Shown here: one piece after another, positions 1-64,000 of the stretch
Position numbering within the stretch: position 1 is the first letter of the stretch
Layout: every line of letters begins with the position of its first letter
Source of the DNA: Kiloniellales bacterium
GTDB taxonomy: Bacteria > Pseudomonadota > Alphaproteobacteria > Kiloniellales > JAKSBE01
Assembly (NCBI GenBank): GCA_030066685.1
Contig: JASJBF010000039.1
Location: 1-64,000, forward strand
DNA length: 64,000 nucleotides
Direction of reading: 5' to 3'
The notes under the pieces: model-generated
The model's input: only the letters and a program-made list of their open reading frames with translations
Database searches by the model: none
Told to the model about the DNA's origin: nothing
Program-made: the position numbers and the translations under genes

Positions 1-680
1 CGCCCGACCACCTTGGGGAAGTCCTCGGGCGGAACCTGGCCGGCGGCGCGCACCGCGTCCAGGATCGCCTGGGCGTTGGCCAGCGCAAAGGCCAGCTCCT
101 GAACCGGCGTCGCGCCCGCCTCTTGCAGGTGATAGGAGCAGACGTTGACCGGGTTCCACTTGGGGATTTCGCGGTAGGTGAAGGCGATGACGTCGGTGGT
201 CAGCTTCATCGAGGGCTGCGGCGGGAAGACGTAGGTGCCGCGCGAGAGGTACTCCTTCAGGATGTCGTTCTGGGTCGTGCCCGAGAGCGCGTCCCGGGCC
301 ACGCCCTGCCGCTCGGCGCAGGCGACGTAGAGCGCCAGCAGCCAGGGCGCCGTCGCGTTGATGGTCATCGAGGTGTTCATCCGCTCCAGCGGGATGCCCT
401 CGAAGAGCTGGCGCAGGTCGCCCAGGTGCCCGACCGGCACGCCGACCTTGCCGACCTCGCCGCGGGCCAGCTCGTGGTCCGAGTCGTAGCCGGTCTGGGT
501 CGGCAAGTCGAAGGCCACCGACAGCCCGGTCTGGCCGCGCGCCAGGTTCTGGCGGTAGAGCGCGTTGGAGGCCGCCGCGGTCGAATGCCCCGCGTAGGTC
601 CGAATCAGCCAGGGCCGATCCCGCCGCGTTGCAGCATTCCCGGGCGCCTCAGGGCGTCCTGCCTTGCTTACCTCGGCCAT
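1..680 (-). CDS. ecm: Ethylmalonyl-CoA mutase, N-terminal part (cut by window start)
   Basis: AdoCbl-dependent mutase of the methylmalonyl-CoA mutase family; about 226 N-terminal residues are visible and the rest lies beyond base 1. Seen: the start of the catalytic TIM barrel, with RTYAGHSTAAASNALYR, GLSVAFDLPTQTGYDSDH and a SMTINATAPWLLALY stretch typical of the family's substrate channel. The ATG at 680 follows a GAGG ribosome site. The family also contains methylmalonyl- and isobutyryl-CoA mutases. I infer ethylmalonyl-CoA (product methylsuccinyl-CoA) because the gene is divergent from crotonyl-CoA carboxylase/reductase and close to methylsuccinyl-CoA dehydrogenase. The B12-binding C-terminal domain cannot be checked here. 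Confidence 0.85.
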   Translation of the reverse strand, partial: MAEVSKAGRPEAPGNAATRRDRPWLIRTYAGHSTAAASNALYRQNLARGQTGLSVAFDLPTQTGYDSDHELARGEVGKVGVPVGHLGDLRQLFEGIPLERMNTSMTINATAPWLLALYVACAERQGVARDALSGTTQNDILKEYLSRGTYVFPPQPSMKLTTDVIAFTYREIPKWNPVNVCSYHLQEAGATPVQELAFALANAQAILDAVRAAGQVPPEDFPKVVG

Positions 681-972
681 GCGTCACCTCAAAAAAACAA
701 CCATGTTTCGCCAACTTAACGTATATCGCAACTTTGTTTCTTTCTAGGGCCCATTATCGCAATAAGCTGAAACATTGTGCGTTGCAAAAAAGCTTTCCAG
801 GGGCTAAGAGTCAAGCAAAACGCAACGGCGGGCAAGGCCCAATGTCGCCATTCGGGGTGGCGGGGGCCCGGCCGGCCGAGCCGGACACCGGCCGCGTTTC
901 GGGATCACCCGCCGAGCTTCAGCGGCCCGCCACAGCAGAGGGGCCGAGCGGCGCCAAGAGAAGGGAACGGGG
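681..972. promoter_or_regulatory. Divergent ecm/ccr control region
   Basis: The 292 bases between the divergent starts contain no gene. The part next to ecm (about 690-800) is AT-richer than its surroundings and should hold both promoters. It has two related strings: AAAGTTGCGA on the minus strand (about 735-744) and CGTTGCAAAA on the plus strand (779-788). They resemble the TTTGCAAA-type half-sites known for RamB/ScfR/PccR-like acyl-CoA regulators. The resemblance is only partial, so operator function is an inference. Confidence 0.4.
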
Positions 973-2259
973 ATGAACGACAACACCGCCGAGATCATCG
1001 AGCTGACCGCCGGCCAGGCCAAGAAAGACCTCTACGAGGTTGGCGAGATCCCGCCGCTGGGCCACGTGCCGAAGCAGATGTACGCCTGGGCGATCCGGCG
1101 CGAGCGCCACGGCGAGCCCAAGGACGCCATGCAGGTCGAGGTGGTCGACACGCCGCAGCTGGACAGCCACGACGTGCTGGTCATGGTCATGGCCGCGGGG
1201 GTCAACTACAACGGCGTCTGGGCCTCGCTCGGCCTGCCGATCTCGCCCTTCGACGTGCACAAGGCCGACTTCCACGTCGCTGGCTCGGATGCCTCCGGCA
1301 TCGTCTGGGCGGTCGGCTCCAAGGTGAAGCGGGTCAAGGTCGGCGACGAGGTCGTGGTGCACTGCAACCAGGACGACGGCGACGACGAGGAGTGCAACGG
1401 CGGCGATCCGATGTTCTCGCCCTCCCAGCGGATCTGGGGCTACGAGACCCCGGACGGCTCCTTCGCCCAGTTCTGCCGGGTCCAGGACCGCCAGCTCATG
1501 CCGCGCCCCCGGCACCTGACCTGGGAGGAGAGCGGCTGCTACGTCCTGACCCTGGCGACCGCCTACCGCATGCTCTTCGGCCATCGCCCGCACATCCTGC
1601 GGCCCGGCCACAACGTCCTGGTCTGGGGCGGCTCGGGCGGCCTCGGCACCATGGCGGTCCAGCTCATCGCCACCGCCGGCGCCAACGCCATCGGCGTCAT
1701 CTCCGACGACGACAAGCGCGACTTCGTCCTGCAGCTCGGCGCCAAGGGCGTGATCAACCGCAAGGACTTCAACTGCTGGGGCCGCCTGCCCGAGGTCAAC
1801 GACCAGGGCGGCTACGGCGAGTACATGAAGGAGTGCCGCAAGTTCGGCAAGGCGATCTGGGCGATCACCGGCAAGGGCAACGACGTCGACTTCGTCTTCG
1901 AGCACCCGGGTGAGCACACCTTCCCGGTCTCCTGCTTCGTGGTCAAGCGCGGCGGCATGGTGGTCTTCTGCGCCGGCACCACGGGCTACAACCTGACCAT
2001 GGACGCGCGCTTCGTCTGGATGCGCCAGAAGCGGATCCAGGGCAGCCACTTCGCCAACCTGCAGCAGGCCGCCCAGGCCAACACCCTGGTCATCGAGCGC
2101 CGCATCGACCCCTGCATGTCCGAGGTCTTGTCCTGGCACGACATCCCGCGCGCCCACATGAAGATGATGAGGAACGAGCACAAGCCCGGCAACATGGCCG
2201 TCCTGGTCCAGGCCAAGCGCCCGGGCATGCGTACCCTGGAAGACGCCATCGAGGGGTGA
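973..2259 (+). CDS. ccr: Crotonyl-CoA carboxylase/reductase
   Basis: Reductively carboxylates crotonyl-CoA with NADPH and CO2 to (2S)-ethylmalonyl-CoA, the defining step of the ethylmalonyl-CoA pathway; cytosolic. The 428 residues match the usual length. Seen: a GroES-like N-terminal half with GVNYNGVWASLGLP, the nucleotide-binding motif WGGSGGLGTMAVQL near residue 218, and the family-specific C-terminal strings FEHPGEHTFPVSCFV and GSHFANLQQA. Generic MDR reductases lack these, which separates Ccr from ordinary quinone or enoyl reductases. The ATG at 973 follows a purine-rich AAGGGAACGGGG. It is divergent from ecm and followed by mcd. Confidence 0.95.
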   Translation: MNDNTAEIIELTAGQAKKDLYEVGEIPPLGHVPKQMYAWAIRRERHGEPKDAMQVEVVDTPQLDSHDVLVMVMAAGVNYNGVWASLGLPISPFDVHKADFHVAGSDASGIVWAVGSKVKRVKVGDEVVVHCNQDDGDDEECNGGDPMFSPSQRIWGYETPDGSFAQFCRVQDRQLMPRPRHLTWEESGCYVLTLATAYRMLFGHRPHILRPGHNVLVWGGSGGLGTMAVQLIATAGANAIGVISDDDKRDFVLQLGAKGVINRKDFNCWGRLPEVNDQGGYGEYMKECRKFGKAIWAITGKGNDVDFVFEHPGEHTFPVSCFVVKRGGMVVFCAGTTGYNLTMDARFVWMRQKRIQGSHFANLQQAAQANTLVIERRIDPCMSEVLSWHDIPRAHMKMMRNEHKPGNMAVLVQAKRPGMRTLEDAIEG

Positions 2260-2260
2260 C

Positions 2261-2367
2261 CCCTCACCCGCTCGCGACGCTCGCACCCTCTCCCGGAAGG
2301 AGAGGGTCGAGAGGCCGCCGCTCCTTATCTCCCCCTCGAAGGGGGAGAGGGTAGGGTGCGGGGGTGA
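2261..2367. repeat. Intergenic palindromic repeat, family A copy 1
   Basis: Fills the gap between ccr and mcd. It begins CCCCTCACCCGCTCGC and carries CCCTCTCCC...GGAGAGGG arms, then a second arm pair around CTCCCCCTCGAAGGGGGAG. This copy differs from the other family members in its right half. It may work as a transcript stabiliser or attenuator between the two genes. Confidence 0.75.
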
Positions 2368-2404
2368 CAAGCTGGTCCAAGAAAGTTTTGGGATTCTCGA
2401 AGAA

Positions 2405-4102
2405 ATGAGCCAGCCCGCCGCTTCCGAAGCCGCCACGGACACTCTCCTCCTCCCCGACCTGCTCGAGCTTTGCCGGGCCGCCCGCGTCGAGGCCGAGGCG
2501 CTGGAGGCCGCGGCCAAGCGCGCCGTCGGCGGGCGGGTCGCCCCCGGCGGCAAGGTCGACGCGGCCCTGCTGGAGCGCGAGCAGTTCGCCGCCCACGGCT
2601 ATGCCTGGCTGGCGACCTACGTGGTCAGCCTGCGCGAGCTCCTCCGCTGGGCCGAGCGCCTGGAGGCCGAGGGGACCTTGCGCGAGCTCGAGCGCCTCAT
2701 CTTGCAGGCCGCCTACGGCGAGTACCTGAACCAGCTTCAGGGCGGCATCGCGCTCAGCCAGGTCGAGGTCGTGCGGCCGGGCGACATGGGCCTCCCCGAA
2801 GAGGCACTGGAGGCCTTCCGGACCCCGGCGGTGCAGCGGCTGATCGCGGCCGGCAACACCGCGGGCGTGCGCCAGCGGCTCGCCGAGTTGATCGCCGAGG
2901 GCTTCGACTCCGGCGACTTCGGCGCCCTCGCCCTGGGCGACGAGACCCTGGACATGATCCGCGACCAGTTCCGCAAGTTCGCCGACGAGCACGCCGAGGC
3001 GGCCCACGACTGGCACCTGAAGGACGTGCTGATCCCGCTCGAGGTTTTCGGGGAGCTGGCCGAGCTCGGCATCTTCGGCCTCACCGTGCCCGAGGACTTC
3101 GGCGGCCTGGGCCTGGGCAAGACCGCGATGTGCGTGGTCACCGAGGAGCTGTCGCGCGGCTACATCGGCCTGGGCTCGCTGGGGACCCGCTCCGAGATCG
3201 CCGCCGAGCTGATCCGCCTCGGCGGCACCGAAGCGCAGAAGCAGCATTGGCTGCCGCGCATCGCCTCGGGCGAGGTCCTGCCGACCGCCGTCTTCACCGA
3301 GCCCAACACCGGCTCCGACCTCGGCGCCCTGCGCACCCGCGCCCTGCGGGACGGTGACGTGTATCGGATCACCGGCAACAAGACCTGGATCACCCACGCC
3401 GCGCGCAGCGACGTGATGACCCTGCTCGCCCGCACCGATCCCGACGAAAAGGGCTACCGCGGCCTCTCCATGTTCCTGGCGGAGAAGCCGCGCGGCACGG
3501 ACGCCGAGCCCTTCCCGGCCGCGGGCATGACCGGCGGCGAGATCAAGGTCCTGGGCTATCGCGGCATGAAGGAATACGAGATCGGCTTCGACGGCTTCGA
3601 GGTCGCGGCCGAGAACCTGCTGGGCGGGATCGAGGGTCAGGGCTTCAAGCAGCTCATGGCGACCTTCGAGTCGGCGCGCATCCAGACCGCCGCGCGCGCC
3701 GTCGGCGTCGCCCAGAACGCCCTCGAGCTGGGCCTGGCCTACGCCCGCGAGCGCCAGCAGTTCGGCAAGGCCATCGTCGCCTTCCCGCGGGTCGCCGGCA
3801 AGCTCGCCTGGATGGCGGTCGAGACCATGCTCGCCCGCCAGCTCACCTACTTCGCCGCCCGCGAGAAGGATTCAGAGCGGCGCTGCGACATCGAGGCCGG
3901 CATGGCCAAGCTGCTCGCCGCCCGGGTCGCCTGGTCCAACGCCGACAACGCGCTCCAGGTCCACGGCGGCAACGGCTACGCGGAAGAGTACAGGATCAGC
4001 CGCGTCCTCTGCGACGCCCGCATCCTCAACATCTTCGAGGGCGCCGCCGAGATCCAGGCCCAGGTCATCGCCCGCGGCCTGCTGACGCCGGGGCGAAACT
4101 AG
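2405..4102 (+). CDS. mcd: Methylsuccinyl-CoA dehydrogenase (acyl-CoA dehydrogenase family)
   Basis: Oxidises (2S)-methylsuccinyl-CoA to mesaconyl-CoA, passing electrons to ETF (an etfBA pair lies at 12 kb). At 565 residues it is far longer than ordinary acyl-CoA dehydrogenases (about 380-400). The extra is an N-terminal helical segment of about 180 residues, a recognised feature of Mcd. The dehydrogenase core starts near residue 185 and has TVPEDFGGLGLGKT, the FAD/substrate motif FTEPNTGSDLGALRTRA, and NIFEGAAEIQAQVIARG near the C-terminus with the likely catalytic Glu. Its position behind ccr supports Mcd rather than a fatty-acid enzyme. The ribosome site before the ATG is weak. Confidence 0.88.
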   Translation: MSQPAASEAATDTLLLPDLLELCRAARVEAEALEAAAKRAVGGRVAPGGKVDAALLEREQFAAHGYAWLATYVVSLRELLRWAERLEAEGTLRELERLILQAAYGEYLNQLQGGIALSQVEVVRPGDMGLPEEALEAFRTPAVQRLIAAGNTAGVRQRLAELIAEGFDSGDFGALALGDETLDMIRDQFRKFADEHAEAAHDWHLKDVLIPLEVFGELAELGIFGLTVPEDFGGLGLGKTAMCVVTEELSRGYIGLGSLGTRSEIAAELIRLGGTEAQKQHWLPRIASGEVLPTAVFTEPNTGSDLGALRTRALRDGDVYRITGNKTWITHAARSDVMTLLARTDPDEKGYRGLSMFLAEKPRGTDAEPFPAAGMTGGEIKVLGYRGMKEYEIGFDGFEVAAENLLGGIEGQGFKQLMATFESARIQTAARAVGVAQNALELGLAYARERQQFGKAIVAFPRVAGKLAWMAVETMLARQLTYFAAREKDSERRCDIEAGMAKLLAARVAWSNADNALQVHGGNGYAEEYRISRVLCDARILNIFEGAAEIQAQVIARGLLTPGRN

Positions 4103-4130
4103 CGCCGCTCTCCTTGGCTTCGCATCATCG

Positions 4131-4160
4131 TTGACAGAATAACCTTTAGCGGTCTATGGA
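4131..4160 (+). promoter_or_regulatory. Sigma-70-type promoter before the DUF6455-like gene
   Basis: A perfect TTGACA (4131-4136) is followed 18 bases later by TATGGA (4155-4160). The upstream candidate ATG at 4156 lies inside this -10 element, which favours translation from the ATG at 4213. Confidence 0.5.
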
Positions 4161-4212
4161 CTTCGCCAACGGCAGTTGTTTGAGCCCTTCACGCCGAGAC
4201 GAGGAGGTCACG

Positions 4213-4647
4213 ATGCTCAACCGCCTGACCCGGCGCCTCGCCCGTCGCTACCGCCGCGCCGAGGTGACCCTGGTGCGCTGGAACACCGCCAAGCCCCTGC
4301 GCCGCCGCCTCTCGCGCTCCTCTGACCAGGCCCTCGACCGCGCCTTGTCGGCCGCCCGGATGGGCCGCGGCGACCTCTTCACCGCCTTCAAGGGCAACGC
4401 CCGGCACCGCAAGCGCCTGGCCGCGATGATGGCCCGCTTCGGGGTCGACCGCGCGCTGGCGGCCGAGGCCTTCTGGCCGCAACTGCGCGAGGCCGATTCG
4501 CTCTGCGCCGACTGCCCGAACGTCCGCCGCTGCGCGCGCCTGCTCAAGTGGGGCGTCCGCGACGACGCGGCCCGGGTCTTCTGCCCCAACGCCGCCCTCT
4601 TCGACGAGGTCGCGCGCGCCTGGCGAAGCCGGCCGATGGCGTCATAG
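4213..4647 (+). CDS. Small cysteine-motif protein, DUF6455-like
   Basis: A 144-residue basic protein. The ATG at 4213 is chosen because GAGGAGG lies just upstream and a sigma-70-like promoter covers the earlier in-frame ATG at 4156. Seen: an Arg-rich first 35 residues, then a helical segment with RLAAMMARFGVDRALAA. A C-terminal block contains C98, C101, C107 and C124 in the pattern CADCPNVRRC...FCPNA. This resembles DUF6455 proteins of alphaproteobacteria, whose function is unknown. The four Cys could bind a metal or cluster, but nothing here shows which. It stands alone between mcd and a convergent gene. Confidence 0.75.
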   Translation: MLNRLTRRLARRYRRAEVTLVRWNTAKPLRRRLSRSSDQALDRALSAARMGRGDLFTAFKGNARHRKRLAAMMARFGVDRALAAEAFWPQLREADSLCADCPNVRRCARLLKWGVRDDAARVFCPNAALFDEVARAWRSRPMAS

Positions 4648-4681
4648 TGGCCTCATCAGAGAACGCTGGTGCAACCCCCAA

Positions 4682-4755
4682 CTGTCATTGCCGGGCTTGA
4701 CCCGGCAATCCATTGAGCCGCTGCACGATGGATGCCCGGATCAAGTCCGGGCATG
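4682..4755. repeat. Intergenic palindromic repeat, family B
   Basis: Two adjacent hairpins: TTGCCGGGCTTGACCCGGCAA, then about 20 bases on ATGCCCGGATCAAGTCCGGGCAT. The two arms are variants of one motif in opposite register. It sits between two convergent genes and could act as a bidirectional transcription block. Confidence 0.75.
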
Positions 4756-4808
4756 GCAGCGAAGAAGAACTGAACAGCTCTACCTCCGGCCAGCTTCAGG
4801 CCGCCCGC

Positions 4809-5597
4809 CTATGCCAGCCGATAGCCCCCCGCCAAGTACCGTTCCCGGAAGTCCCGCGTGATGCCGGCCAAGCGGCCGTCGAGGCGCGCGAAGATCTCCG
4901 CCTCGATCTCTGCGGGAACGCCCTGGTAGTAGGCCTCGGCGATGGACCCGGCGATGGCGGCCTGGGTGTCGGCGTCGCCGCCGAGGGAGACCGCGAGGCG
5001 GACCGCGGACTCGAAGTCGGTCGATTCCAGGAAGGCGAGGATCGCCTCCCCGACCGAGCCGGGGCAGGTCGCATCGAAGCGGTAGTCCGGCCGGAGGTCG
5101 TCGAGGCGGCGGTCCAGGTCGTAGGCGAAGTGCGCGTCGAGATAGGCCTTGATCGCCGCCTTGTCCGCGCCGCTGCGGGCGAGGAAGATCGCTGCCGCCA
5201 CCGCCTTGGCGCCGGCAACGCCGTCGGGATGGTCGTGGGTCACCACGGCGCTGGCCTCGGCCTCGGCCAGGACCGCGTCGAGGTCGTCGTGGACGTAGGC
5301 GACCGGGCTCACCCGCATTGCCGAGCCGTTGCCGAAGCTCTGGTAGGGCTCGGCGATCTCGCCCCGGCCCCAGGCGCCGAAGAGGTAGCCGTAGCCGGCC
5401 CCGGGATAGTGGCAGTAGAAGACCCGCAGGTTCTCAGCGTAGGGCCGGCCCTGCAGCAGGGCGTCGGCGACGGCGGCGGTCAGTACGGAATCGTCGGTGA
5501 AGCGCGAGCCCTCGCTGAACAGCGGGAAGTCCGTCACCTTGACCTGCCTGTGCTCGTAGACCGAGCCGATGACGTCGCCGGCAATGGCGCCGAGCAT
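4809..5597 (-). CDS. ADP-ribosylglycohydrolase family protein
   Basis: 262 residues, the size of DraG/ADP-ribosylglycohydrolase enzymes, which remove ADP-ribose from proteins or small molecules using a two-metal site. Seen: MLGAIAGDVIGSVYEHR at the N-terminus, the metal motif RFTDDSVLTAAVADALL near residue 32, GNGSAMRVSPVAYVHDD, THDHPDG, and the C-terminal metal motif SLGGDADTQAAIAGSIAEAYY. All family metal ligands appear present. No nitrogenase or DraT gene is in the window, so the target is unknown. It is followed 10 bases downstream of its start by the OsmC gene's end, so the two are transcribed in the same direction (OsmC first). Confidence 0.9.
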   Translation of the reverse strand: MLGAIAGDVIGSVYEHRQVKVTDFPLFSEGSRFTDDSVLTAAVADALLQGRPYAENLRVFYCHYPGAGYGYLFGAWGRGEIAEPYQSFGNGSAMRVSPVAYVHDDLDAVLAEAEASAVVTHDHPDGVAGAKAVAAAIFLARSGADKAAIKAYLDAHFAYDLDRRLDDLRPDYRFDATCPGSVGEAILAFLESTDFESAVRLAVSLGGDADTQAAIAGSIAEAYYQGVPAEIEAEIFARLDGRLAGITRDFRERYLAGGYRLA

Positions 5598-5607
5598 AGG
5601 ACCGGGT

Positions 5608-6096
5608 CTACGCCACCATCACCGTCTCGACCACGATCTCGGGCTCGCAGCGCACCGGGAAGTTCATCGAGTTGGCGATGTAGCACTCGTGGTGGGCGCG
5701 CTCGTGCAGGCTGCGGGCCGCCTCCGGGTCGCTCTCGGCGGTGATGGTGACCCGCGGGTGCAGGACCACCTCGGTCATGCGGCCGTTGCCCGGCGCCTCG
5801 ACCATGGTGCCTTCGGCAGCGTCCTCGTAGGCGGTCACCACCACGCCCTTGACCGCGCAGAGGTGGAGGTACCAGAGCATGTGGCAGGCCGAGAGCGAGA
5901 CCACCAGCAGATCCTCGGGATTGTGCCGGCTCGGATCGCCCAGGAAGGCAGGATCCGAGGAGCCCTCGATCGGCGGCTTGCCGGCGATCTCGATTCGGTG
6001 CGCCCGGGAATAGCTCTTGTAGTCGCGGGTCGGCCCCTCGGCGGCGCCGGTCCAGACGACCTTGGCCTCGTAGCGGTGTTCCTTGCCTCCGGCCAT
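5608..6096 (-). CDS. OsmC family peroxiredoxin-like protein
   Basis: 162 residues. OsmC/Ohr proteins reduce organic hydroperoxides with two cysteines. Seen: HRYEAKVVWTGA at the N-terminus, DPSRHNPEDLLVVSLSACHM carrying the first Cys, and AHHECYIANSMNFPVRC with the second. The start at 6096 is chosen over one 55 codons upstream because GGAG precedes it and the upstream part has no family similarity. It probably forms a transcription unit with the ADP-ribosylglycohydrolase downstream and is divergent from the LysE gene. Confidence 0.88.
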   Translation of the reverse strand: MAGGKEHRYEAKVVWTGAAEGPTRDYKSYSRAHRIEIAGKPPIEGSSDPAFLGDPSRHNPEDLLVVSLSACHMLWYLHLCAVKGVVVTAYEDAAEGTMVEAPGNGRMTEVVLHPRVTITAESDPEAARSLHERAHHECYIANSMNFPVRCEPEIVVETVMVA

Positions 6097-6281
6097 GGCG
6101 CCCTCCACTCGAAGTCGTTGAAGGCGGTCAGTCTGAGCCAGGCGCGGCCCGCCGACCAGTGCGGAAATCGCGACCCAGGCTCCCGCCCGGAGCACAGGAC
6201 CCCAGAAGGGCCTTGCCAGGGCTCGGCGGAGCGGGCTCGATAGCCCTTCGAGCCGAGCCATCGAACCTGCGAGCGCGATCC

Positions 6282-6908
6282 ATGCTGAACCCGGAACTCT
6301 TCATCGGCTACCTCCTGGCCACCACGGTCCTGATCCTGATGCCGGGGCCGATCGTCACCCTGGTGGTGGCGAACTCCCTGGCCCACGGCCAGCGCACCGG
6401 GCTGGCGACCGTGGCCGGCGCCAGCACCGGCAACGCGGTGCTGGTCGCGGCAGGCGCCTTGGGCCTGACCACCCTGCTGGCCTTGGCCGCCGACGTGCTG
6501 ACCTGGGTCCGCTGGCTCGGCGTCGCCTACCTGCTCTGGCTCGGCATCAAGGAATGGCGCCGGGCGATCGAAGCTGGACGCGAGGAAAGCCTGCCGGCCG
6601 TGCCCAGACCGCGCGGCGTGTTCTGGTACAGCGCAGTGATCGCGATCACCAACCCCAAGACCATCCTGTTCTACGCCGCCTTCTTCCCGCAGTTCCTCGA
6701 CCCCAGCCTGGCTGCCGGGCCGCAGCTCCTGGCCATGTCGATCGGCTTCATCGTGATCGCGACCACCTTCGACGGGCTCTACGCCCTACTGGCCGGGCGC
6801 CTGCGCGACCGCCTGCTGGACCCGAAGCGGGCCCGGATCCGTCACGGCATCACCGGCACGCTGCTGATCGGCACCGGCCTCGGCCTGGCCCTGGCCCGCC
6901 GGAGCTGA
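6282..6908 (+). CDS. LysE/RhtB family amino-acid exporter
   Basis: 208 residues with five or six hydrophobic segments, matching the LysE/RhtB family of inner-membrane efflux proteins. Seen: the N-terminal LILMPGPIVTLVVANSLAHG, the glycine-rich GLATVAGASTGNAVLVAAG, and the central AITNPKTILFYAAFFPQFL, all family signatures. The ATG at 6282 puts MLNPELFIGYLL at the membrane entry; an in-frame extension upstream is not family-like. Substrate unknown (homoserine, threonine or lysine types exist). The racemase-like gene starts 5 bases after its stop. Confidence 0.88.
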   Translation: MLNPELFIGYLLATTVLILMPGPIVTLVVANSLAHGQRTGLATVAGASTGNAVLVAAGALGLTTLLALAADVLTWVRWLGVAYLLWLGIKEWRRAIEAGREESLPAVPRPRGVFWYSAVIAITNPKTILFYAAFFPQFLDPSLAAGPQLLAMSIGFIVIATTFDGLYALLAGRLRDRLLDPKRARIRHGITGTLLIGTGLGLALARRS

Positions 6909-6913
6909 GGCGG

Positions 6914-7600
6914 GTGCCGCACCTCGCCCTGCTGCACACCGGCGAGGCCCACGTCGGCGCCTTCGCCGAGCTCTTCGAGGAGATCCTGCCCGAGGCCATG
7001 CTGAACCACCTGGTCCGCGAGGACCTGCTGCTGCGGGCCCAGCTCGCCGGCGAGGTGACCCCGGAGATCGCCGCCGAGACCGCGGGTTCCCTGCAGGAGC
7101 TGGCCGGTCAGGGCGCCAGGCTGGTGCTTTGCACCTGCTCGACCCTGGGCCCGGCGGTCGAGGCCGCCGCGGCGGAGATCGCGGTCCCGGTGCTGCGGGT
7201 CGACCGGCCCCTGGCCGAGGCCGCCGTCGCCGCCGGCGGCCGGCTCCTGGTGGTCGCCGCGCTGGAGACCACCCTGGCGCCGACCCAGGCCCTGCTGAAG
7301 GACGCCGCGTCGCGGGCCGGACGCGAGGTCGACCTCGAGGTCCTGAGCCTGCCCGAAGCCTGGGAGGCCTACGAATCCGGCGATCAGGAGGCCTACCGTC
7401 GGCAGATCGCCGAGGCGGTGCGGGACGCGGTCGGCAGGGCGGTCGGCAATGGCGCCGGCGGCTTCGACACGGTGGTCCTCGCTCAGGCCTCCATGGCCGA
7501 GGCCGTCGAGGACCTCACCGACCTCGGCATTCCCGTGCTCGCCAGCCCGCGCCTCGTCGTTGAGAAGGCCGCCGAGCTTTACCGCAAGAGCGCAGACTGA
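6914..7600 (+). CDS. Asp/Glu/hydantoin racemase-like protein
   Basis: 228 residues from a GTG start directly behind the exporter. Seen: LALLHTGEAHVGAFAELFEE, the conserved LVLCTCSTLGP carrying the first potential catalytic Cys, then VPVLRVDRPLAEAAV and LLVVAALETTLAPTQALL. The place where a classical two-Cys racemase has its second Cys reads TVVLAQASMAEAV, with no Cys, so a cofactor-free two-base racemisation is doubtful. The function may differ from the name. Its last 22 bases overlap the convergent lipoprotein gene. Confidence 0.8.
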   Translation: MPHLALLHTGEAHVGAFAELFEEILPEAMLNHLVREDLLLRAQLAGEVTPEIAAETAGSLQELAGQGARLVLCTCSTLGPAVEAAAAEIAVPVLRVDRPLAEAAVAAGGRLLVVAALETTLAPTQALLKDAASRAGREVDLEVLSLPEAWEAYESGDQEAYRRQIAEAVRDAVGRAVGNGAGGFDTVVLAQASMAEAVEDLTDLGIPVLASPRLVVEKAAELYRKSAD

Positions 7601-8004
7601 TCGAGCTGATCGCGGGCGAAGTCGCGGCGGTAGCAGGGCTCCTGGCCCCTGCGGTCCTTCTCGAAGCCCGGGAAGTTCCGATAGATCTCTTCCGGCGGCG
7701 GCTCCCGGCAGATCAGGTCGCCGTGGATCACCCGGAAGACGTGGTCCTGGCCGTCCGCGGTGCGGAACTGCACCTTGGTCGCGGTGATCTGGTAGTGCCG
7801 CACCCCGATCCGCCGGCGCCCGTCGACCAGGATCGCGTCGGGCTGGAACACGATCTTGCGGAAGCTGCGCGAGCCGACCCCCGGCGCGTTGTTCAGCTGC
7901 CAGGCGCCGATCAAGGGGTTGCCCGGCTTGACCGGCGGCGGCCCGCCGCAGGCGGCCAGGGCGAGGCAGAGCAGGAGGAGGCAGGGGCTGGCGAGGCGGC
8001 GCAT
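7579..8004 (-). CDS. Small lipoprotein of unknown function
   Basis: 141 residues. A short basic start (MRR), a hydrophobic stretch and the lipobox LALAACGG (Cys about residue 19) mark a lipoprotein secretion signal. The mature part has LIGAWQLNN, IVFQPDAILVDGRR and VQFRTADGQDHVFRVI, suggesting a small beta-barrel or lipocalin-like fold, but I do not recognise a named family. It overlaps the convergent racemase-like gene by 22 bases. Confidence 0.75.
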   Translation of the reverse strand: MRRLASPCLLLLCLALAACGGPPPVKPGNPLIGAWQLNNAPGVGSRSFRKIVFQPDAILVDGRRRIGVRHYQITATKVQFRTADGQDHVFRVIHGDLICREPPPEEIYRNFPGFEKDRRGQEPCYRRDFARDQLDQSALLR

Positions 8005-8220
8005 GGCGGTCCCGTCTGTGCTTGTCCTCGGGTCCCGGGCGGGCCCGGGCCTATCGGTGGTGCCGCCACGGTTTCGATGCCAGCAGAGGAATATGGCGGC
8101 AAGGTGGCCGCTGCTGACAGGAGGCCGTCAGCAGGCGCCGAGATTGCGGCTCGCCCGCGCCGCGCCGGGGCCCTATCAAGGTAGTCTGGGTGACCAATTG
8201 CGACGAGGGAGACGCGAACC

Positions 8221-8634
8221 ATGGCTTTGGGCGCGATGAACCACCTGGCCCTGACCCTGAGCGACCTCAAGGCCGCCGAGGAGGGCTTCTACAAGCCGGT
8301 GCTGGAGTTCCTCGGCTACGCCAAGGTCGAGGACGTCGAGGGCATGACCCTGTGGTTCTCCGAGACGGCGGCCGCAGCGGTCAACCTCTTCCAGGCGGCC
8401 GACGACCTCAAGGACCGGCCGCACGCGCGCTACGCCCCGGGCTTCCACCACTTCGCCTTCTGGGCCGAGAGCCGGGCGCAGGTCGACGCGCTCCATGCGC
8501 GGCTGCAGGAGATCGGCGCCACCGTGCTCGACCCGCCGGCCGAGTACGACTACACGCCGGGCTACTACGCCGTCTTCTTCGCCGACCCCGACGGCCTGAA
8601 GTTCGAGCTGGTCCACATGCCGCTGCCGGCGTGA
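8221..8634 (+). CDS. VOC (glyoxalase/bleomycin-resistance fold) protein
   Basis: 137 residues, a single vicinal-oxygen-chelate domain. Seen: NHLALTLSDLKAAEEGFYKPVLEF split over the first beta-alpha unit, HHFAFWAESRAQVDALHARL, and the closing YAVFFADPDGLKFELVHMP. The His near the start, the HHFAF His and the C-terminal Glu match the usual metal ligands. The ATG at 8221 follows GAGGGAGACG. The reaction cannot be told from sequence. A family A repeat follows. Confidence 0.88.
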   Translation: MALGAMNHLALTLSDLKAAEEGFYKPVLEFLGYAKVEDVEGMTLWFSETAAAAVNLFQAADDLKDRPHARYAPGFHHFAFWAESRAQVDALHARLQEIGATVLDPPAEYDYTPGYYAVFFADPDGLKFELVHMPLPA

Positions 8635-8636
8635 CG

Positions 8637-8743
8637 CCCCTCACCCGCTCGCGGCTTGCGCCGCTCCCACCCTCTCCACGGGGAGAGGGATGTGGAGGCT
8701 CGGCGAGGCCTATGGCCGAGCCTTAGCCGGAGCCGGGTGAGGG
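8637..8743. repeat. Intergenic palindromic repeat, family A copy 2
   Basis: Begins CCCCTCACCCGCTCGCGG and ends GGGTGAGGG, so the outer ends pair. Inside are CACCCTCTCC...GGGAGAGGG arms and GGCTCGGCG...CGAGCC arms. It lies between two convergent genes (VOC and HAD). Confidence 0.8.
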
Positions 8744-8777
8744 ATTGGTCCCTCCGATCCGACAGCGTCCCTTGCCC

Positions 8778-9488
8778 TCACCCCACCTTCTCGATCAGCT
8801 CCGGCAGCTCGCCCAGGTGCGTCACCTTCCGGAAGCGCGCGGCCTCGGCCGGCGGCGGCGCCTGCTCGACCGCCCAGGTCAGCTCGTGGGGCACGTGGAC
8901 GCCCCAGGCGCCCGCCGCCAGTGCCGGCAGGACGTCGGACTTGAGCGAGTTGCCGACCATCATGCTGCGTGCCGGCCCGTCGCCGTGGCGGCTGAAGGCC
9001 TGCCGGTAGGTTTCGGCGGTCTTGTCGCTGACGATCTCGACCGCGTCGAAGAGCTCGCCCAGCCCGGATTGCGCGAGCTTGCGCTCCTGGTCGAAGAGGT
9101 CGCCCTTGGTGATCAGGACGATCCGGTAGCGCCCGGCCAGGCCCTCGAGCGTTTCCCGGGCATGCGGCAGGACCTCGATGGGATGGCGCAGCAGCTCGCG
9201 GCCGGCGTCCAGGATCTGGGCAATCGCCGTGGCCGGCACCCGGCCTCCGGTGACCTCGATCGCCGTCTCGATCATCGACAGGGTGAAGCCCTTGATACCG
9301 AAGCCATAGTGGCCGAGGTTGCGCTTCTCGGCCTCGAGCAGCCGCTCCGAAAGATGGTCCGGCTCGGCGTGATCGGCCAGCAGCGCGGTGAAACGCGCCT
9401 CGGTCAGGCGGTAGTACTGCTCGTTCTGCCAGAGCGTGTCGTCGGCGTCGAAGCCGATCGCGGTCAGGGCATGGGCGGGCATGGTCAT
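8778..9488 (-). CDS. HAD family hydrolase
   Basis: 236 residues. The four HAD motifs are visible: IGFDADDTLWQNE (Asp nucleophile and general acid), a motif II Thr in RIVLITKGD, a following basic region, and MMVGNSLKSDVLPALAAGAW as motif IV. The cap-type helical insert lies between motifs I and II, as in phosphoglycolate- or haloacid-type HADs. The start may be the second Met, two codons in. Substrate unknown. Confidence 0.88.
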   Translation of the reverse strand: MTMPAHALTAIGFDADDTLWQNEQYYRLTEARFTALLADHAEPDHLSERLLEAEKRNLGHYGFGIKGFTLSMIETAIEVTGGRVPATAIAQILDAGRELLRHPIEVLPHARETLEGLAGRYRIVLITKGDLFDQERKLAQSGLGELFDAVEIVSDKTAETYRQAFSRHGDGPARSMMVGNSLKSDVLPALAAGAWGVHVPHELTWAVEQAPPPAEAARFRKVTHLGELPELIEKVG

Positions 9489-9603
9489 CCCTGCGTCGAA
9501 TCGCGAGCGAGGCTTTGGTCGTGTCCCCCTTCAAGCGCGAAGTCAAGACGTGCGGCGCCCATGAAGGCAAGCTCGCCCCTGGCCGAAGCGGCCCCGGCGG
9601 GGC

Positions 9604-9655
9604 TAGCGCACTTCCCGATCAGACGCATTCGCGTCTGGCCGGGAGTAGTGCGCTA
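9604..9655. repeat. Long hairpin repeat, family C
   Basis: A nearly perfect inverted repeat: TAGCGCAC at one end, AGTGCGCTA at the other, with CCCGATCAGACGC and GCGTCTGGCCGGG as inner arms. A partial relative (GCACTCCCCGATCAGACGC) lies at about 20950-20968. Confidence 0.75.
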
Positions 9656-9669
9656 ATACCTTGAAGTTC

Positions 9670-9727
9670 GGGCATTACATCCGACCAGATGGATCGCAGA
9701 GCGATTCCATCTGATCGGATAATGCCC
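9670..9727. repeat. Long hairpin repeat, family D
   Basis: An almost perfect 58-base inverted repeat running from GGGCATTA to TAATGCCC, with CAGATGGATCGC and GCGATTCCATCTG as inner arms and a three-base loop. It lies 12 bases before the HIG1 gene and right after the family C hairpin, so it could influence expression of that gene. Confidence 0.8.
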
Positions 9728-9739
9728 TAGGTTGGTACC

Positions 9740-9934
9740 ATGAAAGCCCTCTTCTTCACGCTGGTCATCGTCGCCGCAATGATCACCCTCGGCGTCCTGG
9801 TGACCGGGATCCTCGCCATGGCCCGCGGCGGCGACTTCAACCGCAAGCACTCCAACCGCCTGATGCGCCTGCGCGTCGTCGCCCAGTGCATCGCCTTGGT
9901 CCTCTTCGCCATCGCCATGATGATCAAGGAATGA
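9740..9934 (+). CDS. Twin-transmembrane HIG1-domain small protein
   Basis: 64 residues with two hydrophobic helices (about 4-26 and 45-62) joined by the basic loop ARGGDFNRKHSNRLMRLRVVA. That loop is the signature of the HIG1 (hypoxia-induced gene 1) family of inner-membrane proteins; HIG1 relatives associate with respiratory complexes. In many alphaproteobacteria such a gene precedes the PduO-type adenosyltransferase and etfBA genes (family knowledge). Here the XRE/H1-like block lies between them. Confidence 0.85.
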   Translation: MKALFFTLVIVAAMITLGVLVTGILAMARGGDFNRKHSNRLMRLRVVAQCIALVLFAIAMMIKE

Positions 9935-9959
9935 GCCGGCCCCTGCGGCCGGAAGGCCT

Positions 9960-10223
9960 TCAGTCGCTCGGCCCGGCGTAGTCCTCGCAGCCCTCGCTCA
10001 GCGCGAAGCAGGCCAGGCGCACGGTCTTGGGGATCGTCACCGGCTCGCCGTCACGTTCGCCCTTCTCGTAGTACTGAACGACCCGGCGCTTCAGGCCCAG
10101 CGCCTCGGCCGCCTCCTTCTGCGACAGACCGAGCGACTTGCGCCAGATCCGGAAGGAGCCGGGCTCCATCACCAGGTCCAGCTCGCCGGCCTTCGCCCTA
10201 TATTTCTTGTCTTTGCGCGTCAC
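9960..10223 (-). CDS. XRE-family helix-turn-helix regulator
   Basis: 87 residues. The start is taken as the GTG at 10223 because AGGAGG lies seven bases upstream; the in-frame ATG at 10253 is an alternative. Seen: a basic N-terminus (TRKDKKYRAKAGEL) and a HTH_3-type domain with FRIWRKSLGLSQKEAAEALG, then LKRRVVQYYEKGERDGEP as recognition helix and wing. The C-terminus is LACFALSEGCEDYAG. There is no sensor domain. It is divergent from a histone-H1-like gene, with three phased inverted repeats in between, so auto- and cross-regulation is likely. Confidence 0.82.
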   Translation of the reverse strand: MTRKDKKYRAKAGELDLVMEPGSFRIWRKSLGLSQKEAAEALGLKRRVVQYYEKGERDGEPVTIPKTVRLACFALSEGCEDYAGPSD

Positions 10224-10263
10224 CGCCACGCCTCCTGCATGACCCTGAGCCAAATACAGAGAT

Positions 10264-10341
10264 GTGCACGCTGTGCGCTTTTACCCCTTGCAATGACGCA
10301 CCGGGTGCGCATAAAGTACAGCAGAAGCGCACTGAGTGCGC
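10264..10341. promoter_or_regulatory. Three phased inverted repeats (candidate XRE operators)
   Basis: Three elements share the core GCAC-N3-GTGC: GCACGCTGTGC (10266-10276), CGCACCGGGTGCG (10297-10309) and GCGCACTGAGTGCGC (10327-10341). Their centres (10271, 10303, 10334) are 32 and 31 bases apart, close to three helical turns, so all face the same side of the DNA. The middle one lies in the spacer of a candidate plus-strand promoter, TTGCAA (10288-10293)-N18-TAAAGT (10312-10317). The third lies just after the expected transcription start of the H1-like gene. Confidence 0.65.
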
Positions 10342-10384
10342 CACAAGATTCTGTCCAGGACGGAGCCGGGAAAGGACCGCGCCC

Positions 10385-10726
10385 ATGGCCAAGAAGGGCA
10401 AAGACGCCAAGAAGGACAAGAGCAAGGCGGCCGTCGCCAAGCTCAGCAAGCAGGTCACGCGCCTGCAGGCCAGCGTGGCCGACCTCAAGAAGGAGGTGGC
10501 GGCACTGCGTGGCGCCAGGACGGCGGCCAAGGCCTCGGCCAGGAAAGCGCCGGTGAAGAGAGCGCCCGCCAAGAAAGCGCCGGCCAAGAAAGCGCCGGCC
10601 CGAACCAGCGCGGCCAAGACCCCGGCCCGCGGGACGGCGGCCAAGACCTCGGTGCGCAGCACGGCGGCGAAGCGGCCCCGGACTGCGGCGAAGCCGCCGG
10701 CGAGCCGCGCAACGACGACCAAATAG
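10385..10726 (+). CDS. Histone H1-like Lys/Ala/Pro-rich protein
   Basis: 113 residues, strongly basic. Residues about 1-45 (MAKKGKDAKKDKSKAAV, then KQVTRLQASVADLKKEVAAL) form a lysine-rich head and a short coiled coil. From residue 48 on it is low-complexity Lys/Ala/Pro/Thr with repeated PAKKA units, like eukaryotic H1 tails and bacterial H1-like proteins (Hc1, AlgP type). Such proteins bind DNA non-specifically. AAAGGA precedes the ATG. The coiled-coil head suggests dimerisation. It is divergent from the XRE gene. Confidence 0.75.
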   Translation: MAKKGKDAKKDKSKAAVAKLSKQVTRLQASVADLKKEVAALRGARTAAKASARKAPVKRAPAKKAPAKKAPARTSAAKTPARGTAAKTSVRSTAAKRPRTAAKPPASRATTTK

Positions 10727-10835
10727 CCGCACTCCATCAAGGACCCGCGAAGCGGGCGCATCGGAGGTGGCAAAAAAAACAGCGGAGGAAGGCAGTTCAA
10801 GGTCGCAATAGGGAGCCGCAAAGGAGGGCTCAGCT

Positions 10836-11027
10836 GTGTTGACCCTGATGAACTACTGGAACGCTGTCTGGCGCAGCAACCTCGCCGAGATCGAAAACTC
10901 CTTCCGCCGCCACAGCGAAGCGGAAGACCAGGCCTTTCAGCGCCAGCTCCGGCGACCGCTGAGCCCCGGATGGCAGCAGCAACGCTTCCTTCGCTACAGG
11001 CCGCCTGGACCCCCGGCCAACCACTGA
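10836..11027 (+). CDS. Hypothetical small protein (63 aa)
   Basis: A GTG start follows AAGGAGGG at good spacing, the main reason to believe it. The product begins MLTLMNYWNAVWRSN, continues as a charged amphipathic helix (LAEIENSFRRHSEAEDQAF) and ends in a Pro-rich tail. I recognise no family. It could be the second gene of the H1-like transcript. About 200 bases follow before the adenosyltransferase gene, in which I see nothing definite. Confidence 0.4.
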   Translation: MLTLMNYWNAVWRSNLAEIENSFRRHSEAEDQAFQRQLRRPLSPGWQQQRFLRYRPPGPPANH

Positions 11028-11228
11028 CCTTCGGCACAGGTCGAAGCTGACGGAAGGCGCCGGCCTCGGTCAGGGCTGAGGCACTCCCTCCCTCCGTCCC
11101 TGCGCGCCTTTGGGCAAGCCCCTTGCCGAACCGCAGGGCGCGGGGCCAGTATCGCCGCGTAACGCTCGGCCGCCGACCGAACGGCGCCAGCGCGGCGTTG
11201 CGGCGGTATTGGCAAGGGGAGGCTCGGC

Positions 11229-11792
11229 ATGGTGCGGCTGACGCGTATCTACACCCGCGGAGGCGACGGGGGCGAGACCTCGCTGGGCAGCGGCGCGCGC
11301 GTCGCCAAGCACGACCTGCGGGTCGCCGCCTACGGCACGGTCGACGAGGCCAACGCCGCCATCGGCCTGGCCCGCCTCCACACTGCCGACGACGCCGACG
11401 AGACCCTGGCGCGGGTCCAGAACGACCTCTTCGACCTGGGCAGCGACCTCTGCACGCCCGAGCAGGAGAATCCGAAGCATCCGCCGCTGCGCATGACCGC
11501 GGAACAGGTCGAGCGCCTGGAGCAGGAGATCGACCGGCTCAACGTCGACCTCGAGCCGCTGACCTCCTTCGTGCTGCCGGGCGGCCGGCCGGCGGCCGCC
11601 TACCTGCACCTGGCCCGCACCGTAACCCGGCGCGCCGAGCGCGAGATGACCGCCCTGGCGGCGGTCGAGACCGTCAACCCGGAGGCCCTGCGCTACATCA
11701 ACCGCCTGTCCGACCTGCTCTTCGTCCTGTCGCGGCACGAGAACGACCTCGGAGCCGCCGATGTCCTGTGGATACCCGGGAAAAATCGCTGA
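11229..11792 (+). CDS. pduO: PduO-type cob(I)alamin adenosyltransferase
   Basis: 187 residues. Transfers adenosyl from ATP to cob(I)alamin to make AdoCbl, the cofactor of the mutase at the window start and the class II ribonucleotide reductase at 26 kb. Seen: the ATP-binding N-terminus IYTRGGDGGETSLGSG, the AYGTVDEANAAIGLAR motif, FVLPGG, and the helix motif LHLARTVTRRAEREM carrying the family's Arg/Glu residues. Length and motifs exclude the unrelated CobA and EutT types. etfBA follows after 163 bases that contain their own promoter. Confidence 0.93.
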   Translation: MVRLTRIYTRGGDGGETSLGSGARVAKHDLRVAAYGTVDEANAAIGLARLHTADDADETLARVQNDLFDLGSDLCTPEQENPKHPPLRMTAEQVERLEQEIDRLNVDLEPLTSFVLPGGRPAAAYLHLARTVTRRAEREMTALAAVETVNPEALRYINRLSDLLFVLSRHENDLGAADVLWIPGKNR

Positions 11793-11823
11793 ATCGCAGG
11801 CCGTTACGCCGCTCCGGCGAGAA

Positions 11824-11853
11824 TTGACAGCCGCTTTCCCTTAAGTCTATTGT
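11824..11853 (+). promoter_or_regulatory. Sigma-70-type promoter of etfBA
   Basis: A perfect TTGACA (11824-11829), an 18-base spacer and TATTGT (11848-11853) lie about 100 bases before etfB, so the ETF genes have their own promoter and a leader of moderate length. Confidence 0.55.
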
Positions 11854-11955
11854 GCGACTGCGAAAAACCAAGGGACGCTGCGGCCTTGCGGGCCGTGCCG
11901 ACTCTCCCTCGTCATTCGGTTCCAACGAATTTAGCCAATCGGGGCAGGCTGGGCG

Positions 11956-12705
11956 ATGAAGCTACTCGTACCCGTCAAGCGGGTCATCGACTACAACGTG
12001 AAAATCCGGGTCAAGCCGGACCAGACCGGGGTCGAAACGCAGAACGTCAAGATGGCGATGAACCCCTTCTGCGAGATCGCGGTCGAAGAGGCGATCCGCA
12101 TGAAGGAGGCCGGCGTCGCCAGTGAGGTCATCATCTTTTCCGCCGGCACGGCCCAGTCCCAGGAGACCATCCGCACAGGCCTGGCGATGGGCGGCGACCG
12201 CGGCATCCTGGTCGAGAGCGATACCCCGCTGGAGCCCCTGGCCGTGGCCAAGCTCCTGAAGGCGGTGGTCGAGCGCGAGGGCCCGGAGATTGTCCTGCTC
12301 GGCAAGCAGGCCATCGACGGCGACAACAATCAGACCGGCCAGATGCTGGCCGCCCTGCTCGGCTGGTCCCAGGGCACCTTCGCCTCCAAGGTCGAAAAGG
12401 CGGACGGCAGCCTCAAGGTCACGCGAGAGGTCGACGGCGGTCTCGAGACTCTCGACCTCAAGCTGCCGGCGGTGGTCAGCGTCGACCTCCGGCTCAACGA
12501 GCCGCGCTACGCCTCGCTGCCCAACATCATGAAGGCCAAGAAGAAGCCCATCGAAACCCTGTCGCCGGCCGACCTCGGCGTCGACGTCACGCCGCGCGTC
12601 CAGGTCCTCAAGGTGGTCGAGCCGCCGGCCCGCGAGGCCGGGGTAAAGGTGGGTTCCGTCACCGAGCTGGTCGACAAGCTGAAGAACGAAGCGAAGGTGA
12701 TCTGA
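11956..12705 (+). CDS. etfB: Electron transfer flavoprotein beta subunit
   Basis: 249 residues, the usual length. With EtfA it carries electrons from acyl-CoA dehydrogenases (such as Mcd here) to ETF:ubiquinone oxidoreductase. Seen: [20 protein letters not shown], then [19 protein letters not shown], the AMP-binding loop region [20 protein letters not shown], and the recognition loop [20 protein letters not shown] just before NIMKAKKKP. The stop and the etfA ATG overlap by one base, so the two are translationally coupled. Confidence 0.95.
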
Positions 12706-13649
12706 TGAGCATCCTGGTCATTGCCGAGCACGACAACGCCGAGCTCAAGCCCTCGACCCTGCACACCGTGACGGCGGCGGGCGCGCTGGGCGGCGAGATC
12801 CACGTCCTGGTCGCCGGCAAGGGCTGCGCCGGTGTCGCCGAGGCCGCCGCCAAGGTGGCCGGCGTCGCCAAGGCCCTGCACGCTGAGGCCGATGCCTACG
12901 AGCACCAGCTGGCCGAGAACCTGGCACCGCTGGTCGCCAAGCTGGCCGAGGGCTACGGCCACGTCCTGGCGCCGGCGACGACTTTCGGCAAGAACGTCAT
13001 GCCGCGGGCGGCCGCGCTGCTCGACGTCCAGCAGATTTCCGACATCAGCGGCGTCGAGGGCCCGGACACCTTCGTGCGCCCGATCTATGCCGGCAACGCC
13101 CTGGCGACCGTTCAGTCGGGCGACGCGATCAAGGTGATCACGGTCCGCTCGACCGCCTTCGACGCCGCCGCCGCCGAGGGCGGCGCGGGCACGGTCGAGG
13201 CCGTCGAGGCGACCGGCGACAGCGGCCTCGCCAGCTTCGTCGGCCAGGAGCTGACCAAGTCCGAACGGCCGGAGCTAACCTCGGCGCGGATCGTCATCTC
13301 CGGCGGCCGCGGCATGCAGAGCGGCGACAACTTCGCTATGCTGGAGAAGATCGCCGACAAGCTGGGCGCCGCGGTCGGCGCCTCGCGCGCCGCGGTCGAC
13401 GCCGGCTTCGTGCCCAACGACTACCAGGTCGGCCAAACCGGCAAGGTCGTGGCCCCGGACCTCTATGTCGCGATCGGCATTTCCGGCGCGATCCAGCACC
13501 TGGCCGGCATGAAGGACTCCAAGGTGATCGTCGCGATCAACAAGGACGAGGAGGCGCCGATCTTCCAGGTCGCCGACTACGGCCTGGTCGCCGACCTCTT
13601 CCAGGCGGTTCCGGAGCTGGAGCAGGAGCTGGACAAGCTGGGGGCCTGA
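12705..13649 (+). CDS. etfA: Electron transfer flavoprotein alpha subunit
   Basis: 314 residues. The N-terminal domain (about 1-185) begins [19 protein letters not shown]. The C-terminal FAD domain carries [40 protein letters not shown] and [20 protein letters not shown], the standard FAD-contacting motifs of EtfA. It is coupled to etfB and followed after 64 bases by a 3-hydroxybutyryl-CoA dehydrogenase, a common alphaproteobacterial order. Confidence 0.95.
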
Positions 13650-13713
13650 CGGGGCCGCAGGCTGGCCCCCTCCGGGCCGGCCGCAGAGGCGCGAAAGGGA
13701 TGATCGGACTGCC

Positions 13714-14628
<915 letters not shown>

Positions 14629-14653
14629 GCGGCCTGTCACTCGGACGGTGACG

Positions 14654-14760
14654 CCCCTCACCCGCTCGCGGCTTTCGCCGCTCCCACCCTCTCCCCTGGG
14701 GAGAGGGTTGCGCAGGCTTGGCGAGGCGTGAGCCGAGCTTAGCCGAAGCTGGGTGAGGGG
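14654..14760. repeat. Intergenic palindromic repeat, family A copy 3
   Basis: Begins CCCCTCACCCGCTCGCGG and ends GGGTGAGGGG, with CACCCTCTCCCCTGGGGAGA as the central hairpin. It lies between convergent hbdA and tlpA. Confidence 0.8.
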
Positions 14761-14767
14761 AAGTGTC

Positions 14768-15397
<630 letters not shown>

Positions 15398-15415
15398 TCT
15401 GGATCCTGGCCTCCT

Positions 15416-16858
15416 ATGACCGCAAAGGCGAAGCCGACATCAGCCGCAAGCGGCGCCACCCCGGGCGCGCGGGACGCCGCCCCGAACCCCCTGTGGGGCG
15501 GCCGCTTCGCCCTGGGCCCGGACGCCGTGATGGAGCGGATCAACGCCTCCATCGACTTCGACCGGCGACTCTACGCCCAGGACATCGAGGCCTCCAAGGC
15601 CCACTGCCGCATGCTGGCGGCCCGGGGCATCGTCTCCGAGGAAGATGGGGCGGCGATACTGGCCGGTCTAGACACCATCCGCCAGGAGATCGAGGACGGC
15701 CGCTTCACGTTTTCGTCAGCGCTGGAAGACATCCACATGAACGTGGAGGCCCGGCTCAAGGAGCTGATCGGCGAGGCGGCCGGCCGCCTGCACACCGCGC
15801 GCTCGCGCAACGACCAGGTCGCCACCGACTTCCGGCTCTGGCTGCGCGACGCCTTGGACCGGCTCGACGACGGCCTCAAGGTCCTGCAGTCCGCCCTGAT
15901 CGACCACGCCGAGGCCGAGGCGGCCACGGTGATGCCCGGCTACACCCATCTCCAGGCCGCGCAGCCCGTCACCCTGGGCCACCACCTGCTGGCCTACGTC
16001 GAGATGCTGGGCCGCGACCGCGGCCGCCTGGCCGACGCCCGCAAGCGCCTGAACGAATGCCCGCTGGGCGCGGCGGCGCTGGCCGGCACCTCCTTCCCCA
16101 TCGACCGGCACGCGACCGCCGCCGCCCTGGGCTTCGAGCGGCCCTGCGCGAACTCGATCGACGCCGTCTCGGACCGCGACTTCGCGTTGGAGTTCCTGGC
16201 CGCCGGAGCGATCCTCGCCATGCACCTCTCGCGCCTCTGCGAAGAGCTGGTCCTGTGGTGCAGCGAGGGCTTCCGCTTCGTCGCCCTGTCCGACGCCTTC
16301 ACCACCGGCAGCTCGATCATGCCGCAGAAGAAGAACCCGGACGCCGCCGAGCTGATCCGCGGCAAGGCCGGCCGGGTGGTCGGCGCCCTGGTCGCCCTGG
16401 TCACGGTGATGAAGGGACTGCCGCTGTCCTACGGCAAGGACATGCAGGAGGACAAAGAGCCGGTCTTCGACGCCGCCGACACCCTGGAGCTGGCGGTGGC
16501 CGCGACCGCCGGGATGATCCGCGACATGAAGCCGGAGCGTAACAATCTGGCGGCGGCGACCGCCAAGGGCTATATCACCGCCACGGACCTGGCCGACTGG
16601 CTGGTCCGGGCGCTGGGCCTTCCGTTCCGTGAGGCCCATCACGTCACTGGCGCCATCGTCAAGGCGGCCGAAGCGCAGGGCTGCGACATCGCCGCGCTGC
16701 CGCTCGACAGTCTGCAAGGGATCGAGCCGCGCATAACCGGGGAGGTTTTCGAGGTCTTGAGCGTCGAGAAGGCGGTGGCCAGCCGCAGGTCCTTCGGAGG
16801 CACTGCGCCCGGAAACGTTCGCGCTGCGGCCCGGGCCGCGCGGGAGCGCTTCCTGTGA
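15416..16858 (+). CDS. argH: Argininosuccinate lyase
   Basis: 480 residues. Splits argininosuccinate into arginine and fumarate, the last step of arginine synthesis. Seen: [20 protein letters not shown] at the N-terminus, [37 protein letters not shown] with the catalytic His, and the fumarase-superfamily signature [18 protein letters not shown]. The ATG at 15416 is chosen for family fit; it lacks a clear ribosome site, and the divergent tlpA gene begins 18 bases away. It overlaps the next gene by four bases (GTGA). Confidence 0.95.
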
Positions 16859-17181
16859 GCCCGTCGCGCGCCCTCCTGACGGCGGGCCTGTTGGGCCTGC
16901 TGGTTGCGCTGGCTGCCTGCGGCAAGCGCGGCGGCACGATCCCGCCGGAAGGCACCACCTTCCCCCGGACGTATCCGGCGCCGCGCTATGTCCTGCCCGA
17001 AGCGGTCGATGCCGACGCCGGGGTCGAGCCGGAGCCGGCCACCCTGTCGACGCCGCCCGCAGAGGACCTGCAGTTCCTGCCCACCGAGAGAAGGCGGATC
17101 CAAACCCGGACCTTCGAGCCGGCGCCGACGCCGCTGCCGTCAACGACGCCAACGCCGGCAGATCCGGAAACACCGGAATGA
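16855..17181 (+). CDS. Small lipoprotein between argH and lysA (LptM-like)
   Basis: 108 residues from a GTG overlapping the argH stop. A hydrophobic signal ends in the lipobox [11 protein letters not shown] (Cys about residue 22). The mature part is Pro/Glu/Thr-rich and probably disordered. Small lipoproteins at this place between argH and lysA are common in proteobacteria; in enterobacteria the counterpart (LptM/YifL) assists the LPS transporter LptDE. The tail here is longer than that protein, so equivalence is inferred from position and lipobox. Confidence 0.75.
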
Positions 17182-18476
17182 CCGCCTTCGCCTATCGTGA
17201 CGGCGCGCTCTGCGCCGAGGCCGTGCCACTGGAGGAGATCGCGGCCGCCGTGGGCACGCCGGCCTACGTCTACAGCTCGGCCGCGGTCGAAGGCGCCTAC
17301 CGCGACTTCGCGGGGGCTCTCGGCGACCTGCCGGCGACCATCTGCTACGCGGTCAAGGCCAACGGCAACCTGGCGCTGATCGCTACCCTGGGCCGGCTCG
17401 GCGCCGGTGCCGACGTGGTCTCCGAGGGCGAACTGCGCCGGGCCCTGGCGGCCGGGATCCCGGCCGAGAAGATCGTCTTCGCCGGAGTCGGCAAGACGGC
17501 GGACGAGCTCGCCTTCGCCCTGGACCGAGGCATCCTGCAGTTCAACGTCGAGTCCCTGCCGGAGCTCGAGCTGCTCAACCGCATCGCGCTGGAGACGGGC
17601 CGCCCGGCCCCGGTCGCGCTGCGCATCAATCCGGACGTCGACGCCGGGACCCACGCCCACATCTCGACCGGCCGCGCCGACCACAAATTCGGCATCGACA
17701 TCGGCCAGGCGCCGGCGATCTTCGCCCGGGCGCGCGACCTGGCCGGGATCTCGCTGCAGGGCATCGCGGTCCACATCGGCTCCCAGCTGCTCGACCTCGC
17801 GCCCTACCGCGCGGCCTTCGCCCGGCTGGCGGCGCTCTACGGCGAATTCCAGGCCGCGGGCTATCCCCTGCGCCGGCTCGACCTCGGCGGCGGCCTGGGC
17901 ATCGTCTACCGCAGCGAGGAGCGCCCGGACCTGCGCGCCTATGCCGGTATCGTGCGCGAGGCGACCGCGGGCCTCGACGCCGAGCTGATCTTCGAGCCCG
18001 GACGCATGCTGGTCGGCAACGCCGGGGTCCTGCTGACCCGGGTCATCTATCTTAAGGAGGGCTCGAGCCGGCGCTACGCCATCGTCGATGCGGCGATGAA
18101 CGACCTGATCCGGCCGATGCTCTACGAGGCCTGGCACGAGATCCTGCCGGCGCGCGAGGCGGCCGCCGGGACTGAACCGCTGCCGGTCGACATCGTTGGG
18201 CCGATCTGTGAGACCACCGACACCTTCGCCCGGGCGCGCGCCCTGCCGCCGCTGGCCGCCGGCGACCTGCTCACGATTTGTTCAGCCGGCGCCTATAGTG
18301 CCGTAATGTCGTCAAGTTATAATGCGAGGTTACCGGCTCCGGAGGTATTGGTGCACGGCGATCGTTTTGCAGTGGTCCGGCCCAGGCTGGATCATGAGGT
18401 CCTTATCGGCCAAGATCGGATGCCGGACTGGCTGGACGAATCGCCCCGGCGTATTGCGAGGAGTGGCCTGACGTGA
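17178..18476 (+). CDS. lysA: Diaminopimelate decarboxylase
   Basis: 432 residues. A PLP enzyme making lysine from meso-diaminopimelate. Seen: CYAVKANGNLALIATLGRLG with the PLP-binding Lys, HISTGRADHKFGID, VHIGSQLLDL, the phosphate-binding LDLGGGLGIVY, FEPGRMLVGNAGVL, and PICETTDTFARARALP with the active-site Cys donated across the dimer. Overlaps of four bases with both neighbours show a tightly coupled operon. Confidence 0.96.
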   Translation: MTAFAYRDGALCAEAVPLEEIAAAVGTPAYVYSSAAVEGAYRDFAGALGDLPATICYAVKANGNLALIATLGRLGAGADVVSEGELRRALAAGIPAEKIVFAGVGKTADELAFALDRGILQFNVESLPELELLNRIALETGRPAPVALRINPDVDAGTHAHISTGRADHKFGIDIGQAPAIFARARDLAGISLQGIAVHIGSQLLDLAPYRAAFARLAALYGEFQAAGYPLRRLDLGGGLGIVYRSEERPDLRAYAGIVREATAGLDAELIFEPGRMLVGNAGVLLTRVIYLKEGSSRRYAIVDAAMNDLIRPMLYEAWHEILPAREAAAGTEPLPVDIVGPICETTDTFARARALPPLAAGDLLTICSAGAYSAVMSSSYNARLPAPEVLVHGDRFAVVRPRLDHEVLIGQDRMPDWLDESPRRIARSGLT

Positions 18477-20947
18477 CGCTGTTCAAGGCCCGATCGAAGG
18501 CCCCGCGGAAGCCTGCCGGCTCCGCTTCCGACGACGGCCCGCCGCTGCTGGCGGCCCGGCTTCGCACCGCCCAGGCCGTGCTGTTTTGGGAGACGCTGTG
18601 GCCCAGGCTCTGGCCCCTCGCCGGCCTGGCCGGCCTGTTCCTGGCCCTGGCCCTGCTCGATTTCCTGCCGGCCTTGCCAGCCTGGGCCCACGGTCTGGTG
18701 CTCACGGGCTTCCTCGGTGCGGCGGCCTTCGTCCTTTGGCGGGCCCTGCACCGGCTGCGCTGGCCGGCCCTGGCGGCCGCCCGACACCGGGTGGAACGGG
18801 ACAGCGGCCTCGACCACCGGCCCCTGACCGGCCTTGAGGACCACCTGGCCTCCGGCGCGCGCGATGCCGCCACTTCGGCCTTGTGGGACCTACACCGCCG
18901 GCGCCTGCTGGCCCAGGTCGCCAGGCTGCGGCTCGGCCTGCCGCGCGCCTCTCTGGTCAAGGCCGATCCCCTGGGCCTCAGGGTCCTTGTGATCCTGCTG
19001 CTGGTGGTCGCGGCGATCGACGGCCGCGACGACTGGCAGGACCGGCTGGCCCGGGCCTTCCTGCCCCAGGCCGCCGCGGCAGCGGCCCTGGCCAGCGGGC
19101 TCGACGTCTGGATCACACCGCCGGAGTACACCGGCCTGCCGCCGCTGCTGCTCGACAGGGACCAGGAGCCCAAGGCCACGGTCACCGTGCCGATCGGCAG
19201 CCAGTTGCTGGCCCAGGTCCAGGGCGGCCGCGGCCAGCCCAGCCTGCGCCTCGGCGAGGAGGAGACCGCCTTCGAGAGCTTCGGCGGCGACGCCTACCGA
19301 ATCAGCCGCGAGATCACGGCCGGCGCGCGGCTCGAGATCCTGCAGGCCGGCCGGCCGCTGGCCGCCTGGCCGATCCAGATCCTGCCGGACAACCCGCCTG
19401 AGATCGAGTTCCTGAGCCCGCCGGCCGGCCGCGAGCGCAACGCCCTGCGTCTGGAATTCGGCGCCGCCGACGACTACGGCTTGGCGACGACCACGGCCGA
19501 GATCCGGCGCCTCGACGCCGACCCCGAGAGCGAGCCGCTGGTGCTCGAACTCCCGCTGCCGGGACCCCACCTCAAGACCGCCGAGAGCGTCAGCTATCAC
19601 GACCTGACCCCGCACCCCTGGGCCGGCCTGCAGGTCGAGATCAAGCTCCTGGCCCGCGACGCCCTGGGCCAGGTCGGGCGCAGCGACCCGGTGCACACCG
19701 TGCTGCCCGAGCGCATCTTCAATCATCCGGTGGCGCGCGCCCTGGTCGAGCTGCGCAAGCAGCTAACTTTGGAGCCGGAGCGCCGCTTCCCGGTGATCCA
19801 GGTGCTGCGCGAACTCTATGAGCGGCCGGATCACTATTTCCACGACTTCGTCGTTGCCCTTGCGATTCGCTCTGCCGAGCGGCGCCTGGGGCTCGATCCT
19901 TCGGACGAGGCGGTGCCCGAAGTCCAGAAGCTGATGTGGGACACCGCCCTCAGGATCGAGGAGGGCGAGCTGGCCCTGGCCGAGGCGGACCTGCGCGAGA
20001 TCCAGGAAGAACTACAGAAAGCCCTGGCCGAAGGCGCCCCCGACGAGGAGATCCAGGAGCTGTTGAACCAGCTCGAGCAGGCCATGGACCGCTTTCTCAG
20101 CGAGCTGAGCGAGCAGCTCATGCAGGACCTCGGCGAGCGCGGCGGCGAGCTTCCGGAGATGGACAGCGCCGACCAGCTGGTCAGCTCCGAGGACCTGCAG
20201 AGCCTGATCGAGGCCGCCCGGGAGCTGGCGCGCTCCGGTCAGATGGACGCCGCCCGCGAGATGCTGGCCCAGCTGCGCGAGCTCTTGGAGAACCTGCGCG
20301 CCAACCCCTTCGCCCAGCAGATGGACGACGCCAACCGCCAGGCAATGCAGATGATGCAGGAGATGGAGCGGATGATCGACGAGCAGCAGCAGCTGCTCGA
20401 CCGCAGCTTCGACCGGGCGCAGCGCCAGGAGCAGTTCGATCCGCAGCGCATGGGACGGGAGAACAGCAACGATGCCCAGCGGCAGGAAAGCCTGCGCCGC
20501 GCCCTGGGCGAGATGATGCGCCAGTTGGGCGACGCCCTCGGCGAGATCCCCCAGCCGCTGGGCAACGCCGAGCAGGCGATGCGCGGCGCGGTCGAGTCTC
20601 TGGAGCGGGGCGAGCCCGGCAAAGCGACCGGCCCGCAGGGCGAGGCGCTCGACCAGATGCAGCAGGGCATGCAGTCCATGGTCGAGGCGATGATGCAGCA
20701 GATGGGGCAGGGCAGCGGCGGGCGCGCCGGCGCCTTCGGCTGGCAGCCGGGCACCGACCGGGATCCCTTGGGGCGCAGTCCGGCCGGCCAGGGCCTCGAC
20801 AACCTGGGCGGGGTCGAGATCCCCGATCAGATGGAGATGCGCCGGGTCCGCGAGATCATGCAGGAACTGCAGCGCCGGGCCGGCCAGCCCAGCCGGCCGC
20901 GCTTCGAGCGCGACTACATCGACCGCCTGCTGCGGCGCTTCGACTGA
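18473..20947 (+). CDS. TIGR02302/DUF4175 family membrane protein
   Basis: 824 residues. Two or three hydrophobic segments in the first 190 residues (around 50-95 and 165-185) anchor it. A beta-rich middle follows (about 210-420; for example LDVWITPPEYTGLPPLLL). The C-terminal 400 residues are a Gln/Met/Glu-rich helical region with NRQAMQMMQEMERMIDEQQQ and MQQGMQSMVEAMMQQMGQG. This layout is that of the alphaproteobacterial TIGR02302 family next to lysA. The function is not established; the long helical part suggests an envelope structural or scaffold role. A GTG start overlaps lysA by four bases. Confidence 0.88.
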   Translation: MTLFKARSKAPRKPAGSASDDGPPLLAARLRTAQAVLFWETLWPRLWPLAGLAGLFLALALLDFLPALPAWAHGLVLTGFLGAAAFVLWRALHRLRWPALAAARHRVERDSGLDHRPLTGLEDHLASGARDAATSALWDLHRRRLLAQVARLRLGLPRASLVKADPLGLRVLVILLLVVAAIDGRDDWQDRLARAFLPQAAAAAALASGLDVWITPPEYTGLPPLLLDRDQEPKATVTVPIGSQLLAQVQGGRGQPSLRLGEEETAFESFGGDAYRISREITAGARLEILQAGRPLAAWPIQILPDNPPEIEFLSPPAGRERNALRLEFGAADDYGLATTTAEIRRLDADPESEPLVLELPLPGPHLKTAESVSYHDLTPHPWAGLQVEIKLLARDALGQVGRSDPVHTVLPERIFNHPVARALVELRKQLTLEPERRFPVIQVLRELYERPDHYFHDFVVALAIRSAERRLGLDPSDEAVPEVQKLMWDTALRIEEGELALAEADLREIQEELQKALAEGAPDEEIQELLNQLEQAMDRFLSELSEQLMQDLGERGGELPEMDSADQLVSSEDLQSLIEAARELARSGQMDAAREMLAQLRELLENLRANPFAQQMDDANRQAMQMMQEMERMIDEQQQLLDRSFDRAQRQEQFDPQRMGRENSNDAQRQESLRRALGEMMRQLGDALGEIPQPLGNAEQAMRGAVESLERGEPGKATGPQGEALDQMQQGMQSMVEAMMQQMGQGSGGRAGAFGWQPGTDRDPLGRSPAGQGLDNLGGVEIPDQMEMRRVREIMQELQRRAGQPSRPRFERDYIDRLLRRFD

Positions 20948-21016
20948 CGCACTCCCCGATCAGACGCCTTGGAACTCGGGCAGGTCCCGGCCGGAGGCCT
21001 TCGCGCGTTTTCGGAA

Positions 21017-21391
21017 TCAGCTCCGTGGGTTTCCGGAGGCCAGGGTCTCGTCGACCACCCGGCAGATCTCGGCGAGGGTGAAGGGCTTCGGGATCACCCG
21101 GTGGATCAATTCCTCAAGGTTGTGCGCCTTCTGCCGCTCCGCGGAAAAGCCCGACATCATCAGGATCCGCATGTCCGGATGGTCCCGGGCGGCCTTGAGC
21201 GCCAGGGCGATCCCGTCCAGGCCCGGCATGACGATATCGGTGAGCAAGAGGTCGAAGGCCCCATCGCTCAGGGCTTCGAGCGCCGCGACACCGTCATCGA
21301 CCGCGACGACCTCATGGCCCCGATGGTTCAAGGCCCGCGCGACGAAGCGGCGCACGGCAGGGTCGTCTTCCGCGATCAGGATCCGCGGCAT
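21017..21391 (-). CDS. cpdR: CpdR-like single-domain response regulator
   Basis: 124 residues, a receiver domain only. Seen: MPRILIAEDDPAVRRFVARA (acidic pair), LLLTDIVMPGLDGIALALKA with the phospho-acceptor Asp, the MSGFSAERQKAH switch region, and KPFTLAEICRVVDE with the conserved Lys. CpdR, in its unphosphorylated form, primes ClpXP to degrade CtrA and other cell-cycle proteins. IVMPGLDGIALALKAARDHP and the KPFTLAEI end fit CpdR better than other stand-alone receivers. A perfect CtrA box lies 175 bases upstream. The start at 21391 gives the family length. Confidence 0.87.
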   Translation of the reverse strand: MPRILIAEDDPAVRRFVARALNHRGHEVVAVDDGVAALEALSDGAFDLLLTDIVMPGLDGIALALKAARDHPDMRILMMSGFSAERQKAHNLEELIHRVIPKPFTLAEICRVVDETLASGNPRS

Positions 21392-21565
21392 GGGCCTCCA
21401 CACTCGACTCGATTGAACCTGCACTTCTCTTCCGATACCGGCCGATCGCCGGGCGACGCTGCCCTAGACGGCGCACCACCGCGCCTCGCCAAAGCAGAAT
21501 ATCTCTGTGAATTTCCTCCCAAATTTGCCGGGCTTCCCAGCCGCTGCAGGATTGAGTCAAATTTC

Positions 21566-21580
21566 TTAAGCACGCGTTAA
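21566..21580. promoter_or_regulatory. CtrA binding box upstream of cpdR
   Basis: TTAAGCACGCGTTAA matches TTAA-N7-TTAA exactly, the full CtrA site of Caulobacter-type bacteria. Between two minus-strand genes it can only be upstream of cpdR (start at 21391). Three GANTC (CcrM-type) sites lie nearby at 21406, 21554 and 21598. Confidence 0.65.
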
Positions 21581-21657
21581 GCTGGCGCGGAGAGAGTGAC
21601 TCTGATCAGCCTACGATGAAGTACCGCCCTCGGGTGAATTAGAATCAGTAAAAACTA

Positions 21658-22380
21658 CTATTGCTTGTCTGGCGGTGCCTCGGCAACAAAATTGATCGTG
21701 AGCTCGGTCGCGCCGTCCGGCGGACTCTGGGCCAAGGTGGAAAAGGTGGTCCGCTCGCCGGGCGAGAGGTTCTTGACGTCGGTCGAGAAGTACCAGGCCG
21801 CCAGCTCCTGGCCGGAAGCGTCGTGCAGGCTGGCGCGCAGGGTCGGAACCGGGCGCTCGCTTTCCGAGACGTTGGCGACCACGCCCTCGATGATCAGGCG
21901 GCGCTGGCCGTCGAAGGTGCGTCGCACCGAAGTCACGTCCTGAAGGGCCAGCCCCTGGCCCGGCGCCTCGGCGCCGATCCCGAAGAGCTCGTAGAAGCGC
22001 GCAGCCTCCGGCAGGGCGACGACGATCGCTTCGCGGCCGAGCCAAAGAGCTCCGACCAGGATCACCACGACCGCGGCGAAGGCTCCCCAGGCCACCAGCC
22101 GGCCCCGGCCCCCGCTGCCGCGTCGGGCGCGGTTTCGCAGGGCCGCCGCGCTGCGCCGCCGCACGCCTCGAATCGCATCGCGCTCGCTGTACTCGGGCTC
22201 CGCCTCGACCGGGCCGACCTCGACCGGCCCCTGCGGCGGCGGCTGGGCATCGTTCTCCACGGTGGGCAGCTGACGCCATGTATGGCCGCAGCTGCCACAG
22301 CGGACCTTGCGTCCCGCCGGGCCAATCAACTCCGTGTTGATCGTGAAGCGGGCGCTACAGCTAGGACAAGTCAGAATCAT
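21658..22380 (-). CDS. MJ0042 zinc-ribbon membrane protein with DUF3426 domain
   Basis: 240 residues. The N-terminus carries a zinc ribbon, MILTCPSCSARFTI then KVRCGSCGHTWRQ (two CxxC pairs). An acidic and then Arg-rich linker follows, one transmembrane helix (about 105-127, LVAWGAFAAVVVILVGALWL) and a C-terminal DUF3426 domain that starts near LALQDVTSVRRTFDGQRRL and ends TELTINFVAEAPPDKQ. Location next to ftsEX is typical for alphaproteobacteria, but no function is established. A well-formed promoter lies just upstream. Confidence 0.87.
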   Translation of the reverse strand: MILTCPSCSARFTINTELIGPAGRKVRCGSCGHTWRQLPTVENDAQPPPQGPVEVGPVEAEPEYSERDAIRGVRRRSAAALRNRARRGSGGRGRLVAWGAFAAVVVILVGALWLGREAIVVALPEAARFYELFGIGAEAPGQGLALQDVTSVRRTFDGQRRLIIEGVVANVSESERPVPTLRASLHDASGQELAAWYFSTDVKNLSPGERTTFSTLAQSPPDGATELTINFVAEAPPDKQ

Positions 22381-22727
22381 CCGGCCAGCCAGCCAAAGTG
22401 GCCTAAATCCTTAATCTTATAGGATTCTTGACCTTCGTAGACAAGACGACAGCTGCACGGCAAGCGCCCTTGCTTCCAGTTTGATCCCGAAATGCCCCCC
22501 TCCACGCTCGTCCCCGGCCAACCACGCCCGCCAGCAGAGGTTCCTGCCGAGTCTCGCTTGAGAATCCGAACGGACAGCACGCGAATCGCCCGCCGGTCCG
22601 TCTTGAGCTTGACACATTTGACGGCGAGTCTGAAAGCGGTGGTCTGAGGGTCGAATGTTATCGCGTCGCGCTTTACGGCGGCGCGGGGGGTGTGCGATGC
22701 TGCGCCGCCCGCGTGAGGAGACGTCTC
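22381..22727. promoter_or_regulatory. Divergent region between zinc-ribbon gene and ftsE
   Basis: 347 bases without a convincing gene. On the minus strand TTGTCT (22444-22439), a 17-base spacer and TATAAG (22421-22416) form a good promoter for the zinc-ribbon gene, with a leader of about 30 bases. On the plus strand TTGACA (22609-22614) is a possible -35 for ftsE, but its -10 at standard spacing is poor (GAAAGC). The rest holds nothing I can name. Confidence 0.55.
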
Positions 22728-23432
22728 TTGGTCCGATTTGAAGACGCCGGTTTTCGCTACGGCTCCGGTCCTTTCGTCTTTCAGGACGCGACGTTTCATT
22801 TGGAGCCCGGCTCTTTTCACTTCGTTCTGGGAGCCAGCGGCGCCGGCAAGTCCTCCTTGCTGAAGCTGATGTACTTGGCCCTGTCGCCGACCCTCGGGCG
22901 GGTGAGCCTCTTCGGGCGCAGCGTGTCCGAGCTCAGCCGCAACGAGCTCGCCAACATGCGCCGCCGGATCGGCGTGATCTTCCAGGATTTCCGCCTGCTC
23001 GACCACCTCTCCGCAATGGAGAACGTCGCCCTGCCCCTGCGCGTCTCGGGCCAGCACGACGAGCGCGTTCAGCAGCACGTCATTGAGCTTCTGGCCTGGG
23101 TCGGACTGGCCGAGCAACTGCAGGCCCTGCCGCCGACCCTGTCGGGCGGCGAGCAGCAGCGCGTCGCCATCGCCCGCGCGGTCATCGGGCGGCCCAGCCT
23201 GCTGATCGCCGACGAGCCGACCGGCAACGTCGACGACCGCATCGCGGTCCGCCTGCTCTATCTCTTCGAGGAACTCAACAAGATGGGCACGACGGTGGTC
23301 ATCGCGACCCACAACGAAGGCCTCGCCGCCCGCTTCGCCCAGCCCATCCTGCGGCTCCAGGACGGCCAGGTCCGCTACGTCGCGCCCGGCTACCGGCGCA
23401 GCTTCAGCCTTGCCAGGGGGAGCGGAAGCTGA
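22728..23432 (+). CDS. ftsE: Cell division ATP-binding protein FtsE
   Basis: 234 residues. ATPase of the FtsEX complex, which couples the divisome to peptidoglycan hydrolase activation. Seen: Walker [20 protein letters not shown], the ABC signature [18 protein letters not shown], Walker [14 protein letters not shown], and the H-loop [10 protein letters not shown]. The start is taken as the TTG at 22728 ([12 protein letters not shown]), with GAGGAG seven bases before it; an ATG 12 codons upstream adds residues unlike the family. ftsX begins directly after the stop. Confidence 0.93.
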
Positions 23433-24323
23433 ATGGCTTCGGCGCACCTGGATGTGCCCTTCGACCGTGACGGCTCGGCACGCTTCCTGCCCTGGTTGAT
23501 CGGCTTCATGGTCTACCTGGCCGCCCTGTCGCTGGTCAGCGCGCTCGCCATGAACAAGATCCTCGACCGCTGGGACCGCGGCCTGGCCGGCCAGCTCACC
23601 CTGCAGATCCCGCCGCCGGAGCCGACCGAAGCGCCGACGAAGCGGGAGCGGCGCCTGGACCGGGCGATCGACATCCTGACCAGCACCGCCGGCGTCACCG
23701 GGGCCGTGGTCATGGACCCGGCGGACATGAACAAGCTGCTGGTGCCCTGGCTCGGCGAAGGCGCGCTGGAGCAGGGCCTGCCGCTGCCGGACCTGATCGC
23801 GGTGCAACTCGATCCCTCGGCGCCGCCGGATCTCGACGCGCTGCAGCTCAGGCTGTCCGAAGCGGTGCCCGGGATTGAGAGCGACAGCCACCAGGCCTAC
23901 TTGTCCCGTCTGCTCGGCCTGACCCGCTCGATCCAGATCGTCGCCGCGGTGGTGGTCCTGCTGGTCGGCCTCTCCGCGGTCCTGGCCGTGGTCTTCGTGA
24001 CCAACACCGGGCTGTCCATCCACCGCCATGTGATCGAGGTGCTCCACATGATCGGCGCGCACGACGACTACGTGGCGCAGCAGTTCCAGCGCTACGCCTT
24101 CAAGCTCGGCCTGCGCGGCGGGTTTCTGGGCTTGGTCCTCGCGGTGCCGACCGTGCTGCTGGTCGGACGCCAGTTCGGCGCCAGCGAGGTGACCCTGCTG
24201 CCGGACCTGGCGCTGTCGCCCGTGGACTGGGCCGCGGTCGCCCTGCTGCCGCTGATCGCGGCGGTGATCGCGATGATGACCGCGCGCTTTACCGTGCTCC
24301 GGACGCTGGTCCAGCTGCTCTAG
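23433..24323 (+). CDS. ftsX: Cell division protein FtsX
   Basis: 296 residues. A first membrane helix (about 20-42) is followed by an extracytoplasmic domain (about 43-165). Three more helices come at about 170-195, 220-250 and 265-290, the FtsX layout. The ARFLPWLIGFMVYLAALSLV and VLHMIGAHDDYVAQQFQRYA stretches are family-like. It partners with FtsE in the same operon with no spacer. Confidence 0.9.
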   Translation: MASAHLDVPFDRDGSARFLPWLIGFMVYLAALSLVSALAMNKILDRWDRGLAGQLTLQIPPPEPTEAPTKRERRLDRAIDILTSTAGVTGAVVMDPADMNKLLVPWLGEGALEQGLPLPDLIAVQLDPSAPPDLDALQLRLSEAVPGIESDSHQAYLSRLLGLTRSIQIVAAVVVLLVGLSAVLAVVFVTNTGLSIHRHVIEVLHMIGAHDDYVAQQFQRYAFKLGLRGGFLGLVLAVPTVLLVGRQFGASEVTLLPDLALSPVDWAAVALLPLIAAVIAMMTARFTVLRTLVQLL

Positions 24324-24367
24324 GCTCCCGGACGAGGCACCAGCGCCCACGACCTTGGCTCCCAGAC

Positions 24368-24997
24368 ATGGCCGGCGAACCCGACTCCCTCAAGACCTCG
24401 ACCCCGCGGCAGCGGCTGCTCCGCATCCTGGCGCTGCTCGGCCTGCTCGCGGCGGTCTGGACCGCCGGCCTGTTCTGGTTCGCCGCGACCCTTGAGACCA
24501 AGCCGGAACTCAGCGACCGCCGCACCGACGCCATCGTCGTCCTGACCGGCGGCAGCCTCCGGGTCGAGCAGGGTATCGAGCTGCTGTCCCGCGGCCTGGC
24601 CGAGAAGCTCTTCGTCTCCGGCGTTGCCCAGGGCGTCGACGTCAAGCAGCTGCTCAAGGTCTCCCGGGAGGCTCCCGAGGATCTCTCCTGCTGCATCGCC
24701 CTGGGCTACGAAGCCGACGACACCGCCGGCAACGCACGCGAGACCGCCGACTGGATGCAGGCCCAGGGCTATGCGTCCCTGCGCCTGGTCACCGCCGCCT
24801 ATCACATGCCGCGCAGCCTGCTGGAGTTCCGCCGGACCATGCCGGAGGTCGAGATCCTGCCGCATCCGGTCTTCCCGGCCCACGTCAAGCAGGAGGACTG
24901 GTGGCGCTGGCCGGGCAGCACCAACCTGCTGGTGTCCGAATACAGCAAGTACCTGATCGCCAGGATTCGCGCCGCCCTCGTGCCGGTCGCAAAATGA
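24368..24997 (+). CDS. YdcF/ElyC-like DUF218 membrane protein
   Basis: 209 residues with one N-terminal membrane helix (about 20-40) and a DUF218 domain: TDAIVVLTGGSLRVEQGIEL, SRGLAEKLFVSGVAQGVD, NARETADWMQAQGYASLRLV and TAAYHMPRSLLEFRRTMP. Members such as ElyC and SanA act in envelope or peptidoglycan precursor maintenance. Placement between ftsX and plsC supports an envelope role. It overlaps plsC by four bases. Confidence 0.9.
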   Translation: MAGEPDSLKTSTPRQRLLRILALLGLLAAVWTAGLFWFAATLETKPELSDRRTDAIVVLTGGSLRVEQGIELLSRGLAEKLFVSGVAQGVDVKQLLKVSREAPEDLSCCIALGYEADDTAGNARETADWMQAQGYASLRLVTAAYHMPRSLLEFRRTMPEVEILPHPVFPAHVKQEDWWRWPGSTNLLVSEYSKYLIARIRAALVPVAK

Positions 24998-25752
24998 CGC
25001 GGCTTCGCTCGCTGCTGTTCAACGCCGTGTTCCTGCTGTGGAGCGTCGTCATGCATCTGGCGACCCTGCCGCTGCTGTTCGGCCCTGGGCGCGCGATCTA
25101 CCTGATGGGCTGGATCTGGGTTCGCGGCAGCCTGCTGCTGCTGGGCGCGATCTGCGGCCTCCGCTACCGGGTCGAGGGCTGGGAGAACTTGCCCGACCAG
25201 CCGGTGATCATCGCCGCCAAGCACCAGTCGATCTGGGAGACCATCGCCTTCTGCCACGTCTTCCGGCGCCCAGTCTTCGTGCTCAAGCAGGAGCTGCTTC
25301 GGATCCCCTTCTACGGCTGGTACCTGAATCGCACGGGCATGATCGCCATCGACCGCGACGGCGGCGCACGCGCCCTGCGCCGCATGATCGCCGAGGCGCG
25401 GGAACGGCTCGACGACGGCAAGCACATCGTCATTTTCCCCGAGGGGACCCGCACCGAGCCCGGGCAGCGGCGCCCCTACCACCCCGGGGTCGCGGCGCTC
25501 TACAAGCAGCTCGACGTGCCGGTGCTGCCGGTCGCGCTCAACTCCGGTCTCTACTGGCCGGCCCGAAGCTTCCGGCAGCGGCCCGGGGTGATCACGGTCA
25601 GGCTGCTGCCGCCGCTGCCGCCCGGTCTCGACCGCCGGGAGTTCATCGCCCGCCTTGAGCAGGCCATCGAAGACACCAGTCGGGCGCTGCTGCCGGGCCG
25701 CCCGCACAGGACTGCGGCGATGCCTGTGGATAACTCTGTGGGCAAATCCTAA
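24994..25752 (+). CDS. plsC: 1-acyl-sn-glycerol-3-phosphate acyltransferase
   Basis: 252 residues. Makes phosphatidic acid from lysophosphatidic acid at the inner membrane. Seen: a hydrophobic N-terminus (about 8-55), then the acyltransferase motifs IIAAKHQSIWETIAFCHVF (HX4E rather than the more common HX4D), RTGMIAIDRDGGARAL, IVIFPEGTRTEPG and VLPVALNSGLYW. The ATG at 24994 overlaps the previous stop, so it is the last gene of the ftsE operon. Confidence 0.92.
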   Translation: MTRLRSLLFNAVFLLWSVVMHLATLPLLFGPGRAIYLMGWIWVRGSLLLLGAICGLRYRVEGWENLPDQPVIIAAKHQSIWETIAFCHVFRRPVFVLKQELLRIPFYGWYLNRTGMIAIDRDGGARALRRMIAEARERLDDGKHIVIFPEGTRTEPGQRRPYHPGVAALYKQLDVPVLPVALNSGLYWPARSFRQRPGVITVRLLPPLPPGLDRREFIARLEQAIEDTSRALLPGRPHRTAAMPVDNSVGKS

Positions 25753-25921
25753 GCCCCCGGGGCGCCTGCGCTTTCCGGCCGCACGCCGGAGAACAAGAGC
25801 CGAACCCTGCGTTGACCCGCCTCGCTGCCGGGCCTAACTTCGGGGCGCCGGAGTGGTCCGGGGAAGATCCGTGTAGTTCCCGGAATTCCTGACCTTCGTG
25901 CGGAGCGACCTGCTCCGACGA

Positions 25922-25933
25922 CCGATATATCGG
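25922..25933. promoter_or_regulatory. Perfect 12-base palindrome before nrdJ
   Basis: CCGATATATCGG lies 12 bases before the GTG start of the ribonucleotide reductase gene. Its ATATAT centre is like that of NrdR boxes, but the flanks differ from the usual ACACWATATATWGTGT form and I see no second box. Position over the ribosome site region would suit a repressor or an RNA hairpin. Confidence 0.3.
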
Positions 25934-25945
25934 GGTGGAGCCGAG

Positions 25946-28288
25946 GTGACACCGGGAATCAGCGCCATTTCCCAGCGCATCTGGGACATGAAGTACCGCC
26001 TGAAGACCCCCGAGGGCCGCGCTGTGGATAAGACCCTCGAGGACAGCTGGCGGCGGGTGGCGGTCGCCCTGGCACAGCCCGAGGCCGAGCCCGAGGCCTG
26101 GGCCGAGCGCTTCTACGAAGCCCTGGTCGACTTCCAGTTCATCCCGGCCGGCCGGATTCTGGCCGGCGCCGGAACCCGGCGCGAGGTCACGCTTTTCAAC
26201 TGCTTCGTGATGGGCCGCGTGCCCGACGACATGGGCGGGATCTTCGAACACTTGAAGGAGGCCGCCCTGACCATGCAGCAGGGCGGCGGCATCGGCTACG
26301 ACTTCTCGACCCTGCGCCCCAAGGGCGCGCCGGTGCGCGGGGTCGGTGCCGACGCCTCGGGCCCGCTCAGCTTCATGGACGTCTGGGACGCGATGTGCCG
26401 GACGATCATGAGCGCCGGCTACCGGCGCGGCGCCATGATGGGCACCCTGCGCTGCGACCACCCCGACATCGAGGCCTTCATCGAGGCCAAGGCCGAGCCC
26501 GGCCGGCTGCGCATGTTCAACCTCTCGATCCTGGTCACCGACGCCTTTATGGAGGCGCTGCGCGAGGACGCGCCCTGGGAGCTGGCCTTCGGCGGCACGA
26601 CCTACAAGGTCGTCCAGGCCCGCGACCTCTGGGACAAGGTCATGCGCGCCACCTACGCCTACGCCGAGCCGGGCGTGATCTTCATCGACCGCATCAACCG
26701 GCGCAACAACCTTTGGTATTGCGAAGAAATAGATGCAACTAATCCATGTGGCGAGCAACCGCTGCCGCCTTACGGGGCCTGCCTGCTGGGCTCGATCAAC
26801 CTGGCGGCGCTGATCGAGGAGCCTTTCGGCCGGAAGGCCCGGATCAACCTCGAACGGCTCGAAGCCCTGGTGCCGCTCGCGGTCCGCATGCTGGACAACG
26901 CCATCGAGGTCTCGCGCTTCCCGCTCGAGGCGCAGCGTCAGGAAGCGCGAGCCAAGCGGCGCATCGGCTTGGGCATCACCGGCCTGGCCGACGCCCTGAT
27001 CCTCTGCGGCCGGCGCTACGGCAGTGCCGAGGCGGTCGAGCTGACCCGGCGCTGGATGGCCGCCCTGCGGCGCAGCGCCTACCTGGCCTCGGCCGAGCTG
27101 GCGGCGGAGAAGGGCGCCTTCCCGCTTTTCGACGTGGAGCCCTTCCTGCAAGGCGAGACCGTCAAGGGCCTCGACAAGGACATCAAGGCGGCGATCGCCG
27201 AAAAGGGGCTGCGCAACGGCCTGATCACCTCGGTCGCGCCGACGGGGACGATCTCGCTGCTCGCCAACAACGTCTCCTCGGGCCTGGAGCCGGTCTACAG
27301 CTTCGACTACACCCGCAACGTCCTGATGCCCGACGGCAGCCGCCAGCGCGAGGAGGTCGTCGACTACGCCTACCGGCTCTACCGCCAGCAGCACGGCGAG
27401 GGCAGCGACCTGACCGAGGCTTTCGTCGATGCCCAGGGCCTCGAGGCGCCGGCCCACGTGGTCATGCAGGCTGCGGTCCAGGACTACGTCGACGCCTCGG
27501 TGTCCAAGACCATCAACGTGCCGGAGGACATGCCCTTCGAGGCTTTCAAGGACGTCTACGCCCAGGCCTACGACCTGGGCTGCAAGGGCTGCACCACCTA
27601 CCGGCCCAACGTGGTCACCGGGGCCGTGCTGGAGACCAGGCCGGAGGCCGCCGAACGACCTGGCGAGCCGACGACCGAGCCGCCCGCCGAGCCCGTGGCG
27701 GCCCAACGCCAGACGCCGCCCGAGGCGGAGACCGGCGCCGGGGTGGTCTACATGACCCAGCCCCTCGACCGCCCAGAGGCCCTGCCCGGGCGGACCTACA
27801 AGCTGCGCTGGCCGGAGAGCGAGCACGCCATCTACGTGACCCTCAACGACGTGGTCCAGGAAGGCCGCCGCCGCCCCTTCGAAATCTTCATCAACTCTAA
27901 GAACATGGAGCACTACGCCTGGACCCTGGCGCTGACCCGGATGATCAGCGCGGTCTTCCGCCGCGGCGGCGACGTCTCCTTCGTGGTCGAGGAGCTCAAG
28001 GCGGTCTTTGACCCGCGCGGCGGCGCCTGGCTGGAAGGCCGCTACGTGCCCTCGCTGCTGGCCGCGATCGGCGCGGTGATCGAGCGGCACATGATCGACA
28101 TCGGCTTCCTCAGCGAAGAGGAGGCGCCGCAGCTCGCCCGTCCGGCCGAGCCGGAGGTGATCAACCTCGGCCCCGCGGGCGAGAGCGCCCGGCCTTTCCG
28201 GCAGTGCCCGAAGTGCGGCGCGGCGGCGCTGGTCCACCAGGAGGGCTGCGACTTCTGCACCTCCTGCGGCTACTCTCGCTGCCTCTAG
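25946..28288 (+). CDS. nrdJ: Adenosylcobalamin-dependent (class II) ribonucleotide reductase
   Basis: 780 residues from the GTG at 25946 (GGTGGAG upstream). Makes deoxyribonucleotides with an AdoCbl-derived radical and needs no oxygen. Seen: ISQRIWDMKYRLKTPEGR, FIPAGRILAGAGTRREVTLF with the first redox Cys following (NCFVMGRVPDD), GGGIGYDFSTLRPKG, and the active-site motif DATNPCGEQPLPPYGACLLG (NxCxE). SVAPTGTISLLANNVSSGLE follows, then KGCTTYRPN. A C-terminal zinc-ribbon tail CPKCGAAALVHQEGCDFCTS completes it. No class I nrdAB is in the window. Its B12 need links it to the adenosyltransferase at 11 kb. I see no cobalamin riboswitch in the 193-base upstream gap. Confidence 0.94.
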   Translation: MTPGISAISQRIWDMKYRLKTPEGRAVDKTLEDSWRRVAVALAQPEAEPEAWAERFYEALVDFQFIPAGRILAGAGTRREVTLFNCFVMGRVPDDMGGIFEHLKEAALTMQQGGGIGYDFSTLRPKGAPVRGVGADASGPLSFMDVWDAMCRTIMSAGYRRGAMMGTLRCDHPDIEAFIEAKAEPGRLRMFNLSILVTDAFMEALREDAPWELAFGGTTYKVVQARDLWDKVMRATYAYAEPGVIFIDRINRRNNLWYCEEIDATNPCGEQPLPPYGACLLGSINLAALIEEPFGRKARINLERLEALVPLAVRMLDNAIEVSRFPLEAQRQEARAKRRIGLGITGLADALILCGRRYGSAEAVELTRRWMAALRRSAYLASAELAAEKGAFPLFDVEPFLQGETVKGLDKDIKAAIAEKGLRNGLITSVAPTGTISLLANNVSSGLEPVYSFDYTRNVLMPDGSRQREEVVDYAYRLYRQQHGEGSDLTEAFVDAQGLEAPAHVVMQAAVQDYVDASVSKTINVPEDMPFEAFKDVYAQAYDLGCKGCTTYRPNVVTGAVLETRPEAAERPGEPTTEPPAEPVAAQRQTPPEAETGAGVVYMTQPLDRPEALPGRTYKLRWPESEHAIYVTLNDVVQEGRRRPFEIFINSKNMEHYAWTLALTRMISAVFRRGGDVSFVVEELKAVFDPRGGAWLEGRYVPSLLAAIGAVIERHMIDIGFLSEEEAPQLARPAEPEVINLGPAGESARPFRQCPKCGAAALVHQEGCDFCTSCGYSRCL

Positions 28289-28305
28289 GCGGCGGGCGGG
28301 TCGCC

Positions 28306-28524
28306 GTGGCAGACCGCAAATGCCTGAGATGCGGCTCCGCCCTGGGCATCGACGACGATCTCTGCCAGGTCTGCGGCGAGCGCAACCCGGTCCGCCATCC
28401 CTGGTACATCTGGCCCCTGGCGGCCGTGATCTTCCTGCTCGCCTTCTACTTCCTGGTCGACGTCGAGGCGCTCCGCGACTACGTGACCCGGCCCCGCGTC
28501 ACCCCGCCCGGCGGCGGCGAGTGA
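28306..28524 (+). CDS. Small zinc-ribbon membrane protein (72 aa)
   Basis: Starts at a GTG 17 bases after nrdJ. The first 27 residues form a zinc ribbon: KCLRCGSALGIDDDLCQVCG (two CxxC pairs). One membrane helix follows (about 34-52, WYIWPLAAVIFLLAFYFLV) and then a short Pro-rich tail. I recognise no named family. It is likely co-transcribed with nrdJ. A longer reading frame from 28204 would overlap nrdJ and is not supported. Confidence 0.65.
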   Translation: MADRKCLRCGSALGIDDDLCQVCGERNPVRHPWYIWPLAAVIFLLAFYFLVDVEALRDYVTRPRVTPPGGGE

Positions 28525-28617
28525 CGCGCGGACGCGCCGCCGACGCAGCGACGGCGTGATCGCCCGCATCGAAAAAACAACTGCAAGTAATTTTACGGAT
28601 AGTTATTTATGAAAACC

Positions 28618-28653
28618 ATGTAAATTATATTTTTTATTTTCTGTTATTTACAT
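28618..28653. promoter_or_regulatory. AT-rich inverted repeat before the AEC transporter
   Basis: ATGTAAAT (28618-28625) and ATTTACAT (28646-28653) are perfect inverted arms separated by 20 very AT-rich bases. The surrounding 28570-28660 stretch is the most AT-rich in this part of the window and must contain the transporter's promoter. The arms may be a regulator's two half-sites. Confidence 0.4.
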
Positions 28654-28713
28654 CATCTTCACGAGGACCTGCGAACATGAGCCCATTCCAAGGTTCGGGG
28701 ATGGGGAATCGCC

Positions 28714-29625
28714 ATGGTCCAAGTCGGGCTCCTGCCGATCTGCATGTTGTTCGGGATCCTGCTGCGCCGCAGCGGCCGGATGAAGACCGACACGCCGTCG
28801 ATCCTCAACGCCTTCATCATCCACGTCTCGCTGCCGGCGGTCACCCTGCTCCACGTCCATGACTTGGTGATGGACGCGAGCCTGGTCTACCCGGTTTCCA
28901 TGGCTTGGATCCTGTTCACCGTCGGCTTGGTGTTCTTCGTCCTGCTCGGCCGCTGGGCGAAGTGGTCGCCGCAGACCATCGGGGCCCTGATCCTCACCGC
29001 GGCGCTGGCCAACACCTCCTTCCTCGGCCTGCCCATGATCGGCGCCTTCTACGGCAACAGCCAGGGCGAGCTTGGGCTCGGCATCCTGATCGACCAGCTC
29101 GGCACCTACATGGTTCTCTCGACCCTCGGCATCATGGTCGCCGCGGTCTGCTCCCAGGGCAGCTTCTCCCCGATCGGGATTGCGAAGAAGATCGTGACCT
29201 TCACGCCGCTGCACGCGCTCCTGCTGGCCTACCTGCTGCGGCCCTACGACTATCCGGCGGCGGTCGTCGTCCTGCTGGAGATCCTGGGCGCCACCCTGAC
29301 GCCCTTGGCCCTGATCTCGATCGGCCTGCAGCTCCAATTCGCCGAGCTCAAGGGCAAGCTGGCGCCCCTGGCCACCGGCCTCGGCTTCAAGCTGCTGCTC
29401 GGCCCGGCCCTGATCCTGGTCCTGCTGACCGAGGTGCTAGGCGTCGGCGGGCGGGTCGCCCAGATCACCGTCTTCGAGGCGGCGATGGGCCCCCAGATCG
29501 GCGGCTCGATCGTCGCCCTCAAACACGGGCTCGACCGGCCCCTGGTGATCCTGATGGTCGGAATCGGGATTCCCCTGTCCTTCGCCACCCTGCCCCTCTG
29601 GTGGTTCCTGCTCCAGGGCGTCTGA
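28714..29625 (+). CDS. AEC family (auxin-efflux-carrier type) transporter
   Basis: 303 residues with about nine or ten hydrophobic helices in two halves, as in the AEC/BART superfamily of secondary carriers (malonate, malate and other carboxylates in bacteria). Seen: PICMLFGILLRRSGRM, NAFIIHVSLPAVTLLHVHD, TAALANTSFLGLPMIGAFYG, GATLTPLALISIGLQLQFAE and FEAAMGPQIGGSIVALKHGL. The half-repeat centres (ANTSFLGLP and MGPQIGGSI) are family hallmarks. Substrate unknown. It is monocistronic, behind an AT-rich promoter. Confidence 0.9.
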   Translation: MVQVGLLPICMLFGILLRRSGRMKTDTPSILNAFIIHVSLPAVTLLHVHDLVMDASLVYPVSMAWILFTVGLVFFVLLGRWAKWSPQTIGALILTAALANTSFLGLPMIGAFYGNSQGELGLGILIDQLGTYMVLSTLGIMVAAVCSQGSFSPIGIAKKIVTFTPLHALLLAYLLRPYDYPAAVVVLLEILGATLTPLALISIGLQLQFAELKGKLAPLATGLGFKLLLGPALILVLLTEVLGVGGRVAQITVFEAAMGPQIGGSIVALKHGLDRPLVILMVGIGIPLSFATLPLWWFLLQGV

Positions 29626-29632
29626 CCGGCGT

Positions 29633-30244
29633 TCAGTCGCAGCGTCCCCGCACCACGCGCAGCAGGCGCAGCAGCGAGCCCGGGTGGATGCCCAGGGCCT
29701 CCATGTGGCGGACCGTGTTCTCCAGGTACTCGCCGCAGGGGCCGCGTTCCCCGAAGCCCTGGACGATCAGGTCCGCGGTCTCCTCGACCCCGAGCCGCCC
29801 GGTGTACTGCGGATGCGCGGGGTCGACTACGAAGGTGGCGGCCTCGATCGTCCCCGCCTCGGTCTCGAGGTTGAGCCAGCGCGGGATGTAGACCCCGGTG
29901 ATCATCTCGCGCTCATAGAGATAGTCCATCACCGCCTCGCCCTCCGCGGAAGGCACCCGGTAGGCCAGGCCGGTGCAGGACCCGCCGCGGTCGAGGCCGA
30001 GCACCAGGCCCGGCCGTTCCGGCGTGCCGCGGTAGCGCAGGGAATAGACGCAGAAGCGGCGGTGGAAGCCGTGCAGGCGGGCGCGGCGCACCTCGAGGTG
30101 CGGAAAGCCCGGATGCCACATCAGCGAGCCGTAGCCGAAGACCCAGAAATCGCCGGTCGCCGGCGGCGTCATCCGCGGCCGCTCGACCACGATCAGCTCG
30201 CGCGGCGCGAGATGTTCTTTCTGCCTGCCATCCGGCGCGGTCAT
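29633..30244 (-). CDS. ChaC-type gamma-glutamylcyclotransferase
   Basis: 203 residues, or 179 from the ATG at 30172. ChaC enzymes split glutathione into 5-oxoproline and Cys-Gly. Seen: WVFGYGSLMWHPGFPHLEV (the glycine-rich substrate loop), RYRGTPERPGLVLGLDRGGS, GEAVMDYLYEREMITGVYIP carrying the catalytic Glu, and QYTGRLGVEETADLI. The alternative start drops an Arg-rich leader that is not family-like. It is convergent with the AEC gene and divergent from DUF2125 across a family A repeat. Confidence 0.9.
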   Translation of the reverse strand: MTAPDGRQKEHLAPRELIVVERPRMTPPATGDFWVFGYGSLMWHPGFPHLEVRRARLHGFHRRFCVYSLRYRGTPERPGLVLGLDRGGSCTGLAYRVPSAEGEAVMDYLYEREMITGVYIPRWLNLETEAGTIEAATFVVDPAHPQYTGRLGVEETADLIVQGFGERGPCGEYLENTVRHMEALGIHPGSLLRLLRVVRGRCD

Positions 30245-30296
30245 CCGCCGCCTGCTCCCTGTTCAGGTTTCCAAGCCTCGTCCGTGCCTGGGGCTT

Positions 30297-30429
30297 CCCC
30301 TCACCCAGTTCCGGCTAAGGCTCGGCCTCAGGCCTCGCCAAGCCTTCACATCCCGCGCGAAGCGCCGCGCACACGCCCCCGGAGGAGAGGAAGGCGCCCG
30401 CCGCCGAAAGGCGGTGGGAGGGTGAGGGG
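30297..30429. repeat. Intergenic palindromic repeat, family A copy 4 (with insert)
   Basis: Reverse orientation: begins CCCCTCACCCAGTTCCGGCT and ends GGTGGGAGGGTGAGGGG. Compared with the 107-base copies it carries an extra GC-rich stretch around GCGCGAAGCGCCGCGC, shared with copy 6 and with the family E element at 37.7 kb. Confidence 0.75.
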
Positions 30430-30530
30430 CCCGACCGGCACGGCGTCGGACCCGGGCCCAAGGCGATCATATTGCCGCCCCGGCAAACGGCAAGCGGGAC
30501 AAGCGGCGGCGAAGGCACTACATCTTCGTC

Positions 30531-31571
30531 ATGCCGCGTTCCGCGAAGCTCGCCCTGCTGTTCCTCCTTCTGCTGCCGCTGCTCGGGGTGCCGGCGGCCT
30601 GGGTCCTGTCCGGTGCCGTGCTGCGGCACAGCTTCGAGGCCTGGGTCCAGGACCGGCGCGAGGACGGCTACGCCCTGCGCTACGCCGAGCCCGAGCTGGC
30701 CGGCTTTCCCTTCGGCCTCGACGTCCGGATCGACGATCCCAGCGTCGAGTCGCCTGAGGGCTGGCAATGGCGCGGCCCGGCCCTGACCGGCGGCGCCACG
30801 CTCTGGGACCCGCTCACCCTGGCCCTCCAGGCACCGGGGCGGCACCTTGTCGACTGGGGCCCGCGAGAGGGGCGCCTGTCGCTGCGGCTCGACGCCGCCA
30901 AGGCCTCTGGAACGGCGGCGCTGGCCCTCGACGGCCGCCTGCGGCGGGCCGATGCGGCCCTGCACGAGATCTTGGCGGAAGGCCCCCTGCCCGGTCCGGT
31001 GCAGATCGAACGCCTGGACCTGGTCTATCGGGACCGAGACGAGGAGGACCCGACCGGCGAAGTCCGGGAGGGCGGCCCCAGGCCGCCCGGCGACCTTCTG
31101 ATGACCGTCCTCGGCGTCGATCTGCCGCCGGGGCTCGCGTTGCCGCTTGGCCCCAGGGTCGAGCTCTTCCTGGTCGAGGGCCGGCTCGAGGGACCGCTGC
31201 CGGCCGAGGCCAGCCGGCGGTCGCTGGCCCTCTGGCGCGATGCCGGCGGCCTGCTCGACATCCACCGCCTGGAGCTGCGCTGGGGCCCGCTGCAGCTCGA
31301 AGCCGAGGGCCAGCTCGCCCTGGACCGCGAGCTGCGGCCGACCGGTCAGCTGACCTCCAACCTGCGCGGCGGCGCCGACCTGGTCGACCACCTGGCCGAG
31401 CGCAAGATGATCGCCGAGCGCGCCGCCGGCGCCCTCAAGCTGGCCTTCTTCGCGCTCTCCCGCAGCGCCGAGGACGGCGGACCGCCGGTCGTCGAGCTGC
31501 CGGTCAATCTGAAGGACGGCCTGCTGTACCTGGGCCCGGTGGCGTTGTTCCGGCTGCGTCCGGTTCTCTAG
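30531..31571 (+). CDS. DUF2125 family protein
   Basis: 346 residues. An N-terminal hydrophobic segment (about residues 6-28) looks like a signal or membrane anchor. The rest is an extended beta-rich domain: YALRYAEPELAGFPFGLDVR, WRGPALTGGATLWDPLTLAL and LDIHRLELRWGPLQLEAEGQ. DUF2125 proteins are periplasmic-side proteins of alphaproteobacteria with no assigned function, reminiscent of AsmA-like lipid-handling proteins. Its last 68 bases overlap the convergent prephenate dehydrogenase gene. Confidence 0.85.
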   Translation: MPRSAKLALLFLLLLPLLGVPAAWVLSGAVLRHSFEAWVQDRREDGYALRYAEPELAGFPFGLDVRIDDPSVESPEGWQWRGPALTGGATLWDPLTLALQAPGRHLVDWGPREGRLSLRLDAAKASGTAALALDGRLRRADAALHEILAEGPLPGPVQIERLDLVYRDRDEEDPTGEVREGGPRPPGDLLMTVLGVDLPPGLALPLGPRVELFLVEGRLEGPLPAEASRRSLALWRDAGGLLDIHRLELRWGPLQLEAEGQLALDRELRPTGQLTSNLRGGADLVDHLAERKMIAERAAGALKLAFFALSRSAEDGGPPVVELPVNLKDGLLYLGPVALFRLRPVL

Positions 31572-32466
31572 GATCGAAGCTGCCGGCCTGGTGCGCCTCG
31601 ACGACCTCGTCGCGGATCTTCCGGGTCCGGCGAAACAGGGTTTCGAGGGTCTCGCCCTCGCCCCAGCGAATTGCCCGCTGCAACGCGGTCAGGTCCTCCG
31701 AGAAGCGTTGCAGGGTCTCCAGCACCGCCTCGCGGTTGTTGAGGAAGATGTCGCGCCACATGATCGGATCGGAACCGGCGATCCGGGTGAAGTCGCGGAA
31801 GCCGCTGGCGGAGAACTTGACGACCTCGGCCTGGGTGCTGGTCTCCAGGTCGGTCGCCGTGCCGACGATGGTGTAAGCGATGATGTGCGGCAGGTGCGAA
31901 GTCATGGCCAGGACCTTGTCGTGGTGGCCGGCCTCCATGATCTCGACATCGCTGCCGCAGGCACGCCACAGGCCGGCGACCCGCTCGACCGCCTGCTCGT
32001 CGGTGCCGGGCGGCGGAGTCAGGATGCACCAGCGGCTTTCGAAGAGCTCTGCGAAGCCCGCTGCCGGCCCGGAGTGCTCCGTGCCGGCGATGGGATGGCC
32101 GGGCACGAAGTGCACGCCCTCGGGCAGCACCGGGCCCAGATCGCGGATCACCGCCTGCTTGACCGAGCCGACGTCGGTGACGATGGCACCCCGTTTCAGG
32201 CGCGGCGCAATGGCCTCGGCGATCGCGGCGTAGGTGCCGATCGGAGTGCAGACGACGACCAGGTCGGCGTCCTCGACCGCGTCGCCGGCCGCGGCGTGGA
32301 CGCTGTCGGCCAGGCCCAGCGCCATGACCGTGTCGCGGCTGGCCTGGCTCTGAGCGCAGCCGGCGATCCGCTTCGCCAGCCCTTTACGGCGCAGGACGTG
32401 GGCCAGGGAGGAGCCGATCAGGCCGACGCCGATCAGGGCGACCTTTTCAAAGGGCCGGAAGGTCAT
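31504..32466 (-). CDS. tyrC: Prephenate/arogenate dehydrogenase
   Basis: 320 residues. Oxidative decarboxylation in tyrosine synthesis. Seen: the NAD(P)-binding KVALIGVGLIGSSLAHVLRR, LVVVCTPIGTYAAIAEAI, DVGSVKQAVIRDL, FVPGHPIAGTEHSGPAAGF with the active-site His, and MTSHLPHIIAYTIVGTA. The ATG at 32466 overlaps the hisC stop. The C-terminal 20 or so residues are Pro/Gly-rich and extend into the convergent DUF2125 gene. The neighbouring chorismate mutase and hisC genes support a Tyr/Phe role. Confidence 0.93.
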   Translation of the reverse strand: MTFRPFEKVALIGVGLIGSSLAHVLRRKGLAKRIAGCAQSQASRDTVMALGLADSVHAAAGDAVEDADLVVVCTPIGTYAAIAEAIAPRLKRGAIVTDVGSVKQAVIRDLGPVLPEGVHFVPGHPIAGTEHSGPAAGFAELFESRWCILTPPPGTDEQAVERVAGLWRACGSDVEIMEAGHHDKVLAMTSHLPHIIAYTIVGTATDLETSTQAEVVKFSASGFRDFTRIAGSDPIMWRDIFLNNREAVLETLQRFSEDLTALQRAIRWGEGETLETLFRRTRKIRDEVVEAHQAGSFDPREPDAAGTTPPGPGTAGRPSD

Positions 32467-33548
32467 GCCAGGAAGCGCCGCAGGGCCTCGACCGCGGCCC
32501 GGTTCTCGGCCTCGGTCCCGACCGACATGCGCAGGCAGTCGGGCAGGCCGTAGGCCGCCATACCGCGCAGCAGGACGCCCTCCTCCTTCAGCGCCGCTAG
32601 GGCGTCGGGCGCGCTCCGCCCTGGCACGTCGGAGAACTGGATCAGCAGGAAGTTGCCCAGGCTGGGCGTGATCTCCAGGCCCAGGCCGCGCAGGTTCTCC
32701 ATCAGCCAGGCCCGCCAGGTCTCGTTGTGCGCGCGCGAGCGGGCCACGTGGTCCTGGTCCCCGACCGCGGCAAGGCCGGCGACCTGGGCGGTCCGGGTCA
32801 CGTTGAAGGGCGCGCGCACCCGGTTGAGTACGTCGGCCACCGCCAGCGGGCAATAGGCCCAGCCCAGGCGCAGGGCCGCCAAGCCGTATATCTTGGAGAA
32901 GGTGCGGGTCATCACGACGTTGTCCTGCGCCGCGACCAGGGCCCGGCCGTCCTCGTAGTCCGGCGCGGTGACGTACTCGGCATAGGCCGCGTCGATGACC
33001 AGCAGCACCTCCGGCGGCAGCCCGGCGTGCAGGCGCCGCAGCGCCTCGGCAGGCAGGTAGGTGCCCGTCGGGTTGTTGGGGTTGGCCAGGAACAAGAGCC
33101 GCGTCCTTTCGGTCACCTTGGCCAGCAGGGCGTCGATGTCGGCGGTCAGGTTGGCCTCCCGCGCCGTGACCGGGGTCGCCCCCGCGCTCTTCGCCGCGAT
33201 GCCGTACATCAGGAAGCCGTGGGCGCTGTAGAGCACCTCGTCGCCCGGACCGGCGTAGGCGCGGACCAGAAGGCCGATCAGTTCGTCGGAGCCGGCGCCG
33301 CAGACGATCTGCGCCGGGTCCAGGTCGTGGAGCGCGCCCAGCGCGGCGCGCAGCTCGGCCGAGGCGCCGTCCGGGTAGCGGTGCAGCTCCGGGCCCGCGG
33401 CCGCGTAGGCCGCGACGGCCTCTGGGCTGGGCCCCAGAGGATTCTCGTTGGAGGCCAGGCGCAAAGGCGGCTTGCCGCCGGGCGCCTTGGATTCGCCGCC
33501 GACGTAGGGCTGGACCTCGAGGATTCCCGGCCGCGGCCGCGGGCTCAT
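32463..33548 (-). CDS. hisC: Histidinol-phosphate/aromatic aminotransferase
   Basis: 361 residues, fold-type I PLP aminotransferase. Seen: LRLASNENPLGPSPEAVAAY, IVCGAGSDELIGLLVRAY, LFLANPNNPTGTYLPAEAL, VIDAAYAEYV, and TRTFSKIYGLAALRLGWAY with the PLP Lys. In bacteria this enzyme often also transaminates aromatic keto acids. Its place between chorismate mutase and prephenate dehydrogenase fits that. Four-base overlaps on both sides show one operon. Confidence 0.92.
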   Translation of the reverse strand: MSPRPRPGILEVQPYVGGESKAPGGKPPLRLASNENPLGPSPEAVAAYAAAGPELHRYPDGASAELRAALGALHDLDPAQIVCGAGSDELIGLLVRAYAGPGDEVLYSAHGFLMYGIAAKSAGATPVTAREANLTADIDALLAKVTERTRLLFLANPNNPTGTYLPAEALRRLHAGLPPEVLLVIDAAYAEYVTAPDYEDGRALVAAQDNVVMTRTFSKIYGLAALRLGWAYCPLAVADVLNRVRAPFNVTRTAQVAGLAAVGDQDHVARSRAHNETWRAWLMENLRGLGLEITPSLGNFLLIQFSDVPGRSAPDALAALKEEGVLLRGMAAYGLPDCLRMSVGTEAENRAAVEALRRFLA

Positions 33549-34441
33549 TGCGCGGCCTCCTGCACCGGCGCCAGTTCGGCCAGGCTCAAGGGCGCGGCGT
33601 AGCCGCCGATCGGACAGATCTGCAGCAGCGCCTCCTCGCCGACCGCGCGCAGCCGTTCGATCTCGGTCCCGGAAGCGCCGAAGCAGCCCTCGACCTCGAC
33701 CAGGTGCAGCCAGCGCGCGCCGCCTTCGGAGCGGCTCTGCAGGTCGAGCACGACCAGGCCGGCGCTGGCCAGCAGGTCGCGCAGGCGGCTGCGCGACAGC
33801 TCGGTCCCAGATTCCATCACGAAGAAGCTGCGGTCGCAGCCGCTGTCGGCGGGGTCGAGCAGCCCCAAAGCCAAAGCCCCCGCGACACCGAAACGGTCGA
33901 CGGGGGCTTCCATGAAAGGCAGGCGGGCGATGATCCGCGGCACGCTGTCTCCCTGGCGGGCGAGGCTCGGCCACCAGGGCTGGGCCTCGTCGGCCTCGGG
34001 CAGGGGCAGGACCCCCAGGGTGCCGTCGTCCTGGGCCACCGCCTTGATCACCTGGGCGCTGCTGCCGACCGCCTGGATCGGCGTCTGAGAGCCGAAGTGC
34101 TCGGCCGCCAGGCGGCAGAGTCCGTCGTTGCCGCCCGCCGCCTGCACCACGACCTGGAGCGGCCCCTGGAGCCCGATCACCGCCGAGAAGAGCTCGCGCC
34201 AGAGGCGGACCAGCACCGCCTTGGGCAGCGGCCCGTGGTGCCGGCGCAGCAGGCGGCGCAGGACCTCGGCCTCGCGGCCCGGGCGGATCCGGGCGCGCCC
34301 GCCCTGCTTGGCAGCACCGGCCTGGCGCGCCACCTCGATCCGCTGAATCAGCAGGTCCTGCAGCGCCTCGTCGATCTCGTCGATGCGCCGCCGCAGGTCT
34401 TCCAGCGATGGCCGATCCCCCGCCATGAGCCGCCCCGTCAA
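33545..34441 (-). CDS. Chorismate mutase with prephenate-dehydratase-like C-terminus
   Basis: 298 residues, or 293 from the ATG at 34426. Residues about 12-95 are an AroQ chorismate mutase: DLRRRIDEIDEALQDLLIQR, EVARQAGAAKQGG and a closing LVRLWRELFSAVI. The C-terminal 200 residues align loosely with prephenate dehydratase plus ACT layout (VVQAAGGNDGLCRLAAEHFG, DRSFFVMESGTELSRSRLRD, GGARWLHLVEVEG), but the catalytic Thr-Arg-Phe motif of dehydratases is not visible. The C-terminus is probably regulatory or degenerate. First gene of the aromatic/His operon. Confidence 0.82.
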   Translation of the reverse strand: MTGRLMAGDRPSLEDLRRRIDEIDEALQDLLIQRIEVARQAGAAKQGGRARIRPGREAEVLRRLLRRHHGPLPKAVLVRLWRELFSAVIGLQGPLQVVVQAAGGNDGLCRLAAEHFGSQTPIQAVGSSAQVIKAVAQDDGTLGVLPLPEADEAQPWWPSLARQGDSVPRIIARLPFMEAPVDRFGVAGALALGLLDPADSGCDRSFFVMESGTELSRSRLRDLLASAGLVVLDLQSRSEGGARWLHLVEVEGCFGASGTEIERLRAVGEEALLQICPIGGYAAPLSLAELAPVQEAAQ

Positions 34442-34460
34442 TCCTCCGCCACAAGGGCCC

Positions 34461-34502
34461 TAGAGCAGCCTGCGCTCACGCGAACGCCGACAAGCTGCTC
34501 TA
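34461..34502. repeat. Inverted repeat upstream of the chorismate mutase gene
   Basis: TAGAGCAGC (34461-34469) and GCTGCTCTA (34494-34502) are perfect nine-base arms. The TAGAGCA start recurs at 38446 next to a CAATCGG/CCGATTG hairpin, so this is probably another dispersed repeat family rather than an operator. Confidence 0.55.
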
Positions 34503-34643
34503 TCCCTGTGAAGTAGATCAAACCATCTGCGCTCGAACGAGCGCGGTTCGGTCTAGTGATAGTGAGAGGCCGGAGGAAAAGCAAAGAAAACCGCAGGGAT
34601 CTGAGGGCGCCGCCGGGCCGGCTGCCGAGGCCTCGCGGGCGCC

Positions 34644-35399
34644 TCAGGAACGGCCGTCGTCGCTGCCCCGGCCGGCCACCTGGGGGAAGGGCACGACCAC
34701 CGGCCGGCCCAGGCGCAGGCGGGCCGGCTCATGGCTGAGGGTGCCGGCATAGAGCTGCTTGCTGGCCTCGACCACGACCACCCCGGCGAAGGTCGGGAAC
34801 CAGCGCATGCCCAGGCGCTCCCAGGCCGGGGCCGTGCGCAGCAGGGTGTTGGAGCGGGTCGGCGGGATGTAGAGCGCCCGGGCGCTGCGGGTTGGGGTGA
34901 ACATGTTGTCGCGCAGGAAGCGCGACAACTGGCTGGGCGTGTAGGGCAGGCCGCGGCCGAAGGGCGTGCGCTCGAAGCGGGCCCAGACCCCGCGGCGGTT
35001 CGGCACCACCACCAGGAGCCGGCCGTTGCCGGCCAGGACCCGCCAGGTCTCGCGGAGCAGGTAGCGCAGGGCCTCGCTGTTCTCGATCGCGTGGACCAGC
35101 AGCACACGGTCGACCGAGTTGTCGGGCAGCGGCAGCTCGGTCTCGTCGACCAGGGCGACCGCGCCGGGGCCTTCCTCGGGCCAGTGCATCACGCCCTGCT
35201 GGGCCGGCATGAAGGCGAAGATCCGCTCTGCCTCCTCGCGGAATTGCAGCAGGTAGGGGGTCGCATAGCCCAGGCCCAGAAGCTGCTGCCCCCGGACGTC
35301 GGGCCAGAGGTTGCGCAGGGCCCGCCGGATCAGCAGCCGGGCGACGTGCCCGGTCCGGGTGTCATAGAACTCGCGGAGATCGACGACGTCGCTGCGCAT
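34644..35399 (-). CDS. Class I SAM-dependent methyltransferase
   Basis: 251 residues from the ATG at 35399 (another at 35414 is possible). Seen: MRSDVVDLREFYDTRTGHVA, the motif I region LGLGYATPYLLQF (less glycine-rich than usual), LVDETELPLPDNSVDRVLLV as motif II-III, and RETWRVLAGNGRLLVVVPNR as post-motif. The beta-sheet order fits Methyltransf_11. Substrate unknown. It is divergent from a glutathione S-transferase. Confidence 0.85.
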   Translation of the reverse strand: MRSDVVDLREFYDTRTGHVARLLIRRALRNLWPDVRGQQLLGLGYATPYLLQFREEAERIFAFMPAQQGVMHWPEEGPGAVALVDETELPLPDNSVDRVLLVHAIENSEALRYLLRETWRVLAGNGRLLVVVPNRRGVWARFERTPFGRGLPYTPSQLSRFLRDNMFTPTRSARALYIPPTRSNTLLRTAPAWERLGMRWFPTFAGVVVVEASKQLYAGTLSHEPARLRLGRPVVVPFPQVAGRGSDDGRS

Positions 35400-35526
35400 G
35401 CCAGTGCGTAACATAAGCCCTGTGAAGGCCCCGTGAAAGGGCCGGCGTCGCGGGCCTTCTGGGCCGGGCTTCGGGGTGTTAACCTCAGTCGCCAAGCGCA
35501 GCCTCCGCCAGAGCGAGCAGGATCCC

Positions 35527-36135
35527 ATGAAGCTGAACTACTCCCCGACCTCCCCCTATGTCCGCAAGGTCCTGGTCTCGGCCCTGGAGCTGGGCCTGGC
35601 CGACCGGATCGAGAGGGTCGACAGCAACCCCTGGGACGAGTCCGACGCCCTGCCCCGGACCAACCCCCTGGGTAAAGTCCCGGCGCTGACCACCGACGAC
35701 GGCCAGGTGCTCTTCGATTCCCTGGTGATCTGCGACTACTTGGACGGCCTGCTCCCGGCGCCGCGCCTGATCCCCCGCGAGGCCGCGGCGCGGACCGCGG
35801 TGCTGCGCCTGCACGCCGCCGCCGACGGCGTCCTCGATGCCGCCGTGCTGCGCCTGATCGAGAACGCCCGCCGGCCCGAGGCCTATCGCTGGGCCGAGTG
35901 GGACGCCCGCCAGAAGGCCAAGATCGACCGTGCCCTCGACCTGCTGGAGTCCGAGGCCGAGGCCTTCGAAGGCCCCTTGACCCTGGCCCCGATCACCCTG
36001 GGCTGCGCGCTCGGCTACCTCGACTTCCGCTTCCCGGGGGAGGACTGGCGCGCCGGCCATCCGAAGCTGGCCGCCTGGTACGCCGCCTTCGGCGCCCGGC
36101 CCGCGATGCGCGACACCGCGCCGCCAAAGACTTGA
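35527..36135 (+). CDS. Glutathione S-transferase family protein
   Basis: 202 residues. An N-terminal thioredoxin-like domain begins MKLNYSPTSPYVRKVLVSAL (Ser and Tyr near the active site) and carries NPLGKVPALTTDDGQVLFDS with the cis-Pro and glutathione gamma-Glu site. It ends with a helical C-terminal domain containing LDLLESEAEAF and ITLGCALGYLDFRFPGEDW. The start gives the family length. The cupin gene follows after 19 bases. Confidence 0.92.
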   Translation: MKLNYSPTSPYVRKVLVSALELGLADRIERVDSNPWDESDALPRTNPLGKVPALTTDDGQVLFDSLVICDYLDGLLPAPRLIPREAAARTAVLRLHAAADGVLDAAVLRLIENARRPEAYRWAEWDARQKAKIDRALDLLESEAEAFEGPLTLAPITLGCALGYLDFRFPGEDWRAGHPKLAAWYAAFGARPAMRDTAPPKT

Positions 36136-36154
36136 GGGGACGCCTGAGCCGCAC

Positions 36155-36598
36155 ATGATCGACGCCGACACCCTGATCGCCACCCTGGAGCTGCAGCCGC
36201 ACCCCGAAGGCGGCCACTACCGGGAGACCTTTCGGGACGCGCCGGCCGCGGGCGGCCGGGGCGCCATGACCGCGATCTACTACCTGCTCAAGGCCGGCGA
36301 GGTCAGTGCCTGGCACCGGGTCGACGCGACCGAGATCTGGCATTGGTACGCCGGCGCGCCCCTGGTCCTGACCCTCTCCGAGAACGGCCACGACGCCCGC
36401 GCCCTGCACCTGGGCCCCGACGTGGCCCAGCACCAACGCCCCCAGGCCATCGTTCCGGCCGGCGCCTGGCAGACCGCCGAATCCCTGGGCCACTGGACCC
36501 TGGTCGGCTGCACCGTCGGCCCCGCCTTCAGCTTCGAGGGCTTCGAGCTCGCCCCGCCCGACTGGCGCCCGACGCCCCGCCGGCCAGGGCAGTCGTAG
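36155..36598 (+). CDS. Cupin, DUF985 family
   Basis: 147 residues. Seen: LELQPHPEGGHYRETFRD, AIYYLLKAGEVSAWHRVDAT, EIWHWYAGAPLVLTL, VVPAGAW-like AIVPAGAWQTAESLGHWTLV and GCTVGPAFSFEGFELAP, the full DUF985 cupin pattern. The His/Glu residues could bind a metal. Function unknown; some relatives are annotated as sugar epimerase-like. Probably in one transcript with the GST gene. Confidence 0.9.
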   Translation: MIDADTLIATLELQPHPEGGHYRETFRDAPAAGGRGAMTAIYYLLKAGEVSAWHRVDATEIWHWYAGAPLVLTLSENGHDARALHLGPDVAQHQRPQAIVPAGAWQTAESLGHWTLVGCTVGPAFSFEGFELAPPDWRPTPRRPGQS

Positions 36599-36626
36599 CT
36601 CCAAAGATCCAGCGCCAGAGCGTGAA

Positions 36627-36735
36627 CCCCTCACCCGCTCGCGGCTTCCGCCGCTCCCACCCTCTCCCCGCGGGAGAGGGTTGCGCAGGCTTGGCGAGGC
36701 CGAAGGCCGAGCCTTAGCCGGAGCTGGGTGAGGGG
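36627..36735. repeat. Intergenic palindromic repeat, family A copy 5
   Basis: Begins CCCCTCACCCGCTCGCGG and ends GGGTGAGGGG, with CCTCTCCCCGCGGGAGAGG at the centre. It lies between convergent cupin and NUDIX genes. Confidence 0.8.
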
Positions 36736-36742
36736 CCGCAGC

Positions 36743-37165
36743 TCACCGCGCCCGGCGCGCCAGGGCGATGATCCGCAGGGTCTCGTCCCAGAGCTCGTAG
36801 GGCGCCAGGTTCCCGGGATCGGCCCAGACGACCTCGGCGGCATCGCCGCCGGCCGCGGCCTCGCCGGCCCGCCATTCGGCCAGGAAGTCGATCAGGGTGT
36901 AGTGGTAAGCCAGGCCGCCGCCATCGTCGCGGGTCATGGAATCGACCACGTCGAGCAGGCCGGTGACCTCGACCGTCAGGCCCGCCTCCTCGGCGACCTC
37001 GCGCGCCGCCGTGGCGCGCACCGTTTCGCCCAGGCGCTGGCGCCCGCCGGGCAGGGACCACTGGCCGACGCGCGGCGGCTTGCCCCGGCGCACCAGCAGG
37101 ACCCTGTCGCCCTTGAAGACGACCACGCCGACCCCGATCAGGGGGCGGTTGGGATAGTCGCTCAT
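36743..37165 (-). CDS. NUDIX hydrolase
   Basis: 140 residues. The Nudix box is complete: GGRQRLGETVRATAAREV followed by AEEAGL (GX5EX7REUXEEXGU). The N-terminus NRPLIGVGVVVFKGDRVLLV and the WSLPGG string just before the box are like MutT/ADP-ribose or nucleotide-sugar pyrophosphatases. Substrate unknown. Its start overlaps the upstream AhpD-like gene's stop by four bases. Confidence 0.92.
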   Translation of the reverse strand: MSDYPNRPLIGVGVVVFKGDRVLLVRRGKPPRVGQWSLPGGRQRLGETVRATAAREVAEEAGLTVEVTGLLDVVDSMTRDDGGGLAYHYTLIDFLAEWRAGEAAAGGDAAEVVWADPGNLAPYELWDETLRIIALARRAR

Positions 37166-37572
37166 GCCTGGCGCGCCGCCTTGTGCAGCCTCTCGTCGAG
37201 CTCGACCTGGTAGGCGGTGGCCATGGCGTTGGTCTCGTTGGCCATTGCGACCACGGCCAGCAGCTCCTGCAGCATGGCGTCGCTCATGCCGGCCTTGCGC
37301 GCCGCCGCGGTGTGGGAGTTGATGCAGTAGTCGCAGCCGTTGGTCGCGCTGACCGCGACGAAGATCATCTCCTTGACCATGGGGTCCAGGGCGCCGGCCG
37401 CCATGACCTCCTTCAGGCTCTCCCAGGTCCGCTTCAGGGTCGGGGGATGCTGGGCGATGGCCTTCCAGAAGTTGTTGACCCAGTCGATCCCGCGGGTCGC
37501 CATGATGTCGTCGTAGACGGCGCGCACCTCGGGCGGCGCCTCCTCGTACTCCACGAAACGGCTGATCGGCAT
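37162..37572 (-). CDS. Carboxymuconolactone decarboxylase/AhpD-like protein
   Basis: 136 residues from the ATG at 37572. An alpha-helical CMD/AhpD domain with the redox motif SATNGCDYCINSHTAAARKA (CxxC plus His) and a preceding MVKEMIFVAVSATN. Such proteins act as alkylhydroperoxidase partners. The N-terminus reads MPISRFVEYEEAPPEVRAVY. Co-transcribed with the NUDIX gene. Confidence 0.9.
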   Translation of the reverse strand: MPISRFVEYEEAPPEVRAVYDDIMATRGIDWVNNFWKAIAQHPPTLKRTWESLKEVMAAGALDPMVKEMIFVAVSATNGCDYCINSHTAAARKAGMSDAMLQELLAVVAMANETNAMATAYQVELDERLHKAARQA

Positions 37573-37630
37573 GGCCTCGACCTCCCCTGCTGCCCTTGTC
37601 CGGCGGGCCGCCGCATGTCGCATCGACGGC

Positions 37631-37732
37631 CGCCCTCGCCCTTCGACAAGCTCAGGGTGAGGGCGAGCAGTCCCAAGGGAATCGCCTCATGCTGAGCCGC
37701 GCGTATGCGCCGCGCTTCGCGCTGAAGCATGA
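37631..37732. repeat. Intergenic palindromic repeat, family E
   Basis: Two hairpins: CGCCCTCGCCCTTCGACAAG with CTCAGGGTGAGGGCG as its partner, then TCATGCTGAGC pairing with TGAAGCATGA across a GC-rich stretch (CGCGTATGCGCCGCGCTTCG). It lies upstream of the AhpD-like gene. Confidence 0.7.
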
Positions 37733-37805
37733 CCGCGGGCACGGCGACACGACATCTTCGGCAACCCGCTTTCCTTATACCCGAGGCGGCGCCAGGGTCA
37801 GCGCC

Positions 37806-38381
37806 TCAATCGGCGACGCCCTCGGGGCGGAGGTGGCCGTGGTAGTGGATCAGCAGGCCGGCGACCGGCAGCGCGATCTCGACGTCAAAGACGAAGCGTC
37901 CTTCCTCGACGCGCTCGCCGGCCCGGATCCGCGGCCAAAGCGGGCGCGGCAGGGGCAGCCCGAGCAGCCGCACCCCGCGCAGCGCCAGGGTCAGGCCCTC
38001 GCTGCCCGCGGCGAGCTCGATCAGGAAGCGGCCGGGGCCGAAGCTTTCGAACATCCAGCCCGGCCGGCCCGCCGGCACCTGGTGCGAGGCCAGGCGGTGG
38101 GTGCCGAAGCGGCGGTACCAGCGCTCGCCACCGCTTTGCGGCAGAAAGCGGACCTTGACCGGCAGGTTGTCGCCGGCCGGCGGCAGCCCGAAGAGCCTGC
38201 CGATCAGGCGCGACAGGGGGTGTGCGCCGCGCCGGATCCGGCAGCGGCCGCGGGCGACGGCCTCGTCGCTCACGTCGTGCAGCTGGCGGATCGGCTCCGG
38301 CAGGGATTCGAAGCCGCGCCCTAGGAGCAGGCGGTAGAAGGGCGCCACTTGGACGGTTTGTCCGCGCCCGGACGGCCACAC
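37806..38381 (-). CDS. DUF4166 family protein
   Basis: 191 residues, or 180 from the GTG at 38348. Seen: PFYRLLLGRGFESLPEPIRQ, LSRLIGRLFGLPPAGDNLPV, GERWYRRFGTHRLASHQVPA and a C-terminal GLLIHYHGHLRP. This matches DUF4166, often fused behind a saccharopine-dehydrogenase-like domain. Here it stands alone. Function unknown. Confidence 0.8.
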   Translation of the reverse strand: MWPSGRGQTVQVAPFYRLLLGRGFESLPEPIRQLHDVSDEAVARGRCRIRRGAHPLSRLIGRLFGLPPAGDNLPVKVRFLPQSGGERWYRRFGTHRLASHQVPAGRPGWMFESFGPGRFLIELAAGSEGLTLALRGVRLLGLPLPRPLWPRIRAGERVEEGRFVFDVEIALPVAGLLIHYHGHLRPEGVAD

Positions 38382-38542
38382 GCGAAGGCTTCCCCCTTTG
38401 GCAGATCTCCCGGCGGCACGGGACGCCGGGCTCGGGCTCGAAATCTAGAGCAATCGGCGCCCGATTGGAATCGATTGAACGCGGGCGGCCCGGGCTCCGG
38501 CTGCGATCGGGCCCGAAACCGGGCCCCGAGGCCGGCCCCGGG

Positions 38543-39268
38543 TCAAGCCATGTATTGTCCGCCGTTGGCCGAAAGCGTCGAGCCGGTGATGAAGCCGGCC
38601 TCGTCGGCGGCCAGGAAGACCACGCAGCGGGCGATCTCCTCCGCCTCGCCCAGCCGGCCGACCGGGATCTGCGGAATGATCTTGCTGTCCAGGACCTCCT
38701 TGGGCACGGCCCGGACCATCTCGGTGGCGATGTAGCCCGGCGCGATGGCGTTGACGGTAATGCCCTTGAAGGCGTTCTCCTGGGCCAGCGCCTTGGTGAA
38801 GCCGATCAGGCCCGCCTTGGCCGCTGAGTAGTTGCTCTGGCCCATCTGGCCCTTCTGGCCGTTGACCGAGGAAATGTTGATGACCCGACCGAACTTGCGC
38901 TCGCGCATACCATCGATCACCGGACGGGTCATGTTGAAGAGCGAGTCCAGGTTGGTCCGGATCACCGCGTTCCAGTGCTCCGGCTCCATGCGATGGAACA
39001 TGCCGTCGCGGGTGATCCCGGCGTTGTTGACCAAGACCTCGATCGGTCCAAGGTCGGCCTCGACCTGCTTGACCCCGGCCTGGCAGGCGTCGAAGTCGCC
39101 GACGTCCCACTTGTAGACCAGGATCCCGGTCTCGGCCTTGAAGGCGTTGGCCGCTTCGTCGTTGCCGGCATAGCTGGCCGCGACCTTGTAGCCCGCGTCC
39201 TTCAATCCGACCGAGATCGCGGCCCCGATGCCTCGGGTCCCACCGGTGACCAGCGCAACTCTTGCCAT
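38543..39268 (-). CDS. phaB: Acetoacetyl-CoA reductase
   Basis: 241 residues, SDR family. Reduces acetoacetyl-CoA with NADPH to (R)-3-hydroxybutyryl-CoA, the PHB monomer. Seen: ALVTGGTRGIGAAISVGLKD, VLVNNAGITRDGMFHRMEPE, the catalytic Ser in INISSVNGQKGQMGQ and Tyr/Lys in SNYSAAKAGLIGF, and the C-terminal TGSTLSANGGQYMA ending typical of PhaB. GITRDGMFHRM distinguishes PhaB from FabG. It lies downstream of phaA, with a terminator between them. Confidence 0.94.
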   Translation of the reverse strand: MARVALVTGGTRGIGAAISVGLKDAGYKVAASYAGNDEAANAFKAETGILVYKWDVGDFDACQAGVKQVEADLGPIEVLVNNAGITRDGMFHRMEPEHWNAVIRTNLDSLFNMTRPVIDGMRERKFGRVINISSVNGQKGQMGQSNYSAAKAGLIGFTKALAQENAFKGITVNAIAPGYIATEMVRAVPKEVLDSKIIPQIPVGRLGEAEEIARCVVFLAADEAGFITGSTLSANGGQYMA

Positions 39269-39422
39269 GGCTTTGCTCCCTGCCTCATTTCCCAAGCCGG
39301 CCCGTTGTTTTGCGTCCCCAACCCTTCAGAGCTGGCCCGCCTTCGGCCGGATGGTCTATGAAAACATGGAAGCAGGGGCTGGGCCAGGGATCATTGAGCT
39401 AGATCACCTGCCCGCCCGTAGC

Positions 39423-39466
39423 AAAAACAAGGCGGGCCGCCTCGACGAGACGGCCCGCCCCTTTTT
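39423..39466. terminator. Bidirectional terminator between phaA and phaB
   Basis: GGCGGGCCG (39431-39439) pairs with CGGCCCGCC (39451-39459). Reading along the minus strand, downstream of phaA, the stem is followed by TTGTTTTT. On the plus strand it is followed by CCTTTTT. It therefore probably ends phaA transcripts, leaving phaB to its own promoter. Confidence 0.75.
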
Positions 39467-39499
39467 CCTAGGACGTGAGGGTTAACGCCCGGCGCCGAT

Positions 39500-40672
39500 T
39501 CAGCGCTCGACGCACATGGCGATGCCCATGCCGCCGCCGATGCACAGGGTCGCAAGGCCGCGCTTGGCGTCGCGCTTCTGCATCTCGTGCAGCAGGGTGA
39601 CCAGGACCCGCGTCCCCGAGGCGCCGACCGGATGGCCGAGGGCGATGGCGCCGCCGTTGACGTTGACCTTGTCGGTGTCCCAGCCGAGGTCCTTGTTCAC
39701 CGCCAGGGCCTGGGCCGCGAAGGCCTCGTTGGCCTCGATCAGGTCGAGGTCGTCGATCGACCAGCCGGCCTTCTCCAGGGCCGCGCGGCTGGCCGGGATC
39801 GGGCCGGTGCCCATGATTGCCGGGTCGACGCCGCAGGTCGCCCAGGAGACGATCCGGGCGAGCGGCGTCACGCCGCGGCTGGTCGCGGCGTCGGCGGACA
39901 TCAGGACCACGGCGGCGGCGCCGTCGTTGATCCCGCTGGCGTTGCCGGCGGTCACCGTGCCTTCCTTGTCGAAGGCCGGGCGCAGCTTGGCCAGGCTCTC
40001 GGCCGTGGTGCCGTGCTTGGGATACTCGTCGCTGTCGACGACGATGTCGCCCTTGCGGGTCTTGATCGTGACCGCGGTGATCTCGTCGGCGAAGCGCCCG
40101 GAGGTCTGGGCGGCCTCGGCCTTCTGCTGCGAGGCGGCGGCAAAGGCGTCCTGCTCGTCGCGGGTCAGCTGCCACTTGCGCGCCACGTTCTCGGCCGTGT
40201 TGCCCATGTGGTAGCCGTTGATGGCGCACCACAGGCCGTCCTTGAGCATGGAGTCGAGGAACTTGACGTCGCCCATCTTGGCGCCGTTGCGCAGGTGCGC
40301 GACGTGGGGCGCCTGGCTCATGCTCTCCTGGCCGCCGGCGACCACGACGTTGGAATCACCGAGCTGGATGGCCTGGTAGCCCAGGGCGACACTGCGCAGG
40401 CCGGACCCGCAGAGCTGATTGATCTGATAGGCCGTGCGCTCGACCGGGATGCCCGCCTCGACCGCCGCCTGGCGGGCCGGGTTCTGGCCGGCGCCGGCGG
40501 TCAGGATCTGTCCGAGGATCGCCTCGTCGACCTCCTGGGCGTCGACCTTGGCCCGCTGCATCGCTTCCTTGATCGCGACGGTGCCCAGATAGGACGCGGG
40601 GACGCTCGAAAGGCTCCCGTTGAACGAGCCGACCGGCGTACGCGCCGCCCCGGCGATGACGACTTCTGTCAT
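39500..40672 (-). CDS. phaA: Acetyl-CoA acetyltransferase (beta-ketothiolase)
   Basis: 390 residues. Condenses two acetyl-CoA to acetoacetyl-CoA. Seen: [39 protein letters not shown] with the nucleophilic Cys, [49 protein letters not shown] with the catalytic His, and [16 protein letters not shown] with the second Cys. The ATG at 40672 gives the exact family N-terminus. A promoter and a TGCACTGC element lie upstream. Confidence 0.96.
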
Positions 40673-40781
40673 GGCTGCCACTCCTTTTCCAATATCCCTG
40701 TCCGGGGTCGGGGCCTGCCCCGCCGCCGGAACCGCGCCCGATCGAGTTCCCGGCTCGTCGAGGTCCGTCACCGCGTTTTTC

Positions 40782-40833
40782 GCAGTGCAATAAATTAACG
40801 GAACATATAAGAGCAGCCGGGCCGCGGCTGCAA
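40782..40833 (-). promoter_or_regulatory. phaA promoter with candidate PhaR site
   Basis: On the minus strand TTGCAG (40833-40828), a 17-base spacer and TTATAT (40810-40805) form a good promoter. TGCACTGC (40789-40782) follows at about +8 to +15, in a repressor position. PhaR-type regulators are known to bind TGC-rich sequences; binding here is inferred. Confidence 0.5.
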
Positions 40834-40855
40834 GCCGTGACTGGCCCGTCCGGCC

Positions 40856-42133
40856 CTATCCGGCGCTTTCGGCGGTCATCCGGCACCAGTCGGCCAGGGG
40901 ATCCCAGACTGCCTTGCGCGCCTTGAAGCTGACCACCATGCCGATGTGGCCCAGGGTCGGCGCCAGCACCTCGCCCCGGGGCAAGCGGTCAGCCAGGGCT
41001 TGCGCCGAGCCGGGCGGCACGATGCGGTCGTTGGCCGGGATCAGCGACAGGGCCGGGAGGTCCAGCTTGGCCGGGTCCACGGCCCGGCCGGCAACCTGCC
41101 AGCGGCCCTCGCCCGGGGTGTTCTCGCCGTACCAGCCCTGCAGGCATTCCCGGGCCACCGGTGCGGCGAGCGGCACGCCGTCGTTCAGCCAGTCCTCCAG
41201 GGCGACGAAGGCCGCCGCCTTGGGGTTGTCCGGGTCGAGGCGTCCGAAGGAGAGGAACTTGCGGACCACCAGCTGGGGATCGAGCACCGCGAAAAGCGCC
41301 TGGATGGCATCCACCGGCAGCTCGCCCAGCAGGTCCAGGGTCGGGCCGAGGCTCAGGGTCGCCCGGCTCAGGGCCCGGGCCTGCGCCGCGCCGCCGGCGT
41401 GGAAGTCGTAGGGCGTCGCCATCAGGACCAGCCCCGCCAGATCGTGTTGCCGGCGCAGGGCCAAGGCGAGGGCCAGTAGGCCGCCCATGCAGTAGCCGAC
41501 CGCGACGACCGGGCCGTCGTCCAGGGCGAGGGCCGCGTCCAGCGCGCCCTCCAGCCGGCCGGCGATGTAGTCGGTCAGGGTGAAGCGGCGCTCCTCCGCG
41601 CCGGGACGGTCCCAGTCGACCAGCAGGGCGCGGAAACCGCGCGCCGCGAAGTCGCGGACCAGGCTGCAGTCGGCCGCGAGATCGAGAATGTAGCCCCGGT
41701 TGATCAGCGAGGGCACGAAGAGCAGAACCGGGCCCGTGCCTCGACCCTTGACCGCCTTGCGCCCGTAGTCCAGCAGCCGGGTCGTGCCCTCCTGCCAGAT
41801 CGTCGACGGGTCGCTCAGGTCGCGCCGGTAGGGATGGCGCTGATAGGCCTGGATGCCGCGCAGCAGCTGCAGGCTGCGCGCCCGCACCGCGCCGTCGAGG
41901 GCCTCGGCGAAATCGTCAGGATCGACGCTTTGCAGCGCCTTTCTGAGCCCGGCCGCTGCCTTTTCGTCCTTCCAGGGCAGCGACCCGCTGTTCCAGATCG
42001 GCCAGGCGCTGCGCGAGCTCTGCCAGGTCAGGGCCGCCACCGCCAGGTGCAGCGCCAGCGGCCGCGGTCCGAGCCGCCGGATCTCCGGCTTGCTCATCGC
42101 CTCCTGTCGCACCTCGGTCTCCGCTCGGGGCAC
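40856..42133 (-). CDS. PHA synthase-like alpha/beta hydrolase (PhaC-like)
   Basis: 425 residues from a GTG with GAGGAG upstream; the ATG at 42097 is an alternative. Polymerises (R)-3-hydroxybutyryl-CoA. Seen: a helical N-terminus (LALHLAVAALTWQSSRSAWP), LLFVPSLINRGYILDL, the lipase-like box VAVGYCMGGLLALAL (Cys about 215), NDRIVPPGSAQAL (Asp about 369) and TLGHIGMVVS (His about 396): the Cys-Asp-His triad of PHA synthases. The length is near class III PhaC, shorter than class I (about 590). The 5' end overlaps a PhaE-like gene in another frame. An unrelated PHA-type hydrolase role is possible. Confidence 0.8.
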   Translation of the reverse strand: MPRAETEVRQEAMSKPEIRRLGPRPLALHLAVAALTWQSSRSAWPIWNSGSLPWKDEKAAAGLRKALQSVDPDDFAEALDGAVRARSLQLLRGIQAYQRHPYRRDLSDPSTIWQEGTTRLLDYGRKAVKGRGTGPVLLFVPSLINRGYILDLAADCSLVRDFAARGFRALLVDWDRPGAEERRFTLTDYIAGRLEGALDAALALDDGPVVAVGYCMGGLLALALALRRQHDLAGLVLMATPYDFHAGGAAQARALSRATLSLGPTLDLLGELPVDAIQALFAVLDPQLVVRKFLSFGRLDPDNPKAAAFVALEDWLNDGVPLAAPVARECLQGWYGENTPGEGRWQVAGRAVDPAKLDLPALSLIPANDRIVPPGSAQALADRLPRGEVLAPTLGHIGMVVSFKARKAVWDPLADWCRMTAESAG

Positions 42134-42368
42134 CGGCCTCGCTCCTCGTGGCTGCCTCGGCCGCGCCGCCCGCCGCGGGCCAGAACGGCCAAGCCATCGC
42201 CGCCCCCGGCATCGCCGCCCCCGCCATGGCCGCCCCGGGACCCAAGGCCTGGATCATCCGGTTCAGGCTCTCGGCGAAGGCCGGGTCGTCGGCCATGGCG
42301 GAGACCTGGTCCTGCCAGAGGTCCAGGTAGCGCCGGGCCAGTTCCTCGAGCTCCTCGCGTTCGGCCAT
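41916..42368 (-). CDS. PhaE-like small subunit or granule protein, overlapping phaC
   Basis: 150 residues from the ATG at 42368. The N-terminus EELARRYLDLWQDQVSAMAD and PAFAESLNRMIQALGPG is amphipathic, like PhaE or phasin starts. A middle Ala/Gly/Pro/Met-rich stretch follows. The C-terminus is a coiled coil (DLAELAQRLADLEQRVAALE) and a basic tail. The last 218 bases are shared, in a different frame, with the 5' end of the PhaC-like gene, and both readings look protein-like. AGTATA at 42377 (TATACT on the coding strand) lies only 8 bases before the ATG, so the transcript may be leaderless. Confidence 0.6.
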   Translation of the reverse strand: MAEREELEELARRYLDLWQDQVSAMADDPAFAESLNRMIQALGPGAAMAGAAMPGAAMAWPFWPAAGGAAEAATRSEAGAPSGDRGATGGDEQAGDPAARTAAAGAAPGGGGPDLAELAQRLADLEQRVAALEGRKGSGRAQKGAAKRRS

Positions 42369-42417
42369 GGCGGCCGAGTATAGACAGCCTCTCGGCGCCT
42401 TGGCCAGCGGCGGCCCG

Positions 42418-42490
42418 GCGGCGCAGCACCCTGACAAGGCGTTGACAGGTCTTGGTGCGGCGCAGCACTATGCCGGACTGCACCGTGCAG
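42418..42490 (+). promoter_or_regulatory. phaR promoter with candidate autoregulatory operator
   Basis: TTGACA (42442-42447) and a weak -10, CACTAT (42466-42471), lie before phaR. The 13-base inverted repeat CTGCACCGTGCAG (42478-42490) sits at the expected transcription start. GCGGCGCAGCAC is repeated exactly at 42418 and 42458, flanking the -35. PhaR proteins are known to bind TGC-rich sites such as CTGC-N3-4-GCAG, so the repeat is a good candidate operator. Confidence 0.5.
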
Positions 42491-42516
42491 GACGGCACCC
42501 GAACCTGGAACAAGGT

Positions 42517-43164
42517 ATGGCGGGCAAAGCAAAGCAGGGGGCACAGGCCCGTAACGGCTCTGCGCCTCTGGGAAGCGACGACAACCCGATCACGATCAAG
42601 AAGTATGCCAATCGCCGGCTCTACAACACGGCGACCAGCAGCTACGTGACCCTCGACCATCTCTGCCAGATGGTGAAGGACAACGTCGCCTTCGCGGTCT
42701 ACGACGCCAAGACCGGCGAGGACATCACCCGCCCGGTCCTGACCCAGATCATCGTCGAGGAGGAGGCCAAGGGCGCCAATCTGCTGCCGATCAACTTCCT
42801 GCGCCAGCTGATCTCGCTCTACGGCGATTCCATGCAATGGGTCGTGCCGCGCTACCTGGAGCACATGATGGAGGTCTTCTCCGCCAACCAGGAGCGCATG
42901 CGCAAGTCGATGCAGGACACCTTCGGCGGCATGTTTCCCTTCCCCGACGTCGAGGCCATGAACAAGCAGAACATGGCGCTCTTCGAGCAGACCCTGAAGA
43001 TGTTCTCGCCCTTCGGCGGCGCCGAGCAGGGCGGCGAGGGAAGCGGCGAAGGGGCGTCCGACAACGGCGAGGCCGACCCAGAGCAGCTCGCCGCGCTCAA
43101 GCGCCAGCTCGACCTCCTGCAGCGCCAGCTCGACACCCTGACCTCCGACAAGACCAAGGACTGA
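42517..43164 (+). CDS. phaR: Polyhydroxyalkanoate synthesis repressor PhaR
   Basis: 215 residues. Represses phasin and its own gene and binds PHB granules. Seen: the N-terminal DNA-binding PHB_acc_N motif PITIKKYANRRLYNTATSSY, the accumulation-regulator motif VLTQIIVEEEAKGANLLPIN and FLRQLISLYGDSMQWVVPRY, a helical FSANQERMRKSMQDTFGGMF region, and a C-terminal coiled coil (LAALKRQLDLLQRQLDTL). The ATG at 42517 follows a CAAGG site. It is divergent from the phaE/phaC-like pair. Confidence 0.95.
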   Translation: MAGKAKQGAQARNGSAPLGSDDNPITIKKYANRRLYNTATSSYVTLDHLCQMVKDNVAFAVYDAKTGEDITRPVLTQIIVEEEAKGANLLPINFLRQLISLYGDSMQWVVPRYLEHMMEVFSANQERMRKSMQDTFGGMFPFPDVEAMNKQNMALFEQTLKMFSPFGGAEQGGEGSGEGASDNGEADPEQLAALKRQLDLLQRQLDTLTSDKTKD

Positions 43165-43190
43165 CGTCCGCAGGACGCTGCGGAGGTCGA

Positions 43191-43318
43191 CCCCTCACCC
43201 AGCTCCGGCTAGGGCTCGGCTTTCGCCTCGCCAAGCCTCCTCAACCCGCGCGAAGCGCCGCGCGTACGCGCGCCCGTGGGAGAGGGTGGGAGCGGCGCAA
43301 GCCGCGAGCGGGTGAGGG
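43191..43318. repeat. Intergenic palindromic repeat, family A copy 6 (with insert)
   Basis: Reverse orientation: begins CCCCTCACCCAGCTCCGGCT and ends GCGAGCGGGTGAGGG. It carries the same extra GCGCGAAGCGCCGCGC stretch as copy 4. It lies downstream of phaR, before the convergent GGDEF/EAL gene. Confidence 0.78.
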
Positions 43319-43383
43319 CTTTCTCGCGGATGCTGCAGCGCCGGGATCTGCCTTGGGAAACCAATCCAACGGCCCAGGCTGGA

Positions 43384-45102
43384 TCACTCCGCCCCGGCCT
43401 GCGCCCACGGCGGGGTCAGGGTCGGCATACCGAAGTGGCGGCCCTGCAGCAGGTCGACGCCCAGGGCGCCGAGGAAGGCCGCGTCGGCGGCGTTCTCGAT
43501 GCCCTCGGCGACGGTGGTCAGGCCGAGGTCGCCGGCCAGCTCTAGCAGGCGCTGCAGGAAGACCTGCTTCTGCGGATGGCTGCGGATCCCGGTCGAGAAG
43601 GCGGCGTCGATCTTGACTAGGTCGGCGTCCAGGGCGACCAGCTGGGCGGCCGAGGTGCAGCCGGCGCCGAAGTCGTCGATTGCGACCCGGACCCCCAGGT
43701 CGTGGAGCCGGCGCACGAAGCCGGCCGCCTCCTCGAGGTCGTGCAGCGAGGCGGTCTCGGTGATCTCGACGATCAGGCGTGGGCCCAGCTCGGGGCGGCC
43801 CTCGAGGGCACGCGACAGGGCGGCGGACCACCCGGGGTCGGCGGCGGTCAGTCCGGAGATGTTGAAGGCCAGAGTGATCGCGGGATCGCGCTCCAGCTCG
43901 GCCAGGCTCAGCTCCAGCACCCGGCGGTCGATGCCGCCCATCAGGCCGAGCGGCTCGATCTGGGCGATGAAGGCGCCGGCCGCGGTGACCCGGCCGTCGG
44001 GCTCGCAGCGGCGCAGCAGGCCCTCGTGGAAGCGGACGGCGCCGGAGCGCGGATCGACCACCGGCTGGAAGGCCAGGCGCAGGCGCTCTTCCTCCAGGGC
44101 CTCGCGCACCTCGCGCGCCGCCCGCAGCGCCCGGGCGTGGTTCTGGCGCTGCGCCGCCGCCGGGCGGTAGAGCGCCACGGCCGCGCCGCCCGGCGCGCGC
44201 GCCCGCGCCAGGGCCTGCTCGGCCCGGTTCAGGGCGTCGCGGCCGCTGCGCGCCTGGGCGGGGACCAGGACTACGCCGGCCGAGAGCCGGGCGCTGACCG
44301 AGCCGTCGGCCAGGCGCACCGGATCGCGCTGCAGGACCGCGACGATCCGCTCCAGGGTCAGGCGCGCCGCCTCGGCGTCGCAGCGCCCGAGCAGCAGCCC
44401 GAAGCGGTCGCCGGCCAGGCGCCCGATCACGTCGCCGCCGCGCAGGTGGCGGTCCAGGCGGCGGCCCATCTCCAGAAGGACGGCGTCGCCGACCTGCGGC
44501 GCCGCCGCGCCGGCCGACCAGTCGATCCCCAGGACCGCCACGGCGCTGCACCAGCCGGCCCGCTCGCCGGCGGCGAAGACCCGGTCGAGGGCCTGGTGCA
44601 GCGGCTGGCGCCGGAGGTCGCCGGTGGCCGGGTCGTAGAGCCCCTGCTGGGCCAGTTCGGTCGCCCGAGCCGCGCCCTCGGAGACCAGGCGCAGGGAGCC
44701 GGCCAGGCGGACCGCCCGGCCGCGCGGGTCGGCGAAGGCGGCGCCGCAGTCGTGGACCCAGCGCAGGCCGCCGTCGGCGCCGCAGAGGCGGTACTGGCAG
44801 TCGTAGGTCCGGCCGCCGTCCAAGTGCTGCGCAAGAGCGGCCAGGCGGCGCGGCAGGTCCTCGGGATGGATCCAGGCGTTGAGCTCGGCGCCCCTGACCG
44901 GCAGGGCCGGCGGGTCGGCGGGAAAGAGCCTGGCAGCGCGCCCGGCCAGGGTCAGGCGGTCGCTGGCAAGGTCCCATTCGTAGAAGACGTCCCCCGAGGC
45001 CTCCAGGGCGGCCTCCAGGGCGGCCCGGCGGCGGCTCAGGTCGTCGGCGGCCTCGCCGGAGGCCGGCTGCCGGACGTCCGTCTCTGCTCCTGCCTGAAGC
45101 AT
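43384..45102 (-). CDS. PAS-GGDEF-EAL protein, probable c-di-GMP phosphodiesterase
   Basis: 572 residues from the ATG at 45102. A PAS-like domain comes first (about 25-140, with FYEWDLASDRLTLAG and WIHPEDLPRRL). A GGDEF-like domain follows (about 145-305) whose signature reads RLAGDRFGLLL, so the GG(D/E)EF site is lost and it is unlikely to make c-di-GMP. The EAL domain (about 325-560) has EGLLR for ExLxR, LAFNISG, IEITETAS, VAIDDFGAGCTSA, VKID, AEGIE and LLQGRHFG; the metal and catalytic residues look intact. No signal peptide or membrane helix, so cytosolic. Confidence 0.87.
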   Translation of the reverse strand: MLQAGAETDVRQPASGEAADDLSRRRAALEAALEASGDVFYEWDLASDRLTLAGRAARLFPADPPALPVRGAELNAWIHPEDLPRRLAALAQHLDGGRTYDCQYRLCGADGGLRWVHDCGAAFADPRGRAVRLAGSLRLVSEGAARATELAQQGLYDPATGDLRRQPLHQALDRVFAAGERAGWCSAVAVLGIDWSAGAAAPQVGDAVLLEMGRRLDRHLRGGDVIGRLAGDRFGLLLGRCDAEAARLTLERIVAVLQRDPVRLADGSVSARLSAGVVLVPAQARSGRDALNRAEQALARARAPGGAAVALYRPAAAQRQNHARALRAAREVREALEEERLRLAFQPVVDPRSGAVRFHEGLLRRCEPDGRVTAAGAFIAQIEPLGLMGGIDRRVLELSLAELERDPAITLAFNISGLTAADPGWSAALSRALEGRPELGPRLIVEITETASLHDLEEAAGFVRRLHDLGVRVAIDDFGAGCTSAAQLVALDADLVKIDAAFSTGIRSHPQKQVFLQRLLELAGDLGLTTVAEGIENAADAAFLGALGVDLLQGRHFGMPTLTPPWAQAGAE

Positions 45103-45415
45103 CGTCGTTCTACCTGATGCGATCCGGCACGCCTTCTGGTGCCGCAGGTCAAGATACGCCGCCACCTTTAATAAAGTTTGAATTAAATACCCAAATAGAA
45201 ACAGTCATGGTTAATACAAACCTATACTTCGCGTATAATTCTCGTCGATTTGAGTGGATCGACGAGGCGACAATTGCTATACATCAGGGATCGGCGCGCG
45301 AATTCTTAACAGAGGCGACCGAGAGCCCGAAATTATCTACAATTTTAAGAAAATCGGGCGTAGAATGGGAGGATAGAGAGATCCCGCGAATTCCCGCAAG
45401 GGACCTGCGAGGCCT
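45103..45415. promoter_or_regulatory. AT-rich upstream region with promoter and leader hairpins
   Basis: A sharply AT-richer island between divergent genes. TTAATA (45211-45216), 17 bases, then a perfect TATAAT (45234-45239) form a plus-strand promoter. Directly after it CTCGTCGA (45241-45248) pairs with TCGACGAG (45259-45266), and later a GCCCGA/TCGGGC pair could form (about 45330-45360). The region can also be read as a 70-100 codon ORF ending in an ATGA overlap with the next gene; its codons are unlike the neighbours'. Confidence 0.45.
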
Positions 45416-45850
45416 ATGAACCAGCTTCCCGCCATCGTCCACGGCCCGGGGCCGAAGCCGCCGCTGCGGTCCGGCGCGACCGCGCTGGTGCCGCTGGAGC
45501 CGGCGCGCGGCCCGGCGCTGCCGCAGGGACCCCTGGCCGAGCGCTTCGAGGTGCAGCGCGCGGGCGCCGAGGCCCGGCGCGGCTTCGGCCGGGACACCGG
45601 GCCCCTGCTCGAGGAGCGCCCGGGCGAGACCGGCTTCGTGCTGGCGCCGCGCGGCGAGGTCCTCGGCGGCGCGCCGGCGCAGCGCGGCAGCAGCCGCCTG
45701 GCCGCGCAGGTCTACGCCCAGAGCCGCCCCGACGCCGGCCCGGAGGCCCATGGCCGGGCCCTGGCCCAGGGCAGCGAGGCCTACCGCAAGGCGGGCGCCG
45801 AGCCCTCCCTGCAGGCCGAGCCGGCCCGGCTCTTCGATCTTTCCATCTGA
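45416..45850 (+). CDS. Hypothetical protein (144 aa)
   Basis: Gly/Pro/Arg/Ala-rich, with no membrane helix or signal. The C-terminus (LAAQVYAQSRP, then EAYRKAGAEPSLQAEPARLF) has the look of small alphaproteobacterial proteins of unknown function that end in a YRKAGAEP-like motif; this is from memory and not a family assignment. The N-terminal 80 residues are probably disordered. It has an AT-rich leader with its own promoter. Confidence 0.6.
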   Translation: MNQLPAIVHGPGPKPPLRSGATALVPLEPARGPALPQGPLAERFEVQRAGAEARRGFGRDTGPLLEERPGETGFVLAPRGEVLGGAPAQRGSSRLAAQVYAQSRPDAGPEAHGRALAQGSEAYRKAGAEPSLQAEPARLFDLSI

Positions 45851-45939
45851 CCCCGCGACCCTGGTCGCAATTCGGCAGCCGCGTTGCTAACCTCCCCCGC
45901 CGCCGACGGGCGCGGCCTTGGGAGGGGTGAGCGGAAGCC

Positions 45940-46923
45940 ATGAAGATCTGCATCTACGGCGCCGGCGCGATCGGCGGCCACCTGGGCGCCGTCCTGGCCG
46001 GGGCCGGGGCCGAGGTCACCCTGATCGCCCGGGGCCCGCACCTCGAGGCGATCCGCGCGCGCGGCCTCAAGCTGATCACCGCCGAGGACGAGCGCGTCCT
46101 GCGCCTGCCCGCGACCGACGACCCGGCGGCGGCCGGGCCCCAGGACTACGTGATCCTGGCCCTCAAGGTCACCTCCCTGCCCGCGATCACCGGCGCCATC
46201 CAGCCCCTGCTGGGCCCGGAGACCGCCATCGTCTCGGCCCAGAACGGCCTGCCCTGGTGGTACTTCCACCGGCACGGCGGGCCGCTGGAGGGCCACCGCC
46301 TGACGAGCCTCGATCCCGAGGGCGCGCTCTGGCGCCACCTGCCGCCGGAGCGCTGCCTGGGCTGCGTGCTCTACGCCGCGGCGGAGATCACCGAACCCGG
46401 CGTGGTGACGGTCAGCCTGGCCCACCGCTTCCCCGTCGGCGAACCGGACGGCAGCCGCTCGCGCCGGGTCCGGGTCCTGGCCGAGGTCTTGGCCGCGGCC
46501 GGCCTCGACGCCCCGGTCCGCGCGCGGATCCGCGACGAGATCTGGACCAAGCTCCTGGGCAACCTGACCTTCAACCCGATCTCGGTCCTGACCCAGGGCA
46601 CCATGTCGGGCCTGGCCCGGGATCCCGGCACCCGCGCTGTGATGCGCGACATGATGGTCGAGGCCATGCGGGTCGGCGAGGCCCTGGGCGTGCGCTTCGA
46701 CATGGAGATCGAGGAGCGGCTGCGGGCGGGCGAGCGGATCGGCCCCTTCAAGACCTCAATGCTGCAGGACCTGGAGCGCGGCCGGCCCATGGAGATCGAT
46801 GCCCTGGTCGGCGCGGTCGCCGAGATCGGCGACCTGCTGGAGATCGAGACCCCCCTGATCGACGCGGTCCGTGCCCTGACGATCCACCGCGCCCGCCTGG
46901 CCGGCTGCTATCCGCCGGCCTGA
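45940..46923 (+). CDS. 2-dehydropantoate 2-reductase family protein
   Basis: 327 residues, PanE/ApbA family. Ketopantoate reductase makes pantoate for CoA synthesis with NADPH. Seen: the N-terminal Rossmann motif MKICIYGAGAIGGHLGAVLA, IVSAQNGLPWWYFHRH, and the C-terminal KLLGNLTFNPISVLTQGTMS with the catalytic Lys/Asn region and PFKTSMLQDLERGRPMEIDA. The family includes paralogues of unknown substrate, so panE itself is not certain. The ATG at 45940 follows GGAGGGG. Confidence 0.88.
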   Translation: MKICIYGAGAIGGHLGAVLAGAGAEVTLIARGPHLEAIRARGLKLITAEDERVLRLPATDDPAAAGPQDYVILALKVTSLPAITGAIQPLLGPETAIVSAQNGLPWWYFHRHGGPLEGHRLTSLDPEGALWRHLPPERCLGCVLYAAAEITEPGVVTVSLAHRFPVGEPDGSRSRRVRVLAEVLAAAGLDAPVRARIRDEIWTKLLGNLTFNPISVLTQGTMSGLARDPGTRAVMRDMMVEAMRVGEALGVRFDMEIEERLRAGERIGPFKTSMLQDLERGRPMEIDALVGAVAEIGDLLEIETPLIDAVRALTIHRARLAGCYPPA

Positions 46924-47015
46924 GGCCGCCTTCAGGCCTTCGTTAAGCCGGCCCTGCTAGACCTGGAACGACGGGAGCGATCCTCGTCGCCGATCCCTCG
47001 TCCGGGAGCCCTCGC

Positions 47016-47582
47016 ATGACCGAACACCCCGCCCTCGAGGACGAGCTCGACTGGCTCGACCGGCATTCCGAGTGGGCCCGCTTCGGGGCCATCGCCGCCA
47101 TGTTCACCGCCGCCCCGGCCGTGGGCTACCTCCTGGCCCTGGTCGCCGGCCCGGGATCGGACTTCGCCGTCGCCGCGGGGGCCATTGCCCTGCTGCTGAC
47201 CCTGGGGCTCGGCTATGCCCTGTGGTCGAGCTACACCAAGGCGGTGCTGGTCCACGGCGTCTTCGGCGGCCTGATCGGCGCCGGCCTCCGCTTCCTCTTC
47301 TCGCGCGACCGGAAGGACCTGGAGAGCGCGAAGAAGAGTCTGGCCGAGGCCTTCACCGACCGCGAGCGGGCGCTGGAGATCAGCCGCAAGATCCGCGGCA
47401 AGGCGGCGGTCTTCCTCTGGCTCGGCCTCGGCTTCGGCCTCTGCGCCGGCCTGGTCGTCGCGATCGCCGGCAGCGCGCTGGGCTTCGGCGCCACCCTCGG
47501 CCTCTACGGCGCCAGCGGCGCGCTCTACGGCTTCGTCCTCAGCCGCCTCGGCCGCGCCGGCTACATCCTGATGCTGGAGTAG
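47016..47582 (+). CDS. Hypothetical membrane protein (188 aa)
   Basis: An acidic N-terminus (TEHPALEDELDWLDRHSEWA), two helices (about 22-44 and 48-68), a third (about 75-95) and two more in GKAAVFLWLGLGFGLCAGLV and GSALGFGATLGLYGASGALY. In between lies a charged cytoplasmic segment, SRDRKDLESAKKSLAEAF. I recognise no family. It is convergent with the M48 protease gene; the 13-base gap leaves little room for a separate terminator. Confidence 0.7.
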   Translation: MTEHPALEDELDWLDRHSEWARFGAIAAMFTAAPAVGYLLALVAGPGSDFAVAAGAIALLLTLGLGYALWSSYTKAVLVHGVFGGLIGAGLRFLFSRDRKDLESAKKSLAEAFTDRERALEISRKIRGKAAVFLWLGLGFGLCAGLVVAIAGSALGFGATLGLYGASGALYGFVLSRLGRAGYILMLE

Positions 47583-47595
47583 CGGGACCGCCCTC

Positions 47596-48618
47596 TCAGC
47601 CCAGGTTGCGCAGGCGGGCGATCCGCTCCGGCATCGGCGGGTGGGTCGAGAAGAGCGCGGTCGAGCGCTCGGAGAACTTGCGCAGGGGGTTGGCGATGAA
47701 GAGGTGCTGGACCGCCCGGTTGGCGCCCTCGAAGCGCTCGGCGCTGCCGTCGATTTTCTCCAGGGCGCCGATCAGGCCGAGCGGGCTGCGGGTCAGCTTC
47801 ACCGCCGTGGCGTCGGCCAGGTACTCGCGCTCGCGCGAGATCGCCATCTGCACCAGCTTGGCGGCCAGCGGCGCCAGGATCGCCACCGCGAGAACCACCA
47901 GCATCACCAGCGCCACCGCCCCGCCGCCGCCTTTGCCGCGCCGGCGGGACCTGCCGATGCGGCCGTAGCGGAAGCCGCGGAACACGGTGTCCGTGACCAG
48001 GGCGATCAGGCCGACCACCACGCCGATGGCGGTGGCGTAGAGCACGTCGTTGTTGGCGATGTGGCTCATCTCGTGGGCGACCACGCCCTGAAGCTCGCGC
48101 CGCTGCAGCTTGTCCAGCAGGCCGCGGGTCACCGCGACCGCCGATTTCTCGGGCTTGAGGCCGGCGGCGAAGGCGTTGAGCGCCGGGGTCTCGATGACGA
48201 AGACCCGGGGCTTCGGCAGCCCGGCGGCGATCGCCATCTCCTCGACCACGTTGTGGAGCTGGGGCTCCGCTTCCTGCGTCACCTCCTCGGCACCGGTCAT
48301 GCCCAGAAGGATGCGGTCGCCGAACAGCAGGGCGACCAGGATCCAGATCACGCTCAGGAGGGTCATGACCCCGGCGGCGCCGAGGCCCCAGGCGCTGGGC
48401 GCGATGAAGAGCTCCCAGGGCGAGAGCGCCGCGTCCCGGCCGGCCCCGCCGCGGTCGATGAACTCGGCCGCCCAGCCCAGCACGTAGCCGACGAGACCGC
48501 CGATCGACAGCATCACCAGGCAGAGCCAGAAGGTGTTGCGTTCGTTGCGCCGGATCGCCGCATAGAAGTCGGTGCGACTGAGGCCCACCGCGGCCGCGTC
48601 GGCGCTCGACATCGCCAA
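47596..48618 (-). CDS. M48 family membrane metalloprotease
   Basis: 340 residues. HtpX-like zinc protease with two N-terminal helices (about 32-52 and 75-98) and others near 205-225 and 240-265. Seen: the zinc motif ELQGVVAHEMSHIANNDVLY (HEMSH), FVIETPALNAFAAGLKPEKS before it, and a downstream REYLADATAVKLTRSPLGLI with the third zinc ligand (Glu/Asp). The C-terminal FSTHPPMPERIARL is a further M48 signature. It sits just downstream of lemA; LemA/M48 pairs are common. Confidence 0.93.
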   Translation of the reverse strand: MAMSSADAAAVGLSRTDFYAAIRRNERNTFWLCLVMLSIGGLVGYVLGWAAEFIDRGGAGRDAALSPWELFIAPSAWGLGAAGVMTLLSVIWILVALLFGDRILLGMTGAEEVTQEAEPQLHNVVEEMAIAAGLPKPRVFVIETPALNAFAAGLKPEKSAVAVTRGLLDKLQRRELQGVVAHEMSHIANNDVLYATAIGVVVGLIALVTDTVFRGFRYGRIGRSRRRGKGGGGAVALVMLVVLAVAILAPLAAKLVQMAISREREYLADATAVKLTRSPLGLIGALEKIDGSAERFEGANRAVQHLFIANPLRKFSERSTALFSTHPPMPERIARLRNLG

Positions 48619-48621
48619 GTC

Positions 48622-49185
48622 CTAGCGCAGGTCGACGGCGACCGGCCCGGTCTCGGCCTCGGCGACCTCGAAGTAGCTCGCCCGCCGGAAGCCGAAGACG
48701 CCGGCGACCATGTTGCTGGGAAAGGACTCCACCGCGTTGTTCAGGCTCATGACCGAGTCGTTGTAGTGCTGGCGGGCGAAGGCGATGCGGTTCTCGGTCG
48801 TGGTCAGCTCTTCCTGCAGGCTCATGACGTTCTGGTTGGCCTTGAGGTCCGGATAGTTCTCGAAGACCGCGAAGAGCTTGCCCAGCGCGGCGCCCAGCAT
48901 GCCCTCGGCCGCCATCGAGGCCTCGCGCGGGCCGTCGTGGGCGGCCATGGCCTTGGAGCGGGCCTCGACCACCTCGCGCAGGGTCTCCTGCTCGTAGTCC
49001 ATGTAGTCCTTCACGACCTCGACCAGGTTGGGGATCAGGTCGTAGCGGCGCTTGAGCTGGACGTCGATCTGGCGCCAGGCGTTCTCGGACTGGTTCCGCT
49101 TCGCCACCAGGCCGTTGTAGAGCAGGATCACGGCACCGGCCAGGACGGCCAGCGCCACCAGGAGGACGATGAATTCGGTGGACAT
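48622..49185 (-). CDS. lemA: LemA family protein
   Basis: 187 residues. One N-terminal helix (about 5-26, VLLVALAVLAGAVILLYNG) and then a helical domain with LVAKRNQSENAWRQIDVQLK, RRYDLIPNLVEVVKDYMDYE, SLQEELTTTENRIAFARQHY and NDSVMSLNNAVESFPSNMVA. The family function is not settled. It has a GGAG site nine bases before the ATG at 49185. The M48 gene begins three bases after its stop, so the two form an operon. Confidence 0.93.
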   Translation of the reverse strand: MSTEFIVLLVALAVLAGAVILLYNGLVAKRNQSENAWRQIDVQLKRRYDLIPNLVEVVKDYMDYEQETLREVVEARSKAMAAHDGPREASMAAEGMLGAALGKLFAVFENYPDLKANQNVMSLQEELTTTENRIAFARQHYNDSVMSLNNAVESFPSNMVAGVFGFRRASYFEVAEAETGPVAVDLR

Positions 49186-49273
49186 GGTCTTAAGCTCCAT
49201 CGAGCTGCGAGGCCGCGGACTCGGCCAAGCCGTGCGCCGGGGTCCGGCGCCGGCGGCTTCGGCGACTCGAACC

Positions 49274-52036
49274 TCAGGTCTTGGAAAGTTCACCCCGTTC
49301 CGGCGCCCGGGGCAAGGCGCCAGCGTCCGCCGACGCCGCCGCGTCCTCCTCGCCGGCGCCGAAGTCGAAGAGATCGCCGCCGTCCATCTGGTGCAGCGCG
49401 AGCCGGACCGCGTCCTGGACCGCGTCGGGCACCGCCTCCTGGGCGCCGAGCCGCCGCCCGGCACCGGCCTCCCGCGCCTCGGCGAGCGGCGGCGCGGCCG
49501 CCGGGCTTTCCGTGACCCCGGCGCCGTAGGACAGCGGATCCGAAAAGAGCTCGATCGCGTCCAGGTCCTCGGCCGGCGCCTTGCCCTCCTCGAGCGGCGG
49601 CGGCGCATCGGCGCTTTCGGGCGGGGTGACCTCAGGCGCCGGCAGGGGCATCTCGGCCGGCTGGGTCAGCTCGAGCACCTCTTCCTCGTCGAGTACCGAG
49701 CGCGTGGCGGCCACGACTTCCTGGGCCTCCGCCACGGCCGCCGCGGCATCTTCCCCCGCGCCGCCGCGCGACGGCAGGATCCGGCTGCCGGCGCGCAGCA
49801 CGCCGGCCATGGCCGAGCGCAGGATGCCGCCGCCGGACGCCGGCGCCTCGGTCTCCGAAAACGTCGCGGTCGTCCCGACCTCGGGGATCGCCGGCGGGGG
49901 CGCCGGGGCCTCGGACGAGAGCGTCGGCTCGGGCGAGTCCGGTGACGGCGCGTCTTCCACCAAGTCTTCGGGTGCCGGCGGCGGGTCCACCGTCTCGACC
50001 GGGGCCTCGATGGCGGCCTTGATGGCAGCCCCGTCCGGGATCTCGAGATCGGCCTCCGGGGCCTCGGACGGCGGCGCGGTCTCGGGACCCTCGAAGAGCT
50101 CCAGCGGCAGCGCCTCTTGCGTCGCCGGAGCGGCCGAGGGCGCCGCGGCCTGGGGAGCGGCCGGCAGCTCCAGGCCGGCCTGCGAGGCGAGTGCGGCGAA
50201 ATCCGGAACCGTGACCTCGGGCAGGGCCGCCTCCCCCTCAGCTCCGTCCAGATCGGCCGGATCGGGCATCGAAGGCATCGTAGCCTCGGGCTCTAGGGGG
50301 TCGAGCGCCTCCACCGGGCCCGACGCGGGCCATGCCGGAAGCTCGGGCGGCCCGATGGCCGGCTCGGGCAAGGGCGGGTCGGGCAAGGGTGGCTCGGGCA
50401 AGGGTGGCTCGGGCAAGGGTGGCTCGGGGGCCGTCTCCGATGGGGGCTCCGCCGCCACGCCGGCCCAGGTCTCCGCCCAGGTCTGGACGCCGGCCCCGCT
50501 GTGCGCCGTCGCGGCCGGTTCAGGGATCGGTTCGGGGATCGGTTCGGGGATCGGCGCCACGACCGGCTCGGGCGTCGGCTCGGGCGTCGGGGCCACCGGC
50601 GGATCGGAGGGCCGGCCCGCCGGCCCCAGGGGGATGTCCGCCTTTGGCCTGCCCTCGGCGCCCGCGTCCGGGGATTCCGCCGGAGCGGCCGGCGCCGGCT
50701 CCATCGACGCATCGCAGGGGACCGCGCCCGGCACCACGGCGCCGGGCTCGACCTCGGCCGCGGGGACCGGCTCGGCCGCGCCCGAGGGAGGCTGCGGGCC
50801 GCTGCGGCGCAGCTCCGGCACGACGGTGGGGGCCGGCATCACCGCGGCGAAGGCCGTATGGTCCTGCGCGCGGGCCGCCTTCGGTGGCTCGGGGGGCTGC
50901 GGCTGGGGATCGGGCGGCGCCGCGGCCTCAGGCCTTACCGGCCCGGAGACGGCCGGCGGCGCGGTGGCCGTTTCCGGGGCAGAGCCAGCGTCCGGAACCA
51001 GGATCCCGGAAGCCCGAGGCTCCGGAGCCGGAGTCTCGGGAGACTGAAGTTCCGGCACCTGGAAGTCCGGCACCTCGAACTCCGGGACCGGGGGCGCCGG
51101 AACGACGGCCGCGGGGAGCGCAGTCGGCGCCGAAGGCTCGTCACGCCGGGGCGCGGGCGCCGGGCCTGCGCTCTCTGGCGCCGCCTCGAGAGTCTCGGAG
51201 GTTTCCGGCCTTGTGGCCTCAGCCGGCTCTTCCGCCTCGGGCAGGCCCGTTGCCCGCGCTTCGGCAGGCGGCGGGGTCGTCGCTTCGGCCTTGGCCGGGA
51301 AGTCGGGCAGGGCGGACGCAACCTTCTTCACCAGGTCGGCCGCAGAGCAGGGCTCCTCGGCAGGCGCCGCCGCGGGGGCCGGCGCCGATACCACGCCCTG
51401 GGCCTCCAGGTCCTGCAGGATCTCCTGGACCGGGAACTCGGGTTCCGGCGCCGCGCCGTGCGGCGCGGGCCTCGGCTCACTGGGTGCCGGCCCGGTCGCG
51501 ATCCCCCCGGCCCGAGCCGGCGCCCGGGCCGAGCGGTCTCCGGCCGGTTCTCGCTGGGCCGGCTCTTTCCGGACTTGCTCGGGCTGGGCGGGGCAGGCCG
51601 CCAGGCCGTCGTCGCTGGGCAGCGCCGGCGCCTCGCCGAGCTCGGTCAGGGCCTGGGCCAAGTAGTCGCCCGGCAGCAGGCTGCCGTCGGGCATCAGCAG
51701 GTGCAGGGTCGGATGGGTCTCGGCGATGCCGACGAAGCCTTGGAACACAACCTCGCCGCCGTTGTCGAAGCACAGCACCATGTCGTCGCCGCGGCGCCCG
51801 AGCGCAGGCAGGCCGAGGTCGAAGCTGAGCTTGACGAAGAGCTGCGGGTAGATCGGGTAGACCTGCCTGCGCCCGGCCGGCGGCACCTCGACCCCGTAGA
51901 GGCTGAGGTGCGCCGCGGCCCCGGCTTCGGCCTCCGCCCTGCCGTCGGCGGAGACCCGGCCCGCCGCACGGCCCCCGGGGGCGGGCCCGGCAGCGGGCGC
52001 CGGCCCTTTCTCGGCGGGACTGAGTCCCTCTGCCAT
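49274..52036 (-). CDS. Large Pro/Ala/Glu-rich disordered protein (920 aa)
   Basis: Residues about 40-135 form the only folded-looking part: LSLYGVEVPPAGRRQVYPIY, DDMVLCFDNGGEVVFQGFVG and LLMPDGSLLPGDYLAQAL. Such an acidic-strand/DGG/DGS pattern is reminiscent of the N-terminal prefix of large type I-secreted adhesins (BapA-like), but this is an inference. Some 700 residues of Pro/Ala/Glu low complexity follow, with short tandem units (PEPI, PPLPEP). A mixed C-terminus (residues 810-920) has VPDAVQDAVRLALHQMDGGD. No signal peptide or membrane helix is seen. GGAG precedes the ATG. Long open frames on other strands are shadows of its composition. Confidence 0.65.
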   Translation of the reverse strand: MAEGLSPAEKGPAPAAGPAPGGRAAGRVSADGRAEAEAGAAAHLSLYGVEVPPAGRRQVYPIYPQLFVKLSFDLGLPALGRRGDDMVLCFDNGGEVVFQGFVGIAETHPTLHLLMPDGSLLPGDYLAQALTELGEAPALPSDDGLAACPAQPEQVRKEPAQREPAGDRSARAPARAGGIATGPAPSEPRPAPHGAAPEPEFPVQEILQDLEAQGVVSAPAPAAAPAEEPCSAADLVKKVASALPDFPAKAEATTPPPAEARATGLPEAEEPAEATRPETSETLEAAPESAGPAPAPRRDEPSAPTALPAAVVPAPPVPEFEVPDFQVPELQSPETPAPEPRASGILVPDAGSAPETATAPPAVSGPVRPEAAAPPDPQPQPPEPPKAARAQDHTAFAAVMPAPTVVPELRRSGPQPPSGAAEPVPAAEVEPGAVVPGAVPCDASMEPAPAAPAESPDAGAEGRPKADIPLGPAGRPSDPPVAPTPEPTPEPVVAPIPEPIPEPIPEPAATAHSGAGVQTWAETWAGVAAEPPSETAPEPPLPEPPLPEPPLPDPPLPEPAIGPPELPAWPASGPVEALDPLEPEATMPSMPDPADLDGAEGEAALPEVTVPDFAALASQAGLELPAAPQAAAPSAAPATQEALPLELFEGPETAPPSEAPEADLEIPDGAAIKAAIEAPVETVDPPPAPEDLVEDAPSPDSPEPTLSSEAPAPPPAIPEVGTTATFSETEAPASGGGILRSAMAGVLRAGSRILPSRGGAGEDAAAAVAEAQEVVAATRSVLDEEEVLELTQPAEMPLPAPEVTPPESADAPPPLEEGKAPAEDLDAIELFSDPLSYGAGVTESPAAAPPLAEAREAGAGRRLGAQEAVPDAVQDAVRLALHQMDGGDLFDFGAGEEDAAASADAGALPRAPERGELSKT

Positions 52037-52098
52037 ACCTGGCTCTCCGCTGGGCGTGAAGACTGAGAATCCGGGCCGCAGGCTAGGTCAAGGCCCTG

Positions 52099-52129
52099 AA
52101 AAATCCTTTAAGGCAAAGATCCCTTAAGG
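52099..52129 (-). terminator. Candidate terminator after the DUF72 gene
   Basis: On the minus strand CCTTAAGG (52129-52122) and CCTTAAAGG (52113-52105) can pair with one bulge, followed by TTTTT (52103-52099). The hairpin includes the DUF72 stop codon. Confidence 0.4.
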
Positions 52130-52885
52130 CTGGGCCGGATTAACCTTCGGAGGCGGCGCTTCGGCCAGCAACCGGTCCAGGCGCTGGGCGTTGCGCGGCG
52201 CCCAATCGGCCTCGTCGGTGTTATCGAAGAAGACATAGACGTCACGGCCCAGGGCCAGCTGCGCCCGCAGCCAGCCCGCCCAATCGGCCAGCTCCGCCTC
52301 GCCGTAGCAACCCCGATAGCGCGCCAAACGGCCGTGCAAGCGGACATAGGTGAAGTCTGCGGTCACCACCCGCGGCCCGCGCAGCTCGGCCAGCTCGAAG
52401 GGGCAGAAGGCGGCGCCGTGGGCTTCCAGGACGGCGTAGACCTCGGTGCAATGCCAGGAGGGATCGCGGAACTCGACGGCGACCCGCCGGCCGCGCGGCA
52501 GGCCGCCGAGGAAGGCATCCAGGCGCTGGGGATCGGCCCCGAAGCGCGGCGGCAGCTGAAACAGCACCGGTCCCAGCTTGTCCTCCAAAGCCTCGAGCCG
52601 CGCGAAGAAGGCGTCGAGCAACTCTCCGCAATCCCGCAGGCGCCGGAAGTGCGTGATCGCCCGCCAGGCCTTGGCGGCGAAGCGGAAGTCGGGCGGGGTC
52701 CGCGCCGCCCAGGTCTTGAGCTGGTCCTCCCGCGGCAGCCGATAGAAGCTGGCGTTAAGCTCGACGCAGCGCAGGACCCCGGCGTAGAAGCCCAGCCATT
52801 CGCCCGGCTTCAGGGCCTTCGGATAGAAGCCCTCCCGCCAGTTCCGGTAGCTCCACCCGGAGGTGCCGATCCAATGCCGCGCCAT
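52124..52885 (-). CDS. DUF72 family protein (YecE-like)
   Basis: 253 residues, TIM-barrel-like DUF72. Seen: HWIGTSGWSYRNWREGFYPK, ELNASFYRLPREDQLKTWAA, RFAAKAWRAITHFRRL, VLFQLPPRFGADPQRLDAFL, VAVEFRDPSWHCTEVYAVLE, TADFTYVRLHGRLARYRGCY and RDVYVFFDNTDEADWAPRNA. All are family markers. Function unknown. The start at 52885 gives the usual N-terminus. It is divergent from the CYTH-CHAD gene. Confidence 0.93.
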   Translation of the reverse strand: MARHWIGTSGWSYRNWREGFYPKALKPGEWLGFYAGVLRCVELNASFYRLPREDQLKTWAARTPPDFRFAAKAWRAITHFRRLRDCGELLDAFFARLEALEDKLGPVLFQLPPRFGADPQRLDAFLGGLPRGRRVAVEFRDPSWHCTEVYAVLEAHGAAFCPFELAELRGPRVVTADFTYVRLHGRLARYRGCYGEAELADWAGWLRAQLALGRDVYVFFDNTDEADWAPRNAQRLDRLLAEAPPPKVNPAQP

Positions 52886-53121
52886 ACGTGAGACGGCTCC
52901 ACCCGATCCGGGGACCCGAAAGCCGAGACCGATAAGCAGAAATACAGTAGTCGATTCGCCTTCTAGAGGTCCCCGCTGCACGATTCGGATAGCTGTAATG
53001 GCCGATTTGTAATAGAAATGACAAATATGGCGGCGCTTCCTTGAGGCAGATCAATCCATTCACTAGCTACAGAGGCGAGAATGGAACCCGGCGCTGCGCA
53101 CGGAGGGTTGGGGAGGCCCCT

Positions 53122-54756
53122 GTGTCGGAAACACACACATCATCGCTTCAGGCCGCCTCTGAAGGCGCGGGGCTTTCCGCTCCGTCGCGAACCCAGGACA
53201 AGAAGCCGAACCAGGAGGTCGAGCTCAAGCTGACCGCTGAGCGCGAACAGCTGAACGAAGCCTGGGCGAGCCGCCTGCTGGCGACCCGGGCCGGAGGCGA
53301 AGCGGTCCGCCAGCTTGAGACCGTCTACTACGACACCGCCGACCAGCGCCTGCGCCGCCGTGGGCTGGCCCTGAGGGTCCGGAAGGACGGATCGCGCTTC
53401 ATCCAGACCGTGAAGACCGAGGCCAACGGCGCCGCCGGACTGATAACACGCGGCGAGTTCTCCTGCGCCGTGCCGTCGGCCAAGCCCGACCTGAAGCGGA
53501 TCGAGGATCCGGAGTTGAAGCGGCACATGGGCCTGATCCTGGCGGCCGAGCTGGAGCCGGTCTTCACCACCCGGGTCGAGCGCCGGAGCCGCAAGCTGCG
53601 CCGCGGCGGACGCAACCTGCCCAAGGCCGTGATCGAAATCGCCCTGGACGATGGCGAGGTGGTCACCGAGTCCGGCCGGCGGCGCCTCGCCGAACTGGAG
53701 CTCGAGCTGCTCGAGGGCGCCCCCGAGGTGCTTTACGACCTGGCGCGCAAGCTGGTCGGCGAGACACCACTTGCCTTGCAGACGGTCACCAAGTCGGACT
53801 GGGGCTATGCCCTCGCCCGCGGCGAGACCCCGAAGTGGGTCCGGGCGGCCGACCCGGATTTCCCGGCGGACATCACCCTGGACCGCGCCCTGGACGGCAT
53901 CTTCCGCAGCTGCATCCGCCATTGGCTGGCCAACCATGCGCCGGTCCTGGAAGACGACGACCCGGAAGGGGTGCATCAGCTCAGGGTCGCGCTGCGGCGC
54001 TTGAGGTCGGCGCTCTCGGTCTTCAAGTTGATTCTGCCGCCCGAGGACGCCGCCTGGATCAACCAGGAGGCGCGCTGGCTGATCCAGAGCCTGGGCCCGG
54101 CACGCGACTGGGACGTCTTCCTGACCGAGCTGATGCCGCCGCTGCAGGCGGCGCGGCCGGACAGCGGCGACCTCGCGGTCCTGACCGCCGCGGCCGAGGA
54201 CGCCCGCAAGCTGGGCTACCAGCGCGCCCGCAAGGCGCTGCGCTCGGGACGCTATACCGCCTTCGTGCTGGACCTGGAGCGCTGGACCGAGGCCGGCGGC
54301 TGGCACGACGGCGACGGCAACGGCCGCTTCGAGGAGCCGCTCTCCGACTACGCCTGCCGGCTCCTGCGCAAGCGTCACAAGCGGGTCCTGAAGGAGGGTC
54401 GCGACTTCGAGCATCTATCCGACGAGAAGCGCCACGAGCTGCGTATCACCCTGAAGAAGCTGCGCTACACCTGCGAGTTCTTCGCCTCCCTCTATCCGAA
54501 GGACAAGACCCGGCCCTACGTCAGGGCCCTGAAGTCGCTGCAGGACGAGCTGGGCCACCTGAACGACGTGGTGGTCGCGGAGGACCTGCTCGACAGCCTC
54601 CACGGCGGCGGCGACGGCAGCAACACGGCCGCGCTCCGCGCCGCGGCCGGCATGGTGATCGGCTGGTACAGCAGCGCCATCGACGCCTCGCGCCCGGCGA
54701 TGGTGCGGCGCTGGGACGAGTTCGCCGCAAGCGATCCCTTCTGGACCCGGGGCTGA
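53122..54756 (+). CDS. CYTH-CHAD domain protein
   Basis: 544 residues from the GTG at 53122, which has GGGGAGG five bases before it. The CYTH (triphosphate tunnel) domain at about 33-235 has QEVELKLTAEREQLNEAW, ETVYYDTADQRLRRRGLALR and LAELELELLEGAPEVLYDLA; members hydrolyse triphosphate or related compounds. The CHAD helical domain (about 250-540) has EGVHQLRVALRRLRSALSVF, KRHELRITLKKLRYTCEFFA and LKSLQDELGHLNDVVVAEDL, with the conserved His/Arg/Lys that bind polyphosphate. CHAD proteins are known to sit on polyphosphate granules. A ParA-type gene follows after 17 bases. Confidence 0.92.
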   Translation: MSETHTSSLQAASEGAGLSAPSRTQDKKPNQEVELKLTAEREQLNEAWASRLLATRAGGEAVRQLETVYYDTADQRLRRRGLALRVRKDGSRFIQTVKTEANGAAGLITRGEFSCAVPSAKPDLKRIEDPELKRHMGLILAAELEPVFTTRVERRSRKLRRGGRNLPKAVIEIALDDGEVVTESGRRRLAELELELLEGAPEVLYDLARKLVGETPLALQTVTKSDWGYALARGETPKWVRAADPDFPADITLDRALDGIFRSCIRHWLANHAPVLEDDDPEGVHQLRVALRRLRSALSVFKLILPPEDAAWINQEARWLIQSLGPARDWDVFLTELMPPLQAARPDSGDLAVLTAAAEDARKLGYQRARKALRSGRYTAFVLDLERWTEAGGWHDGDGNGRFEEPLSDYACRLLRKRHKRVLKEGRDFEHLSDEKRHELRITLKKLRYTCEFFASLYPKDKTRPYVRALKSLQDELGHLNDVVVAEDLLDSLHGGGDGSNTAALRAAAGMVIGWYSSAIDASRPAMVRRWDEFAASDPFWTRG

Positions 54757-54773
54757 GGGGGGCGGACGAGAGC

Positions 54774-55445
54774 ATGATCTCCGTCCTGGTTGCTAACTCC
54801 AAGGGTGGCTGCGGCAAGACCACAATCGCGACCAACCTGGCCGCTGCCTTCGCCGCCGGGGGCCTGCCGACGGCCCTGGCCGACACCGACCGCCAGCGCT
54901 CCAGCCTCGGCTGGCTGGAGTCGCGCCCTGAGACGGCCGCATCGATCGCCGGTCTCGACTGGGTCAAGTCGATGAAGAAGCCGCCCAAGCGCACCGAGCG
55001 GCTGATCATCGATTCCCCCGCGGCCGTAACCGGCAAGGAGGCCAAGGAACTGGTGGCCATGGCCGACGTCATCGTCGTGCCGGTTCTGGCCTCGGCCTTC
55101 GACCAGGGCGCGACCCGCGAATTCCTGGACAAGGTCCGCGAGTTCAAGGCGATCCGCAAGAACCGCAAGCCGCTGGCCCTGGTCCGCAACCGGGTGCGCA
55201 GCGGCAGCCGCGCCGCCGCGCGCCTGGACATGTTCCTGATGGAGCTGGAGACCCGCGACGTCGGCTGGCTGCCGGACCGCGCGATCTACAACGAGATGGC
55301 CTGGCGCGGCATGAGCATCTTCGACCTCGACAGCCTGCAGGCCGAGACCTTGCAGCGGGACTGGGTCCCTCTGATCCGCTACATCGAGAACGAGGGCTTC
55401 GCCTTCGAGGACGGCCTCCTCGACGAGGGCGCCGTCCCCAACTAA
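54774..55445 (+). CDS. Orphan ParA/MinD-type ATPase
   Basis: 223 residues. A deviant Walker A, VANSKGGCGKTTIATNLAAA, has both the signature Lys (about 10) and P-loop Lys. Then ADTDRQRSSLGWLESRPE (switch I/DxDxQ region) and RLIIDSPAAVTGKEAKELVA (Walker A' region) follow, and VIVVPVLASAFDQGATREFL. It has no N-terminal DNA-binding extension and no parB or mipZ context; the neighbour is a CYTH-CHAD protein, probably in the same transcript. The cargo is unknown. Positioning of a polyphosphate body is a reasonable hypothesis (see findings). Confidence 0.88.
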   Translation: MISVLVANSKGGCGKTTIATNLAAAFAAGGLPTALADTDRQRSSLGWLESRPETAASIAGLDWVKSMKKPPKRTERLIIDSPAAVTGKEAKELVAMADVIVVPVLASAFDQGATREFLDKVREFKAIRKNRKPLALVRNRVRSGSRAAARLDMFLMELETRDVGWLPDRAIYNEMAWRGMSIFDLDSLQAETLQRDWVPLIRYIENEGFAFEDGLLDEGAVPN

Positions 55446-55476
55446 CGCCGCCGGCTTTCGGGCAACGCAGGCGCCG

Positions 55477-57948
55477 TCAGCCGCGGCTGCGCTGCGCCCG
55501 GGGTTCCGCGTCCAGAGCGGGTTGCTCCGCCTCCCTTTCCAAGCCGTCGGTCCAGGCGACCACCTCGTCGATGCGGGCCAGGGCTTCCGCGCCGGCGACT
55601 TCCGCGGCCCCGACCATCGGCCTGGCCTTGGCCGGCAGCCGGCCGGCCGCGCCCTGCCTTAGAAGCTGCAAGGCGCCGAGGATCGAGGCCAGCGCCGGCC
55701 GCAGCTCGCCGTCCAGGACGGCCTTCAGGTGGGCGCGGAGGCCGTCCAGCTCCCCCGCCCCGCTGACGTCGCGGATCACCCCGATGAAGAAGCGACGGCC
55801 GCCGAGAACGACCTCGCCGAGCGAGAGCTCGATCGGCAGGATCGAGCCGTCGCGCCGCTGCGCGGTCAGCTTGCGGATCGGCCCGGCCGGCTTGGCGTGG
55901 TCCTTGGACAGGTAGCGCCGGATATAGCCGTCGTGCTCGCTGCGGTAGGGCTCCGGCATCAGGACCTTGACGTTCTTGCCGAGCAGCTCCCGCGCCTCGT
56001 AGCCGAGCAGGCGTTCCGCGGCCGGGTTCAGGCGCTCGATCGTGCCGAGCCAGTCGATCATGACGATCGCGTCCTCGGCCATCTCGAAGATCGCTCGCGC
56101 CTGCGTCTCGCTCTCCCGGAACGAAGCCTCCACCGCCCGGCGCAGGCCGACCTCGCGGGCCAGCTCGGCGTTGGAGCGCTCCAGCTCCCGGGCCTGCTGC
56201 TGGAGGCGCGCCTCGCGACCCTTCAGCTCGGTGATGTCGGTGCGGATGCCGACGACGCCGCCGTCCTCGGTCCGCCGCTCCTCGATCCGCAGCCAGCGCC
56301 CGTCGCCCAGCTGCTGCTCCAGTGGCGCCCCGGGGTCCCGATGCAGGGCCATGCGCTCTCGGACGAAGTCCTCGACCCGGCCCAGGGCCTCGGCGTACTG
56401 GCCCCGCTCGGCACCATAGCGGATGATTTCCTCGAAGCGGGCGCCGGTTTCGATCGCCGCGGCGCACTCTGCGTAGATCTCCGCGTACTTGCTGTTGGAG
56501 ACGACCAGACGGTCCTCGGCGTCGAAAAGCGCGAAGCCCTCCGATATCGACTCGATCGCGGTCCGCAGGCGGCGCTCGGCCTCGGCCTGATCGGTCTGCG
56601 CCTTCTTGAGGTCGGCGATGTCGAGGGCGACGTAGATGATCGCGTCCGGCTCGCCCTCCTCGCTGCCCAGGGGCGAGGCGGAGACCGCGATCGGCAGCCA
56701 AGCCCCCCGGCCGGCCAGGCAGACCGCCTCGAGAAACTGCACCCGCTCCTCGATCTTCGTCGGATCCAGCGCGGCGACTTCGCTGCCGGTCTGGCCGTCG
56801 CGCAGGACGTCGAGGATCTGGCGCCCGCGCAGCTCCGCCTCGGGCATCGCCAGCAGCTCCCGCGCCGCGCGGTTGGCCGCCCGGATCCGACCCTGCCGGT
56901 CGGTGACCAGCACCAGCTCTGCCATCGAGTTGAGGATGTTGTCGACCCGGTCGCGCGACATGGTGGTCTGCTCCAGGCGCGCGATCATGCCGTTGAAGGA
57001 CTCCGCCAGGCGCTGGAACTCCCTGGACCGGAAGGACGAGACGCGGCGGCTGAGGTCGCCAGCGCGGCCGAAGCCCTGGATCTGGTCGATGAAGCCGAGC
57101 AGCGGGCGGGTCGCCAGCAGGGCGGCCAAGAGGATTCCCCCGACCAGGGCCAGGATGCTGACCACGATCGCGACCAGCATGATCTTCTCGACCTGATCGA
57201 CGGTCTTGAAGGCCGAGGCCCGCTCGGCGACGGTGATCACCGAGACGCCGGCCTGGCGCGGCACCTGCGCTTCAGCCCGGACCCAGCCGCCGAGCGGGAC
57301 ATCGACGATCTCGTCCCATTGGTTCGTCAGCTCGGGGATCGACGAGAACAGCACGAAGCCGGATTCGTGCACGACGATGGTGTTCGTCATCGAGGACGCG
57401 GCGGCGAAGAAGCTTCCCAGGTTGCTGCCGAGGTACTCCACGACCAGGCTGCCCTCCGGCAGGCCCTCGTAGATCACTGGCACGGCGATGATCAGGCCCG
57501 AAGGTGCCAGCCTGATCGCATCCTGTCCCTCCATGACGCCGGGAAGCCAGTCCGCGCCCTGGTAGGAGATGTTGCGCCCGGTCGAGGCGATTGCCCGGCC
57601 CCGGTAGTCGGTCAGGGTGATGATCGCCCCCCTCGGCCCCGGCATGCGCAGGGACCGGAAGAAGGTGCCGAGGTAGCTCTCGCGCTGGATCGTGTCGACC
57701 AGGCTGTTGACCAAAAGGTCGTTGGCGGCGAGCACACGCGCGGCGTCTTGCAGGATCGCGATCTCGGTCGCGATGGCGTCGGCGCGGTGGTCCGCGTCGC
57801 GGCGCAGACCACCGCGGACCTCGTCCTCGACCGTCGCCCGGGTGATCTCGGCGGCGCCGTACCAGACCGCCAGGAGCAGCAGGATCGAAACCGGCAGGAC
57901 TCGCCACAGGACCTGGCCGAGCAGGCCCCTGCGCGGCGCCGTCGTCAT
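55477..57948 (-). CDS. Membrane receptor with three PAS domains and a degenerate histidine-kinase dimerisation domain
   Basis: 823 residues. One helix (about 14-32), a periplasmic sensor region (about 33-255, dCache-like), a second helix (about 260-284), a HAMP region (about 285-335), then three PAS domains (about 345-460, 465-595, 630-745), the last with EMAEDAIVMIDWLGTIERLN and YIRRYLSKDHAKPAG. The end looks like a DHp domain: LKAVLDGELRPALASILGAL and LLRQGAAGRLPAKARPM. Where kinases have SHELRTPL it has DGELRPAL, so the phospho-accepting His is missing (Gly), and no ATPase domain follows. It overlaps the binding-protein gene by four bases. Confidence 0.85.
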   Translation of the reverse strand: MTTAPRRGLLGQVLWRVLPVSILLLLAVWYGAAEITRATVEDEVRGGLRRDADHRADAIATEIAILQDAARVLAANDLLVNSLVDTIQRESYLGTFFRSLRMPGPRGAIITLTDYRGRAIASTGRNISYQGADWLPGVMEGQDAIRLAPSGLIIAVPVIYEGLPEGSLVVEYLGSNLGSFFAAASSMTNTIVVHESGFVLFSSIPELTNQWDEIVDVPLGGWVRAEAQVPRQAGVSVITVAERASAFKTVDQVEKIMLVAIVVSILALVGGILLAALLATRPLLGFIDQIQGFGRAGDLSRRVSSFRSREFQRLAESFNGMIARLEQTTMSRDRVDNILNSMAELVLVTDRQGRIRAANRAARELLAMPEAELRGRQILDVLRDGQTGSEVAALDPTKIEERVQFLEAVCLAGRGAWLPIAVSASPLGSEEGEPDAIIYVALDIADLKKAQTDQAEAERRLRTAIESISEGFALFDAEDRLVVSNSKYAEIYAECAAAIETGARFEEIIRYGAERGQYAEALGRVEDFVRERMALHRDPGAPLEQQLGDGRWLRIEERRTEDGGVVGIRTDITELKGREARLQQQARELERSNAELAREVGLRRAVEASFRESETQARAIFEMAEDAIVMIDWLGTIERLNPAAERLLGYEARELLGKNVKVLMPEPYRSEHDGYIRRYLSKDHAKPAGPIRKLTAQRRDGSILPIELSLGEVVLGGRRFFIGVIRDVSGAGELDGLRAHLKAVLDGELRPALASILGALQLLRQGAAGRLPAKARPMVGAAEVAGAEALARIDEVVAWTDGLEREAEQPALDAEPRAQRSRG

Positions 57949-59168
57949 GGGGCCCCGATCGGGACGATGGCGCCCCGGGCGTCATAGCGGCAAAGGCGGA
58001 AGTCGCCGGCGTCCAGCGCGTCGTGGCGTTCCGGCGTGAAGGCCGGATCGTAGTCGCGCATCAGGCCCTCGTAGCGGCCGAGCCGCTCAAGGCTGCGGCG
58101 CACCGCCGCCCGCTCCGCGGTCCCGGCGCGCTCGATCGCGCGGCCGAGCAGCTGGACCAGGTCGTAGGCGTGGGCGGTCCCGACCGGCGAGATCACGTCG
58201 GCGGGCGAGCGGCAGCCGCCGAAGCGCCCGCAATAGGCCTCGTAGAGCCGCGCCGCGCGCGCGGGAAAGGGCGGATCGAAGAAGGAGAAGGTCTGCAGGA
58301 AGGACAGGTCGACCTTGCTCAGGTCCGCGCCGGCCTGGGTGAAGAAGTCGCCCCCTGTGATGCCCCAGTGCGAGATGATCGGCAGGCGCGCGGCCTCGGG
58401 CCGGCTTGCCACCTCGCGGACCGCGACCAGACCGTCGACCGGGTTGGCGACCAGCATGATGACCTCGGCGCCGGCGGCGCGCAGGGCGTCGACCTGCGCG
58501 CTCATGTCGCGCTCGCCGCTGTTGAACCAGGCGACGGCGGCCGGCTGCAGGCCCTGGCGGGCCAGGGCCTCGCGCATGGCGGTCTCGTTCGATCGGCCCC
58601 AGCCGGTACGCCAGAGCAGCAGACCCAGGCGCTCGAAGCCGCGGTCGCGGGCCGCCTTGACCAGGAAGCCGCCGGCGTGCTCGTCGCGGACCGAGACCCG
58701 GAACACGAAGTTGGGATCGTAGCCGTTGGAGACCACCGGCGTACCGGCGGCCCAGGGGCCGAGGTAGAGCAGGCCGTGGCGATGGATCGTCTCCAGCTCC
58801 GCCAGGGCGACCGGTGTGTGGATGCCGCCGACGACCGCGATCAGGTCCTCCATCGCGGCGAAGGCCTCGATGTTGTCGCGGCCGCGCGCCGGGGTGCCGC
58901 GGTGGTCGCGCACCACCAGCGAGAGCGGCCGGCCGAGCACGCCGCCCCGGGCGTTGATGTCCTCGATCGCCAGAACCAGGCCGCGGCGGATCGCCTCGCC
59001 GCTCTGGGCCGCGCCCTTCGACATATCGGCGTCGAGTCCGATCACGATGGGATCCGCCGTCGGATCGACGGCCGCGGATTGCGTCTCCGCCCGGGCCGAT
59101 CCGACAGCCAGGCAGAGGGCCAGGGCGGCCGGCCCTGCGAAGGCGAGGTAAGCGCTTTTTCCTGTCAC
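57945..59168 (-). CDS. Periplasmic substrate-binding protein (LivJ/type I fold)
   Basis: 407 residues from a GTG start. An N-terminal signal peptide is seen (LAFAGPAALALCLAVGSARA, cut near residue 27). The mature part is a type I binding fold: DPIVIGLDADMSKGAAQSGE, AIEDINARGGVLGRPLSLVV, EDLIAVVGGIHTPVALAELE, then WRTGWGRSNETAMREALARQ and EVIMLVANPVDGLVAVREVA. It resembles branched-chain amino-acid binding proteins (Peripla_BP_6). There is no permease or ATPase gene nearby; the next gene, overlapping by four bases, is a membrane receptor, so it probably feeds signalling. Confidence 0.9.
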   Translation of the reverse strand: MTGKSAYLAFAGPAALALCLAVGSARAETQSAAVDPTADPIVIGLDADMSKGAAQSGEAIRRGLVLAIEDINARGGVLGRPLSLVVRDHRGTPARGRDNIEAFAAMEDLIAVVGGIHTPVALAELETIHRHGLLYLGPWAAGTPVVSNGYDPNFVFRVSVRDEHAGGFLVKAARDRGFERLGLLLWRTGWGRSNETAMREALARQGLQPAAVAWFNSGERDMSAQVDALRAAGAEVIMLVANPVDGLVAVREVASRPEAARLPIISHWGITGGDFFTQAGADLSKVDLSFLQTFSFFDPPFPARAARLYEAYCGRFGGCRSPADVISPVGTAHAYDLVQLLGRAIERAGTAERAAVRRSLERLGRYEGLMRDYDPAFTPERHDALDAGDFRLCRYDARGAIVPIGAP

Positions 59169-59586
59169 TTTGGGTATCTCGTTCCGTGGGCAGGTGGACC
59201 GGAGCAGGCCCCCCGGGGGTCGAGGGCAGACGCGCCCTCACGCCCTGTCAGCACGCCAAAAAGGCGTATATCGAAAGACATTTTTATCCATCGGAATTAA
59301 AAGACCCTGAAAGGGCTTCAGGCTTTCGAAATGGAAAAGTGCTAAGCTATTACGAATCGATTCGGCTCTTGTGCGGCGTGGTCGAGGTTACCACGTCCGC
59401 TGTGGGGCGAGGACGAAGCGCGCGGGGAAAAACGACGGAGTCGCCGCGTATAACAAACGACGATAGAGGGAACTAAAGGGGTCGGGAGCTTGGTTTCGAC
59501 GGAGGCCAAGAATCTGTTAACCATATTGGTGCAAGGTTCTTTGGCGCCGTTGCAAGTCAACGTCAGCACTTGTGTGGGAGCCCACG
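59169..59586. other. Long intergenic region before prkA
   Basis: 418 bases between divergent genes. The part from about 59260 to 59345 is AT-rich. CCCTGAAAGGGCTTCAGGCTTT near 59306 can fold into a small stem. Nearer prkA are TATAAC (59449-59454) and GGAAC (59469-59473), the latter being the -35 core of alphaproteobacterial EcfG-type stress promoters, but a well-spaced CGTT partner is not seen. No gene is supported here. Confidence 0.4.
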
Positions 59587-61536
59587 ATGACCGCCCTTGC
59601 CAAGGATGTTTTCGACCTCTTTTCCGAAGTCTACGACCGCGACAAGCAGGAGGACATGAGTCTTCAGGACTACCTGATGGCTTGTCGCGACGATCCGATG
59701 ATGTACGCCACCGCCGCCGAGCGTATGATCGCGGCGATCGGCGAGCCCGAGGTGATCGACACCAGCGCGGATTCCCGCCTCGGCCGCATCTTCCTGAACC
59801 GGACGATCAAGGTCTATCCGGCCTTCAAGGACTTCTACGGCATGGAGGACACGATCCAGCGGATCGTGGGCTACTTCCAGTACGCGGCGCAGGGCCTGGA
59901 AGAGCGCAAGCAGATCCTCTACCTGCTGGGGCCCGTGGGCGGCGGCAAGTCCTCCCTGGCGGAGCGCCTGAAGAGCCTGATGGAGGCCTATCCGATCTAC
60001 GTCCTCAAGGCCGGCGACGAGATCAGCCCAGTGCTGGAGTCGCCCCTCGGCCTCTTCGACCCGGAGAAGTTCGGCGATCTGCTTGAGAGCAAGTACGGCA
60101 TCGCAGAGCGGCGCCTCAACGGCCTGATCTCGCCCTGGGCGACCAAGCGGCTGGACGAGTTCGACGGCGACATCTCCAAGTTCACGGTGACCCGGCTGAT
60201 GCCCTCGCGGCTGCGCCGGATCGGCATCGCCAAGACCGAACCAGGCGACGAGAACAACCAGGACATCTCGGCGCTGGTCGGCAAGATCGACATCCGCAAG
60301 CTCGAGCACTACAGCCAGAACGACCCCGACGCCTACAGCTTCTCCGGCGGCCTGAACTGCACGACCCAGGGCATGCTGGAGTTCGTCGAGATGTTCAAGG
60401 CGCCGATCAAGGTGCTGCATCCGCTGCTGACCGCGACCCAGGAAGGCAACTACCTGGGGACCGAGAGCTTCGGCGCCTTCCCCTTCCAGGGCACCGTCCT
60501 GGCTCACTCCAACGAGGCCGAGTGGGAGCAGTTCAAGAACAACAAGAACAACGAGGCCTTCCTCGACCGGATCTGCGTGGTCAAGGTGCCCTACTGCCTC
60601 AGGGTCCACGAGGAAGCGAAGATCTACGACAAGCTCTTGCGAGAGAGCGAGCTGGGCGAAGCCTCCTGCGCGCCCGAGGTCCTGGACACGCTCAGCAAGT
60701 TCTGCGTCCTGACCCGCCTGCGCGAGCACGAGAACTCCTCGATCTTCTCCAAGATGCGGATCTACGACGGCGAGAACCTCAAGGACACCGATCCCAAGGC
60801 CAAGTCGGTCCAGGAGTACCGCGAGGTCGCTGGGGTCGACGAGGGCATGAACGGCGTCTCGACCCGCTTCGCCTTCAAGGTCCTGTCCGAGACCTTCAAC
60901 TACGACACCGAGGAGGTCGCCGCCGATCCGGTGCACCTGATGTACATCCTCGAGCACTCGGTCAAGCGCGAGCAGTTCCCCAAGGAGACCGAGGAGCGCT
61001 ACCTGGAGTTCATTAAATCCGAGTTGGCGCCGCGCTACGCCGAGTTCATCGGCCACGAGATCCAGAAGGCCTACCTGGAGTCCTATTCCGAGTACGGTCA
61101 GAACCTCTTTGACCGCTACATCGCCTACGCCGATGCCTGGATCGAAGAGCAGGACTACAAGGACCCGGACACCGGCCAGGTCTTCGACCGCGAGATCCTG
61201 GACGCCGAGCTGTCCAAGATCGAGAAGCCGGCCGGCATCGCCAACCCGAAGGACTTCCGCAACGAGGTGGTCAAGTTCTCGCTGCGCGCCCGGGCCAACA
61301 ACAACGGCAAGAACCCGTCCTGGACCAGCTACGAGAAGATCCGCGAGGTCATCGAGAAGCGGATGTTCAGCCAGGTCGAGGACCTGCTGCCGGTGATCAG
61401 CTTCGGCACCAAGAAGGACAGCCAGACGGACAAGCAGCACACCGAGTTCGTCCACCGCATGACCTCGCGCGGCTACACCGAGCGGCAGGTCCGCCGGCTG
61501 GTCGAGTGGTACATGCGGGTCAACAAGGCCGGCTGA
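59587..61536 (+). CDS. prkA: PrkA serine protein kinase (AAA+)
   Basis: 649 residues from the ATG at 59587 (GGGAG upstream). An AAA+ ATPase-type kinase linked to stress, sporulation or nutrient starvation. Seen: DVFDLFSEVYDRDKQEDMSL, the P-loop LYLLGPVGGGKSSLAERLKS near residue 120, an AAA core (YSFSGGLNCTTQGMLEFVEM, TESFGAFPFQGTVLAHSNEA) and the C-terminal PrkA region with RMTSRGYTERQVRRLVEWYM. The length matches the family (about 640). yeaH and spoVR follow, the standard triad. Confidence 0.95.
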   Translation: MTALAKDVFDLFSEVYDRDKQEDMSLQDYLMACRDDPMMYATAAERMIAAIGEPEVIDTSADSRLGRIFLNRTIKVYPAFKDFYGMEDTIQRIVGYFQYAAQGLEERKQILYLLGPVGGGKSSLAERLKSLMEAYPIYVLKAGDEISPVLESPLGLFDPEKFGDLLESKYGIAERRLNGLISPWATKRLDEFDGDISKFTVTRLMPSRLRRIGIAKTEPGDENNQDISALVGKIDIRKLEHYSQNDPDAYSFSGGLNCTTQGMLEFVEMFKAPIKVLHPLLTATQEGNYLGTESFGAFPFQGTVLAHSNEAEWEQFKNNKNNEAFLDRICVVKVPYCLRVHEEAKIYDKLLRESELGEASCAPEVLDTLSKFCVLTRLREHENSSIFSKMRIYDGENLKDTDPKAKSVQEYREVAGVDEGMNGVSTRFAFKVLSETFNYDTEEVAADPVHLMYILEHSVKREQFPKETEERYLEFIKSELAPRYAEFIGHEIQKAYLESYSEYGQNLFDRYIAYADAWIEEQDYKDPDTGQVFDREILDAELSKIEKPAGIANPKDFRNEVVKFSLRARANNNGKNPSWTSYEKIREVIEKRMFSQVEDLLPVISFGTKKDSQTDKQHTEFVHRMTSRGYTERQVRRLVEWYMRVNKAG

Positions 61537-61543
61537 CGCGGGC

Positions 61544-61572
61544 CGGGCCCCTGGCGCCAGGCCAAGGGGCCC
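61544..61572. other. GC-rich hairpin between prkA and yeaH
   Basis: GGGCCCC and GGGGCCC arms enclose a second short stem (TGGCGCCA) in the 52-base gap between prkA and yeaH. There is no T-run, so it is more likely an RNA-processing or stability element than a terminator. Confidence 0.35.
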
Positions 61573-61588
61573 TAGGAGGGCAGACGTC

Positions 61589-62899
61589 ATGCGACACTTC
61601 ATCGACAGGCGCCTGAATCCCAAGGACAAGAGCCTCGTCAACCGGCAGCGCTTCCTGCGCCGCGCCCGTGCGCAGATCAAGGACGCGGTCAACAAGTCGC
61701 TCAAGGACCGCAAGATCACCGATGTCGGCGGCGGGGAATCGGTCTCGATCCCGAGCAAGGGAATCCGCGAGCCCCGCCTGCGCCACGCTTCCAGCGGCGG
61801 CCGGCGCCAGCGGATCTTCCCGGGGAACAAGGAGTTCACCCCGGGCGACCGGATCAACAAGCCGCCCAGCGGCAAGGGCGAGGGCGGCAAGGAGGCCAGC
61901 GACAGCGGCGAGGGCGAGGACGAGTTCACCTTCGCCCTGACCCGCGAGGAGTTCCTCGACCTCTTCTTCGAGGATCTGGAACTGCCCGACCTGGTCAAGA
62001 CCAACCTCAAGGAAACAACGGCCTACAAGCCGCAGCGCGCCGGCTACTCGGTCGACGGCACGACCACCAACATCAACGTGCTGCGCACCATGCGCCACAG
62101 CCTGGGCCGGCGCATCGCGCTCAAGCGCCCGGTGCTGGGTGACGTCGAGGGCCTGCAGGCGGAGGTCGACGAGCTGGAGACCAAGGACCACCTCGACGCC
62201 CGCGAGATGCGCCGCCTGATCGAACTCAAGGTCGAGCTGGAGAACGTCCAGCGGCGCTGGAAGGCGATTCCCTACATCGACCCGCTGGACATCCGCTACA
62301 ACCGCTTCGAGCAGGTGCCGCAGCCCAAGACCAACGCGGTGATGTTCTGCCTGATGGACGTGTCGGGTTCCATGGGCCCGCGCGAGAAGGACCTCGCCAA
62401 GCGCTTCTTCATCCTGCTGCACCTCTTCCTCGAGCGCCGCTACGAACGCATCGACATCGTTTTCATCCGCCACACCCACAAGGCCTCCGAGGTCGACGAG
62501 GAGACCTTCTTCTACAGCCGCGAAACCGGCGGCACGGTGGTGTCCACCGCGCTGGTCGAGATGCGCAAGGTCCTGCGCGACCGCTATCCGGTCCAGGACT
62601 GGAACATCTACGCGGCCCAGGCCTCGGACGGCGACAACTTCGAGGACGACACCGGCTATTGCCTGGAACTCCTGGCCCAGGAGCTGCTGCCGGTCTGCCA
62701 GTACTTCGCTTACGTCGAGATCCTCGACGAGCGCGAGTTCCAGTTGTTCCAGAACTCGAACGGCGGCAAGACCCTGTGGCGCGGCTACCGCCGGCTGGCC
62801 GAGGCCTTCGAGAACTTCGAGACCAAGCGGATCTCCAAGCCGGGTGACATCTATCCGGTGTTCCGCGAGCTCTTCGCCAAGAACAAGGAAACGGCCTGA
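61589..62899 (+). CDS. yeaH: YeaH/YhbH family protein (DUF444)
   Basis: 436 residues. The N-terminus has FIDRRLNPKDKSLVNRQRFL, KDAVNKSLKDRKITDVGGGE and a Gly/Lys-rich disordered middle (SGKGEGGKEASDSGEGEDEF). The C-terminal part is vWA-like with MFCLMDVSGSMGPREKDLAK (DxSxS MIDAS), then RRYERIDIVFIRHTHKASEV and RETGGTVVSTALVEM. It acts with PrkA and SpoVR in a conserved but poorly understood stress module. Confidence 0.94.
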   Translation: MRHFIDRRLNPKDKSLVNRQRFLRRARAQIKDAVNKSLKDRKITDVGGGESVSIPSKGIREPRLRHASSGGRRQRIFPGNKEFTPGDRINKPPSGKGEGGKEASDSGEGEDEFTFALTREEFLDLFFEDLELPDLVKTNLKETTAYKPQRAGYSVDGTTTNINVLRTMRHSLGRRIALKRPVLGDVEGLQAEVDELETKDHLDAREMRRLIELKVELENVQRRWKAIPYIDPLDIRYNRFEQVPQPKTNAVMFCLMDVSGSMGPREKDLAKRFFILLHLFLERRYERIDIVFIRHTHKASEVDEETFFYSRETGGTVVSTALVEMRKVLRDRYPVQDWNIYAAQASDGDNFEDDTGYCLELLAQELLPVCQYFAYVEILDEREFQLFQNSNGGKTLWRGYRRLAEAFENFETKRISKPGDIYPVFRELFAKNKETA

Positions 62900-62916
62900 C
62901 GGGCCGGGGAGCAGAC

Positions 62917-64000
62917 ATGGCTGCGGCAAGCAAGCGAAAGGCGGCGACGCCGAAGACGACGAAGCCGAAGGCCCCGAAGACGAAGGCCCCGAAACCCACG
63001 TCGGCACGAGGCCTTCTGTTCGACGGCTCGGAATGGACCTTTCAGAAGCTCGAGACGACCTACGCCGCGATCCAGGAGATCGCCGAGGAGGACCTCGGCC
63101 TCGAGGTCTATCCCAACCAGATCGAGATCATCTCCTCGGAGCAGATGCTGGATGCCTACTGCGCCATCGGCATGCCGCTGATGTACCAGCACTGGTCCTT
63201 CGGCAAGCGCTTCGTCCACGAGGAGACGATGTACCGCAAGGGCTTCCAGGGCCTGGCCTACGAGATCGTCATCAACTCCAACCCCTGCATCAGCTACTAC
63301 ATGGAAGAGAACACCATGGCGATGCAGACCCTGGTCCTGGCCCACGCCGCCTTCGGGCATAACCACTTCTTCAAGAACAACTACCTGTTCCAGCAGTGGA
63401 CCGACGCCGAGGCGATCCTCGACTACCTGGAGTTCGCCAAGGGCTACATCGCCAAGTGCGAGGAGCGCCATGGCCTGGACGCCGTCGAGGAGGTGCTGGA
63501 CGCCGCCCACGCCCTGATGGACCAGGGCGTCTTCCGCTACCGCCGGCAGAACTTCGTCACCGAGCGCCAGCGCCGGGAGCGCGCCGAAGCGCGCCAGGCC
63601 TACGAAGAGCAGACCTACAACGACCTCTGGCGCACCCTGCCCAAGCCGGCCGACAGCGAGGACCCCAGCGAGACCGAAAGGCTGCTGGCCGAGCGCAAGA
63701 AGCAGCTCAACCTGCCGGAAGAGAACCTGCTCTACTTCATCGAGAAGAACAGCCCGGCGCTCGAGCCCTGGCAGCGGGAGATGCTGCGCATCGTCCGGAA
63801 CCTGGCGCAGTACTTCTACCCGCAGAAGCAGACCAAGGTGATGAACGAGGGCTGCGCGACCTTCGTGCACCACTACATCGTCAACGCGCTCTACGATCGC
63901 GGCCAGATCACCGAGGGCGCCCTGATGGAGGTGCTGCACAGCCACTCCAACGTGGTCTTCCAGCCGGACTTCGATGATCCCCGCTTCTCGGGCATCAACC
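62917..64000 (+). CDS. spoVR: SpoVR family protein (cut by window end)
   Basis: The first 361 residues are visible. The N-terminal 30 residues are Lys/Pro/Ala/Thr-rich (KRKAATPKTTKPKAPKTKAP), a disordered addition not usual in the family. After that come FDGSEWTFQKLETTYAAIQE, EVYPNQIEIISSEQMLDAYC, MPLMYQHWSFGKRFVHEETM and FGHNHFFKNNYLFQQW, matching SpoVR/YcgB proteins. GGGGAG precedes the ATG. It completes the prkA-yeaH-spoVR operon. Confidence 0.94.
   Translation, partial: MAAASKRKAATPKTTKPKAPKTKAPKPTSARGLLFDGSEWTFQKLETTYAAIQEIAEEDLGLEVYPNQIEIISSEQMLDAYCAIGMPLMYQHWSFGKRFVHEETMYRKGFQGLAYEIVINSNPCISYYMEENTMAMQTLVLAHAAFGHNHFFKNNYLFQQWTDAEAILDYLEFAKGYIAKCEERHGLDAVEEVLDAAHALMDQGVFRYRRQNFVTERQRRERAEARQAYEEQTYNDLWRTLPKPADSEDPSETERLLAERKKQLNLPEENLLYFIEKNSPALEPWQREMLRIVRNLAQYFYPQKQTKVMNEGCATFVHHYIVNALYDRGQITEGALMEVLHSHSNVVFQPDFDDPRFSGIN

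Follow-up and report, generated by a model that had tools for sequence, protein, structure and literature searches.

LuxP-LuxQ and TorT-TorS are binding-protein-dependent sensor kinases. About 10 cases have been characterized in which a binding protein stimulates a sensor kinase, among them BctC-BctE (PMC9602780). The locus described here, from a Kiloniellales bacterium, resembles LuxP-LuxQ, TorT-TorS and BctC-BctE in that it pairs a periplasmic binding protein with a membrane receptor. It differs from them in that the receptor has no kinase output and the binding protein is of the Peripla_BP_6 type and is not encoded beside transporter genes.

Other described proteins resemble the receptor at its output end. 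DivL from Caulobacter is likewise an alphaproteobacterial kinase-like PAS protein, but it still carries its HATPase domain, lacks a binding protein and forms part of the CckA-CtrA pathway. DivL function needs neither the ATPase domain nor the phosphorylation residue (PMC9491836). An HATPase-less form of ChrS from Corynebacterium glutamicum that arose through a frameshift in the CA domain (ChrS-CAfs) exerts an effect that requires the DHp domain and not its His (PMC9491836). The streptococcal accessory protein RocA acts through the sensor kinase CovS (PMC7028121). ChrS-CAfs thus shares with our receptor a DHp domain without an HATPase domain, but it was evolved in the laboratory, keeps its His and has a known paralogous partner, HrrS. 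RocA is a kinase-like pseudokinase that works via another sensor kinase; unlike our receptor it still has a CA domain, though a degenerate one, as well as the His, and no binding protein is described there.

Results

The window (the whole 64,000-nucleotide stretch of contig JASJBF010000039.1 that we analyzed) contains a binding-protein gene followed by a receptor gene. An earlier note, made from the sequence alone, reported that the two overlap by ATGA, and re-reading the sequence confirmed the overlap, the coordinates and the frames. The genes and the sensor and relay domains are as follows.

57945..59168, minus strand: periplasmic type I solute-binding protein (Peripla_BP_6), 407 aa, with a GTG start and a signal-like N-terminus
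55477..57948, minus strand: membrane receptor, 823 aa, whose start codon overlaps the binding-protein stop (ATGA)
57198..57843, minus strand: periplasmic tandem-Cache sensor (about residues 36-250), AlphaFold pLDDT 84, with a DctB match
56968..57111, minus strand: HAMP domain (residues 280-327), Pfam 23.6 bits against a cut-off of 25
56608..56934, minus strand: PAS1 (residues 339-447), the best stretch for Pfam PAS_4
56215..56556, minus strand: PAS2, PAS_7 type (residues 465-578), by Pfam
55765..56097, minus strand: PAS3, FixL-like (residues 618-728), by Pfam PAS and FixL structures (E 1e-27)

The binding protein matched Pfam Peripla_BP_6 with an E-value of 4.3e-41. The neighbors of the pair are DUF72, CYTH-CHAD, ParA-like, PrkA and DUF444 genes. 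None encodes a transporter, as the earlier note had stated, and we therefore rejected the idea that the binding protein is an ABC-transporter component. At the class level, relatives of the binding protein with at least 50% identity adjoin receptors, and two of those with 36-38% identity (L076 and L078) adjoin ABC transporter genes. The ParA-type gene is convergent with the receptor, ends 31 bp away from it and is kept in both sister species. The PrkA serine kinase and DUF444 genes (window positions 59572-62899) are divergent from the binding-protein gene, and PrkA is 97-99% conserved in the sister species. Elsewhere in the window, positions 49274-52036 hold a 920-residue Pro/Ala-rich frame with PPLPEPPLPEP repeats and without a Pfam match.

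The receptor consists of an N-terminal membrane helix, a periplasmic Cache domain, a second helix, a HAMP domain and three PAS domains. The periplasmic sensor, HAMP and PAS domains proposed in the earlier note were recovered by Pfam (HAMP below threshold) and by the fold of the Cache domain. Pfam dCache_1 scored below its cut-off on the sensor. The sensor model nevertheless matched Cache sensors, DctB and KinD among them, at Z 15-17; DctB was the best of the solved structures (Z 17.0, rmsd 2.8 over 200 residues). PDB entry 5ere also appeared as a Cache match in this comparison; we set it aside because the binding-protein profile gave no match to it.

The C-terminal end of the receptor retains part of a kinase core.

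55480..55764, minus strand: DHp remnant and tail (residues 729-823), supported by a DHp profile, a predicted two-helix hairpin and alignment with the DHp domains of L122, L098, L073 and L093
55690..55713, minus strand: degenerate H-box DGELRPAL (residues 746-753), with Gly in place of His, by DHp alignment

Neither HisKA nor HATPase_c gave a Pfam match in the receptor, and a local HATPase profile found nothing there. Together with the DHp alignment, these searches bear out the reported absence of the H-box His and of the HATPase domain. The remainder of the DHp pattern was said to be preserved, and this holds as well: the turn and the hydrophobic pattern are kept, and a DHp profile built from relatives matches residues 744-793 (E 6.3e-6). 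A structure prediction of the tail had been proposed. AlphaFold places two long helices at residues 729-764 and 775-808 (pLDDT about 82-90), so that most of the 95-residue tail is predicted to form the two-helix hairpin typical of HisKA kinases, without the phosphoacceptor His and the HATPase_c domain.

We considered whether a complete kinase end is masked by a frameshift, which the earlier note had raised for the region just after 55477, or by an assembly error. We found no point in favor of this explanation. GC3 is 0.79-0.98 up to the receptor stop, no HATPase domain occurs in any minus-strand frame downstream of it, and the conserved convergent ParA gene ends only 31 bp away. HATPase_c also had no match on the 114-kb contig, compared with 48 matches elsewhere in the genome. 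A hidden kinase end is therefore very improbable.

We compared the receptor with its relatives by collecting family loci with a binding-protein profile; a direct protein scan of genome contigs with the receptor gave nothing. Binding-protein homologs with 37-69% identity lie upstream of homologous Cache-HAMP receptors in genomes labeled Alpha-, Beta- and Gammaproteobacteria, Desulfobacterota, SAR324 and others. The Peripla_BP_6 gene is directly upstream of the homologous sensor in the window and in about 70 other loci. Across homologous pairs, identity to the window proteins is 47-69% for the binding protein and 24-38% for the receptor sensor. Our collection comprised 80 named loci, of which 70 could be classified by output; in two the contig stops before the output is reached, in five a different frame lies downstream and in three none does. 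Among the classified receptors, 59 carry HATPase, nine carry GGDEF and two (L085 and L141) carry neither. At L145:1338-6359, from a MAG labeled Planctomycetota, the binding protein is 67% identical and its frame is apparently broken, and a Tn3-type transposase lies downstream in the receptor's place.

The closest binding protein (69% identity, L060/L081) accompanies a receptor with PAS-HisKA-HATPase. The PAS3-DHp region of the window receptor can be aligned with the corresponding part of L122 and L098, orthologs that retain both SHELRTPL and HATPase; the alignment with these PAS-DHp regions spans about 180 residues and shows about 33% identity. It indicates that the receptor derives from a kinase of the binding-protein receptor family, with further PAS domains before the last one. 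The H-box His is present in 54 of the 55 aligned DHp domains, and only the window domain has Gly. Thus, the loss is specific to this lineage, and the missing His, about which the earlier note had asked, is not a conserved trait. The finding of homologs with an intact H-box and HATPase domain had been named as a sign that this copy is simply truncated. Such homologs exist at the family level, but truncation does not account for the whole picture, since the H-box itself has diverged and the rest of the 823-codon frame is clean.

The two classified relatives with neither HATPase nor GGDEF differ in their ends. L085 (8236-10071) has a His-type DHp (HHVGNAVTP), and the translations of both neighboring genes resemble kinase or receiver-HATPase proteins. 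L141 (3666-7248) ends after a PAS domain and has no DHp; downstream lie an H-NOX-like gene of 189 residues and, separately, a kinase-like gene, and the binding-protein signal may here pass into a nitric-oxide-linked kinase. L141 lends some weight to the idea that the DHp tail of the window receptor is a mere dimer clamp and that output runs through PAS, for example by docking on another PAS kinase or a cyclase, as does the predominance of three PAS domains in the cytoplasmic half. A plain coiled coil would be enough for a clamp, however, and the tail keeps the DHp turn and hydrophobic pattern and is predicted to fold as a hairpin. We regard output through PAS as improbable.

The earlier note did not mention that PAS3 resembles FixL. 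The best PDB matches of this domain are FixL structures, with about 42% identity over the heme PAS, and its model superimposes on BjFixL with Z 18.2 and rmsd 1.6 over 105 residues. Sequence alignments identify two residues of interest.

55933..55935, minus strand: His672, aligned with the FixL heme-ligand His
55873..55875, minus strand: Arg692, aligned with BjFixL Arg220 (distal Arg)

We take the FixL column that holds His672 to be that of the heme ligand. In the Arg692 column, the aligned residue of 1y28, the R220A structure, is Ala. PAS3 therefore contains both residues of the FixL-type heme pocket, and by these alignments it may bind heme. Both residues also occur in seven of the 12 other well-aligning PAS domains of the family, indicating that the motif alone is no proof of heme and that the trait is not specific to the window. 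Oxygen sensing by PAS3 is possible, given the FixL-like match with His and Arg retained. FixL differs in being an active kinase, and heme binding by the window receptor is putative. A FixL-like PAS kinase that is 54% identical over PAS3 is encoded elsewhere in the genome (G000:C2:121288-121767; L003).

The pair is absent from both sister species. In G002, nothing but the N-terminal 78 residues of the binding protein is left between ParA and PrkA; the G001 site is occupied by an unrelated ankyrin-repeat/glyoxalase-like frame (L165:7230-8530). The stump implies that the common ancestor of the window species and G002 carried the pair and that G002 later deleted it. Over the 44 codons of the mature binding protein that can be compared with the stump, we counted nine synonymous and two non-synonymous codon changes (dN 0.03, dS 0.31). 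These values indicate that selection acted on the binding protein over most of the period preceding the deletion.

Losses in the sister species raise the question of whether the pair in the window is also on its way out, with the kinase end gone and the receptor drifting. Because open frames are cheap in a high-GC genome, we simulated the appearance of stops under neutral change. The simulation started from the window sequence with a SHELRTPL H-box restored, which assumes that this was the ancestral form. Neutral change of about 3.5 of the eight H-box residues required about 0.3 substitutions per site. At that divergence, 7-12 stops are expected in the receptor, compared with none observed in 823 codons. 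Taken by itself, the 95-codon tail would be expected to gain only about one stop, which is compatible with drift of the tail alone. The simulation suggests that the receptor as a whole is not a neutral relic. Decay would fit the stump in G002, the unrelated frame at the G001 site, the solitary position of the window among the aligned DHp domains and the lack of a linked partner on the contig. It is at odds with the clean frame, the GC3 values throughout the receptor, the retained heme-pocket residues of PAS3 and purifying selection on the binding protein in the genus. We consider decay unlikely, though it is the most serious of the alternatives.

Discussion

The window receptor is genuinely kinase-dead and derives from a widespread family of binding-protein receptors. 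We propose that its ancestor was a binding-protein-dependent histidine kinase and that both the HATPase domain and the catalytic His have since disappeared. Judging from the family and the gene order, the ligand-loaded binding protein would dock on the tandem-Cache domain, and the signal would be relayed via HAMP and the three PAS domains, where the FixL-like PAS3 may contribute a signal from oxygen or redox state. The predicted DHp hairpin would dimerize but could not be phosphorylated. Output would then occur by protein contact, either because a complete kinase pairs via the DHp hairpin or because a response regulator is held. A ligand-gated pseudokinase of this origin, signaling most likely by protein contact, is the reading we favor, with confidence that is evenly balanced.

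The precedents of ChrS, DivL and RocA support output by contact, as do the histidine-kinase-like genes found next to the HATPase-less L085 and L141. The window itself, unlike those two loci, has no histidine-kinase-like neighbor. Contact output is weakened by the occurrence of the His-less form in a single genome, by the loss of the pair in both sister species and by the failure to find a partner kinase linked on the 114-kb contig. When DHp similarity was used to look for a cognate partner in the organism's own genome, nothing significant emerged; the best match at a kinase gene had an E-value of 0.27. The earlier proposal, that the receptor heterodimerizes or competes with another kinase, is plausible by analogy. 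A fuller version, in which a natural and selectively maintained kinase-dead receptor is driven by the binding protein, integrates solute and oxygen inputs (the latter through a heme-bearing PAS3) and sets an unlinked kinase via DHp contact, is doubtful as a whole.

Our best reading is that the receptor is comparable in kind to DivL, ChrS-CAfs and RocA. The literature searched, which was covered in part, did not describe a kinase-dead receptor coupled to a binding protein. Receptors that depend on a binding protein are already known, and so, separately, are kinase-dead regulators. If one natural receptor is both, it would show that sensing modules can outlive their kinase and then be rewired. 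The family offers a ready comparison, in which the same sensor is found with a kinase, a cyclase or no catalytic output.
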